Of a stretch of 51,052 bases of DNA, positions 1-51,052 are shown in pieces. The stretch is from Patescibacteria group bacterium (lineage in GTDB: Bacteria; Patescibacteriota; JACPGU01). The stretch covers positions 1 to 51,052 of the forward strand of contig JAQULF010000006.1 in assembly GCA_028718745.1 (NCBI GenBank), read 5' to 3'. Each line of letters opens with the position of its first letter. Position 1 is the stretch's first letter. A model generated the notes under the pieces. That model ran no database searches and had not been told where the DNA came from. It was given only the letters and a program-made list of their open reading frames with translations. The position numbers and the translations under genes were made by a program.

Positions 1-722
1 TGGAGTCCCTTCGGGACGATATCAAAAATATAAAAATTGGAATACCTAAAGAATACTTTAGTGAGGGGCTAAACAGCGAAGTTGAAAAAATAGTTCGAGA
101 TACGATTGCAAAATACAAAGAAATGGGAGCGGAAATTGTAGAAATTTCCTTGCCGCATACTGATTATGCCACTTCAACTTATTATCTTTTAGCAATGGCG
201 GAGGCAAGTTCCAATCTTGCGCGCTATGATGGCATTAGATATGGTAAAAGCGAATTTGCCACCGCAAAAGATCTGATTGATACATATTTTAAAACTCGCG
301 GTACATATTTAGGTGATGAACAAAAAAGAAAGTCCATTCTGGGAACATTCGAATTATCAGCCGGATATTATGATGCTTATTATCGCAAGGCGCAAAAAGC
401 TAGGGCGGTGATCAAAAAAGATTTTGATGATGCGTTTGCTAAAGTAGATGTTTTAATGTGCTCCGTTTCGCCATTTCCGGCTTTTAAAATTGGAGAAAAA
501 AAAGACGATCCGCTTTCTATGTACTTGGCCGATATCTTTACAATTTCAGCAAATCTGGCCGGCATTTGTGCGTTAAGCATACCAGCAGGATTCACCAGTG
601 AAAAATTGCCGGTTGGCCTGCAGATAATGGGACCGAGATTTGAAGAAGGTAAAATTTTAGCAATTGCCAAAGCTTACGAAGATGTTTGTGAATGGAAAAA
701 CATGTGGCCGGAAATAAAATAA
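1..722 (+). CDS. gatA: Aspartyl/glutamyl-tRNA amidotransferase subunit A, C-terminal part (5' truncated by window)
   Basis: Open frame from window start (ESLRDDIKNIKIGIPKEYFSEGLN...) through ORF 123..722; GatA C-terminal motifs (GNLAGICALSIPAGF-like NLAGICALSIPAGFT, LPVGLQIMGPRFEEGKIL); gatB lies nearby. Confidence 0.93.
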   Translation, partial: ESLRDDIKNIKIGIPKEYFSEGLNSEVEKIVRDTIAKYKEMGAEIVEISLPHTDYATSTYYLLAMAEASSNLARYDGIRYGKSEFATAKDLIDTYFKTRGTYLGDEQKRKSILGTFELSAGYYDAYYRKAQKARAVIKKDFDDAFAKVDVLMCSVSPFPAFKIGEKKDDPLSMYLADIFTISANLAGICALSIPAGFTSEKLPVGLQIMGPRFEEGKILAIAKAYEDVCEWKNMWPEIK

Positions 723-930
723 TAAAATGAAAAATAAACAAGAAAACAATTATGCATTTATAGATAGCCAAAGACAAAAAAAGAAAAAACACCGCATAAG
801 GACGAAACCTTATAAAGTGCTTTTTCTAGAAATACAACCACATCCTAGCACACATTTTTAAAAAAGTCAACAGCATTAAAATAACAATAAAGAACCAAAT
901 AAACTAATAGTATTTGAGTAATTAAAAACT

Positions 931-1563
931 ATGTCAGAAAAGTTAGAGATATTTGATTTAGGTGGTAATTCGTTGGGATCTCAAGAAAGAGATTTATTTT
1001 ACTCTGAAATAAAAAAGGAATTTGCTGAAAAAGGCACGATAACAAGGCAGGTTAAATCGATAAGATTGTTATTGATGAATTCAAAGGGAAGAATATATTT
1101 GCAAAAAAGAAGCAAGCTCAAATCTGAAAATCCGGGACTATATGACAAGACTGTAGCCGGACATGTTTTGGAAGGACATTCATGGAATGTGACTGTCGTT
1201 CGAGAATGCGCCGAAGAGTTGGGGTTTCCCGCCGCTGTTTTATCAAATGAGGAATTCGACAAGGCAATCACTAATACTGATTTGAGAGTGGTTGGTATCT
1301 TCAAAAACATTGACGAAATTAATAATTTTCAATCTGTCAGAATTGATAAAAATGGAAATCGATTTATCCAGCCATTTATTACCGCTTTTTTTATCGGATA
1401 TTACAATGGCCCCATCCAATTTATTGATGGAGAAAGCGCGGCAATCGAAGTTTTCTCCATAGAGGAATTGATGGAAGAAATTGAAAAAAATCCATCAAGA
1501 TTTACGGAAGATATTAAGTTCATGATAGATCATTATAAGCAATATCTGAAGCCAATTAAATAA
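931..1563 (+). CDS. NUDIX hydrolase family protein
   Basis: Nudix-box-like GHVLEGHSWNVTVVRECAEELGF; IPP isomerase/Nudix-like N-terminus (LLMNSKGRIYLQKRS). Confidence 0.8.
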   Translation: MSEKLEIFDLGGNSLGSQERDLFYSEIKKEFAEKGTITRQVKSIRLLLMNSKGRIYLQKRSKLKSENPGLYDKTVAGHVLEGHSWNVTVVRECAEELGFPAAVLSNEEFDKAITNTDLRVVGIFKNIDEINNFQSVRIDKNGNRFIQPFITAFFIGYYNGPIQFIDGESAAIEVFSIEELMEEIEKNPSRFTEDIKFMIDHYKQYLKPIK

Positions 1564-1567
1564 AGCC

Positions 1568-1972
1568 ATGAAATTTTTCCAAATCCTAAAAAAACTTATT
1601 TCTCCCATGCCAGCTCGTCGAATGAGGCATGGTTTGGGTGCGTCGGATATGCAGGAGATAAAAAGAAAATGGGAGGAGATTGAACAGTTAATGCACCTGG
1701 GTCGGCCGAGTAATTTTAAAACTGCGATTTTAGAAGCGGATAAATTACTGGATCATACTTTAAAATTATATGGTTATCACGGCAGTTTGGCTGATAAAAT
1801 GAAGGCCTTGCCGCGCAAAAATTACGATCGCGATTTTTTTGATGATATGTGGCAAGCGCACAAAGTGAGAAATGAAATGGTGCATAATATCAGTTATGAA
1901 GTTCAGCATTTTGAAGCGAAGGAGGCGATAGGGAAGTTTAAGAGAGTATTGAAAGAATTAGGAGCGCTTTAG
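1568..1972 (+). CDS. Conserved hypothetical protein (134 aa)
   Basis: Intact ORF closely following the Nudix gene; no family recognised with certainty. Confidence 0.55.
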   Translation: MKFFQILKKLISPMPARRMRHGLGASDMQEIKRKWEEIEQLMHLGRPSNFKTAILEADKLLDHTLKLYGYHGSLADKMKALPRKNYDRDFFDDMWQAHKVRNEMVHNISYEVQHFEAKEAIGKFKRVLKELGAL

Positions 1973-1983
1973 GTTTTTTAGGC

Positions 1984-2144
1984 TGTCATCCTCGAGCTCC
2001 TGATGTACTCATCAGGAAATCAAGGATCTTTGGCAGGAGAAAGATGAGAATAGCTAGTACAGTTAAAATTTTAGATCCTTGATATTCTCTTCGTGATTTT
2101 TATATATAATTTTGGTAATCACGAATTAGAGTTCGAGGATGACA
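1984..2144. repeat. MITE-like inverted-repeat element, copy 1
   Basis: TGTCATCCTCGAGCTCCTGATGTACTCATCAG...GAGTTCGAGGATGACA; terminal inverted repeats, same family as 17105..17264. Confidence 0.8.
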
Positions 2145-2160
2145 ACCTTAAGATAATCTT

Positions 2161-2892
2161 ATGAATGATAGAAAGTTACAACCTATTGGCATCTTTGACT
2201 CCGGAATTGGCGGATTATCGGTTCTTGAAGAAGCGAGAAAATTGTTGCCTCACGAAGATTTCATTTATTTTTCTGATTCGGCCAATTTTCCTTACGGCGA
2301 TAAAAAAACCAATGAGTTAAAAAAAATAATTATTAAAAACATCAAAACTTTGGTAGATGCGGGCTGCAAAGCGATTGTGATTGCTTGCAATACGGCCACC
2401 AGTGTCGCGATTACCGATTTAAGAAAAAAGTTTTCCATTCCAATCATCGGTATGGAGCCGGCAATCAAACCGGCACTGGAAGGCAGACATGAAAAAATTT
2501 TGGTTTTAGCTACACCCTTAACTTTGAAACTGGAAAAATTTAATCAATTAAGATCAAAGTTAGATAAAGAAGATGAATTGATAATTCTTCCGGCAAAGGG
2601 ACTGGCCGGATTAATTGAGAAAAATGTTTTGAACGGTTCCGATAAAAAAGAAATAAAAAAATATCTGGAAAAATTATTTTCCAAAATTAACAAAAAAGAG
2701 ATATCAACGGTAGTTTTGGGCTGCACCCATTATGTTTTTATAAAAGATCTGGTCCAAAAACTTTTTTCTGGTAAGAAGGTTATAGATGGGAATCTCGGGA
2801 CGGTGCAACATTTAAAGAAAGTCTTAAAAGAAAAGAATTTATTAAATAAGCAAAAAGGAAAAGGAAATGTATGTCAGATAAATACGAAGTAG
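2161..2892 (+). CDS. murI: Glutamate racemase
   Basis: IGIFDSGIGGLSVL, ACNTATS, VLGCTHY motifs. Confidence 0.95.
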   Translation: MNDRKLQPIGIFDSGIGGLSVLEEARKLLPHEDFIYFSDSANFPYGDKKTNELKKIIIKNIKTLVDAGCKAIVIACNTATSVAITDLRKKFSIPIIGMEPAIKPALEGRHEKILVLATPLTLKLEKFNQLRSKLDKEDELIILPAKGLAGLIEKNVLNGSDKKEIKKYLEKLFSKINKKEISTVVLGCTHYVFIKDLVQKLFSGKKVIDGNLGTVQHLKKVLKEKNLLNKQKGKGNVCQINTK

Positions 2893-4361
2893 TTATAGGA
2901 TTGGAAATCCATTCGCAGTTAAACACGAAGTCCAAGATGTTTTGTGGTTGCGATAATAATGCCGAAGGGAAAGAGCCAAATAGTGTGACCTGTCCGGTTT
3001 GTATGGGAATGCCGGGAACTTTGCCGGTGATTAATAAAAAAGCATTGGAATGGACATTTTTGCTAGGTTTGGCATTAGGCGCGAAAATCGCCGACCAATT
3101 TAATTTTGAAAGAAAACAGTATTTCTATCCTGATTTACCAAAGGGCTATCAGATCACTTCCCAGACCACACCGCCTTTAATCGGGGGGCATTTAGATTTA
3201 GAAATTGATGTGGACGAATCTCGACATCCGACATCAAGAAATTCCCTTACCATCGAGCATGTGCATCTCGAAGAAGATGCGGGGAAATTAATTCATGCCG
3301 GAGATCATTCTTTGGTTGATTTGAACCGCGCCGGAACGCCGCTTTTAGAAATTGTAACCAATCCGGATTTTCGTTCACCGCTTGAGGCGAAACTTTTTAT
3401 GCAGGAGTTGCAGCGCATCCTTCGCTATCTTGGCATTTCTTCGGCAGATATGGAAAAAGGGCATCTGCGTTGCGATGGCAATATCTCTTTGCGGCCAGTC
3501 GGACAAAAAGAATTCGGTAAAAAAGTTGAGATAAAAAATATAAATTCTTTCTCATCGCTTGAACGCGCTTTGGAATTTGAAATCAAAAGACAGACGGAAA
3601 TGCTGGATAATGGGGAAACAATTGAGCAGGAAACTCGCGGTTGGGATGACGCAAAAAACATTACGGTTTCCCAGCGCAGTAAAGAAATGGCGCACGATTA
3701 CCGCTATTTTCCCGAACCGGATCTGCCACCAGTTGTCCCTGTCAAAGCTTTTGACCTTGAAAATCTTAAGAAACAAATTCCGGAATTACCAGCGCAAAAG
3801 AGGAAAAAATATGTAGAAGAGTTTGGTTTAGGAAAAACGGAAGCGGATATTTTGGTGGGCGATATGGGTTTGGCAAATTATTTTGAAGAATCGGTGGATA
3901 TGGTAAAAACAAGCGAGGGTTCACAAAATATAATTAAAAGAATTGCCAACCTTATTCTTGGTGATGTCTTGGCTTATCTTAACGCTAATAATCAGAATAT
4001 TCTTAATTTTAAAATCAACGAAGCTAATCTTTGGGATTTGGCAACAAAGCTTGAATCGGGAGAGATTAGCTCAAAAATCGGCAAAGAAGTCTTTATCGCT
4101 ATGGCGGAAACTGGAAAATCTGCCGATGAGATAATTTCTGAAAAAGGCATCAAGCAGGTTTCCGACACTGGCGAGCTGGAAAAGATAGTTAGTGAAATTA
4201 TTGCAGCCAATCAGGGTCAGGTTGAACAATATAGAAAAGATGTAGAGGCGAACGGCAGTTCGCCTATGCTCAACTGGTTCGTCGGTCAAGCCATGAAAGC
4301 AACAAAAGGCCAAGCAAATCCAGGAGTGGTGATGGAGGTTTTGAAGAAGTTGTTGGGATAA
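2871..4361 (+). CDS. gatB: Aspartyl/glutamyl-tRNA amidotransferase subunit B
   Basis: YEVVIGLEIHSQLNTKSKMFCGC, CPVCMGMPGTLPV, full-length 496 aa; overlaps the murI 3' end by 22 nt. Confidence 0.97.
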   Translation: MSDKYEVVIGLEIHSQLNTKSKMFCGCDNNAEGKEPNSVTCPVCMGMPGTLPVINKKALEWTFLLGLALGAKIADQFNFERKQYFYPDLPKGYQITSQTTPPLIGGHLDLEIDVDESRHPTSRNSLTIEHVHLEEDAGKLIHAGDHSLVDLNRAGTPLLEIVTNPDFRSPLEAKLFMQELQRILRYLGISSADMEKGHLRCDGNISLRPVGQKEFGKKVEIKNINSFSSLERALEFEIKRQTEMLDNGETIEQETRGWDDAKNITVSQRSKEMAHDYRYFPEPDLPPVVPVKAFDLENLKKQIPELPAQKRKKYVEEFGLGKTEADILVGDMGLANYFEESVDMVKTSEGSQNIIKRIANLILGDVLAYLNANNQNILNFKINEANLWDLATKLESGEISSKIGKEVFIAMAETGKSADEIISEKGIKQVSDTGELEKIVSEIIAANQGQVEQYRKDVEANGSSPMLNWFVGQAMKATKGQANPGVVMEVLKKLLG

Positions 4362-4382
4362 TAATAAAAAAATGGTGCGGTT

Positions 4383-4613
4383 ATGGGAGAAATTTTTGAA
4401 GCAGGAATTAAAAAAAATCAAATAGATAACGATAAAGAAACTTTTAGGGTAAGTAAAGTTTTGAGATCGCAAGAAATTAGGGATAATAACCAAGAATCTC
4501 GAGGAACAAAGAGAAAACATTATCCGGCGGGAAAAAATAGCGAATTTTATAAAATTTTTCGAGCAATAGAAACTCTTCGACGCAGTTTATCAGAAAAAGA
4601 GGACAAAAAATAA
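4383..4613 (+). CDS. Small hypothetical protein (76 aa)
   Basis: Short ORF after gatB; weak support. Confidence 0.3.
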   Translation: MGEIFEAGIKKNQIDNDKETFRVSKVLRSQEIRDNNQESRGTKRKHYPAGKNSEFYKIFRAIETLRRSLSEKEDKK

Positions 4614-4773
4614 AAATCAGGCAGCTGGTAAAGATGCTTTTAAAATTTGCAATTGCCAAACTAATGTGTTATTATACACAAAAACCTCGATGCTTAACAT
4701 CTCAAATGAGTTCTGCGATCTCTCTAAAAATCGCAAAAAAATCCTTCAATGATCAGAAAAGGAGAATTAAATT

Positions 4774-5064
4774 ATGGCAGATAACATGATTTTATGTTAC
4801 GCAATAATCATTGCGATGTTTCCGGCGTACATCTACTTAGTTTTACAGATTGCGGTCGCAATCAAAGGTGATAGTAATCGGTGGGTATTTGCGTATATAG
4901 GCATCTCCCTTCCGATTTCGATGTTGTTGCCTATACCCGCAGAAAAGGCCTTCCTTGACATAAAAATGTTACACGCGGTTTTAATGTTTATAGGGGTGAA
5001 CTGTCTACTTTTGCTCCTTAAAGTTCATGATCTCAAGAAATTCCGCGGGATCATTCTAAAATAA
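4774..5064 (+). CDS. Small membrane protein (about 3 TM segments)
   Basis: RBS-like ggagaatt upstream; hydrophobic segments; followed by a hairpin/T-run. Confidence 0.6.
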   Translation: MADNMILCYAIIIAMFPAYIYLVLQIAVAIKGDSNRWVFAYIGISLPISMLLPIPAEKAFLDIKMLHAVLMFIGVNCLLLLLKVHDLKKFRGIILK

Positions 5065-5088
5065 TCACATCATGTCTGGTGATGATTC

Positions 5089-5126
5089 CACCTGGGCCTT
5101 CGTATATTGGTACTGGGTGGTTTTTT
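5089..5126 (+). terminator. Rho-independent terminator-like hairpin
   Basis: CCACC...GGTGG followed by TTTTTTTT. Confidence 0.6.
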
Positions 5127-5253
5127 TTGTGAAAATTTTGTAATTGTCCAAAATTGTGTTATTATATTAATTAACGAATACAGCGTTGCTTAACAGTTCA
5201 AAGGGTTCGTGATCCCTTTCAAAATCACTCAAAAATCCAGCGAGGTGATATTT

Positions 5254-5892
5254 ATGATAAGAATAATGTTTTTTGTGTTTGTGTTGGCAGTCTCGCTCTC
5301 CATCTCAAGAGTGGCTCAATCCGAAGAAGCGCCTTGCCAGAACAACTCTCGTTGCAAATTCAATGTGCAGGTCTTCTATGCCTCCTCTTCGGAAAAAGCG
5401 ATCTTGAGTGTCAAGGTGACGGATAAAGCAGATAAGGCGATTAAGGGCATGAAACTCGTCATCCATACATACCGAGAAGAGAAAAAGAAGTCGTCACCTC
5501 TTTCTTTTCGGAAGAAAAAGACGGAAATCATCACTCTTTCTTCGGTCGGATGCGACGGAAAAGATTCGGTAGTCGCCCTTAACGACGGCTATACGGACAA
5601 TAATGGTGAGGCGATCTTCTTTCTCAAAAGCACTGTTACCGGGTATATATTTCTCTCAATCTATGATTTCGAGACCGACTACGATTATCTCGGCGGGAAG
5701 AGATTGAGGGTATTCATGGTCGATAACAAATCCATCGACCCTCTTGACCTAACAATCAGTAATCCCTCCGATTCCGAAAAAGAGCAATACGATAACCAAC
5801 AACAAGAAAGCCTTCCTGTACCCAGTCGGGGATTTGAGCCTGATGGACCTGATTCTAATGACATCAATATATTTGAATCAGACAAGTCATAA
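5254..5892 (+). CDS. Secreted/surface protein with signal peptide and Ig-like domain
   Basis: ORF 5209..5892; likely start at 5254 (gaggtgatatttATG), MIRIMFFVFVLAVSLSISRVAQSEE signal peptide. Confidence 0.65.
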   Translation: MIRIMFFVFVLAVSLSISRVAQSEEAPCQNNSRCKFNVQVFYASSSEKAILSVKVTDKADKAIKGMKLVIHTYREEKKKSSPLSFRKKKTEIITLSSVGCDGKDSVVALNDGYTDNNGEAIFFLKSTVTGYIFLSIYDFETDYDYLGGKRLRVFMVDNKSIDPLDLTISNPSDSEKEQYDNQQQESLPVPSRGFEPDGPDSNDINIFESDKS

Positions 5893-6004
5893 TTAGGATT
5901 CAAAACCCTGTGGCATCACGATAAATCGTGCCGACCGTCCGCGTGTTTGCATTTGGTGCGCCCGGGCGGTTTTTGTTTGTCTAAATTTCAGGTATAATAG
6001 ACTC

Positions 6005-7018
6005 ATGAAATCATTTTGGTCCCTCGGGAATACTCGGGATAAACAAAAATTAGCTAAAGGCAAAAAGCCAATCGCTATTTTAGCGCCTATGTCGGGTGTG
6101 ACGGATTTTCCGTTTCGCGAGATATTGTGTGAAATTGGAAAGCCAGATGTGATTTTTACAGAATTTGTTTCGACGGAGATGATTTACCGTAGGGGCGCGG
6201 TTTCCGCGCCCGACAAAAAGGGCGGGGTGACCCCGCCCCTACAGTTACAATTTTCAAAAAAACAGCGCCCTATTGTTGTACAATTTTTTGGAAGCAGGCC
6301 GGAACAATTTGAGTATTGCGCCAAGTTAGCAGTTAAACTGGGTTTTGACGGGATAGATATTAATATGGGTTGTCCAGACAGGAAAGTGCAAAAACAAGGC
6401 GCCGGATCGGAATTGATCAAAAATCCCAAGTTAGCTGCCGAAATAATTCGCGCAGTCAAAAAAGGTTGTGGAGGGAAACTGCCGGTTTCGGTTAAAACCC
6501 GCCTCGGTTATAGAAAAAAGGATTTAGAATGGATTCGTTTTTTGCTGGAACAAGATTTGGATGCTCTCACCATTCACGGCCGAACCGCCAGCCAAGGCTA
6601 TGGCGGAGAAGCGGATTGGGAAATGATTGGCGAAGCGGTTAAATTGAGAAACAAAATGAAGTTAAAAACATTAATCATCGGAAATGGCGATGTGAAGGAC
6701 CTTTGTAGGGGCGCAATTCATTGCGCCCAATACGGAACGGATGGTTTTATGATTGGGCGGCAGATTTTGCATAATCCTTTTGTATTTTGTAGAGACGAAC
6801 GGCCGTTCGTCTCTACGGAAGAACGAATTAAGGTCGCGTTAAAGCATATAAAATTATTTGAAAAATTTTATGATTCTAAAAAGGATTTTAGTCTCATGAA
6901 AAAATATCTTAAAGCATATTTGTCGGGGACGGAGTTGAAGAAAGATTTGATGGAGGCGAAAACTATTAAGGAAGCGAGGAAGATACTAGAGAAAAAAGCT
7001 CTAAACTCTAAGTACTAA
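6005..7018 (+). CDS. dus: tRNA-dihydrouridine synthase
   Basis: APMSGVTDFPFR, GFDGIDINMGCPDRKVQKQGAGSEL, LTIHGRTASQGYGGEADW; carries three in-frame palindromic insertions. Confidence 0.93.
   Translation: MKSFWSLGNTRDKQKLAKGKKPIAILAPMSGVTDFPFREILCEIGKPDVIFTEFVSTEMIYRRGAVSAPDKKGGVTPPLQLQFSKKQRPIVVQFFGSRPEQFEYCAKLAVKLGFDGIDINMGCPDRKVQKQGAGSELIKNPKLAAEIIRAVKKGCGGKLPVSVKTRLGYRKKDLEWIRFLLEQDLDALTIHGRTASQGYGGEADWEMIGEAVKLRNKMKLKTLIIGNGDVKDLCRGAIHCAQYGTDGFMIGRQILHNPFVFCRDERPFVSTEERIKVALKHIKLFEKFYDSKKDFSLMKKYLKAYLSGTELKKDLMEAKTIKEARKILEKKALNSKY
6189..6242. repeat. REP double hairpin inside dus, in frame
   Basis: GTAGGGGCGCGGtttCCGCGCCC gacaaaaa GGGCGGGGTgACCCCGCCCCTAC; 54 nt. Confidence 0.9.
6705..6728. 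repeat. REP single hairpin inside dus, in frame
   Basis: GTAGGGGCGCAATtcATTGCGCCC. Confidence 0.85.
6789..6816. repeat. Perfect 28-bp palindrome inside dus, in frame
   Basis: GTAGAGACGAACGGCCGTTCGTCTCTAC. Confidence 0.9.
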
Positions 7019-7114
7019 ATTCTAAACAAATTCCAAATCATAAATTATAAATTCAAAACATTTGGAAAATTGGAATTTAGATATTGTTTAGGATTTAGAA
7101 ATTAGAATTTAGTA
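6997..7114. repeat. Dispersed AT-rich inverted repeat (copy A)
   Basis: ctaaattctaaacaaattccaaat...tttggaaaattggaatttagatattgtttaggatttag; second copy at 50838..50950; covers the dus stop codon. Confidence 0.8.
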
Positions 7115-7208
7115 TTTTGTTTTTTTTGTTAATAAAAGTTCTTGAACAACAACCTAGTATTAGTGCTATAATGAACTTAATTGAACGAAACAAAAAAGGA
7201 GGGCTGTA

Positions 7209-8822
7209 ATGTTTTCTCGCAGAAGAATAACTTACTCCGGGTTTTCTGATTATTCAAACATAAAAAAAATAGTTTCCATAGCTATTGTTTTTGTTATTAT
7301 AGCGGCCATTTGGGCGGGCTATTTTTTAATTAAATACTATTCCGGTTCGGACAATTTCAATCTTAAAGGTACGATTTATTATAAAACAAGACCTCTTCCG
7401 GATGTTAATGTATCGGTTTCGGGAGCCAGTGTAGTCAGCGATGAAAACGGAGCCTTTATTATTCCGCATTTGCCGCTTGGAAGCGTAGTCGTTAAATTTG
7501 AAAAAAAGGGTTTCGTATCTCTTGAGGAAAAAGTTTTTTTGTGGAGAAAAAATCAGGAAATGGATAAAATAACGCTCACTCGCGATGAAAATTTTAGCGC
7601 TTCTTTCTCGGGCACGGTTTTAAATAATTTTGACAAACGACCGATTGCTAATGCCATTATTCATCTGGGTAATGCTACCGCCACTAGCGATGAAACAGGC
7701 TTGTTTGAGTTTATTGATATGCCCAAAGAAAATTCAAGCTTAACAATTTCGGCGGTTGGTTTTTGGGATTTGACGGAAGATATTAATTTAGCAGCTCTCG
7801 GTTCCGGTCCAAAAGAATACAATCTTACTCCTTACGGCCGAGTTTCTTTTACTTCTTTGAGAGATGGCAAGAAAAACATTTATGCCATAAATTATGACGG
7901 TAAAAATTTGACAAACCTTACTTCTAAAATCAAAGGTGATTGCTGGGGTGGAGTTTTTGCGCCGAGTAATGGCAGTTTGATATTTTATTCTGATTTTGAG
8001 GGAATAACCGATCAATGGGGACAAAAAATTCCGGCACTTTATTTATTAGAAAAAGGCTCTGATAAACCGATAAAAATTAGCCGTGATGTTATTCCTGAAG
8101 GAGAATTCAAAATCAGCCGAAATGGAACCCGAATAGTTTTTCCCGGAAAGAAAAAGAATGAAGATAAAATTGAGATTTATTTAGCCGGTATTGCTAAAAA
8201 AGAAGAGTGGGCTCAACTGACCGACAACGATTTAACAGAAAGCAATCTCGATATCTCTCCGGATGGGAACCAAGTTATCTATGGCGTTTTTAATGAGGGA
8301 GTTCGCGAAATTTATTCTCAAAAGATAGGATCTTTTACGGATAAAAAAATATCTGCCAGTCCAAACAGGGAGACATTTCTTTCCTATTCTCCGGATGGCA
8401 AAAGTATTTTATATGTCCGAGAAACACCGGATTTGCGATCCCAAATTTTTATTTATGATGTAGTAAAGCAGAAAGAGAAGGAAATTTACAAGACTTCCAC
8501 TAATATTCAAAACATCGTTTGGAATAAATCCAGCGATAAAATTGTTTTTACCTCTATTCGCGACGACAAAGACAATATTTACAGCATTGATACCAGTGGG
8601 GAAAATGAAATTAAATTAACTGATCAAGGCGCCAATTATAAAGATATTTTATGGCCTGATTTAGAAAAGATTTTGGTTTTTATGATTAAAAAAGACAATG
8701 GCAATTCTCTGGCGGTTATGGATATTTCTCATCGAACAATCCACGAAATTGAGAATATCAGCGATGATGTTTTGAGTTGGGATAGTGAAGTTTTTGACAC
8801 GGTAGCAAGAGATGGTCTATAA
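7209..8822 (+). CDS. Membrane-anchored protein with carboxypeptidase-regulatory-like repeats and TolB/WD40-like beta-propeller
   Basis: N-terminal TM; LPDVNVSVSGASVVSDENGAF and PIANAIIHLGNATATSDETGLF repeats; repeated SPDGxxI / IYxxxxDG propeller motifs. Confidence 0.75.
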   Translation: MFSRRRITYSGFSDYSNIKKIVSIAIVFVIIAAIWAGYFLIKYYSGSDNFNLKGTIYYKTRPLPDVNVSVSGASVVSDENGAFIIPHLPLGSVVVKFEKKGFVSLEEKVFLWRKNQEMDKITLTRDENFSASFSGTVLNNFDKRPIANAIIHLGNATATSDETGLFEFIDMPKENSSLTISAVGFWDLTEDINLAALGSGPKEYNLTPYGRVSFTSLRDGKKNIYAINYDGKNLTNLTSKIKGDCWGGVFAPSNGSLIFYSDFEGITDQWGQKIPALYLLEKGSDKPIKISRDVIPEGEFKISRNGTRIVFPGKKKNEDKIEIYLAGIAKKEEWAQLTDNDLTESNLDISPDGNQVIYGVFNEGVREIYSQKIGSFTDKKISASPNRETFLSYSPDGKSILYVRETPDLRSQIFIYDVVKQKEKEIYKTSTNIQNIVWNKSSDKIVFTSIRDDKDNIYSIDTSGENEIKLTDQGANYKDILWPDLEKILVFMIKKDNGNSLAVMDISHRTIHEIENISDDVLSWDSEVFDTVARDGL

Positions 8823-8835
8823 TGAGCAATAGGGT

Positions 8836-8945
8836 CTACGAATTACGAATGGGTACGAATATACGAATAGGAGAGTAAAAATTAGGAAATTAAGAAATTA
8901 TTTTAGACAAGAATTCGTACATTCGTATAAATTCGTAATTCGTAG
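8836..8945. repeat. Inverted-repeat element CTACGAATTACGAAT family (complete copy)
   Basis: CTACGAATTACGAATGGGTACGAATATACGAAT ... ATTCGTACATTCGTATAAATTCGTAATTCGTAG. Confidence 0.85.
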
Positions 8946-8986
8946 TACCTTAGTTTTATTAAAATATAAATAAACATTTAAACGCT

Positions 8987-9358
8987 ATGGAAAATACTGA
9001 CATTTTGATTCTGATCCTATCAATCGGTTTTATCATTTTAATCATTTTTGTTTGTGTGGCGATCGGGACAATGATAAAGGTTATGTTGGATATTAAAAAA
9101 ATAACCGAAATCGCCAAAAGAGAAGCCGAGAGCGTAGCCGACAAAGTCGACGCTATTGGGGACAGGGCCAAGAATTTTTTTACCAACACCATGGTGATTG
9201 AGAAGATAATTCCTTCACTTCTAGGAGCCATCAGTTTCGGATTGGGCGCCAAGAAAACCTATGAGGAATACAAGGCGAAATCGGAAAAAACTGATAAAGG
9301 TAGCGACAAAAAGAAAAAGAAGAAAAATAAGATTTTTTCTGAAGAAGAGATAGATTAG
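8987..9358 (+). CDS. Small membrane protein with charged C-terminus (123 aa)
   Basis: N-terminal TM (ILILILSIGFIILIIFVCVAIGTM), lysine-rich tail. Confidence 0.6.
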   Translation: MENTDILILILSIGFIILIIFVCVAIGTMIKVMLDIKKITEIAKREAESVADKVDAIGDRAKNFFTNTMVIEKIIPSLLGAISFGLGAKKTYEEYKAKSEKTDKGSDKKKKKKNKIFSEEEID

Positions 9359-9458
9359 AATTTTAAAATTTAAATTTTAAAATTTAAAATTTTTGCGACC
9401 AGATTTTTAATTACAATTAAGGTTGTAAATTACAAATAATACAAATAAAAATAAAATC

Positions 9459-9728
9459 ATGTCTTATCTTAAAACTTTTGCAAAAGGAGTAGCTTTGGGT
9501 GGATTGGTAGGGGTTATCTATGGCCTCTTCAATGCTCCCAAAAAAGGTAAAGAAATGCAAAAAGAAGCAAAAAGCACTCTTAAAAAATTGGCGAAAAAAG
9601 AGAAAGGAATTGAAAAGAAAATCGCTCCGAAGGTAAAGAAGGCGATAAAAAGAGTAAGGGTAGCGGTTAAAAAAAATCACGCTACGCGTGATCAGGCGAA
9701 GCCTGATAAAAAAGGAAAGAAAAGATAA
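9459..9728 (+). CDS. YtxH-like small protein
   Basis: GVALGGLVGVIYGLFNAPKKGKEMQKEAKSTLKKL resembles the YtxH N-terminus; contains an in-frame REP. Confidence 0.6.
   Translation: MSYLKTFAKGVALGGLVGVIYGLFNAPKKGKEMQKEAKSTLKKLAKKEKGIEKKIAPKVKKAIKRVRVAVKKNHATRDQAKPDKKGKKR
9676..9707. repeat. Tandem double hairpin, family 'ATCACGCTACGCGTGATCAGGCGAAGCCTGAT', in coding sequence
   Basis: ATCACGCtaCGCGTGAT + CAGGCgaaGCCTG; second copy at 17931..17962. Confidence 0.85.
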
Positions 9729-10024
9729 TGTCTTTGCGTAATAATAAAAGTAGAAGAGTGGCAAGAAAGAATAAGGAAGAAGCCAAGAGCTTTGTTGATA
9801 TTCTGGGCAGTGACGATTTTGATGAATATATCAATTTTATTAAAAGTCCCACCAAAACTTTCTTCTTTAATTTTTTAAGGGGAACCGGATTTGGACTCGG
9901 CACCATTTTGGGAACCGCCATTGTTTTATCCTTAATACTTTACATAGTGAGTTTACTAGGCGGATTACCGATAGTAGGAGATTATGTCAGGAGCATTGTA
10001 AGCCATATTAATTTAGGGAAATAA
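9728..10024 (+). CDS. DUF5665-like membrane protein
   Basis: FLRGTGFGLGTILGTAIVLSLILYIVSLLGGLPIVGDYVRSI. Confidence 0.6.
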   Translation: MSLRNNKSRRVARKNKEEAKSFVDILGSDDFDEYINFIKSPTKTFFFNFLRGTGFGLGTILGTAIVLSLILYIVSLLGGLPIVGDYVRSIVSHINLGK

Positions 10025-10039
10025 AATTAAAATAATAGT

Positions 10040-11215
10040 ATGGATAATCTAGAACAACCAGAATTGCAAAATCAGGTAGAACCTAATAAAAAAACAAGCA
10101 AAAAGAAGCTCGTTTCTTTTTTGATTTTGTTTTTAATTATCGCGATTCTTTCCGGCGTTATCTCATCTTACGGCTTTGTGCGCTATTTTATGAAACAAGG
10201 AGCCAACCCCGATGGCACGCCTCGCATTACCGAAAAAGTTACCGTAGAAGAAAATTCCGGAGTGGTAGAGGCGGTCAAAAAGATTTCACCCTCGGTAGTT
10301 AGTATTTCCACGACCTCAAAAGCCTTGAGTTTTTTTGGCGATGTAGTTGAGCAAAAGGGAGGCGGCACCGGGTTCATCGTTACTAATGACGGCTTGATTT
10401 TAACTAATAAGCATGTGGTTACCGGTTCCAGTGATTTGACGGTGATAACCAATGACGGCAAGGACTATAAGGCAACCGTAGTGGCGACCGATCCGCTTTT
10501 TGATTTTGCTTTGGTCAAAATAGATGCCAAGAATCTTCCGGTAGTAGAATTGGGCGATTCCGATCAGTTGGATATCGGTCAGAAAGTTATCGCAATCGGC
10601 AATGCTTTAGGCGAATATGACAATAGTGTCAGTGTGGGTGTTATTTCGGGAAGAGCTCGCTCTATTACCGCTTCAGATCGTTCCGGCGGAGGTACTTCTC
10701 ATATGGAAGGCTTGATTCAAATTGATGCGCCGATTAATCCGGGAAACTCCGGTGGGCCATTAGTCAACATTTCTGGTCAAGTTATCGGGATAAACACCGC
10801 TATCGATTCACAGGCCAATTCTATCGGTTTTGCGCTTCCGATCAACAGCGCCAAAGTGGCTCTCAATTCCTATCTTAAAAATGGTAAAATTACCCGTCCT
10901 TTTATGGGAGTAAGATATGTTAATATCACTCGTGAATTTGCGGCGGCTAACCAGCTAGATGTAAATAGCGGCGCTTTGATTGTTGCCGGAACCGGACAAG
11001 GCGAAACTTTGGCTATTGTTACCGGAGGACCGGCCGACAAAGCTGGATTGGCTGAAAAAGATATTATTACCGAGATTAATGGTGAAAAAATAACTGAAAA
11101 TAAGAGTGTGATTTCAATCTTATCATCCTATAATCCGGGAGATAAAGTTGAAGTTAAATACTTGAGAAAAGGAGAAGAAAAGACAACGACAGTTACGCTG
11201 GGGGAGATGAAATAA
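10040..11215 (+). CDS. HtrA/DegP-like trypsin-like serine protease with PDZ domain
   Basis: TM anchor; TNKHVV, DFALVKID, APINPGNSGGPLVN catalytic motifs; C-terminal PDZ. Confidence 0.93.
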   Translation: MDNLEQPELQNQVEPNKKTSKKKLVSFLILFLIIAILSGVISSYGFVRYFMKQGANPDGTPRITEKVTVEENSGVVEAVKKISPSVVSISTTSKALSFFGDVVEQKGGGTGFIVTNDGLILTNKHVVTGSSDLTVITNDGKDYKATVVATDPLFDFALVKIDAKNLPVVELGDSDQLDIGQKVIAIGNALGEYDNSVSVGVISGRARSITASDRSGGGTSHMEGLIQIDAPINPGNSGGPLVNISGQVIGINTAIDSQANSIGFALPINSAKVALNSYLKNGKITRPFMGVRYVNITREFAAANQLDVNSGALIVAGTGQGETLAIVTGGPADKAGLAEKDIITEINGEKITENKSVISILSSYNPGDKVEVKYLRKGEEKTTTVTLGEMK

Positions 11216-11261
11216 TAAGCAGTAAGTTTATAAGTAGTAAGCAAGTAAGTGGGAGCGTTTA

Positions 11262-12197
11262 TCATAACGCTCCTATTTTTATAATCGCAACGCGGTCTCT
11301 ATTTGCGAGGTCTTTTTTTATCTCAATTTGAGCTTCAGGGAATAGATCTTGGATATATTTCTTTAACGATTTAGCCTGGTTTTCTCCGATTTCGATAAAG
11401 ATTACTGTAGGGGTTTGATTTATCAAACCCTTTTGATACCACTTGGCTTTTATCTGTTGAAACATTTTTCGATATAAATCCAACCCGTCTCTTCCACCTT
11501 TGAGAGCTATTTGGGGTTCGTATTTTAAGGCCTTGGAGTCGGAAGATTTTAAGAGATTGCGCATATCATTATCTAGGTAGGGGAGATTGGCGACGATAAT
11601 ATCAGGTTTAAATCTGATATTTTGTAACAAATCTGATTTTTTGAATCTTGCATTCTGTAGGGAACAGGCATGCCTGTTCCCTACAATAATGCGATTTTTT
11701 CTAGCAACTCTTAAGGCTTTCTCTGATATATCAGCGGCGATTATTTTGATGTTTGGTAGATACTTTGCTAAGGTTAAGGCAATACAACCGGAGCCGGTGC
11801 CGAGTTCCAAAATCGTAGGGGCGCGGTTTCCGCGCCCTTTTTTGGGCGGGGTCACCCCGCCCCTACAGAAATCAATAACACTTTCCACCAATAACTCTGT
11901 TTCCGGTCTTGGTACCAACACATTTTTATTCACCATAAAATCTATCCCATAAAACTCTTTTGAACCTGTAAGATAGGCGATGGGGTAGTGTTTTTTGCGT
12001 TTAGCAATTAACTTTTTAAATCTGGTTAAGTTGTAAGTTGTAAGTTGTAAGTTGGGATTGGATAACATTTTTTCTCTATTAAAACCCAAAACGAATCCAA
12101 GCAAAATTTCTGCATCCAATCGTGCAGAATCTATTTTTACTTTCTTTAATTCATTTATTCCATAGTTTAGGGATTGTTTTAAAGAAATTGTTGACAT
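11262..12197 (-). CDS. prmC: Peptide chain release factor N(5)-glutamine methyltransferase
   Basis: LNYGINELKK, YPIAYLTGSKEFYGIDFMVNKNVLVPRPETELLVE, LELGTGSGCIALTLAK, VANLPYL; carries several in-frame repeats. Confidence 0.92.
   Translation of the reverse strand: MSTISLKQSLNYGINELKKVKIDSARLDAEILLGFVLGFNREKMLSNPNLQLTTYNLTRFKKLIAKRKKHYPIAYLTGSKEFYGIDFMVNKNVLVPRPETELLVESVIDFCRGGVTPPKKGRGNRAPTILELGTGSGCIALTLAKYLPNIKIIAADISEKALRVARKNRIIVGNRHACSLQNARFKKSDLLQNIRFKPDIIVANLPYLDNDMRNLLKSSDSKALKYEPQIALKGGRDGLDLYRKMFQQIKAKWYQKGLINQTPTVIFIEIGENQAKSLKKYIQDLFPEAQIEIKKDLANRDRVAIIKIGAL
11407..11430. repeat. REP hairpin inside prmC
   Basis: GTAGGGGTTTGATttATCAAACCC. Confidence 0.8.
11657..11684. repeat. Perfect 28-bp REP palindrome inside prmC
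   Basis: GTAGGGAACAGGCATGCCTGTTCCCTAC; same family as in the 21635..22204 gene. Confidence 0.92.
11815..11866. repeat. REP double hairpin inside prmC
   Basis: GTAGGGGCGCGGtttCCGCGCCC ttttt GGGCGGGGTcACCCCGCCCCTAC; near-identical to dus 6189..6242. Confidence 0.92.
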
Positions 12198-12219
12198 GAC
12201 GGAAAATGTTTAGTATAAT
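12191..12219 (+). promoter_or_regulatory. Sigma70-type promoter
   Basis: TTGACA-17 nt-TATAAT, perfect consensus; next + strand gene starts at 12481. Confidence 0.6.
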
Positions 12220-12239
12220 AAAGGATATTTGACTTTTAT

Positions 12240-12450
12240 GTCAAATCTCAAATGTTAAATGTTAAAACCATATGTTAAAGCCGATTATCTTAAGATTTGA
12301 CACCTGCCCGCCCATGCCTTATTTGATATTTGAGCAGTCGAACATTAGTTATAGAAATATATTTTAAATCTGTTTGATAATCAGTATGGCGATGGCAGGC
12401 GGGTAATAAGATATGACTTTGAGATTTAACATCTAACATTTAAGATATTA
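12240..12450. repeat. Imperfect long inverted repeat (intergenic)
   Basis: caaatctcaaatgttaaatgttaaa ... cctgcccgcc ... ggcaggcgggtaa ... tttgagatttaacatctaacatttaag. Confidence 0.6.
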
Positions 12451-12480
12451 ATAATTATAGCATTTAAACGAGAAAAAATC

Positions 12481-13068
12481 ATGAAGTCTTTTCGTTGTAC
12501 AATCTGTGGAGAACTATTTCTAGGAAGCAAATTGCCTTCTCATTGCCCTTTTTGTGGGGTAAAAGCGAAGTATATACTCAACTCCGAAGAAGTTAACGGC
12601 GCTGAAATTTTTATGATAAAAAATATCTCCGACGAATCTAGGAAGAGCCTGATTGTGGCATTAAACAAGGAGACCTCTAATGCCTCATTTTACAAATGCG
12701 CCAGCGATAATGGTGAAAAAGAAGAAATTAGAATTTTATTCAACAGATTGGCAAAGATTGAAAGGGAACACGCCAATATAATCGGTAAGTTTCTTGATCT
12801 GGACGCGGTAGAATTTACCGACCAAGAATGCAGTCATTATGATTCTAAAAATCTCGAACAGGCACTGGAATCTACAAAAGAAATTGTTAAGTTCTATAAA
12901 AAGGCTAGCATAGAGGCAAGAGAAGTAAAAATCAGCAACCTTTTCAAAGCTTTAGGCGAGGTTGAAGAAAGCTGTTACAAAATGCTAAGTTCTTTCGGTT
13001 CTCCGGAAATAAAAAAAGACGAACACGCTTTTGTGCCGCCTTTGTACTTTCGAGTGAGGGGGAAATAA
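12481..13068 (+). CDS. Rubrerythrin-like protein with N-terminal rubredoxin-like zinc/iron knuckle
   Basis: FRCTICGELF...SHCPFCGVKA Cys4; ferritin-like helices with EREHANI and E-x-x-C motifs. Confidence 0.7.
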   Translation: MKSFRCTICGELFLGSKLPSHCPFCGVKAKYILNSEEVNGAEIFMIKNISDESRKSLIVALNKETSNASFYKCASDNGEKEEIRILFNRLAKIEREHANIIGKFLDLDAVEFTDQECSHYDSKNLEQALESTKEIVKFYKKASIEAREVKISNLFKALGEVEESCYKMLSSFGSPEIKKDEHAFVPPLYFRVRGK

Positions 13069-13074
13069 AGATTG

Positions 13075-13332
13075 TTATTCGGGGATTGGAACCTTGCCGT
13101 TCTCGTCAATGTGTGTTACGGCCTCTTTGATTTCTTCTATGGAGGCCTCTATGCTGGAGAATCCTTTTTCTTTCAGGAGTGTTTGGATCTCGATTATGTT
13201 ATCCTCGTTTTCGAAATCCATTTTTTTGCTCGTCTTTTTTTCTCGCTCCCTTAATATTTCGGCTATGTAACTTGCCAGCATCAGGTTGTTTATTTCCATG
13301 GTTTTCGGTTCGAAGATCGTTATTGTCGCCAT
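13075..13332 (-). CDS. Hypothetical protein (85 aa)
   Basis: ORF with leader gaaagcgaggacattaacATG, shared with the 13395..13640 gene. Confidence 0.55.
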   Translation of the reverse strand: MATITIFEPKTMEINNLMLASYIAEILREREKKTSKKMDFENEDNIIEIQTLLKEKGFSSIEASIEEIKEAVTHIDENGKVPIPE

Positions 13333-13394
13333 GTTAATGTCCTCGCTTTCTTTTCCTTTTTTTATTTAATACCGGGTAAAGGGGAAATAGGGGT

Positions 13395-13640
13395 TTATGC
13401 TACTTGGGGGAGAATCAAGTTTCTATGCTCTGTCTCCATTCTCTTTAGCTCTGCTCGCATCTTCTTGATGTCCATCGCGATTCCTTGCTTGTTCATGAAT
13501 TTTACGATGGGCGCCAGAGTCCTTTCGGGTGCATCGTGTCTGGGGATCTCAATCGCTTTGATTTTTTTCTTTCCTTTTTGTTTCTCCATGTAATATACGC
13601 CGATATTACCCAAAACTTCTCCACGGATAGGTTCTCTCAT
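13395..13640 (-). CDS. Hypothetical protein (81 aa)
   Basis: ORF with leader gaaagcgaggacattaatatcATG. Confidence 0.55.
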   Translation of the reverse strand: MREPIRGEVLGNIGVYYMEKQKGKKKIKAIEIPRHDAPERTLAPIVKFMNKQGIAMDIKKMRAELKRMETEHRNLILPQVA

Positions 13641-13792
13641 GATATTAATGTCCTCGCTTTCAGTTTTTTTCTTTGATTATAGCATTTTTATTTGGTTGAA
13701 ACAATATAAAAATATAGCAATATAATAATTTTTGTAGTAACATTTAGGAAAAGAAATATATTTTTAATTGCTAAATTATTAAGGAGGAAAAA

Positions 13793-14500
13793 ATGCCTAA
13801 ACTTGTTTTTGATATCGAAACAATTGGGAGAGATTGGGATGAGTTTGATAAATTAACCCAAGAAGACTTAACGCGCTGGTTGAAACGGGAACTTTATACT
13901 GAAGAAGAGGCGCAGTTCAAAGTTGAAAATACCAAAGAAGAAACAGCTCTTTCCCCGCTAACCGGTGAGATTGTTTCGATTGCGATTTATGATGTTGAAA
14001 GAGAAGCCGGAGCGGTTTATTTTCAAGCTCCGGAAGCGAGTGAACCGATATTTATCGAAGAAAATGGGATCAAATACCAATCTATGACGGAGGCTGAAAT
14101 TCTCAAAACTTTTTGGGATATCGCACAGAAATACAAAGAGTTTATCACATTTAATGGTAGGGGATTTGACGCGCCATTTATGGCGATTCGCTCGGCAATT
14201 AACGGAATCGCGCCAACTGTGGATCTGATGGAAGGTCGCTATCTTTATCAGCAAAGAGGAGTGAAGCATATCGATGTTTATGATCAGATGACTTTTTATG
14301 GCGCGACCAGTAAAAAGGGTTCTCTGCATCTTTTCTGCCGCGCATTTGATATTCCGAGTCCAAAAACAGGCGGTTCGGGTGGTGAAGTTGGGGAATTATT
14401 TAAGAAAAAAGAATACGAAAAAATCGCCCGATACAATATGGGCGATGTGATCGCGACAAAAGAATTATATTTGAAGTGGGAGAAGTATTTGAAATTCTAA
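13793..14500 (+). CDS. Predicted 3'-5' exonuclease (RNase H-like, PolB-exonuclease-like)
   Basis: LVFDIETIG, FITFNGRGFDAPFM, YNMGDVIATKELYLKW DEDD-type motifs. Confidence 0.8.
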   Translation: MPKLVFDIETIGRDWDEFDKLTQEDLTRWLKRELYTEEEAQFKVENTKEETALSPLTGEIVSIAIYDVEREAGAVYFQAPEASEPIFIEENGIKYQSMTEAEILKTFWDIAQKYKEFITFNGRGFDAPFMAIRSAINGIAPTVDLMEGRYLYQQRGVKHIDVYDQMTFYGATSKKGSLHLFCRAFDIPSPKTGGSGGEVGELFKKKEYEKIARYNMGDVIATKELYLKWEKYLKF

Positions 14501-14552
14501 TCTGTCATCCTCGAACTCTATTTCGCCCTTACAAAAATTATATAGAATAGTT

Positions 14553-14575
14553 GGTTCAAAGCTCCTGCTTTGAAC
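14553..14575. repeat. REP hairpin, left flank of RAYT gene
   Basis: GGTTCAAAGCtcctGCTTTGAAC. Confidence 0.85.
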
Positions 14576-14580
14576 TATAA

Positions 14581-15282
14581 ATGTACAATAACGCATTCAG
14601 CAAACATTTAAACAAAAACAAAATGCCTTCATTAAGAATTCATCAAGAAAATGAAAACGCCCCGCACTTTGTTACTTTGACTACAATAGAATGGTTAAAT
14701 ATCTTTACCCAAAAAGAATATTTTAATTGCATAATAAAATGTCTGAAATTTTGTCAAAAGAATTTAGGGTTATTGCTTTATGAATATGTGATTATGACCA
14801 ATCATATTCATTTGATTGTACAAGCAAAAGATGGTTATAAATTATCACAAATTATTAGCAGTTTTAAGAGGCATACTACCAGAGAGACAATAAAGCTGTT
14901 GAAGCAAGACAGAAGGAAACATATTTTAGTACTATTACGCGGTGGTATTTATAATCCGAATGATCAAGGTAGGGTTCAGGGATTAAACCCTGAACCAACA
15001 TATAAAAATAAAGTTGGTTCGGACTTTAATGTCCGAACCTTACAAAAACAGAAACAATATCAAAAGTTCATACTTCAGGATTATAAAGGATCAATCTGGC
15101 AGGAAACTAATTATCCTGAATTAATTGAATCTGAAAAGTTTCTTCAACAAAAGATTGATTACATATATAATAATCCGGTTATCAAAGGATATGTAGATGA
15201 ACCACAACATTATCTTTATTCTTCTGCCAGTAACCGATATTTAGATGATAATTCAATCATTGAACTTGATAACTTGATTTAA
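14581..15282 (+). mobile_element. REP-associated tyrosine transposase (RAYT, Y1_Tnp family)
   Basis: FVTLTTIEWLNIF, YVIMTNHIHLIVQ (HUH), Y-containing helix; flanked by inverted REP hairpins. Confidence 0.88.
14969..15043. repeat. Paired REP hairpins inside the RAYT ORF
   Basis: GTAGGGTTCAGGGattaaaCCCTGAACC ... GGTTCGGACtttaatGTCCGAACCTTAC. Confidence 0.88.
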
Positions 15283-15308
15283 GAATAAACTTCATAATGT
15301 ACATATTA

Positions 15309-15332
15309 GGTTCAAAGCAGGAGCTTTGAACC
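15309..15332. repeat. REP hairpin, right flank of RAYT gene
   Basis: GGTTCAAAGCaggaGCTTTGAACC, inverted relative to 14553..14575. Confidence 0.85.
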
Positions 15333-15389
15333 AACATATATGGGAATGACACAAGGGGTTGTGCTTCTTGCACACTCCTTTTCTTTGCA

Positions 15390-15420
15390 AAAAAACACCC
15401 GGATTTTTTCGCTCCAGGTG
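15390..15420 (-). terminator. Rho-independent terminator (minus strand)
   Basis: On minus: CACCTGGAGCGAAAAAATCCGGGTGTTTTTTT. Confidence 0.75.
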
Positions 15421-15454
15421 TCGTTAATACATTCGGTGGACATTTAGTAGGGAA

Positions 15455-15910
15455 TTACATTATTATTTCGAGAGGTGCCGGTGCTAGGTTGGTATCAATG
15501 GAACCTGTTATCACTGGTCGCCAGAGGAGAGTTTCAATAGATAGTGACGACAGTGGCCCATACAGTCGTCCCGTTCGTCTCTGTGTATTGTAGAAGATGA
15601 CGACCAGTTTATCTAAGGAAGCTTCTTCGTCGTTAGGCACAATAATATCTTTTATGGTCGGGGGGATATTTTTTCCCATCACCACATCTTTTATGAAACC
15701 GACAATTTTGAAGTCGGAATATTTCGACTTCCCATCAAAAATGCCGGTGACCTGAATCAGAATTCGCAGGTCTTGATTGATGCCGAAGACCATTTTATCG
15801 TAATCCTCTGATAAATTTTCTTCGGTGCATTCCGTGATCCATTTGATAAACCACTTAAAAGACGGACCATCTACTATTGAGGCTGTAAAACCTTTCTTTT
15901 TCGGTGCCAT
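15455..15910 (-). CDS. Hypothetical protein (151 aa)
   Basis: ORF with RBS GGAGGtgtcttATG and a downstream terminator. Confidence 0.65.
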   Translation of the reverse strand: MAPKKKGFTASIVDGPSFKWFIKWITECTEENLSEDYDKMVFGINQDLRILIQVTGIFDGKSKYSDFKIVGFIKDVVMGKNIPPTIKDIIVPNDEEASLDKLVVIFYNTQRRTGRLYGPLSSLSIETLLWRPVITGSIDTNLAPAPLEIIM

Positions 15911-16056
15911 AAGACACCTCCTTTTCAGCAGTAGTTGCCACGCTGTTCTCTGAAAAAAAATCAGAGCACCTGGGCCATAAGACCAAGGAATTTTTTATGT
16001 TAAAGTCCGAGGACTGACAATTTAATTATAACAAAAATTACTCATTAGAGCAATTT

Positions 16057-17094
16057 TTATTTATCCGCTTTCCTTAAATCCTCCACTATTTCCTCCATAT
16101 TTCCCTCCATAATACTTTCAATATCGTGCCAACTCTCTTTGATGCGGTGGTCGGTGACGCGGTTTTGGGGAAAATTGTAAGTACGGATTTTTTCGGAACG
16201 ATCGCCGGTTCCAATTTGCGATTTTCTGGTTTCACCGCGCTCTTTTGCCAATCTTTCTCTTTCGGCTTCATAAATTCGAGATCGCAAAACTTTCATCGCT
16301 TTCTCACGATTTTTCATTTGCGATTTTTCATCTTGGCAGGAAACTACCGTATTTGTTGGAATATGCGTAATTCTTATAGCCGAATAAGTAGTATTTACGC
16401 TTTGTCCACCCGGTCCGGAGGAACAAAAGGTATCGATTCTCAAATCTTCCGGTTTTATCTCAACATCCACTTCTTCGGCTTGTGGCATTATGGCGACAGT
16501 TACGGTTGAAGTATGCACTCGGCCTTTGCTTTCGGTGTCCGGAATTCTTTGGACGCGATGCACACCCATTTCATATTTGAATAATGAATAAGCGCCGCGG
16601 CCGGAAATTTCCGCGGTTAAATCTTTAATTCCGCCCAAGTCGCTTCTATTCATAGAAATAATGGAAACAGAAAAACCGTTTTTTTCGGCGAATTTGGAAT
16701 ACATGCGAAAAAGCTCTTCGCCAAATAAAGCTGATTCTTCTCCTCCGGCAGCAGGGCGGATTTCCATGATAATATCTTTAGAGTCCATAGGATCGGCAGG
16801 GTGAAAATAAGTATTAAGTAGTAAGTAGTAAGTATTAAGCAATTCTTCGAGCTTCTTATTTTCTTGTCCTGCTATTTTAACGAGTTCTTGGTCGCTTTCA
16901 TTATTTAGAATTTCTTCATTCTCTTTTATTTCCTTTTCAGTTTTTTCTTTCTTATCCCAGATGTCTAAAATTTTTTTAATCTCATTATATTCTTGGGAAA
17001 CTTTGACAAAATTTTCGGACATAGAAAAGCCGGGGTCAGACATCTGGCTTTCAAGTTCGGCCTTTTTAGATTGAAGTTGTTTTATTTCGTCCAT
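16057..17094 (-). CDS. prfA: Peptide chain release factor 1
   Basis: GGQ motif ([23 protein letters not shown]), [28 protein letters not shown]. Confidence 0.96.
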
Positions 17095-17104
17095 ATTTTT
17101 TTAT

Positions 17105-17264
17105 TGTCATCCCCGAGCACTGATGTACTCATCAGTAAATCGGGGATCCACTACCAATATATTATAAATGCATTATTTATTCTTATTGTGCTGGATCCCA
17201 GATATTCTCTTTGCGCTTTTTATATTATATTCTGGTAAGCGCAAAATAGAGTTCTGGGATGACA
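17105..17264. repeat. MITE-like inverted-repeat element, copy 2
   Basis: TGTCATCCCCGAGCACTGATGTACTCATCAGTAAATCGGGGATCC...GATATTCTCTTTGCGC...GAGTTCTGGGATGACA. Confidence 0.8.
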
Positions 17265-17322
17265 CAAGGGGGCATTGTTTCTTGCTGATTACTATTATAA
17301 ACTACTTTTATTTCTTTTCCAA

Positions 17323-17349
17323 CAAAAAACCCGCATTATAACGGGCTTT
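17323..17349 (-). terminator. Rho-independent terminator of rpmE
   Basis: On minus: AAAGCCCGTTATAATGCGGGTTTTTTGTT. Confidence 0.8.
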
Positions 17350-17367
17350 GTTTTTCATCAAAACTAT

Positions 17368-17718
17368 CTACTTAGTCGCTTTTTTCACAGTTACTTTTCC
17401 GCCTTTTGTAGCAGAAGAAAGCTTCTTTGGCTTTTTTGCCTTAACTTCAACATCCTTGATTTCAATCTCTTTTTCTCTTCTTATGGCATTCTTTGCGCTC
17501 TTTGAAATCATACCTTCTTGTTTCAAAGCCGCTTTCTTTTGAAATTTCTCTATTCGGCCGGCTGTATCAATGATTTTTTGCTTGCCGGTAAAGAAAGGAT
17601 GGCAAGCGGAACAAACTTCAACCTTAATAACCGGTACAGTTCCGCCGGTTGTGAATGAATTGCCGCAGCTGCAGGTTACAGTTGCGGGACCATAGGTGGG
17701 GTGGATATTTTTTTTCAT
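17368..17718 (-). CDS. rpmE: 50S ribosomal protein L31 with extended C-terminus
   Basis: [26 protein letters not shown]...[27 protein letters not shown]; start taken at the internal Met of ORF 17368..17766. Confidence 0.93.
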
Positions 17719-17930
17719 AGGATAAAATAAAAGATTAAATATAAAATATAAAAAACAAATATTCAAAAATATAAAAATAAAAAATTGCGAAGCAATTACT
17801 AAATTTTTTATCTTTTATCTTTTATTTTTTATATTTCTAAATTCTATCACACAATTATCTGGTTGACAAGGAAAAAAATATGAGATAAGATAGCTATTAG
17901 CAAATAACATTTGTTGTTTGCGTTTTATTT

Positions 17931-17962
17931 GTCACGCTACGCGTGATCGGGCGAAGCCTGAT
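17931..17962. repeat. Tandem double hairpin upstream of rpsB
   Basis: GTCACGCtaCGCGTGATCGGGCgaaGCCTGAT; same family as 9676..9707. Confidence 0.85.
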
Positions 17963-18004
17963 AACTATTTGTTTGTAGTTTTTATTCGTAATAATTTGGA
18001 CGAT

Positions 18005-18679
18005 ATGGCAAAGATTGATTTTACAATGCAAGAGCTTCTTTCTTCAGGCGCGCACTTTGGACATGTACGGGAAAAATATAATCCCAAAATGTCCTCTTTT
18101 GTATTTGGTTTGAGAGAAGGAGTTCATCTGATTGATTTGGAAAAGACTGTGATTTATCTTTCAAAAGCTTTGGATTATATTAAAGATCAGAAAGAAAAAG
18201 GCAAAACCATTCTATTCGTTTGTACCAAACAAGGGTTAAATAGCATGGTCCGCGAGTTAGCTATCGAAACCGGTATGCCTTTTGTAACTTACCGATGGCC
18301 GGGTGGAATGTTGACCAATTTTGATACTTTGAAAAAACAGATTAAAAAATTCAATGATCTTGAAAAATTAACCGAATCGGAAGAATGGGAAAAAATGACC
18401 AAAAAAGCTAAGTCGGTTGTAAATAAGCAAATTGAAAAATTGAATAAGAGCTTTGAAGGTGTAAAGAAAATGACAAAGGTTCCGGATAATATCTTCATCA
18501 TAGATACGGTTGCGGAAAAGACTGCTATCGCGGAAGCAAAGAGAATCAAGATTCCGATTATTGCTATTGTAGATACAAACAGCAATCCTACCGAAATTAA
18601 TTATCCAATCCCAGCCAATGATGATGCGAGGCGTGGGATAGAACTGATATTGGGGGAAATCAAAAAAGCATTAATTTAA
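18005..18679 (+). CDS. rpsB: 30S ribosomal protein S2
   Basis: LLSSGAHFGHVREKYNPKM, YRWPGGMLTNF, IVDTNSNP; canonical start ATGGCAAAG at 18005 rather than the ORF start at 17918. Confidence 0.95.
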   Translation: MAKIDFTMQELLSSGAHFGHVREKYNPKMSSFVFGLREGVHLIDLEKTVIYLSKALDYIKDQKEKGKTILFVCTKQGLNSMVRELAIETGMPFVTYRWPGGMLTNFDTLKKQIKKFNDLEKLTESEEWEKMTKKAKSVVNKQIEKLNKSFEGVKKMTKVPDNIFIIDTVAEKTAIAEAKRIKIPIIAIVDTNSNPTEINYPIPANDDARRGIELILGEIKKALI

Positions 18680-18687
18680 ACAAAAAT

Positions 18688-19155
18688 ATGGCAACAAAAG
18701 AGATCAAAGCATCTGATGTACAGGAGATTAGAAGTCAAACCGGTCTTGGTGTCATGGATATTAAGAAAGCATTAGAAGAAGCAAAAGGCGATAAGGAAAA
18801 AGCCTTGAAGATTTTATCAGCTTCCGCCGGCGCAAAAATGGAAAAAAGAGCCGGCCGAGCAACAGGTCAAGGAAAAATCGGCGCTTATGTTCATGGCGAC
18901 GGTAAATCAGCTTGTTTAGTAGAAGTTGATTGCGAAACGGATTTTGTGGCAAAAAATGAAGATTTTAATAATTTTATAAAAGAACTGACTTTGCAGGTTA
19001 TTTCAATGAAGCCAGCCGATGTTGAAGAACTTCTTGCGCAAGATTTTGTGAAGGATCCTTCAAAGACAATTGCCGATATGCTAAAAGAAATTATTGCAAA
19101 AACAGGTGAGAATATTGTAATTAAAAGATTTGTTATATACCAGATTGGTGAATAA
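18688..19155 (+). CDS. tsf: Elongation factor Ts (short form)
   Basis: VQEIRSQTGLGVMDIKKALEEAKGD, LVEVDCETDFVAKNEDF. Confidence 0.95.
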   Translation: MATKEIKASDVQEIRSQTGLGVMDIKKALEEAKGDKEKALKILSASAGAKMEKRAGRATGQGKIGAYVHGDGKSACLVEVDCETDFVAKNEDFNNFIKELTLQVISMKPADVEELLAQDFVKDPSKTIADMLKEIIAKTGENIVIKRFVIYQIGE

Positions 19156-19160
19156 TTGGT

Positions 19161-19193
19161 CTACGAATTACGAATCAGTACGAATATACGAAT
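19161..19193. repeat. Left arm of CTACGAATTACGAAT inverted-repeat family
   Basis: ctacgaattacgaatcagtacgaatatacgaat matches 8836 onward; opposite arm (ttttgtaattcgtag) at 19864..19878. Confidence 0.75.
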
Positions 19194-19198
19194 GGTAT

Positions 19199-19226
19199 TG
19201 TGGGACAGAAGTTTTCTGTTCCCACA
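19199..19226. repeat. REP-like hairpin
   Basis: GTGGGACAGAAgttTTCTGTTCCCAC, intergenic. Confidence 0.7.
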
Positions 19227-19328
19227 ATTGTGTTTTATTTTGGCCGAAAAATAAGCTGTTGCATATTTGAAAAATGATACTATAATTGTTTTCGACCATA
19301 AAAATAATAAATCTGGAGGAAAAACACA

Positions 19329-19871
19329 GTGGTTCCGAAGAAAATATTTTTTACAACCGGAGTTGGAGTTCATAAAGACAAACTGGCTTCTTTTGAGTCA
19401 GCGCTTCGCGAAGCGGGGATTGAGAAATGCAATCTGGTTTATGTTTCCAGTATTTATCCACCGCATTGCGAAATTGTCAGCAAAGAAGACGGTGTTAATC
19501 AATTAAAGGCGGGTCAGATAACATTTTGTGTTATGGCCAGAATGGAAACTAATGAACCGAGCAGATTAATTTCAACTGCGATTGGTTTTGCGCAGCCGGC
19601 CGATGAAAATGTACATGGATATTTATCCGAGCATCATTCTTATGGCGAGACGGCGGAGCAGGCGGGTGAATACGCCGAAGATTTAGCCGCGACAATGTTG
19701 GCAACTACACTGGGTATAGAATTTGATCCTGATTTGGCTTGGGATGAAAGAAAACAAGTTTACGAAGCCTCTGGAAGCATTATCGACACCAAAAACTTTG
19801 CTATATCAGCCGAAGGCGACATCAACGGTCTCTGGACGACAGTGATATCGGCTGCTGTATTCATTTTGTAA
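19329..19871 (+). CDS. Pyruvoyl-dependent arginine decarboxylase
   Basis: [43 protein letters not shown] with Ser-Ser self-cleavage site, [17 protein letters not shown] start after ggagga. Confidence 0.9.
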
Positions 19872-19890
19872 TTCGTAGTATAATTGATTT

Positions 19891-20436
19891 ATGGAAAATA
19901 TAATCAAAACCACAAAAGAAAAGTTAGAAAAAGCCAAAGCTTTTTTTGAAGAAGAAATTCGATCCGTCCGAACCGGCAGAGCGAATAGTATTTTGGTGGA
20001 AGATATTAAAATCGATGTTTATGGTTCGTCAATGCGGCTGAAAGATTGCGCTTCCATTACCGTTCCGGATGCGATGAATATCGTTATTTCACCATGGGAC
20101 AAAGGCAATATGAAGGCGATTGAAGACGCGATCCGTAATTCAAATCTTGGGGTTGGCGTGGTAAATAATGGCGAAACTGTTCGCGTTACACTTCCGGAGC
20201 TTTCATCAGAACGAAGAGAGGAAATGAAAAAAATGGTCGCTAAAAAATCCGAAGAAACCAAAATCGCGATGCGCAACATTCGTCGTGAAGCAATTGATGA
20301 GATTAAGAAAAAAGAAAAAGAATTAGGCGAGGATGTGGTTGATCGTGCAGAAAAAGAAATACAGCAGGTTTTAGACAAAGCTATAGGAGAGCTGGAGGTA
20401 ATAGTGGGAAAAAAGAACAAGGAAATAAATGGGTAG
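19891..20436 (+). CDS. frr: Ribosome recycling factor
   Basis: VRTGRANSILVEDIKIDVYGSSMRLKDCASITVPDAMNIVISPWDKG. Confidence 0.96.
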   Translation: MENIIKTTKEKLEKAKAFFEEEIRSVRTGRANSILVEDIKIDVYGSSMRLKDCASITVPDAMNIVISPWDKGNMKAIEDAIRNSNLGVGVVNNGETVRVTLPELSSERREEMKKMVAKKSEETKIAMRNIRREAIDEIKKKEKELGEDVVDRAEKEIQQVLDKAIGELEVIVGKKNKEING

Positions 20437-20536
20437 AGTAATGATTATATGAATAAAGGATTAAATGATTAAAGATAACCAAACTTTTCTAATCATTTAT
20501 TCCTGTATTCATTTATTCATTTTTATTTAATTTTTT

Positions 20537-21619
20537 ATGAATTTTATTATCGCTTGGCTTCCTACAACCATCGTCTTTTTTCTTCTGCTTGGCATATTGG
20601 TTTTTGTGCATGAACTGGGGCATTTTATTGCGGCTAGGCTTTCCGGAATGAAAGTGGAGGAGTTTGCTTTTGGCTTTCCGCCAAAAATTTGGAGCAAGAA
20701 ATACAAGGGGACAAAGTATGCGATTAATCTTTTTCCGATTGGCGGATATGTCAAAATTTTAGGGGAAGACGGGGATAGTAAAGACAAAAATGCTTTTGGC
20801 AGCAAATCCATTCGGGCTCGAATGTTTGTTCTGGTTGCCGGAGTTACCATGAATTTCATTTTAGCCTTTTTAGCTATCATGGTTCTTTTTTGGGTTGGAC
20901 TGCCGCCATTAGTCAGTACGCCGGAAAAATATAATGGCACAGTGATTGAAGGCAGTGGAGGTTTATATATAGAATCGATTAATGCAGATAGTTTGGCGCA
21001 AAAATATGATTTCAAAATAGGGGACACCATAGTTAGTGTTGATGGGGTTAATGTGCCCCGAGTTGGTGATTTACGAGAGCAAGTGGCAAAAAACAAGGGC
21101 GGCAAATTATCCATAGAGTTAAAAAGAGGAAATGATATTTTAAATAAAGAAATTGAAATTGGCGATAATTCAGTACTTGGAGTTGGTTTAATCGAAAAAG
21201 TATTTCATGTTTCTTATTCGTGGTGGAAGGTCCCATATTATGCATTGCTTGAAACAGGCCGCACTCTTTGGGCGGCGGTCGTTGCTATAATCAACTTCTT
21301 TAAAAATCTGATTATTTCTCATGCTGTTCCGGCAGATGTAGTGGGTCCGATTGGATTATTTGGCATTACTTCGGTAGCGCTAAGCCTTGGTTTCGGCTAT
21401 ATTTTGATGCTTTTGATTTTATTAACCATAAATCTCGGCATCATTAACATCTTGCCCTTTCCAGCTCTGGATGGTGGGCGAGTAGTATTTCTGATTGCCG
21501 AAAAAATCCGAGGCAAAAAAGTCGCCGAACATGTCGAGGGGATTATAAATCTGATCGGATTTTGGCTTTTAATTATTCTTATGATTTTAGTTGCGGTGAG
21601 AGATGTGATGAGGCTGTAA
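20537..21619 (+). CDS. rseP: RIP metalloprotease (RseP/site-2 protease family)
   Basis: FVHELGHFIAARLSGMKVEEFAFGFPPKIW, PDZ segment, INILPFPALDGGRVVF. Confidence 0.92.
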   Translation: MNFIIAWLPTTIVFFLLLGILVFVHELGHFIAARLSGMKVEEFAFGFPPKIWSKKYKGTKYAINLFPIGGYVKILGEDGDSKDKNAFGSKSIRARMFVLVAGVTMNFILAFLAIMVLFWVGLPPLVSTPEKYNGTVIEGSGGLYIESINADSLAQKYDFKIGDTIVSVDGVNVPRVGDLREQVAKNKGGKLSIELKRGNDILNKEIEIGDNSVLGVGLIEKVFHVSYSWWKVPYYALLETGRTLWAAVVAIINFFKNLIISHAVPADVVGPIGLFGITSVALSLGFGYILMLLILLTINLGIINILPFPALDGGRVVFLIAEKIRGKKVAEHVEGIINLIGFWLLIILMILVAVRDVMRL

Positions 21620-21634
21620 CCGCCAATGTTCTAA

Positions 21635-22204
21635 ATGCAAAACAAAAATAGAAAATCAATTAGGTTGAAAAAATATAATTATTCCGAACCGGGGGATTAT
21701 TTTGTGACGATCTGTACGAAAGATCGATCATGCATTTTAGGAGATGTTAGAGATGAAAAAATGATCTTAAATGAGATTGGCAATATTGTTGATAGATGTT
21801 TATTAAAAATTACCGAACATTTTTCCAATACAGAATTGGATATATTCCAAATAATGCCTAATCATATTCATTTTATATTGAGAATTCTAGAAGAGGATTT
21901 TATTGTAGGGAACAGGCATGCCTGTTCCTCATCAAAAAGCGATACAAATATCAGGAACAGCCATGGCTGTTCCCTACAAGAAGAAAAACGGCAGTATCAA
22001 AAATTACCTGTTATTGTTGGTTCATTTAAATCATCTGTTACCAGAATTTGTAAACAAAATAATTTATCAATCCAATGGCAGAAATCATACTATGATGAAA
22101 TTATCATAAACGAAAAACATTATTCCGAGGTTTATGACTATATTCTCTCCAATCCCCAAACCTGGGATCGGGACAGGAATAATCCTAAGAACTCTGACAA
22201 ATAA
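21635..22204 (+). mobile_element. REP-associated tyrosine transposase (RAYT), second copy/type
   Basis: YNYSEPGDYFVTICTKDR, IFQIMPNHIHFILRI (HUH), VTRICKQ...WQKSYYDEII. Confidence 0.9.
21905..21977. repeat. Paired REP hairpins inside the second RAYT ORF
   Basis: GTAGGGAACAGGCATGCCTGTTCC - 25 nt - GGAACAGCCATGGCTGTTCCCTAC. Confidence 0.92.
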
Positions 22205-22244
22205 AAAGGATTTTATTTTTTAAATAATTTGTTATAATTTGGAT

Positions 22245-23480
22245 ATGCGGCAAAGCAAACTAGCTACTAAAACTCTCAAAGAAACTCCAAAAGATGCGGA
22301 TAATATATCGGCGGCGCTTTTGATTCGGGCTGGATTTATAGATCGCATCGGTTCAGGTATTTATAGCTATTTACCCTTGGGTTGGAAGATTTTGAAAAAA
22401 ATTGAAGATATTATTCGCGAAGAAATGAACGCTATTGGAGGTCAGGAATTGCTTCTACCAGCGCTTCACCCTAGAGAATATTGGGAGGCCACTGGTAGGG
22501 CTGATCTGGACGCTTGGTATCAAGTAAAATCAAAGCAGGGAAAAGATTTTATCCTCGGCGGTACTCACGAAGAGATCATTGCTCCTGTAGCCAAGAAAAT
22601 GATTTTTTCCTATCGCGACTTGCCAATCTATCTTTATCAAATCCAAACCAAGTTTCGCGATGAAACCAGAGCAAAAGGAGGATTGCTGCGAGGCCGGGAA
22701 TTTTCCATGAAGGATCTTTATTCATTTCATGTGGATCAGGCTGATTTGGACAGTTACTATGAAAAAGCCAAGGAAGCTTATTTCAAGGTTTTTAATCGAT
22801 GCGGTATCGGTAATTTAACGATTTTAACCTATTCTTCCGGTGGCCCTTTCTCCAAGTTTTCGCATGAATTTCAAACGATCACCGAAAGCGGTGAAGACAC
22901 CATTTACCTTTGCAAAAAATGCAATATCGCGATTAACAAAGAAATTATCGATGAGCAAAAAACTTGCCCGCAATGCAACGGAGATGATTTTGAAATAAAA
23001 AAAGCGGTTGAGGTAGGAAATATTTTCAAACTTGGAACTAAATTTTCTGCACCTTTTGAAGTTAATTATTTGGATGAAAAAGGGGAGAAAAAAGATGTTA
23101 TCATGGGTTGTTATGGCATGGGTCCATCGCGAATATTAGGAACAATCATAGAGGTTCATCACGATGCCAAAGGTATGATTTGGCCGGAAGCTATCGCGCC
23201 TTTCCAGGTTCACCTTCTTGCAGTAGGCGAGAGTGAAAATGTTAAAAACAAGGCTGAAGAATTGTATAAAGATTTAATCGCGAAAAATGTCGAAGTTCTT
23301 TTTGATGATCGCGATGAATCGGCCGGAGTTAAGTTCGCGGATTCCGATTTACTTGGTATACCTTATAGAGTTGTGGTAAGCGAGAAGACATTGAAAGAAG
23401 ATGGGGTTGGGTTGAAGAAGAGGAGTGAGGGGGAGGAGAAAATTGTTAAGATTGAAGAATTGATCAATAAATTAAAATAA
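22245..23480 (+). CDS. proS: Prolyl-tRNA synthetase, short form apparently lacking the INS editing domain
   Basis: MRQSKLATKTLKETPKDADNISAALLIRAGFI, FILGGTHEE, MKDLYSFH, MGCYGMGPSRILG; about 411 aa. Confidence 0.93.
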   Translation: MRQSKLATKTLKETPKDADNISAALLIRAGFIDRIGSGIYSYLPLGWKILKKIEDIIREEMNAIGGQELLLPALHPREYWEATGRADLDAWYQVKSKQGKDFILGGTHEEIIAPVAKKMIFSYRDLPIYLYQIQTKFRDETRAKGGLLRGREFSMKDLYSFHVDQADLDSYYEKAKEAYFKVFNRCGIGNLTILTYSSGGPFSKFSHEFQTITESGEDTIYLCKKCNIAINKEIIDEQKTCPQCNGDDFEIKKAVEVGNIFKLGTKFSAPFEVNYLDEKGEKKDVIMGCYGMGPSRILGTIIEVHHDAKGMIWPEAIAPFQVHLLAVGESENVKNKAEELYKDLIAKNVEVLFDDRDESAGVKFADSDLLGIPYRVVVSEKTLKEDGVGLKKRSEGEEKIVKIEELINKLK

Positions 23481-23490
23481 CAGAGAAACC

Positions 23491-23566
23491 GTAGGGGAGC
23501 CCCTATGTGGGCTCCCGAGTTAAAACGATACAAATGCCGGGCGGCCACGCAGGGCCGCCCCTACGA
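23491..23566. repeat. Paired REP hairpins (intergenic)
   Basis: GTAGGGGAGCCCctatgtGGGCTCCC ... GGGCGGCCacgcaGGGCCGCCCCTAC. Confidence 0.85.
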
Positions 23567-23645
23567 AATTCAAGATAAAGGAGGGCCGCCTATTTGGTGC
23601 GCCCTTTTATAATTGAAAAAAATTCAAAGAAAAGAGGCAAAATAA

Positions 23646-24293
23646 ATGGAAAATATATCTTTGCCAGGACCAAAAGAAAGAGCCGCGATTGTGGCCATGT
23701 TTGCGCAAGCGTATAAGTTTTTTCTTGGCAATGATGTTGTCACTCTCGGTCATTGTCAAAGAAGTTCGAGATTCGGAAAGTTTATCTGTGATCTCAACAA
23801 TCTATTCTTTGGTCTACCGCCGGAAGAAGCAGAGTACGCATTGTTTCTCCACGATGTTGGGAAGATGACCACACCAGGGAGAATCATAAGGAGCCGTAAA
23901 GTATTTCCAGAAGGCAGTCCCGAAAGGAACCTGATCAATGAACATCCCAGGAATGGCGCCGATATGATGTGGGATCTACCAGATCCAGTACGAGATCTGG
24001 CATTGTCTCATCACGAACACTGGGATGGAACGGGTTATCCTCTGGGCATCAAGGGGGAGGATATACCGGAAGTGGCTCGAATGATGGCGGTCATAGACGC
24101 TCTTGATGCCATAATGTCCGAAAGGTCGTACAAAAAAGGGGAAACCTTGAGCGAGGCGCTAAAAAGAATCAGGGACGGCGCCGGATCTCAATTTGATCCT
24201 GCTATGGTGACGATGGTTGATAAAACCATACAGGTTGGAGGAGCATTAGCGGATGATCTTTTTCTAAAGTATTATCCGCTTTCTATCAGGTAA
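23646..24293 (+). CDS. HD-GYP-type HD domain phosphohydrolase
   Basis: LFLHDVGKM, HHEHWDGTGYPLGIKGEDIPEVARMMAVIDALDAIMSERSY. Confidence 0.88.
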   Translation: MENISLPGPKERAAIVAMFAQAYKFFLGNDVVTLGHCQRSSRFGKFICDLNNLFFGLPPEEAEYALFLHDVGKMTTPGRIIRSRKVFPEGSPERNLINEHPRNGADMMWDLPDPVRDLALSHHEHWDGTGYPLGIKGEDIPEVARMMAVIDALDAIMSERSYKKGETLSEALKRIRDGAGSQFDPAMVTMVDKTIQVGGALADDLFLKYYPLSIR

Positions 24294-24312
24294 TTAACCG
24301 ATGAGGTATTTC

Positions 24313-24349
24313 AAGAAAGCCGGGGGCAAACTCGGCTTTCTTTTTTTCT
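24313..24349 (+). terminator. Rho-independent terminator
   Basis: AAGAAAGCCGggggcaaactCGGCTTTCTTTTTTTC. Confidence 0.88.
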
Positions 24350-24423
24350 TCATCCAGTAAAATTGACAAAAACACTTCGTTATAGTAAAATTACTAGTAC
24401 TTTTTAGGCGAGGTGTATTTTTT

Positions 24424-25515
24424 ATGGGTAAAACAATTTTTTGGGGCAAAACAATTTGGAAGGGTATTAGAGAATCTAATATCAACATCAGTATTATTAT
24501 TTTATCGTTGGCTGTTTTGATGGCCGATTTTTTATTGCGGGCTGATCCGGTTGGCGGAGCATTCCTCGAAGGGGCTTCTTTTCAAAAAGTAGATACCAAA
24601 AAAGCCGATCTGGTTTTATCTTATCTAACTCAAATCGTTCCTCCTTTTCAAACCGACTCAACCGGTCCGGGATTTCTATCTGAAGGAAATGCTTTTTTGG
24701 CTAAGCCAACCATTACCAATACTATTATTTCCACTCTCGCTCGCGATAGTATTACAACCTACACGATTTCAGAAGGAGAAACTTATTGGACAGTTGCTTA
24801 TAGATTTGAAATAGACATTGACACCTTGCTTTGGGCGAATAACATTTCGGATGTGAATAAGATAGAAGTTGGCAAAAAATTAATCATTTTGCCTACAAAT
24901 GGACTCCTTTACACTACCGCCCCCGGCGATACCGTTGAGGGCGTTTCCAAAGCTTTCAATGTTGCGAAGGACAAAATTATGGCTCAAAACAAACTGACTT
25001 CGAATGTTTTAGCTGCCGATACCCAGTTAGTTTTGCCGGGCGCCAGAAAATATGTGCCAAAACCCTCTACCGCTATTCCAAATTATGCCGGCGATACTTC
25101 TTATTATACCGGCAGTGTTCTAGCCGGTTCGGGAAATTTTGGCTGGCCGATTAATTCCGGCGCCAGATTTTTCAGCCAATACTTCGGCTGGGTTACGAAA
25201 TACTACAAGCATACCGGCATAGATTTGGACTGGAGAAATGGCTCGGATATCATTGCTTCAGATACCGGTACGGTAGTGGCAGCCAGCTATGGCTGGGGCG
25301 GCGGTTATGGAAATCATATTATTATCGATCATGGCAATGGCTACCAAACTCTTTACGCGCATTTATCGAGAATTGATGTTAACTTGGGACAAAATGTCTC
25401 CAGAGGTCAGCATGTTGGCGTAATGGGCTCAACCGGTATTTCAACCGGCACGCATCTTCACTTTGAAGTTCGTCAAAATGGTGTGGCGATTAATCCTTTG
25501 ATCTATGTGCAATAG
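24424..25515 (+). CDS. M23-family peptidase with LysM domains
   Basis: YTISEGETYWTVAYRFEIDIDTLLWANNI LysM; HTGIDLDW, GNHIIIDHGNGYQTLYAHLS, GTHLHFEVR M23 motifs. Confidence 0.93.
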   Translation: MGKTIFWGKTIWKGIRESNINISIIILSLAVLMADFLLRADPVGGAFLEGASFQKVDTKKADLVLSYLTQIVPPFQTDSTGPGFLSEGNAFLAKPTITNTIISTLARDSITTYTISEGETYWTVAYRFEIDIDTLLWANNISDVNKIEVGKKLIILPTNGLLYTTAPGDTVEGVSKAFNVAKDKIMAQNKLTSNVLAADTQLVLPGARKYVPKPSTAIPNYAGDTSYYTGSVLAGSGNFGWPINSGARFFSQYFGWVTKYYKHTGIDLDWRNGSDIIASDTGTVVAASYGWGGGYGNHIIIDHGNGYQTLYAHLSRIDVNLGQNVSRGQHVGVMGSTGISTGTHLHFEVRQNGVAINPLIYVQ

Positions 25516-25626
25516 GCTAGTAAAGAATTAAAGCTATTAAGGAATTAAGGCTGATTTTTTAGTGCTTGACTAAATGTTTTGAGATAGTATTATTAAAACA
25601 AGACCTATTACTAAAACCAAAACAAA

Positions 25627-27498
25627 ATGCCTTTTTTGGATACAATCAGGGTAAAAGCGGAAAAAAAAGTTGATGAAGCCAAGGCAAAAGTGGGAGAGAA
25701 AATTGGCGAAGCTCAAGAGTATGTCGAAAGTTTACCCGATATTATAGAGAATAAAATTGAAAGAGATCTCCTCTTAACCCAAAGAAAATGGGTTGATAAA
25801 ACTGTCTTTTGGGGCAACAATGTTGTTAATAATTTTAGATTAAATAGATCCGAGAAAATTATTGGTAAAACGCAAGGCAGAATAGACGGTCTAGATAATG
25901 ATATCGAAATGGCTCGCAGAGGGTTGGATTCCGAGTTAAAAATTCTACAAAGACAAAAAGAAAGAGCCGAAAGCAGAAATCGCCCCACTGATTTGATCGA
26001 TCAAAGAATAGCCGATAGGCAGCAAATAAATCAAAAAAGAATAGATGCTCTAGGATCAAAAAGAAAAGGGCTATTGGGTGTAAGAGGACAACAGGAAGGA
26101 TCCAAAGATTCTTTTGAACGAACCAAAAATAGCATAACGGAGGAGATGAATGAAAAAATAAATAAGGATATTGCCCTGATTGAAAATCAGTTTAATTTCA
26201 AGGGATTGAAATACAGAGAATCTATTTTGGATGAAGAATTGGTAAAAATGAATGCGGATGTGACCGAAATTCAAAAAACAAGAGATGAAATATCGGCTGA
26301 CGCCGCAGAAATGGGATATAGTGGATCGGAGCTTCGACGGGCGCTCAAAAGCCTCGATATTGAGTTAAAAAATGCCGCCAGAGACAGAGACCGAGTCTCT
26401 AAAGAACTATTTACTATTAGGAAAAGAATTGCCAGTGTCGAAGATAAAAAAGCCGGCTGGGAAAATCTGCGCGTAGCTCTTGGAGTTAATAAAGAAGAGA
26501 TTCCAAAAGATCGCGCCATTGAGATTGAGTTGATGAAAAGCAGAAGCGAAAAGGAACAGTTGGATTACTTGAATCAGAAAGGCTTTCTGCAAAGTTTTAT
26601 AGAAAAACAGTCTCCCGATTCTTATAGTCTTGATCCAGCCGCTTTTGGGGAGTTTTTCCGCAATATGCGCGACAATGAGGGATTTGACAAACTAGATCCG
26701 CAAGTACTTAGAAGTATGGCTGGGAAATTGCTGTTAGGAAAAAGAAAAAAAGAAAAAGAAGAAAAACTCTTAACTTCCAATGAAGCGGAAAAAGTACAAT
26801 CTTTAGGAAATGAAGGAGAGGCTCTGTGGGATTATTCTTTCAAAGAAATTTCCGAAACAATAAATGATCCGGATCTGATATTAAATTTTGTTGCCTCTGA
26901 TATTAGAGATGATATTTTGCAAGCTATTTTAAATGATCCCAATAGTTTGAGAAAGACATTGAGTGATGTGGGATATTCTTTTACCGATGAGCAATATGTT
27001 AAGCACAAGAAAGATTTTGTCAGAGTTTTACAGGAGAAAGCTAAGGAAAGATTTGCCAAGATTGTTAAAGATTTTCCAAAAAACAAGCAAAACGAATTTA
27101 TAAAAGATACCGACCATAAAGCCCTGATCAATGATCTGGTCGGTGAAAATTATGTTTTATCCGATGCGGAAATTAATAGCTTCTTGGATCAGTATGGTTT
27201 TGACAAGATCAGAAGCGGAGATGTGGATGGGTATCTATCTGAAAACTTAAAAACATCGATCGAGGCTTTGGATGCCGACGGACAATTACAGATCCTAAGA
27301 AGCGATAAAAATCTAAAAAAGTTGCTGCAAAAATTCGGTTATAATAAAAGGACTAGGGGAAAGCTCGACAAAATGGAACCCGCCAGTTTTACCGCGTTTC
27401 ACAATTTCTTAAAAGAACTAGGTTTTAATCAATTAAGTAATACTCCTGCTAATCCATTTCAAACCATAGTTAATCAATATATAGCGCGTAATCCATAA
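25627..27498 (+). CDS. Large coiled-coil hypothetical protein (623 aa)
   Basis: Long intact ORF rich in charged heptad-like sequence. Confidence 0.7.
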   Translation: MPFLDTIRVKAEKKVDEAKAKVGEKIGEAQEYVESLPDIIENKIERDLLLTQRKWVDKTVFWGNNVVNNFRLNRSEKIIGKTQGRIDGLDNDIEMARRGLDSELKILQRQKERAESRNRPTDLIDQRIADRQQINQKRIDALGSKRKGLLGVRGQQEGSKDSFERTKNSITEEMNEKINKDIALIENQFNFKGLKYRESILDEELVKMNADVTEIQKTRDEISADAAEMGYSGSELRRALKSLDIELKNAARDRDRVSKELFTIRKRIASVEDKKAGWENLRVALGVNKEEIPKDRAIEIELMKSRSEKEQLDYLNQKGFLQSFIEKQSPDSYSLDPAAFGEFFRNMRDNEGFDKLDPQVLRSMAGKLLLGKRKKEKEEKLLTSNEAEKVQSLGNEGEALWDYSFKEISETINDPDLILNFVASDIRDDILQAILNDPNSLRKTLSDVGYSFTDEQYVKHKKDFVRVLQEKAKERFAKIVKDFPKNKQNEFIKDTDHKALINDLVGENYVLSDAEINSFLDQYGFDKIRSGDVDGYLSENLKTSIEALDADGQLQILRSDKNLKKLLQKFGYNKRTRGKLDKMEPASFTAFHNFLKELGFNQLSNTPANPFQTIVNQYIARNP

Positions 27499-27502
27499 TA
27501 AT

Positions 27503-27850
27503 ATGACAGACCAATCAACTGACGAAGAAAAAAATGATCAAGCAAGCGCCGGAGAACAAGAGCTGACAAAAAAAGCTCAAGCGCTAGCGGACGAGTTAAG
27601 AGAAAAAAACGAAGCATTTAATAAAAAATGCGGTACTTTGGTGTATGAATTAAACAGAGATTTGGATAAAGCCAACTTATTTTTGGATGAAAAAGAAAAA
27701 GAGTTTGAAGTATTTGAGGGAGAAAAGAAAAAAGAATTAAAAGAGGCTGAAGAAAAATATGACATTCCTTTGAGCGATTCCGAAAAAGAAGCTTATGATC
27801 TGGAAGATGAAGCGGTTGAAGAGGCTCCGGTCGCAGAAGAAGCTGTTTAA
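27503..27850 (+). CDS. Small acidic coiled-coil protein
   Basis: ORF directly following the 623-aa gene, followed by a terminator. Confidence 0.6.
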   Translation: MTDQSTDEEKNDQASAGEQELTKKAQALADELREKNEAFNKKCGTLVYELNRDLDKANLFLDEKEKEFEVFEGEKKKELKEAEEKYDIPLSDSEKEAYDLEDEAVEEAPVAEEAV

Positions 27851-27877
27851 TGATTTTGCGCTTATAAAAAAATTCAA

Positions 27878-27906
27878 GCCGCCCGGGTAAACCGGGCGGC
27901 TTTGTT
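27878..27906 (+). terminator. Rho-independent terminator
   Basis: GCCGCCCGGgtaaaCCGGGCGGCTTTGTT. Confidence 0.88.
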
Positions 27907-27931
27907 GTGCATGTTGCGTAAAGCGTGATGG

Positions 27932-28366
27932 TCAGGCGCTTAGACAGTTGATTAGCGCGCCTACAGTTCTTTTTTCCGGAGAAGCGATGAGTGGCAGCGG
28001 AAAGCTTGCTTGACATTGACTGTCGCTGCATACCAAAGCCTCTATACCCACCGGTAGTTTTTCGATTGTCATAACCCCTTTGTTTCGGCAACGGTGCAGA
28101 ATGATGATGTTCTCCCTCGTCACGGGCGTAATCAATCCTTCTCTGACGGAGGCTTGTAGTATTGGGAATATGATTTCTATCATGTCCCCTGTGATTTTTG
28201 TAAGCAGGAAACTTCTGACTCCGCTTTCGGTGGCATCGACCCTGATTTTTCTCTCGATATCTTCCATATCTTCCATCTCGGCGACGCAGAGATCGCAGAA
28301 GCCATCCTCGGTCAGCTCAAGTGGAAGGAAAGGTTTCCCGCATCCGCGACATTCTTCATTCTTCAT
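27932..28366 (-). CDS. Zinc-knuckle hypothetical protein (144 aa)
   Basis: MKNEECRGCGKPF...GFCDLCVAEM Cys4 N-terminus. Confidence 0.6.
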   Translation of the reverse strand: MKNEECRGCGKPFLPLELTEDGFCDLCVAEMEDMEDIERKIRVDATESGVRSFLLTKITGDMIEIIFPILQASVREGLITPVTRENIIILHRCRNKGVMTIEKLPVGIEALVCSDSQCQASFPLPLIASPEKRTVGALINCLSA

Positions 28367-28560
28367 CCTTTTCTCGCTTTCCGTCCGGTGGATGCCGGAC
28401 TAGTGTATTTTTTGATCCTTTTCTCTCTTTGAAATTGGTTGTTAATGCGCGAAATGTGTGATAACTAACTTAATATAATTGTAGCATAAAGGGAGGAGAT
28501 TGTCAATAACTTAGTTAGTTGAGCCATAATTTAAGTTGGAAAGCTGATCTTAACCAAAAA

Positions 28561-28591
28561 CAAAAGCGCCCCAGTTAAGTGGCGCTTCTTT
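28561..28591 (-). terminator. Rho-independent terminator (minus strand)
   Basis: On minus: AAGCGCCACTTAACTGGGGCGCTTTTGTTT. Confidence 0.75.
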
Positions 28592-28640
28592 GATTCGCTT
28601 TCGCGTTTGCCCCTGTGGAGCGGTAATGATGTGGCGGATG

Positions 28641-29222
28641 TCAGACCAGAATGAAACTGTCGACAATCTTTCCGCCTTCGCCCAGAAGCGTGTATCCCCC
28701 AAGCTCGTCGCACTTGCCCATGTCGAAGCCGTGATATTCGGCGAGATAAAGCTCAACATAGGGAGAGTGGGAGATTACCAGCGCGCAGGCATCGTCGCCG
28801 ATCTTGGCAAGCTGCTCGAAGATTTTCAGAATCCGTTTGCGCATCCCCTTGACGAGTTTCCTGTAGTCGTCGCCCGAGAGCTTTTTGCACATGGCCTTGT
28901 ACACCGAGTCGTCGGCGTTTTTCACCAGTTGGCTGAATGTGGAGAGGTCGAACGCTTTTTTCAGCCACGAGATGTCGCCGAATTCGGGACAGGAGTAAAC
29001 GATTCCCGGATTCTGCGCGTTCCCTTCGCAGATGAGCGCGCCCGTGGTAATGGTCCTGATTTCCTTCGATCCGGCGACTACCCGTATCGGCTTGCAGTTG
29101 CCGGGAAGCAAGAGATTCAGCGCATCTTCTCTTCCTTTGGGGGAGAGAAAATCGGTCCACCCCTTTTCTTCCCCTTTCTTTCCATGACGCAAAACCACAG
29201 CCCAGTTCATTCTGTTGGCCAT
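28641..29222 (-). CDS. Histidine phosphatase superfamily protein (phosphoglycerate-mutase-like/SixA-like)
   Basis: VVLRHGKKGEEKGWTDFLSPKGREDA (RHG motif), VISHSPYVEL second-His motif; divergent to the array downstream. Confidence 0.7.
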   Translation of the reverse strand: MANRMNWAVVLRHGKKGEEKGWTDFLSPKGREDALNLLLPGNCKPIRVVAGSKEIRTITTGALICEGNAQNPGIVYSCPEFGDISWLKKAFDLSTFSQLVKNADDSVYKAMCKKLSGDDYRKLVKGMRKRILKIFEQLAKIGDDACALVISHSPYVELYLAEYHGFDMGKCDELGGYTLLGEGGKIVDSFILV

Positions 29223-29369
29223 TGTTGACCCCTTTCTGTCCCACCACTAAAGCGGGGAACTAGTGTATTTGAAATCAGTTTTTTATGTGCAATGTTACAC
29301 TTAAAGTATAGCAAGAAATCAGCCAAAAGTCAAGAACTTTAGTTGGTTAAGCCATAATTAGTAAAAAAA

Positions 29370-29398
29370 TTGCAAAAAGGCTATTTTGGAGATATAAT
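29370..29398 (+). promoter_or_regulatory. Promoter for phosphohistidine-domain gene array
   Basis: TTGCAA-17 nt-TATAAT, 36 bp upstream of the 29434 start. Confidence 0.6.
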
Positions 29399-29433
29399 TA
29401 GATGGAAAGGGTAATATAAGTTAATCTTTTACT

Positions 29434-31008
29434 ATGAAGCAAGACACTTCTCAAAAAGACATTTATATAAAAAACTTTTCCGTCGAAAGGTGCGGATATC
29501 ATATGATGACGCCGATCGTCTATGGCATACCAAATTGCCAGCGAATTTTGTTTGGTCAGAATGCTTCTCTGATATTAAAAGATTGTTTTTTTCGTATCGA
29601 CGATGTCAATTTAACAGGGGGTTATTTTCATAAGAATCAGATCCGCGAACTTATCGAAAAAATTATTAACAAGATACTTGATAATCCCGAAAAGGTTGAG
29701 AAAATTGACAGAGAAACATATGATATTAATACTCAATATTTTGATTTTGCCAAGGAGATTTTAAAAAAAGATTTAACAAAATTATCAAATAAAGAACTCG
29801 GAGAGCTTTATTCAGAACTTTCAGAATGGCAAGAAAAAGCGCATCAACATGCCTTAACGACTACATGGTTTGTTGATAGCGATGGAGAAGATCTCTCTAA
29901 ATTACTGATCAAAAAAACCAAAGAATTTTGTGAAAAGTCTGGAACATATATTAATTTTGCCAAAGCTTTTAGCGTGCTGACAACTTCTGACAAAGAAAGT
30001 CTCGGGGCAAAAGAAGAAATTGAATCTTTGAAGATTTTAAAAGAAATAATTGAAAATGAGAATGCTAAAAAGATGTTCGTTTCCCTTGAGGATTATAATA
30101 AAATTCCCGATGGTTTAGATAAAAAAATCGCTAAAAAAATTCAAGATCATTTTGAAGAATGGCGTTGGATGCGGTTTACTTACATGGGACCGGCTTATGA
30201 TATAGATTTTTTTCTTCAGATCTGGGCTGGGTTAATTCGTCAGGGCATCGATGTTGATAAAGAAATAAAAGAACGGGAAGAGCGCTTGGCGGGAGTTCGC
30301 AAAGAAAGAACAGATCTTTTTGAAAAACTTAAAGTTGATAAGGAATTCCAAAGAATATATGATATCGCCGCTGATATTACTAATCTCAAAGGTTATCGCA
30401 AGGATTGCTCATTTTTTGGTTTTTATGTTTTAGATTCAATCTTGCGCGAGGCAGCCAAAAGATTATATTTATCTCTGGGTCAAATTCACCTTTTAGCTTT
30501 TTGGGAGTTGGAAAAGATTTTGATTCACGGCGAGGAAGTGGATATCAACGAAATTAACAGAAGAAAAAAAATCGTGATCCTAGTAAGTGAAGGTGATAAA
30601 TACTATATTCTTTCGGGTCACCAGGCGCAGAAATTTTACGATTCCAAAAATATCGAAGAAATTAAGATTGATAAAAATGTTAAAGAATTAAGCGGCACCT
30701 GCGCTTGCTCTGGTGAGGCGAAGGGAACTGTTAAAATTGTTAACAAACCGGAAGAAATGGGAAAAATGAATCAAGGCGATGTAATGGTTTCACACACTAC
30801 CTTTCCGAGCCTTGTTCCGGCTATGAAAAAAGCTTCAGCGATTATCACCGAAGACGGGGGAATTACCTGCCATGCAGCTATCGTTGCTCGGGAACTTGGA
30901 ACACCTTGCATCACCGGCATCAAAACCGCCACTAAAGTTTTAGAGGACGGGGATATGGTGGAGGTGGATGCGGACAATGGAATAGTAAAAATAATAAAAA
31001 AAGCATGA
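29434..31008 (+). CDS. PEP-utilising-enzyme mobile (phosphohistidine) domain protein 1, no ATP-grasp domain
   Basis: C-terminus SGEAKGTVKIV...GDVMVSHTTFPSLVPAMKKASAIITEDGGITCHAAIVARELGTPCITGIKTATKVLEDGDMVEVDADNGIVKI. Confidence 0.88.
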   Translation: MKQDTSQKDIYIKNFSVERCGYHMMTPIVYGIPNCQRILFGQNASLILKDCFFRIDDVNLTGGYFHKNQIRELIEKIINKILDNPEKVEKIDRETYDINTQYFDFAKEILKKDLTKLSNKELGELYSELSEWQEKAHQHALTTTWFVDSDGEDLSKLLIKKTKEFCEKSGTYINFAKAFSVLTTSDKESLGAKEEIESLKILKEIIENENAKKMFVSLEDYNKIPDGLDKKIAKKIQDHFEEWRWMRFTYMGPAYDIDFFLQIWAGLIRQGIDVDKEIKEREERLAGVRKERTDLFEKLKVDKEFQRIYDIAADITNLKGYRKDCSFFGFYVLDSILREAAKRLYLSLGQIHLLAFWELEKILIHGEEVDINEINRRKKIVILVSEGDKYYILSGHQAQKFYDSKNIEEIKIDKNVKELSGTCACSGEAKGTVKIVNKPEEMGKMNQGDVMVSHTTFPSLVPAMKKASAIITEDGGITCHAAIVARELGTPCITGIKTATKVLEDGDMVEVDADNGIVKIIKKA

Positions 31009-32492
31009 GGTATGTTAAACTTTGGGCAAAAAGAGCCTATCCGCTATATCTAATGGCTATGGCCAGTCGTGGAGCGACAGCGGGATTAGCCAAGATATTT
31101 CCGGAGAGCAAACTTACCAACATTTATAATTTTTATACGAATGGCTACACGGACTATATTTTTGAAGAAGAAGAGATTGTAGAAACGGTTAATGCTATTT
31201 GCGAGAAAGGATTAAAAGATCCCGAGTTTCTCTATAGTATTTTTAAAACCTCTTATGCTAAGAGCATAAAACTGCATTCGGCTTATGAGAAATACAAAAA
31301 TCAGAATTTGACAAAAATTAAAACAGAGGAGCTAATTCAAGTTCTCGAGGATTTTTATGAAGAATTCTGTGATTTTTATGCTTATGGAGGTGTCTCTATT
31401 CTAGTTGGTTATATCGATGATAATCCTATATATAAGAAAGCAGAAAGTCTTTTGAGAGATAAATTAAAGAATTCACCAGATAAATTTACCGAATATTGGA
31501 TGGCGCTGACTCTGCCTCCCAAAAACAGTACGAAAGAGCAGCGCGAGATGGAAGTTTTGAAAATTGCTGAAAAAGCCAAAAAACAAGGTATCAAAGGCGA
31601 GAAAGCCATCGCAAAAAAATTTAAAAAAGAGCTAGATAGTTTGATGAAAGATTTTGATTATATTTCTTTTGACCTTTTTGATGCGCTTCTTTGTGATCTT
31701 GATTGCTGTATTGAGGATGTTGCAAAGGCAGTAGAAGAAGATGTGGAAAAAAGAATAGGAGAACTCAATAATTATGAAAAAAATACCCAGAAAGAGTTTG
31801 AAAAGATTTGCCAGGAATTAAAACTTTCTCCAGAAGAAAAAGAATGTTTTGAATTGATAAGAAACACGGGTTATTACAAATGGGCGAGAGAATATGAATT
31901 TATGGGTGCGCTTTATAATATTAAGAATGTTCAGGATGAATTGGGAAAAAGAGGAGGATTGATCTCCACCGAATCCAAATATATTTTGCCATCAGATCTC
32001 AAGGACAATTTAAAAGATTTAACCAAGCTAAAGAAAATAGCCCGAGATCGCATCATTTGTTCAATTTGCATAGCGGAGAGGAGTGGAAGGGTTAGTGTTT
32101 ACAGTGGAGAAGAAGCGAAGAAGATTTATGCCAGTCTCGATTTTTTTAAAGAAGAAACCGATTTTCAGGGAAGCGAAATAAAAGGAACCCCAGCATACGC
32201 TGGAAAAGCGCAGGGAATCGTGCGAATCGTTAATTTTGTTCGTCATATAGACAAAATGGAGGAAGGCAATATTCTTGTTTCAGCAGCGACTAATCCAAAC
32301 TTGCTTTCTGCAATGCAAAAAGCCTCGGCCTTTATCACTGATGAAGGTGGAATTACTTGTCATGCTGCGATAGTTGCCCGAGAACTCAAGAAACCTTGTA
32401 TTACAGGAACTAAAATAGCTACGAGGGTGCTTCATGATGGGGATTTGGTTGAGGTAGATGCAAATACTGGAGTAGTAACATTAATTGGATAA
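31005..32492 (+). CDS. PEP-utilising-enzyme mobile domain protein 2
   Basis: DEGGITCHAAIVARELKKPCITGTKIATRVLHDGDLVEVDANTGVV; 4-nt ATGA overlap with protein 1. Confidence 0.88.
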   Translation: MRYVKLWAKRAYPLYLMAMASRGATAGLAKIFPESKLTNIYNFYTNGYTDYIFEEEEIVETVNAICEKGLKDPEFLYSIFKTSYAKSIKLHSAYEKYKNQNLTKIKTEELIQVLEDFYEEFCDFYAYGGVSILVGYIDDNPIYKKAESLLRDKLKNSPDKFTEYWMALTLPPKNSTKEQREMEVLKIAEKAKKQGIKGEKAIAKKFKKELDSLMKDFDYISFDLFDALLCDLDCCIEDVAKAVEEDVEKRIGELNNYEKNTQKEFEKICQELKLSPEEKECFELIRNTGYYKWAREYEFMGALYNIKNVQDELGKRGGLISTESKYILPSDLKDNLKDLTKLKKIARDRIICSICIAERSGRVSVYSGEEAKKIYASLDFFKEETDFQGSEIKGTPAYAGKAQGIVRIVNFVRHIDKMEEGNILVSAATNPNLLSAMQKASAFITDEGGITCHAAIVARELKKPCITGTKIATRVLHDGDLVEVDANTGVVTLIG

Positions 32493-32494
32493 AG

Positions 32495-34027
32495 ATGAAA
32501 CATTCTGCAGAATGGTTTTTGATTGAAGAAATAAATAAGGCGCATATTTTTCTTCTTGCCGGATGGGGGAGAAATTCGTCTAGAGATTTTGAAAAAGAGT
32601 TTAATGGCAATATAGAAGTTGGACTATTACATAGAGACGGAACTCTAGAATTGTATTTTAAGGATAAGGAATGGGAGCGCGCTGAGAAAAGCGTCTTTAC
32701 CAAATCCTTAGAGGACTATCGGTTTCTTGAGTTTATCAAAAACAAAAATCAAGGAATTCAAAAACAACAATTTCGGCTTTGTAAGACCATCCAAAAGAAA
32801 GATCTCACATTGCTTTCCGACCAAAAACTAATTGAACTCTACTATAATTTTTCTGAAAGATTTGCTGAGTCAGTCTGTATAGGATGGATCGATATGGCGA
32901 TGGAATTCCGGAACGGTACATTTTCGTCTTATCTTACTAATTATTTGAATAATAGAGTAAAAGAAAAAAGTTCTACTACCAGTGGCGCCGAAGCATTCAG
33001 CCTGTTTAGTACACCATCGAGAGTTACAATAGGCAAGAAAGAAGAAAACGACCTTTTGAAAATAATTGAAAAGATTTTGGAAGATAAAAAGACTTACAGT
33101 TTTTTTCAAAATCGAAGTATACAGGTGATTGATAAGGGATTGGATGGAATTAACAAGAAAATTAATCAACTTCTCGATAACCATGTAAAACAATACAACT
33201 GGATATTCTTTATGTATACCGGCCCTGAATGGACGAGGACTGATTTCATAAAAAGAATAAAAGAGGATCTGGGCAAGGATGATATTAGTGTTGTGATAAA
33301 AAATTCCAAATTCGAACAGGATGAGATTAATAATAGACGAAAGTATTTATCTAAAGAACTGGCAATAGACACAAAACATCTTAAACTTCTAGAGTTGTCT
33401 AGTGAGATGGTTTTTAATAAGGATTTGCGAAAGCACTCTATATTTTTCTCGTGCTTTGTTGTGAGAAGCATATTTCAAGAATTAGGAAAAAGAATCGGGA
33501 TTCGGTACGAGGATTTGCGCAGAGTTCTACCTTGGGAGCTTTATGAATTATTCCAGAAAGGTGAAATAGATAAAATTAAACAAGAAATTAAAAAGAACAA
33601 AGAGGTGCTGATGCTTTTTAAAAATGGTAAATGCACGAAACTTTTTGGTTCTGCAATAACAAGGTTTCTTAAAAATAATGTTATAAAGGAAAAAGTGGGA
33701 TTGATGACCGAACTAAAGGGAAGCTGTGCTTTTCCGGGATCTCTTCAGGGAGTGGTAAAAATTATAAATGGAGTTGAAGATATCCCAAAAATAAAATCTG
33801 GCGAGATATTGGTTGCCCACCAGACAAACCCCGATGTTGTAATGGCAATGAAGAAAGCCTCCGGGTTCATCACTGATCTGGGTGGGATTACCTGCCACGC
33901 AGCTATTGTTGCTAGAGAAATGAAAAAACCTTGCATCGTCGGCACGAAAGTTGCTACGAGAGTTTTGAAAGATGGAGACATAGTTGAAGTGGATGCGGAG
34001 AAGGGGGTAGTTAAGATTTTAAAATAA
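32495..34027 (+). CDS. PEP-utilising-enzyme mobile domain protein 3
   Basis: DLGGITCHAAIVAREMKKPCIVGTKVATRVLKDGDIVEVDAEKGVVKIL. Confidence 0.88.
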   Translation: MKHSAEWFLIEEINKAHIFLLAGWGRNSSRDFEKEFNGNIEVGLLHRDGTLELYFKDKEWERAEKSVFTKSLEDYRFLEFIKNKNQGIQKQQFRLCKTIQKKDLTLLSDQKLIELYYNFSERFAESVCIGWIDMAMEFRNGTFSSYLTNYLNNRVKEKSSTTSGAEAFSLFSTPSRVTIGKKEENDLLKIIEKILEDKKTYSFFQNRSIQVIDKGLDGINKKINQLLDNHVKQYNWIFFMYTGPEWTRTDFIKRIKEDLGKDDISVVIKNSKFEQDEINNRRKYLSKELAIDTKHLKLLELSSEMVFNKDLRKHSIFFSCFVVRSIFQELGKRIGIRYEDLRRVLPWELYELFQKGEIDKIKQEIKKNKEVLMLFKNGKCTKLFGSAITRFLKNNVIKEKVGLMTELKGSCAFPGSLQGVVKIINGVEDIPKIKSGEILVAHQTNPDVVMAMKKASGFITDLGGITCHAAIVAREMKKPCIVGTKVATRVLKDGDIVEVDAEKGVVKILK

Positions 34028-34043
34028 CAAATAATTTAGCAGT

Positions 34044-35498
34044 ATGGAAATTAAGGACCTAAAAAAATATAATTGGCTTTTGATGGAAAAACTAGAAAAA
34101 TGCCCACTTTGGCTTGCTTGGTCTCCTTTATCTGCCTTTGCTTATTTATTAGAAAAAGAAATTGGTGTTGGTATACAGCACGCCTTTTTTATTACCCAAA
34201 AAGGAAATTTTTACATGTATTTTGTAGAGAGCGAGTTTCGAAAAGGCGGGGAAGTGGTTTTGGGTAAAACCTTAGAAGATTATAGATTTTTGAAAAAGAT
34301 ATTGGATGATATTGAAGATTTAAGTAAAAAACTAATTGATTATGGAGAAAAACTACAGAAGTTGACTCCCTCTAAGATGACAGATAAAGAACTAGCCGAG
34401 GACTTTAAGAAATTTTATCAAATCCATGAACCCTTATGGGTAAAAGGACAAGCGGTAAATTATCTGGAACATGAAAGCAACTTTCTTTCTAGCGCAGTTC
34501 GAGAAATGCTGAAAAAGGAGGGAGTAATGGTGAATGAGGTAGAGCAAGTCTTTGCTATCATGGTCAATCCGGAGGTTTATAGTTACGCTCAAAAAGAAGA
34601 ACAAGATCTAATTAATATAGCAGTTTCTGATAAAATGGACGAAAAAAATCTCTATGAACATTGGAAAAAATATTGTTGGACGGGTTATGATTGGATGGGA
34701 CCCGTTTGGAGCAGGGAATATTTTGAAGAACGATTAGACCTATTAAGAAAGGATAACTCGATCAAGAATCACATTAAGTCAGAATCTGATTATTCGAAAG
34801 AAATAATTAGAAACAAAAAAGTATTAATTAAAAAGTATGGTTTCTCACAGCAATTACTGAATCTTATCAAACTTGTTGAGAGAATAATTTATCTAAAAGG
34901 TTTCCGGGTGGATGCATCATGGTTCGGCTATTATTCTTTAGAACCAATATTTAGAGAGATTGCTAAAAGATACGGATTAAGTTTACGGCAATTGCAATAT
35001 GCAACCCCGGAAGAAATAATGAATTTAAGATTTGATCCAGATTGTTTAAATCAGCGCTGGCAATCAAGCGCGATTGAGGCGGAAAACGGCAAGGTCAGAG
35101 AGATAGATGGTAAAAAAGCCAAAGATTATTTAATAGAAATAGAAAGATTAACTTTTTCTGATCAGTCCGGGATAGATCAATTAACTGGCGATTGCGGATG
35201 CCCCGGTTACGCCAAGGGTTATGTTAAAGTTATTAACGCACCCAGCGATATGAACAAAATGAGAGAAGGGGATATTATGGTCTCACACATGACTAATCCG
35301 GCTCTAGTTCCGGCAATGAGGAAAGCATCAGCTATTATAGCCGATGTAGGAGGGGTTACCTGCCACGCGGCAATAGTTTCACGCGAACTCAAGCTCCCTT
35401 GTATTATCGGTACCAAAATAGCTACCAAAGCCCTTCATGATGGAGATTTAGTGGAGGTAGATGCAAATATGGGTATAGTTAGAATTTTGGAAAAGTAG
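34044..35498 (+). CDS. PEP-utilising-enzyme mobile domain protein 4
   Basis: DVGGVTCHAAIVSRELKLPCIIGTKIATKALHDGDLVEVDANMGIVRIL. Confidence 0.88.
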   Translation: MEIKDLKKYNWLLMEKLEKCPLWLAWSPLSAFAYLLEKEIGVGIQHAFFITQKGNFYMYFVESEFRKGGEVVLGKTLEDYRFLKKILDDIEDLSKKLIDYGEKLQKLTPSKMTDKELAEDFKKFYQIHEPLWVKGQAVNYLEHESNFLSSAVREMLKKEGVMVNEVEQVFAIMVNPEVYSYAQKEEQDLINIAVSDKMDEKNLYEHWKKYCWTGYDWMGPVWSREYFEERLDLLRKDNSIKNHIKSESDYSKEIIRNKKVLIKKYGFSQQLLNLIKLVERIIYLKGFRVDASWFGYYSLEPIFREIAKRYGLSLRQLQYATPEEIMNLRFDPDCLNQRWQSSAIEAENGKVREIDGKKAKDYLIEIERLTFSDQSGIDQLTGDCGCPGYAKGYVKVINAPSDMNKMREGDIMVSHMTNPALVPAMRKASAIIADVGGVTCHAAIVSRELKLPCIIGTKIATKALHDGDLVEVDANMGIVRILEK

Positions 35499-35669
35499 GA
35501 TAGTGATGTAGAATATTTTTAACCGCATCGATTTCGATGCTTTTAAACCCATCGAATTCGACTGGTTTAAAGTTATGGAATTCAATAACATTAGAGTAAT
35601 TCTAATTAAGGCGAATTTGCCATAATTGACTTTTTCGAATTCAAGATAATTAAAAATAAAAAACAAAAT

Positions 35670-36497
35670 ATGCCAAAAGAACAAAAAATAAATGTCAAAG
35701 GAACGGATATAGTCATTTTTTCTATAGGAGAAGATGAATATATTTCTATTACAGATATAGCCCGCTACAAAAATCCTGATGAGCCTAAAGATGTTGTTAA
35801 AAATTGGATGCGAAGCCGCAGCACCATTGAATTTATGGGACTTTGGGAAAAAATTCATAACCCCGAATTCAAAGGGGTCGAATTCGACCCCTTTCTTTAT
35901 CAAGCGGGGAGCAACTCTTTTGTTCTTTCACCAAGTAAGTGGATAGAGGCTACTAATGCGAAGGGGATAATTTCTAGAGCAGGAACCGGTGGAGGTACAT
36001 TTGCTCATCGAGATATTGCATTTGAATTCGCTTCTTGGATAAGCGCAGAATTTAAACTATATTTATTAGTTGAATTCCAGCGTCTTAAACAAGATGAAAA
36101 TGAGCGTTTCAAGCTTGAATGGAATCTACAAAGGACATTGGCAAAAATAAATTATAAAATTCATACTGATGCGATAAAAGAAAAACTGATTCCACCCACT
36201 CTTTCAAAAGATCAAATTAACGCAAAATATGCCAACGAAGCTGATCTTTTGAATGTAGCTTTGTTTGGATTTACAGCTAAATCTTGGCGCGATGCTAACC
36301 CGAATCTTGAAGGCAATGTTCGCGATAATGCCACAATCGAGCAACTGGTTGTGCTTTCAAATATGGAGAGTATCAACGCTACCTTGATTCATCAAGGATT
36401 AAATCAAAGTGAACGGTTAATTCAGTTAAATAGTATCGCCATAACTCAAATGAGATCACTTTTGGGAAGCAAGGAAACAAAAAAGCTAAAATCTTAG
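35670..36497 (+). CDS. KilA-N domain DNA-binding protein
   Basis: YISITDIARYKNPDEPKDVVKNWMRSRSTIEFMGLWEKIHNPEFKGVEFD...FVLSPSKWIEATNAKGI. Confidence 0.85.
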   Translation: MPKEQKINVKGTDIVIFSIGEDEYISITDIARYKNPDEPKDVVKNWMRSRSTIEFMGLWEKIHNPEFKGVEFDPFLYQAGSNSFVLSPSKWIEATNAKGIISRAGTGGGTFAHRDIAFEFASWISAEFKLYLLVEFQRLKQDENERFKLEWNLQRTLAKINYKIHTDAIKEKLIPPTLSKDQINAKYANEADLLNVALFGFTAKSWRDANPNLEGNVRDNATIEQLVVLSNMESINATLIHQGLNQSERLIQLNSIAITQMRSLLGSKETKKLKS

Positions 36498-36506
36498 TCT
36501 ATAATT

Positions 36507-36566
36507 AAAGATGGAGATTTAGTTGAGGTAGATGCGGAGAAGGGGATTGTCAAAATAATTAAATAA
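36507..36566 (+). pseudogene. Orphan C-terminal tail of a PEP mobile domain (remnant 1)
   Basis: Translates KDGDLVEVDAEKGIVKIIK*, same as the paralog C-termini, directly after the KilA-N gene. Confidence 0.88.
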
Positions 36567-36595
36567 AAAAACTATTTACACTATTTTAAAATCAA

Positions 36596-36614
36596 TGTAC
36601 AATTAAATTGTACA
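36596..36614. promoter_or_regulatory. Operator-like palindrome upstream of TA module
   Basis: TGTACAATTaAATTGTACA, perfect 19-bp palindrome 14 bp before the antitoxin start. Confidence 0.65.
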
Positions 36615-36627
36615 ATATAATTAAGCA

Positions 36628-36888
36628 ATGAAAATGACAACTCAAATTGTAGAGTCCACAACCTTTCGCAATAATATGGCGGATGTTTTGAGCGAGGTAG
36701 AGAAGAAAAAAAGCATTATGATTGTGGCAAAAAGGGGAAAACCTATCAGCGCTATCGTGAGTCTCGATCTTATGGAAGATCTGCTTTCTCTGTCCAGCGG
36801 CAGGTATCTAAAGGACATAAAGGAAGCCAGAAAACAATATAAGGAAGGCGCTTTTTTGTCTCATAAACAGGTTTTTGGCGACCTTTAA
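36628..36888 (+). CDS. Phd/YefM-family antitoxin
   Basis: TTFRNNMADVLSEVEKKKSIMIVAKRGKPISAIVSLDLMEDL. Confidence 0.85.
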   Translation: MKMTTQIVESTTFRNNMADVLSEVEKKKSIMIVAKRGKPISAIVSLDLMEDLLSLSSGRYLKDIKEARKQYKEGAFLSHKQVFGDL

Positions 36889-36902
36889 ATTGCGAATATA
36901 CT

Positions 36903-37157
36903 ATGAAATATGATCTATTTTATACAAAAAAGGCGGTTGATGATATTAAAAAACTGGACTCTCTAACACGAAAAAGAATCGGCAAAAAACTTCTGGGATA
37001 TTCCAATCATCTTTTTGAACATGCGATAAAACTGACTGATTCTAAAATTGGCGGCTACCGGTTTAGAATTGGTGATTATAGGGCTGTTTTTGATATTAAA
37101 GGAAACAAAATTATTGTTCTCAAAGTAAGGCACAGGAAAGATATTTATAAAAAATAA
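36903..37157 (+). CDS. RelE/ParE-family toxin
   Basis: YDLFYTKKAVDDIKKLD...GGYRFRIGDYRAVFDIKGNKIIVLKVRHRKDIYKK. Confidence 0.88.
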   Translation: MKYDLFYTKKAVDDIKKLDSLTRKRIGKKLLGYSNHLFEHAIKLTDSKIGGYRFRIGDYRAVFDIKGNKIIVLKVRHRKDIYKK

Positions 37158-37197
37158 CCCAATAGCTTTTTGGATCTATTTTTGCTAAAATGAACTT

Positions 37198-37545
37198 ATG
37201 AATGATATTTTAATTGTCCGCGATAAAATAGAGCTGGACGAAATAAAAAGATTGGCTCAAGCAACCTTTGGAGATATGGTCAAGGCGGTGGTTGATGTTG
37301 AGAAAGAAATCATGGCGGTTGGTGGGGAGTTGCATGCTGATGCGGAGGCGCTGCTTCTTGAAGATGGTTCGAAACAGGTAAATCTCTGGGGATTCAACAT
37401 TTATCCCGAGAAAACAAAAGAAGAATGGCTGGAATATGATTCGATGGTAAATATCAAGCCGGGTATGGGAAACCGATCGAGAAATATAGATAGCGAAGAA
37501 GTTAAAGAAAAAATAGCGGAAATAGTCAAGAAATTGATAAAGTAA
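37198..37545 (+). CDS. DUF5674-like protein
   Basis: DMVKAVVDVEKEIMAVGGELHADAEALLLEDGSKQVNLWGFNIYPE. Confidence 0.65.
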   Translation: MNDILIVRDKIELDEIKRLAQATFGDMVKAVVDVEKEIMAVGGELHADAEALLLEDGSKQVNLWGFNIYPEKTKEEWLEYDSMVNIKPGMGNRSRNIDSEEVKEKIAEIVKKLIK

Positions 37546-37549
37546 AAAC

Positions 37550-37891
37550 ATGACGGATCTAAAATATCACAAAAACTTAACCCAAAAAGCATGGGCGGCA
37601 ATGGGTATTAATGGGATGATGGGCAACATCGGAAGCGAAATTTCCCGGGCGCTTCATTGGCAAAATAAAGGCGATCCGATCTCTTGCCAAACAGCCATTG
37701 AGCGCGCTTTGGAATTGACCGATTTGACCTTAGAATCGGTTAAATCTTCCAGTCAAATCAAGGAAGTCGCGCGCTTTCGCGAAGTTTTGGGAGACATTTA
37801 CAGTTCCGGTGGAGCTGAATATAATTCGAATCTCGAAGATCTGGATAAATACACCCTCCAATTTGCTTTGGCAAGCAGGATGGGGAAATAG
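37550..37891 (+). CDS. Hypothetical protein (113 aa) paired with DUF5674-like gene
   Basis: Intact ORF 4 nt after the previous gene. Confidence 0.6.
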   Translation: MTDLKYHKNLTQKAWAAMGINGMMGNIGSEISRALHWQNKGDPISCQTAIERALELTDLTLESVKSSSQIKEVARFREVLGDIYSSGGAEYNSNLEDLDKYTLQFALASRMGK

Positions 37892-37920
37892 ATGGAAATA
37901 AAGGGATAGTCAAAATAACT
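37888..37920 (+). pseudogene. Orphan mobile-domain tail (remnant 2)
   Basis: Translates IDGNKGIVKIT, resembles VDANNGIVKII of the paralogs. Confidence 0.6.
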
Positions 37921-37927
37921 GAATACT

Positions 37928-39040
37928 ATGTCCAAAGCAGTCGTTACTAACAATCAGCCCTCGATCACCGAATGGTTTGCGGTTCTTGGCGATAAGAAGA
38001 AATCGGACGAGTTGAGGGAGGAAGATAATCACAAACATCAGCGCTTGGAATTGTTGTATCAAAAAATCGGGCTGGAATACGAAAGGCCGGAAAGATGGTC
38101 GGCCGAGGATTTGAAAAATAAAACTCCAGAGGCAGTGGAGTTGTTAAATTCGCGCGGAGATGAGCTCTGCGCTTTTCGTTTGGTCCCGAAAGATGACAAG
38201 CTTCCGAAATTGCGCAACCGGGGTTTAAATATCGCCGATACCTATAAATGGTTTTCCGACCTTAACATAAACTATAAGGACTATGATGTTTTTGTCTGTC
38301 CGCACACCGGAGAAATTCTTTGGTCAGCTATTTTTATTGTTAATGATGAGGCTATTTTTGGCGAAATAATCCGCGGGCTTCATTCTCAATTAACTCACGG
38401 TGAAACGGAAAATGAACTGATTCAATTTCGTTATGATTATGATTTGTGGCAATGGTCGGCGGATGATAGCGAAGCCAAAGATTTAGTTACAAAAATGGTT
38501 GAGAAACTTTTGGTTAAAGATAAAAAAATCCAAAAAGAATTATCCCAAGAGTTAAATGCCAAATTTTCACATAACTATTTAGCGGGTTATTTCGAAGCGA
38601 CAGTTTGGCCGGGAAATAAAATTTATTTTATCGATTATAGTCGGATTTTAGCGGATTATATCAAAACACCGCCAGCATTCGAATTAAGCGGAAATGTTGC
38701 GAACGATATTTTAAAAGGCATAACAGCCAATGCAGGTACAGCGAAAGGCAAAGTTCGCATTGTTAATGAGAAAAATATCGAAACAGTCGATTTTCCAAAA
38801 GGCTCAATTCTGGTTTGCGATATTACTGATGTTCGATTTGTGCCTTTAATGCAAAAAGCCGGCGCGATTATCACCGATCGCGGAGGCATCTTATCCCACG
38901 CGGCAATAGTCGCGCGCGAAATGGGGAAACCGTGTATAATAGGAACAAAGAACTCGACAAAGGTTTTGAAAGATGGAGATTTGGTTGAGGTGGATGCAAA
39001 TGCAGGGGTTGTTCGGATTATTAAAAAAATTAAAACTTAG
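37928..39040 (+). CDS. PEP-utilising-enzyme mobile domain protein 5, distinct N-terminal domain
   Basis: DRGGILSHAAIVAREMGKPCIIGTKNSTKVLKDGDLVEVDANAGVVRII; unrelated-looking N-terminal half. Confidence 0.88.
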   Translation: MSKAVVTNNQPSITEWFAVLGDKKKSDELREEDNHKHQRLELLYQKIGLEYERPERWSAEDLKNKTPEAVELLNSRGDELCAFRLVPKDDKLPKLRNRGLNIADTYKWFSDLNINYKDYDVFVCPHTGEILWSAIFIVNDEAIFGEIIRGLHSQLTHGETENELIQFRYDYDLWQWSADDSEAKDLVTKMVEKLLVKDKKIQKELSQELNAKFSHNYLAGYFEATVWPGNKIYFIDYSRILADYIKTPPAFELSGNVANDILKGITANAGTAKGKVRIVNEKNIETVDFPKGSILVCDITDVRFVPLMQKAGAIITDRGGILSHAAIVAREMGKPCIIGTKNSTKVLKDGDLVEVDANAGVVRIIKKIKT

Positions 39041-39094
39041 TTATTCATTTAGCTTTTAGAAAAGATGAAATGGAGTGATGCCCGCCTCGGGAGG

Positions 39095-39130
39095 GCAGAT
39101 AAGGGGATAGTGAAAATTTTAGATAATTAG
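39095..39130 (+). pseudogene. Orphan mobile-domain tail (remnant 3), interrupted by GC-rich hairpin
   Basis: ADKGIVKILDN*, preceded by tgCCCGCCTCGGGAGGgca. Confidence 0.7.
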
Positions 39131-39172
39131 AACTTTATAAAGTTTCTAAAATTTGACAAACTTTATAAAGTT
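39131..39172. promoter_or_regulatory. Duplicated operator-like palindromes upstream of Bro-N gene
   Basis: AACTTTATAAAGTT at 39131..39144 and 39159..39172; TTGACA at 39153 between them. Confidence 0.7.
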
Positions 39173-39209
39173 ATGCGTTGGCAGATAAAAAATAAAATTA
39201 ATACAAAAT

Positions 39210-40064
39210 ATGCCAGAAGAAGATAAAATCAATAAACAAATAGCGATTTTTAAAAGCAAGGAAATTCGTAGAACTATTCATAATAATGAATGGTGGTTTT
39301 CGGTGGTAGATGTGGTAAGCGCACTGACAGGTGAGAATGATTTTACGAAATCAAGGAAGTATTGGAATAAGTTAGCCCAACGATTGCGCGAAGAAGGAAG
39401 CGAGGTGGTGACAAAATGTCACCAACTGAAATTAATGGCTTCAGATGGTAAAAACTATCTGACTGACTGCGCTAATACGGAGAGTATTTTTCGTCTTGTT
39501 CAATCCATCCCTTCTCCGAAAGCCGAACCATTTAAGCGTTGGTTAGCAAAGGTGGGCTATGAAAGAGTTCAAGAAATTGAAGATCCGGAATTAGCAACAA
39601 AGAGAACGAGAATGTTGTATCAACTAAAAGGATATTCAGATGATTGGATTGAGAAAGGGATGCGCGGCATCGCGATTCGCGAGGAATTGACTGATGAATG
39701 GAAAAACAGGGGAGCCGAAAGTCAAAGTGATTATGAAATTTTAACAGCCGAAATATCCAAAGCCACTTTTGGTGTTACGCCTTCTGACTACAAAAAACTG
39801 AAAGGCTTGGAACGAGAAAACCTAAGAGACCACATGAATGATCTGGAATTAATTTTCTCAATGCTAGGCGAGCGAGCAACCACCGAAATCACTCGAATTC
39901 AGGAATCTCACGGCAAAGAAAAATTAAAGTCCGATGCTCAAAAAGGCGGACAAATCGCCGGCGATGCTCGCAGGAAACTTGAAATTGAAACCGGTAAAAA
40001 GGTTGTGAGTGGGGGAAATTATATTGGGAAAAGAGAGAAAGAAATTAGGAAGCTAAAAGCTTGA
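39210..40064 (+). CDS. Bro-N-type (phage antirepressor-like) DNA-binding protein
   Basis: IRRTIHNNEWWFSVVDVVSALTGENDFTKSRKYWNKLAQRLREEGSE...LTDCANTESIFRLVQSIPSPKAEPFKRWLAKVGYERVQE. Confidence 0.88.
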   Translation: MPEEDKINKQIAIFKSKEIRRTIHNNEWWFSVVDVVSALTGENDFTKSRKYWNKLAQRLREEGSEVVTKCHQLKLMASDGKNYLTDCANTESIFRLVQSIPSPKAEPFKRWLAKVGYERVQEIEDPELATKRTRMLYQLKGYSDDWIEKGMRGIAIREELTDEWKNRGAESQSDYEILTAEISKATFGVTPSDYKKLKGLERENLRDHMNDLELIFSMLGERATTEITRIQESHGKEKLKSDAQKGGQIAGDARRKLEIETGKKVVSGGNYIGKREKEIRKLKA

Positions 40065-40072
40065 TTATATTT

Positions 40073-40117
40073 GAGGTGGATGTAGATAAGGAAGTTGTTA
40101 AAATATTAAAAAAATGA
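40073..40117 (+). pseudogene. Orphan mobile-domain tail (remnant 4), ATGA-overlapping the next gene
   Basis: EVDVDKEVVKILKK*, stop TGA overlaps the ATG of 40114. Confidence 0.75.
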
Positions 40118-41148
40118 AAAAAACAAATTTAGAAACAATTTTAGACAAAAATTGGGTTTACTTGGTAAATAGACCATATAACCTTTTTGGAGCCTCGCTT
40201 TACCAAAGATGGTTTGATCCGCCACAAATTTATAATTTATTTGGCGTTTCTATTCCTGACAATTTATATATTGAAGAACATCCCAATCTGGTAAGGCGCT
40301 ATGTTATTGAGGAGCAGCAAAGGACTTTTCAATCCAGAATAAAAGAAATTTTAGAGAATGACAGAAAAAAAGCCAAAGAGATTTTAGAGCGGGGGATTGA
40401 GCTTAGTGAACAGGTTAAAGAGTATCTGGCAAAGTCGCCTTTTTCCAACTTAAATTCAGCAGTCGATTTTTTAGTAGAGCTTGCGCTACATGCTACTGTT
40501 TTTTCATACTTTTCTTATCCTTTATTAGAGCAATCCGGTGATCAAGAGCTTCTAATGTTAGCAGAAAAATTGCGTTCCATATCTTATTATCCGGAAGTGG
40601 TAGATAAAATCATCAACCCTTTAGCCGAAAAAGAAGCAAGTGACACATACCAGTTTCTGACGCTTTCCGAGGTTTTAACTGGCGATACAAAAATGGCTGC
40701 CGAAAGAATAAAAGCGAGCGAGGAAGGTAAAAGATTTGTTTACGCTAAAATTGCCGAACAAGAATTTGTTGAATATGTAGATGATGCGATGGGTGTCATT
40801 TCTAATCTTGAAGAAACAGAAATTGGTCAAAATGTGAAGGGGCAAGTGGCTTATCCCGGCAAAATAATCGGAAGAGCAAGATTGGTTTTAACCTCGGACT
40901 TAAACAGTGATTTCGGTGAGGGAGATGTTTTGATTGCCGCAACTACCAATCCAACCTTGATGTCTCTAATTAAAAAAGCGGGCGCTATTGTTACGGATGA
41001 GGGTGGCATTACTTGCCATGCGGCGATTATATCGCGAGAGCTTAAGAAACCTTGCATTATTGGTACTAAATTTGCCACTCACGCATTTAAAGATGGAGAT
41101 TTGGTTGAAGTAGATGCAAATAATGGTATAGTTAAGATAATAAAATAA
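40114..41148 (+). CDS. PEP-utilising-enzyme mobile domain protein 6, distinct N-terminal domain
   Basis: DEGGITCHAAIISRELKKPCIIGTKFATHAFKDGDLVEVDANNGIVKII. Confidence 0.88.
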   Translation: MKKTNLETILDKNWVYLVNRPYNLFGASLYQRWFDPPQIYNLFGVSIPDNLYIEEHPNLVRRYVIEEQQRTFQSRIKEILENDRKKAKEILERGIELSEQVKEYLAKSPFSNLNSAVDFLVELALHATVFSYFSYPLLEQSGDQELLMLAEKLRSISYYPEVVDKIINPLAEKEASDTYQFLTLSEVLTGDTKMAAERIKASEEGKRFVYAKIAEQEFVEYVDDAMGVISNLEETEIGQNVKGQVAYPGKIIGRARLVLTSDLNSDFGEGDVLIAATTNPTLMSLIKKAGAIVTDEGGITCHAAIISRELKKPCIIGTKFATHAFKDGDLVEVDANNGIVKIIK

Positions 41149-41158
41149 TCAAAGCAAT

Positions 41159-42025
41159 ATGGTCTTAAATCTGGCGGTTCAACAACGAGAAGGCGATGAC
41201 TTTTCTCGAGAAAATGTTAATGGAACAGGCAATGTTAGTCCTGAATTATATCTTTTCATGCGCAATTTTAAGTATCTAAAGAGTAAGGGTCCGGTTAGAA
41301 TCGAAGATTTTGGTTCATTATCAGTTGAAGCATCGAATGCCGGAGAAATGTCAGATGAAGAAAAGAAAAAACTGACTGATATGCATGTGGAGAACAGGTC
41401 TCATATTTCAGAGGAATATACGAAAGATATACGAAAAACATTTGAGGGGCTTTTGAATAAAGACAATTTGTTTTATATTCTCTGGTTTAACAAAAAAGAC
41501 ATCCTAGCTTTTATTCGATTACAAAAGGACAAAAGGGAAGGTCATAAAGCAATAGGATCTCTTAATATTGCCGAGGGAGCAAAGAATCTTGGTATGGGTT
41601 CTATGTTTTTTGAGAAAGTCCTATCCATAGAGTCTAAAAACAGCGTTTTACATAGTAACACCAACCCATTTTATGATTTTTTTAAACATCATATCGAAGA
41701 TTATGGATTTAACGCCGAAGAAATTGCTCCATATGGTGATAGCGGAGAGATGCATGTGAATATGACGCTCGATAAAAGCGAAAATGAAAAATTAGTCAGC
41801 CGTCATAGAACAAAAACAGAAATTGTTCAAGATTTTGAAAATGGTGTTAACATGGATGAATATGAAACCTATTCTTTTGATCTTAAAAAAGAAAAAAAAG
41901 AATTTTTAGACTTACTCAAACAAAAGCTTAATAATGAAAAGAAACTGTTGACTAGATATATACATTCAGAAGAAGATCCAGAAAAAATCTATATAGTAAT
42001 AGAAAAAAAAGAAGCAAAAAAGTAA
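41159..42025 (+). CDS. Hypothetical protein with possible GNAT-like fold
   Basis: ILAFIRLQKD...GSLNIAEGAKNLGMGSMFFEKVL; weak acetyltransferase resemblance. Confidence 0.5.
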   Translation: MVLNLAVQQREGDDFSRENVNGTGNVSPELYLFMRNFKYLKSKGPVRIEDFGSLSVEASNAGEMSDEEKKKLTDMHVENRSHISEEYTKDIRKTFEGLLNKDNLFYILWFNKKDILAFIRLQKDKREGHKAIGSLNIAEGAKNLGMGSMFFEKVLSIESKNSVLHSNTNPFYDFFKHHIEDYGFNAEEIAPYGDSGEMHVNMTLDKSENEKLVSRHRTKTEIVQDFENGVNMDEYETYSFDLKKEKKEFLDLLKQKLNNEKKLLTRYIHSEEDPEKIYIVIEKKEAKK

Positions 42026-42051
42026 AATAATCAATTTAGTCAGGAGGAATC

Positions 42052-42936
42052 ATGAATCAGTTTGAAACTATGAAAGGGCCAGAATATGACCCAGGTAAAG
42101 TATTGACAGAAAATCTGGAAAAAGTTAAGGCGGAGTATCCGGAACTCGGAAAAAATGTGGAAATAACGATTGAAATTGCTCGGCATGGAGAAAAGACTTC
42201 AAAAGGGGCATTATCTTCAGAAGGGGCAAAACAAGCAGCGGAGCTTGGAAGAACATTTCCCGAAGGTATAGATAGAACTATTGGTTATGGTAGTTCACTA
42301 GAACAGGGCGGAACAAGAAGGGCATTGGATACGGTAAAAATAGCTCTGGAAAATGCTCCTGAAGTAAAGAGTATGGGTTTGGCTGAAATAGAAAGGATTG
42401 GAGAAGATTTGGATTTTAAGAAGCTTAAAAACCCATGGCCGTCGCAGCCGAATAAAGATGCTGCAGCAAAAGGAAAAGAAATGGGTTGGGATAGTCACAA
42501 GATAGATACTGTTGGAATGAACGAAACTTTTAAAATCTCCCCGGAATCCCTAAGAGAAACCGCTTCAAAATTTGCTCATATAATAAAATTTTTATTTAAT
42601 TCAGCGTCTATTTCCAAAAATGGAGAAAAAATTTTTTATCCTGTAATTGCGCACGGTATGGGTTCCGAGTCTCTTCTAAAATTAGCACTTACGCGAACAA
42701 ACAAGGAAACAGGTGAAAAAATCCTTGGCTTTGACAGTCTGGAAGAAATTGGCGGTGCGTTTGTCTCTACTGAAGCCGTGGATCTATTAACAAAAACAGA
42801 TGAGAATAAAAATATTACCAATATAGAGGTAAATTTTAAAGATCCCGCCCGAAGGAAACTATTGGAAGGTTATGACCTTTCGATTGATATGGCCAAAATA
42901 GAAGAACTCGATGCTGCATATGAGAAATACCAATAA
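42052..42936 (+). CDS. Histidine phosphatase superfamily protein
   Basis: IEIARHGEKTSKGALSSEGAKQAAELGRTFPEG (RHG), PVIAHGMGSESL second His; RBS aggagg. Confidence 0.82.
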   Translation: MNQFETMKGPEYDPGKVLTENLEKVKAEYPELGKNVEITIEIARHGEKTSKGALSSEGAKQAAELGRTFPEGIDRTIGYGSSLEQGGTRRALDTVKIALENAPEVKSMGLAEIERIGEDLDFKKLKNPWPSQPNKDAAAKGKEMGWDSHKIDTVGMNETFKISPESLRETASKFAHIIKFLFNSASISKNGEKIFYPVIAHGMGSESLLKLALTRTNKETGEKILGFDSLEEIGGAFVSTEAVDLLTKTDENKNITNIEVNFKDPARRKLLEGYDLSIDMAKIEELDAAYEKYQ

Positions 42937-42946
42937 ATAATTTTCT

Positions 42947-43888
42947 ATGCAATTTCTAAAACCATTCAAAGAACTCGGTTACAAAAATGTAAACATTGCC
43001 GGGGGGAAGGGAGCTTCGTTGGGTGAAATGCTAAGTGCTAAAATTCCCGTGCCGGATGGATTTGTGGTGCTTTCCACCACTTTTGACCGGTTCATCGAAG
43101 AAACTGATATTAATATCGAGATTGACGCGCAATTAGCAAAAGTGAATAAAGACGATGTGAATAGCGTGGATGAGGCTTCGCGCGTTATCCAAGAATTGAT
43201 TCTAAAAAGAAAAATGCCTAAAGACATCGGCGATGAGATCATGAAACAATTCAAAGCGCAAAAATTGGATTTAGTAGCAGTTCGTTCATCAGCAACAGCC
43301 GAAGATTCGTCGTCAGCTTCTTGGGCGGGAGAATTGGATAGTTTTCTGATGGTAACTGAAAAGAATTTGCTTGATTGCGTCAAAAGGTGTTGGGCGTCTT
43401 TATTTACACCCCGGGCGATATTTTACCGCATTGAAAAAGGAATGTCTGACATTAAGGTTTCGGTTGCGGTGGTGGTTCAAAAAATGGTAAAAAGCGAAGT
43501 TTCCGGAATCGCTTTTACGGTTCACCCCGTAACACAGGATAAAAATCAAATGATTATCGAAGCGGGTTATGGTTTGGGCGAAGCGATTGTAGGAGGATTG
43601 ATCACTCCGGATGCTTATGTCGTTGATAAAAAATCCAAAGAAATTATCGACATTAATGTTGCCGAACAAGAAATTAAAATTGTGAGAGATAGCAAGGGTT
43701 TGACTAAGGAAAGTAAAACCGCCGCAGATGAAAGAGAATCGCAAAAATTAAACGGCAAAGAGATCTTGGAATTAGCCGAAATTTGTATTAATATAGAAAG
43801 GCATTATAAGTTTCCTTGCGATATAGAATGGGCGAGGGAAAAAGGCAAGTTTTATATCGTGCAAAGTCGTCCAATTACAACACTTTAG
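42947..43888 (+). CDS. Stand-alone PEP synthase/PPDK N-terminal ATP-binding domain
   Basis: NVNIAGGKGASLGEML, VAVRSSATAEDSSSASWAGELDSFL, VSGIAFTVHPVTQDKNQMIIEAGYGLGEAIVGGLITPDAYV, FYIVQSRPITTL*; ends exactly at the normal domain boundary. Confidence 0.93.
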   Translation: MQFLKPFKELGYKNVNIAGGKGASLGEMLSAKIPVPDGFVVLSTTFDRFIEETDINIEIDAQLAKVNKDDVNSVDEASRVIQELILKRKMPKDIGDEIMKQFKAQKLDLVAVRSSATAEDSSSASWAGELDSFLMVTEKNLLDCVKRCWASLFTPRAIFYRIEKGMSDIKVSVAVVVQKMVKSEVSGIAFTVHPVTQDKNQMIIEAGYGLGEAIVGGLITPDAYVVDKKSKEIIDINVAEQEIKIVRDSKGLTKESKTAADERESQKLNGKEILELAEICINIERHYKFPCDIEWAREKGKFYIVQSRPITTL

Positions 43889-43947
43889 TAAGTGGTAGGT
43901 TGTAAGCAGGTAAGTTGTAAGCAATTTCAAGATAAAAATAAAAACCC

Positions 43948-44018
43948 GCCATCGCTCAATCTCTTGCAGTATTCTTAATCTAAGAAATCTGCAAATAGAT
44001 TTCGCTCTAGGCGGGCAG
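43948..44018. repeat. Inverted-repeat element (CCCGCC...GGCGGGCAGG)
   Basis: acccgccatcgct...tctaggcgggcaggc; resembles the hairpin cores at 12.3 kb and 39.08 kb. Confidence 0.5.
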
Positions 44019-44029
44019 GCAAGAACAAA

Positions 44030-44839
44030 ATGTGCATATTTCGTAAAAAGAAAAAGGTGGGGTTAGCTTTAGGTTCCGGAGGGCCGAGAGGATTGGCGCA
44101 TATTGGCGTTATTAAAGTTCTTTTGGAAAATAATATTCCAATTGATTATATTGCCGGTTCTTCTGTCGGCGCGATTGTGGGTGGACTTTATTCCTATTTT
44201 GGCGATATTGAAAAATTGGAAAAGTATTTTGCCAAATTGACCTACAAAGATATGTTGGAAATTTTTTCCGATCCACGCTTTGCCCATGGAGTTTTTAAAG
44301 GAGAAAAAGCCCTCAAGTTTTTAAGAAAAACCGTTGGGAATAAAAGAATTGAAAAATTGAAAATTCCTTTTACGGCTATCGCCACCGACCTTAAAAATGG
44401 GGAAGTGGTTGAGCTAAATAAAGGCGACTTGGCGATGAGTATTCGAGCCAGTGCTTCGATTCCGGTATTTTTCCGGCCGATAAAAATCGGCCGGCGGTAT
44501 CTTGTCGACGGTGGCAATGCGGTGCCGGTTCCGGTTGAAACGGTGAGAAAAATGGGTGCCGATATTATCATCGCGGTTGATTTGGATAATTGTTATGTTT
44601 CGCCAAAAAATTACATGCAAGATGTCGAAAAAGCTTCCATGACGCAGATTGCCGAAAGAGCGCTCGATATTCTTTCTTATTCCCTCGCAAAAGAAAACAT
44701 CAAAAACGCCGACATCGTGATAAATCCCGATGTTTATGATGTAGGCTGGAGAAGATTTGTAAATGGGGGAGATATTATTAGGAAAGGAGAAGAAGCGGCC
44801 AAGTTAGTTTTGGAAGAGATAAAGAGAGCCATAAAATAA
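44030..44839 (+). CDS. Patatin-like phospholipase (RssA-like)
   Basis: GLALGSGGPRGLAHIGVIKVL, GSSVGAIVG (GxSxG), VDGGNAVPVP (DGG). Confidence 0.92.
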   Translation: MCIFRKKKKVGLALGSGGPRGLAHIGVIKVLLENNIPIDYIAGSSVGAIVGGLYSYFGDIEKLEKYFAKLTYKDMLEIFSDPRFAHGVFKGEKALKFLRKTVGNKRIEKLKIPFTAIATDLKNGEVVELNKGDLAMSIRASASIPVFFRPIKIGRRYLVDGGNAVPVPVETVRKMGADIIIAVDLDNCYVSPKNYMQDVEKASMTQIAERALDILSYSLAKENIKNADIVINPDVYDVGWRRFVNGGDIIRKGEEAAKLVLEEIKRAIK

Positions 44840-44865
44840 GTTCAAAAACCCAAAATACTTGCAAA

Positions 44866-44893
44866 GATACCAATTTTTTGGTATCATTTTTTT
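44866..44893 (+). terminator. Rho-independent terminator
   Basis: GATACCAAttttTTGGTATCatttttttt. Confidence 0.8.
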
Positions 44894-44959
44894 AATGCGC
44901 TCAAAATATTTGGGCCTGAACATTAATAGTTGTAAAAAAATAAATAGAGAGGCGAGGTC

Positions 44960-45151
44960 ATGACAATTGTTTGGAGAACTGTTTATTGTACTTTCTGTGA
45001 TGCTCCTTTTAAAGTGTTGGATATAGAATCCCTACTACCGCCACATAACCACAATGGGAGACAGTGCTTGGGAGTAGGTTTTAGCGGCCTAAGCTCTCCC
45101 TTGTCGGGTAGTACGACAAAGGTACAAGGAGGCAAAGAACATGTCAGCTGA
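44960..45151 (+). CDS. Small Cys-rich hypothetical protein (63 aa)
   Basis: RBS gaggcgaggtcATG; VYCTFCDAPF knuckle; overlaps the next reading frame by 11 nt. Confidence 0.5.
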   Translation: MTIVWRTVYCTFCDAPFKVLDIESLLPPHNHNGRQCLGVGFSGLSSPLSGSTTKVQGGKEHVS

Positions 45152-45581
45152 AGGATTGTGCCCAATTTGCAAAAAGGTTGTGCCGGTTGACACTGATGGC
45201 CGCGCAAAGTAACATCTGAACTCGCGAGAAAGATTCGGCGTTGTTTCGGAAAGGCCGTGTTCGGGCTACTACGAGAAAGCTTTTCCTTATACGGTCGAGG
45301 GTCTTTCAATGGTTCTTCATGGACATATAGGTCCGGAAACACCTGACAAAACCAGCGGAAGACTTTTCTTTCTGGAAAACGGCCAGAAAAGAGAATTAGA
45401 AGAAAAAGCAGCGACTTTTCGTTTTTGGTACAAAAAATTACGATTCATAGTCGAACCTTACGGCGTGAGAATTCTGCGCCAGAACGCCGAAAAACGGGTC
45501 GATCAACATGAAACTTGCGATGGTAATCACTCGCTTTGGGTTGGCGAAAAAAAGCCAAAATCAAAGCGCCAAAAGCAATAA
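45141..45581 (+). pseudogene. Small zinc-knuckle protein gene with in-frame TAA
   Basis: ggaggcaaagaacATG; MSAEGLCPICKKVVPVDTDGRAK*HLNSRERFGVVSERPCSGYY... continues in the same frame into ORF 45309..45581; TAA at 45210..45212. Confidence 0.75.
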
Positions 45582-45605
45582 AAGGGCTCCCGCGAGGGAG
45601 CCCTT
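45582..45605. terminator. Terminator-like hairpin
   Basis: AAGGGCTCCCgcgaGGGAGCCCTT. Confidence 0.75.
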
Positions 45606-45611
45606 GAAAGT

Positions 45612-45938
45612 TTATTTTACTTCTTTATTTACCCAATCAGTATAATTTTTATTTGCCTCAACATCAAATTTCATTATACAAGGTATTTTATAAGGATGAA
45701 GCTTGGTTACTTCTGATTTAACTTTTTCCCAATAGCTTCCCTTAGTTTTTAGGATTGAAACAATCTCTTTTGAATTTTCAATTTTATCTTTCCACCAGTA
45801 GGCGCTTTCAATCGGGAAAAAGTTAGCGCAGGCAATCAAACGATTTTTCATCAAAAAATCCGCAATTTTCTTAGCTGTTTTCAAATCCGGATATGTTATG
45901 TAGATGATTATGAAGCTCATATTATTATTCAAAATCAC
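45612..45938 (-). CDS. cutA: CutA-like divalent cation tolerance protein
   Basis: IIIYITYPDLKTAKKIADFLMKNRLIACANFFPIESAYWWKDKIENSKE. Confidence 0.93.
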   Translation of the reverse strand: MILNNNMSFIIIYITYPDLKTAKKIADFLMKNRLIACANFFPIESAYWWKDKIENSKEIVSILKTKGSYWEKVKSEVTKLHPYKIPCIMKFDVEANKNYTDWVNKEVK

Positions 45939-46137
45939 TTTGCTGGAGTTTTGATTGGCGTAAAATAGATCTAAAGGTTCCGTACACTATTTCTTTTCCG
46001 TGAATGGGGACAATGACAGTTAGAGGAGGAATACTATTTTTTCTATATTTAGAGTGAGAACCATTTTGAGAAACAAAAAAGAAGCCCTTATCGACAAGGA
46101 CTTTTAAAATCACCTTAAGTTTAATTGGTTTAGGCAT
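45925..46137 (-). CDS. hicA: HicA-family toxin
   Basis: KVILKVLVDKGFFFVSQNGSHSKYRK...VIVPIHGKEIVYGTFRSILRQ. Confidence 0.88.
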   Translation of the reverse strand: MPKPIKLKVILKVLVDKGFFFVSQNGSHSKYRKNSIPPLTVIVPIHGKEIVYGTFRSILRQSKLQQSDFE

Positions 46138-46356
46138 GTTGAAGCTGAAGTTTTACTAAAGTGAGAGATGGATTTTTTATCTCTGACTTTTTTGGTATAG
46201 GGATATCTTCAAAATAAAGCTCCAAAGCTTCTTGCAACATTTTTAGAGCTTCTTTTTTTGTTTTACCGTAACTCGCAACATCTACATCTAAACATTGGGA
46301 AACATAATATCTCCCCTCTTTCCAAACTACCGATTTTAGATCAATTTTTTTCATAA
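46130..46356 (-). CDS. hicB: HicB-family antitoxin
   Basis: VVWKEGRYYVSQCLDVDVASYGKTKKEALKMLQEALELYFED; start taken at the internal ATG. Confidence 0.88.
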
Positions 46357-46412
46357 TTTTTATTGTTTGCTTTATTTTAAACAAAAGAAATAAATAAGTC
46401 AAATTTTCACCA

Positions 46413-46447
46413 CAAAAAAACAGCCCCATTTCTGGGACTGTTTTTTT
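46413..46447. terminator. Bidirectional terminator
   Basis: AAAAAAACAGccCCATTTCTGGgaCTGTTTTTTT. Confidence 0.75.
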
Positions 46448-46454
46448 GTATCTA

Positions 46455-46760
46455 TTAGTCTCTGAAGTCTCTTCGAGGAGCTCCACCGAAATCTCTTCGT
46501 GGGGGTCTCTCTTCTTGAGGTCTTGCTTCGCTAACGATAACTTTTCTACCACCGATTTCTTGTCCGTTGTACATCTCGATTGCAGCTTTTGCGCCGTCTT
46601 CATCGGCCATTTCTACAAAGCCGAAACCTTTTGATCTACCAGACATTCTGTCAGTGATGATGGTTGCTGTATCTACTGCGCCTGCTTTTGAGAAGAGTTC
46701 TTTCAACTCATCAGCAGTAGTAGAATAAGGCAAACCACCTACATAAAGTTTTTTGCTCAT
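46455..46760 (-). CDS. RRM-family RNA-binding protein
   Basis: KKLYVGGLPYSTTADELKELF (RNP2), RSKGFGFVEM (RNP1). Confidence 0.95.
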   Translation of the reverse strand: MSKKLYVGGLPYSTTADELKELFSKAGAVDTATIITDRMSGRSKGFGFVEMADEDGAKAAIEMYNGQEIGGRKVIVSEARPQEERPPRRDFGGAPRRDFRD

Positions 46761-46787
46761 TTTCGTCTAAATTTATTAATTATTACT

Positions 46788-46827
46788 TTTGTAAGGCGAC
46801 CTTTCTTACTGACTTTTGCCTTACAAG
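46788..46827 (-). promoter_or_regulatory. 5' leader hairpin of the RRM gene
   Basis: TTGTAAGGC ... GCCTTACAA inverted repeat about 30 nt upstream of the start. Confidence 0.5.
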
Positions 46828-46947
46828 AAATAACATTATACGGGGCAAACTCACTTAAGAAAACTTACAACTGGGGTCATTATATAGCATAATCAGGAAA
46901 ATAGCAAGGAGTATTATTAAAAAAGGTTTTTCGTGATATAATATATT

Positions 46948-47022
46948 TGCTATCCTCCTTCGTTGCTTACTGAAAAACGAATTAAATTCTGTTATTTCAG
47001 TAGCGCGCTTCGGCGGATGACA
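46948..47022. repeat. Imperfect inverted repeat upstream of obgE
   Basis: tcctccttcgttgcttactgaaa ... tttcagtagcgcgcttcggcggatga. Confidence 0.6.
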
Positions 47023-47051
47023 CTATAATATTTTTTAATCTAAGGTGTGTT

Positions 47052-48320
47052 ATGTTCTACGATGAAGCGAAAGTAAAAGTTAAAGCCGGGGATGGGGGCA
47101 ATGGGGTTGTCTCATTTTTTCGTACAAAAGGAATTACCCATGGCGGGCCGGATGGCGGAGATGGCGGAGCGGGGGGCAATATTTTTGTAGAAGCGACGGA
47201 TAGCGAAAACACGCTTTCTGATTTTATTCATCAAAAAGAATTTGAGGCAGACAATGGGAAGCCCGGCGAAAAACAAAGAAGGCACGGCAAAAACGGAGAA
47301 GATTTAATTTTAAAAGTTCCAGTCGGCACAGTTTTTTTTCGAACCAATATAAACGACAAGGATATATTTATTTTTGATTTGAATAAAAATGGTCAAAGGG
47401 AATTGTTAGCTCGCGGTGGTAGAGGAGGATTTGGCAACGCGCATTTTACTTCGTCAACTCGTCAGTCGCCTAAATTTGCCGAGCTGGGTTCTCCCGGAGA
47501 TGAATTTAATATCAAAATGGAATTGCGATTAATCGCTGATGTTGGATTGATCGGATACCCAAATAGCGGCAAATCCACCTTGCTTTCTCGCGTAACTTCG
47601 GCTCGACCAAAGATTGCTAATTATCCGTTCACCACCATAATTCCCAATCTAGGGGTAATTGAAAGAGGTAAAACCAGATTGGTTTTAGCCGATATCCCAG
47701 GATTAATTGAAGGAGCTTCTGCCGGAAAAGGGTTAGGCCATGAGTTTTTGCGCCACATTCGGCGCACTCGTCTTCTAGTTCATCTGATCGACGGGACGGA
47801 AGATGATTGGGTAAAAAGGTATAAGGAAATTCGAAAAGAACTAGGGGAATTTGATAAAGAAATTCTTAAGAAAAAAGAATTGATTGTTGTGAATAAAATT
47901 GATGCGGTAGATAAGGAAGAAATTAAGGAGAAATTAAAGGAAATTAAAAAGAAATTAAAGATTAAGAATGTCTACCCCATTTCAGCGGTTACCGGCGAAG
48001 GTGTGAAAGAATTGTTTAATGATGTATTTGAAATAGCTTCCAAAACCCCTGTTCCTGAAATTGATATTAAGGCCGAGAAAATCTTCACCTTCGCGGATGT
48101 TGATCCGAGAGCATTCGACATTGTCAAAATCAAAAAAGGATTCCGAATTTATTGTAAAAAAGTTGATGAGATCGCAGAACGGACAAACTTCACCAACTGG
48201 GAAGCGGTGGAAAGAGTTCGTGATGTGATGCAAAAATTGGGGATAGTTAAGGCTATGATAAAGCAAGGTTTACAACCGGGAGATATGGTATGGGTAGGGG
48301 ATAAAGCCATAGAGTGGTAG
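47052..48320 (+). CDS. obgE: GTPase Obg
   Basis: GDGGNGVVSFFRTKGITHGGPDGGDGG, GYPNSGKSTLL, ADIPGLIEGASAGKGLGHEFLRHI. Confidence 0.97.
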   Translation: MFYDEAKVKVKAGDGGNGVVSFFRTKGITHGGPDGGDGGAGGNIFVEATDSENTLSDFIHQKEFEADNGKPGEKQRRHGKNGEDLILKVPVGTVFFRTNINDKDIFIFDLNKNGQRELLARGGRGGFGNAHFTSSTRQSPKFAELGSPGDEFNIKMELRLIADVGLIGYPNSGKSTLLSRVTSARPKIANYPFTTIIPNLGVIERGKTRLVLADIPGLIEGASAGKGLGHEFLRHIRRTRLLVHLIDGTEDDWVKRYKEIRKELGEFDKEILKKKELIVVNKIDAVDKEEIKEKLKEIKKKLKIKNVYPISAVTGEGVKELFNDVFEIASKTPVPEIDIKAEKIFTFADVDPRAFDIVKIKKGFRIYCKKVDEIAERTNFTNWEAVERVRDVMQKLGIVKAMIKQGLQPGDMVWVGDKAIEW

Positions 48321-48336
48321 CATGTCTCTATCCTTA

Positions 48337-49011
48337 CTAAAAATTATCTTTGATTTTGTTCTTCAAATGGCTTCCGATTTCTTTTCCCACTTCCCGATAC
48401 ATTTTTCCTCTATGTTTCAATCCTTGTTCCAGACCCATTTTCTGCTCTTTCATGAGATGTGAGACGCCGGGTAAAAAGACCTTTTTGACCCGAGCTTTTT
48501 TCTTCTTAAAATGATTTTTGAGCGCGATTTCCAGACCGAAACGGCTATCTTTAATGTTAGCGTCCTCAATTAAATACTTGAAAAAAGCTTGCTGGCCGGA
48601 AAGATTTGAGCCGGCTTTTTGAATGAAGCTCATCCAAGCTCTTTTCTCATGCTGGATAACGCCGACGCAAACATGCACCCCTTCATTTTTCAGAGGTGTA
48701 ATTATCTTCTCCAAATGTTCTCTTGAAACACCAATTAGATCCGCATCCAGCATAACAATAACCTCGCCGGTAGCTTTTTGCAATCCTTGCCAAACAGCTC
48801 CACCTTTGCCGACATTTTGTTCCAAATCGATAAAGTCAATTCCACCAATTCGCTTCAATATATAGGGTGTCATGTCGGTTGAGCCGTCGCTAATCACAAT
48901 AATCTCGTCAAAAAGTCCAATTCCTTTGACGACTTCGACAATCCCAAAAATAGTTTTTTCTTCATTGTAAGCGGGAATGACACAAGATATTTTCATATTT
49001 TTATAATACAT
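48337..49011 (-). CDS. Family 2 glycosyltransferase
   Basis: CVIPAYNEEKTI, EIIVISDGSTD, GEVIVMLDADL. Confidence 0.92.
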   Translation of the reverse strand: MYYKNMKISCVIPAYNEEKTIFGIVEVVKGIGLFDEIIVISDGSTDMTPYILKRIGGIDFIDLEQNVGKGGAVWQGLQKATGEVIVMLDADLIGVSREHLEKIITPLKNEGVHVCVGVIQHEKRAWMSFIQKAGSNLSGQQAFFKYLIEDANIKDSRFGLEIALKNHFKKKKARVKKVFLPGVSHLMKEQKMGLEQGLKHRGKMYREVGKEIGSHLKNKIKDNF

Positions 49012-49236
49012 TAAAACAACATTGTTGCAATCCTATAATTTACTTTTTGGCTTGACCAATGGCTTTTTATATGATTTTATGGTAGATAAAAGAAACCGAT
49101 ATTTTTTCAGAAAACATGCAAAAAGAAGGAAACTGTCGGTAATCAAGATCATTTACAAAAAGATTCAAAAGTGAAACATACATCTTGAGATGCTTATAAA
49201 CTGGCACGGCCAGGAAAATCAAAATGGAGGAATATC

Positions 49237-49686
49237 ATGCCGGATTACAGTATGATCAGCTTGGAAGATTTGCTGGAAGCGCTGAAGAAAATGCGGAACC
49301 CGGACTTCGAAATAGCCGACGGCGAGCAGTACCCGTTCGATGTGACCATCATGAGCGAAGGTGCCGAAGCGCCAAAGATTTTCGGCGTTGTTGTTACCAA
49401 AGACGGTGTCATGATCGAGGAAGATAAGAAGACGGGCATCGAAGATGCTGTGGATATCGATATTCTCCTCGGTGGCGTCAAAACGCTCGTTGAAATGCAG
49501 ATCGGCGGTCTGGAAAAGGCCATCCAGCTTATATCCTACGGCAGCATCTACACCACCAACCCCGCCACGGTACAGATGTGGTTCAAACTTTTCCAGATTG
49601 GCGAGGAAGCGCTCGAGAAGGCGCTCACCGCGGTCGTCGAAACCGATGCACCGTCGCCGGCGACACGGTGGCCGGTGGAGGATTGA
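49237..49686 (+). CDS. Hypothetical protein (149 aa)
   Basis: RBS ggagg; higher GC than neighbours; downstream hairpin GAAGGGgctgcgaaagcggtCCCTTC. Confidence 0.65.
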   Translation: MPDYSMISLEDLLEALKKMRNPDFEIADGEQYPFDVTIMSEGAEAPKIFGVVVTKDGVMIEEDKKTGIEDAVDIDILLGGVKTLVEMQIGGLEKAIQLISYGSIYTTNPATVQMWFKLFQIGEEALEKALTAVVETDAPSPATRWPVED

Positions 49687-49888
49687 ACCGGCGCAACACT
49701 ATTATCAAACATGTAATACCCGAAGGGGCTGCGAAAGCGGTCCCTTCATTCGTTTAAGAAAAAAATCTAACAATTAAGGGAATGCGCTAAGGGGAGAATG
49801 GGACATATTCGCGGTCAAAACCTGATACCTATTATTTTAGATCTAATGGGCATGGCGGAATTAGCGGAATTATATGGAGCTTAGAGTT

Positions 49889-50341
49889 TCAGTGCAATTT
49901 TTTTTGCATCAAATATGAACTTCCTTGTTCTTCTATAATTTTATAACCAATTCTTTTGTACATTGCCAAGGCAGGATTATCAACAAAAACTCGCAGTTTT
50001 ATCATTTTGAGACCTTTCCTTTTTATAATCCTTTCAAGTAACTCCATAATTTTAGTACCAATTCCTCTGCCTCTAAATAAACCCGAAATTTGTAAATCCC
50101 CTAGGTGCCAGTTATTTTCTTTAAATGAAAGCTTGTAGAATCCGATTCGTCTATTATTAAGTTCAATTATTTTTACAAATTTCGGATTAAAGTTTCTTCT
50201 GTAGCTTTTTGGTTTCCATTCGAGTTTATGTTTTATATAGAAAGGCCGCATGTTTCTTTTTGTTAGCTCATAACAATAGCGATAATCATTCCAAGATGAG
50301 TTTCTAATATTGACAATTTTGTTTGAGATTTTTATTTTCAT
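49889..50341 (-). CDS. GNAT-family N-acetyltransferase
   Basis: ISGLFRGRGIGTKIMELLERIIKRKGLKMIKLRVFVDNPALAMYKRIGYK. Confidence 0.92.
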   Translation of the reverse strand: MKIKISNKIVNIRNSSWNDYRYCYELTKRNMRPFYIKHKLEWKPKSYRRNFNPKFVKIIELNNRRIGFYKLSFKENNWHLGDLQISGLFRGRGIGTKIMELLERIIKRKGLKMIKLRVFVDNPALAMYKRIGYKIIEEQGSSYLMQKKLH

Positions 50342-50369
50342 AGCAATAAGTTATGATTCTATTTAATAT

Positions 50370-50822
50370 TTAATTCTGAACGATATTTTTCCAATTATCT
50401 TTGAGCCACTTTTTTTGAAACTTTAAAATGTTGTTCAGGCCTCTTTGCTTTAATTCATTATTTATAATTCCGCCGTAGTGGGGGAAGCGATGATGCCTTT
50501 CGCGCATAGAATTGAATCCATGCACAAAATGGGCGAATTCATGTGCCAAGACTCCATCAACAATTTCTTCGGGAATTTCCGGATTTTGCAGATGGCCGTT
50601 GATGGTAATAATACTAACTACTTCTTCGGCGGAAAGTGTTTTCAACCTTCTTTGCTCCACCCTTCGACTCATCTTCACTTTCTCGCGAATAGTAATAGAC
50701 CCCAGCCGGGTTTTTGAGCTTCTGCCAAAACGAACCTCGATTTCATTGCCATCGGTAATTTCAGCAAAATAACCTTGCCAGATACTATGCAATCTGTTTG
50801 CGAGCCATGTATTATCGCGCAT
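50370..50822 (-). CDS. SprT-like/YgjP-like zinc metallopeptidase
   Basis: GVLAHEFAHFVHGFNSMRERHHRFPHYGG. Confidence 0.75.
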   Translation of the reverse strand: MRDNTWLANRLHSIWQGYFAEITDGNEIEVRFGRSSKTRLGSITIREKVKMSRRVEQRRLKTLSAEEVVSIITINGHLQNPEIPEEIVDGVLAHEFAHFVHGFNSMRERHHRFPHYGGIINNELKQRGLNNILKFQKKWLKDNWKNIVQN

Positions 50823-50837
50823 AAATTAAAAAAATTC

Positions 50838-50950
50838 TAATATCGAATATCTAAATTCTAAACAAACTCCAAATCACAAATAACAAATTTTAAAAAGTTT
50901 GGAAAATTGGAACTTAGATATTGTTTAGGATTTAGAACTTAGGATTTAGG
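50838..50950. repeat. Dispersed AT-rich inverted repeat (copy B)
   Basis: ctaaattctaaacaaactccaaatcacaaa...gtttggaaaattggaacttagatattgtttaggatttag; matches copy A. Confidence 0.8.
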
Positions 50951-50952
50951 GT

Positions 50953-51052
50953 TTACTGTATTTTATATACTCTATCTTCTTGTCTGACTTTCTTGCCAAC
51001 TTTGATCCCAACTTGTTTTTTGCCTTTTGCCACCATGACCTGTTTGCCATAT
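50953..51052 (-). CDS. C-terminal end of an unidentified protein (truncated by window)
   Basis: Minus frame YGKQVMVAKGKKQVGIKVGKKVRQEDRVYKIQ*. Confidence 0.5.
   Translation of the reverse strand, partial: YGKQVMVAKGKKQVGIKVGKKVRQEDRVYKIQ

Follow-up and report, generated by a model that had tools for sequence, protein, structure and literature searches.

GTAG REP-like elements within dus and other genes of a Patescibacteria genome, probably spread by RAYT transposases with matching repeats in their own frames

Three GTAG-headed hairpins lie within a single dus gene of the analysed window (51,052 nucleotides from a Patescibacteria group bacterium), and these hairpins are probably GTAG REPs of several related families, which were spread by RAYTs and of which the frame-keeping copies survived. 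The feature is real and widespread and is best filed with the GTAG REP/RAYT kind, and in this genome the dus case by itself is nothing unusual. The most likely source of the elements is a family of RAYT single-strand transposase genes, whose own frames contain matching repeats. According to the proposed mechanism, RAYTs would spread GTAG REPs through the genome as single-stranded DNA, copies would enter genes at roughly the frequency given by the coding density, and the copies visible today would be those that kept the reading frame. Insertion would usually be accompanied by loss of neighbouring native sequence, so that the protein would grow less than the element. We infer the mobility of the elements through these RAYTs, and likewise the way in which native sequence is lost. 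Coordinates are listed in Table 1.

Table 1 Positions of the genes and elements in the window
Feature	Position	Strand	Remarks
dus (tRNA-dihydrouridine synthase)	6005..7018	+	337 aa; Pfam PF01207, E 5.7e-61; carrier of three elements
Element 1 of dus	6189..6242		54-bp dimer, two GTAG hairpins, heads outward; Dus residues 62-80
Element 2 of dus	6705..6728	+	24-nt single GTAG hairpin, stem 9, loop 2; residues 234-242
Element 3 of dus	6789..6816		perfect 28-bp GTAG...CTAC palindrome; residues 262-271, loop
prmC (release factor glutamine methyltransferase)	11265..12209	-	stop-to-stop frame, TIGR03534; carries two elements
28-bp palindrome in prmC frame	11657..11684
52-bp dimer in prmC frame	11815..11866		near twin of dus element 1
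RAYT-type transposase frame	21635..22201	+	HUH motif MPNHIH; placed by alignment with relatives matching Pfam Y1_Tnp
73-bp GTAG dimer inside RAYT frame	21905..21977		51 nt past start of HUH motif

The preliminary description had reported three in-frame hairpins of one GTAG-headed type, which add peptides to Dus. All three indeed begin with GTAG and keep to the frame of the Dus ORF, and the repeated entry of GTAG-headed REP-like elements into one conserved enzyme is supported; as a dimer, a single hairpin and a palindrome, however, they represent several types. Element 3 occurs eight times in identical form in the genome of 887,656 bp, seven of these copies lying elsewhere, and the exact 24-mer of element 2, after which the native sequence restarts at AATACGG, was found again at C1:114109 (L140). 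Compared with the orthologs of G002, G055 and G001 (the closest Dus ortholog is 63% identical), the net length change was +11/+9/+9 aa for element 1, 0/0/0 aa for element 2 and -1/-1/+1 aa for element 3, so the expected addition of a peptide holds for element 1 and not for the other two. In the predicted Dus structure (mean pLDDT 90.9) elements 1 and 3 were modelled in lower-confidence regions, mostly as loop, but element 2 was placed in a confident helix (predicted helix 233-243) and not in a surface loop. The missing length gain of elements 2 and 3 together with the helix position of element 2 indicates that native residues were lost too. Two Dus orthologs of other Patescibacteria (L080 and L028) carry different repeat-like inserts, LLGREPNLPPLIRGGREG and NTPPLDKEGERE, in the loop of element 3.

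That the peptides are conserved protein sequence with palindromic coding by accident is hardly credible. Element 2 does agree in length with the helix at this place and retains a glycine common to several orthologs; yet the elements recur as the same DNA in unrelated genes, read in two frames, their identical copies contradict such an origin, and Dus orthologs have different residues at these places instead of other codons for the same ones.

The first search pattern gave 18 sites and one control match and was then relaxed to GTAGRGRMN{12,42}KYCYCTAC, with the reversed pattern as control. The relaxed pattern matched 38 sites in the genome and none in the control, which rules out chance as the source of the elements and identifies them as a dispersed repeat, and the flanks of all 38 were examined. 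The counts come from pattern searches and from short stretches around located copies and are lower bounds, because off-pattern elements such as dus element 2 and the 73-bp dimer are missed. In the elements a short stem-loop carries GTAG at its 5' foot; the tag is unpaired in the dimer units and in dus element 2, and able to pair with CTAC in the 28-mers. A degenerate copy, GTAGAGGCGAACGGCAGTTCGCCTATGC, is located at position 4242 of the window.

Counting the coding copies, 29 of the 38 elements keep the frame of a recognised gene whose identity NCBIfam or Pfam confirmed. The carriers are polA (2), recG (3), mfd (2), pheS, alaS, prfB, tsaD, tsaE, mnmA, miaA, priA, a UvrD-like helicase, ksgA, rluA, rarA, 3-methyladenine glycosylase, comEC, reverse transcriptase (2), virB4, prmC (2), one RAYT and dus (two of its three, as element 2 is off pattern); the translation of the virB4 element is less sure, because it lies upstream of the profile match. 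The share in genes (76%) does not differ from the share of long open frames in the window (74-81%), and genes are thus neither visibly avoided nor preferred.

The palindromes contain no stop in two of the three reading frames. Furthermore, the dimer length was 1 mod 3 for 15 of 16 dimers inside genes of G000, G001 and G002, with dus element 1 as the sole exception, versus 3 of 7 outside genes (Fisher 0.017), a bias which fits selection for frame. This rule is informative for dimers only, because 28 bp is the length of nearly every single element in this genome; relatives also carry 29-bp single elements in genes.

The carrier genes were furthermore compared in length with the orthologs of G002, G001 and G055. 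Relative to the closest usable ortholog the median net gain was 2 aa of 10 for single 28-mers (n = 10) and 10 aa of about 19 for dimers (n = 8); mpg, mnmA, recG_a and dus element 2 are omitted from these medians, and the length tests are descriptive, because the closest usable ortholog was hand-picked for each carrier and four cases were left out. Judged from these sequence comparisons, native residues are evidently lost in most cases. Two simple models were rejected: insertion of a fixed length is ruled out by the scatter of the net gains, and the idea that one of the tags was already present as the target site agrees with rarA (+8 aa) but fails for polA and dus element 3.

Two other explanations of the small gain have to be considered. 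Native residues may have been trimmed away after a clean insertion, or the orthologs may have lengthened the same loops independently; this is a possibility to be taken seriously, it concerns the loss of native sequence only, and it is compatible with mobility by RAYTs. Loop lengths do vary among orthologs, and one recG site carries REP-like segments in G000, G001 and G002 alike, each with a different stem. On the other hand, the polA orthologs are all equal in length at the 28-mer site, and dus element 3 shows no net gain despite being probably young, as judged from its exact identity with a dispersed repeat.

Short-patch replacement via microhomology is a mechanism for single-stranded fragments, and the elements might have been copied into genes by such homology-poor recombination, with RAYTs unneeded. 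The net gain, which for both singles and dimers is far below the element length, and the replacement of 24 nt by dus element 2 at unchanged length would suit this explanation. We nevertheless regard it as unlikely in view of the association of the elements with a RAYT subfamily and the matching REPs inside its members, and a search of the open-access literature under the name of the mechanism gave no paper.

A protein search with the product of the frame at 21635-22201 revealed five members of one RAYT subfamily in this genome. The RAYT-like protein of the window has no Pfam Y1_Tnp match itself; among six aligned RAYT genes four reach the Pfam cut-off, one lies below it and the sixth is the window's own, and all six keep the HUH histidines. 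Across the phylum, 19 of 25 subfamily genes contain an in-frame GTAG hairpin (stem 9-10 bp) at most 200 nt after the HUH motif, compared to 13 of 510 background stretches of the window, real elements included; the genes were found by protein search and not by the hairpin, with a query whose REP-encoded peptide could bias the search towards genes with such a peptide. Each of the five RAYTs found in this genome contains a different internal REP, and in the surveyed flanks of L125 an identical 28-mer follows about 24 bp past the end of the frame. Around the eight Pfam Y1_Tnp loci, mostly of other subfamilies, only L136 has a REP nearby. The window also holds, at 14698-14913, the Y1_Tnp gene L132, which belongs to a different subfamily and contains a segment that its paralogs L129-L131 lack.

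The dispersed elements can be paired with these genes. Among 23 distinct dispersed elements, 11 match an arm of an own-genome RAYT in all 10 positions and about half have no exact arm match; the list omits transposase-internal copies with their own sequence, and the 28-mer of L292 also occurs as dispersed copies. The mean arm mismatch was 1.70 for own RAYTs versus 3.06 for foreign ones (500 draws, minimum 2.74). Own-genome arms beat foreign arms in G000, G002 and G039, and in G021 the two were not separated. In a sample of 191 genomes the subfamily was present in 17 of the 22 with at least three elements versus 8 of the 169 others; the Fisher value of 2.8e-14 treats related genomes as independent and overstates the case, because the cut at three elements was chosen after the counts had been seen and the counts include RAYT-internal copies. 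G001 (nine elements, one other Y1_Tnp) and G050 contain elements without a match to the subfamily. Taken together, the Y1_Tnp genes, the five-member subfamily and the own-arm matches support in this genome a link between the elements and RAYTs.

The RAYT-internal REP may be the source copy, but RAYT genes could also be victims rather than sources of REPs. The more far-reaching reading, in which each RAYT gene carries its cognate REP as source copy, transposase and substrate form one evolving unit and copies replace native sequence in frame, is rather doubtful. Were the internal REP such a source, the presence of five transposase-REP pairs in a single genome would open the way in which REPs spread to a direct test.

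GTAG REPs, including intragenic ones with carriers such as polA, uvrD and tRNA-modification genes, were described in 2013 by Di Nocera et al. (PMC3733652). These REPs share with the present elements the GTAG tag, the short stem-loop, the occurrence as singles and head-to-head dimers and the presence of some copies within ORFs, and differ in being mostly intergenic, compared to 29 of 38 in genes here. This location is not disqualifying, because intergenic is given there as the usual position and not as a criterion, and intragenic REPs are listed. The 28-mers differ from those REPs in carrying the tag on both strands, so that pairing through the tag is possible; Patescibacteria are not named in the sections of that paper used for the comparison. 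Cleavage and joining of single-stranded GTAG REPs by TnpA-REP proteins have been described in vitro (PMC8266576), and as in the RAYT/TnpA-REP systems (PMC2817692, PMC8266576, PMC6006769) HUH transposase genes are here associated with GTAG REPs. RAYT genes are described as flanked by REPs or other inverted repeats (PMC3733652), whereas here the REP sits past the HUH motif, inside the transposase frame. Searched by words, PMC2817692 and PMC6006769 gave no internal REPs, and a word search of the open-access literature, outside which many journals lie, found no paper that places a REP within a RAYT reading frame. With Rickettsia palindromic elements the present elements share in-frame palindromes within conserved proteins; the intragenic RPE-4 and RPE-6 of R. 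conorii belong to the CGTC class without known transposase (PMC3733652), in contrast to the GTAG of all elements here.

Intragenic GTAG REPs are thus already known, and the cognate REPs inside RAYTs are the part worth following. Short, putatively mobile palindromes reshape core enzymes of a reduced genome, at a rate in genes not visibly below that elsewhere. Further in-frame repeat-like peptides were noticed in other genes: KQESKKTKKQE, a second kind, in the unrelated L123 (uvrD-like) and L128 (pheS), and PAGRQG / ANPPAGGQE and PPASLCEALRAGE in L119 (recG) and L127 (mfd), which perhaps belong to other palindrome families.
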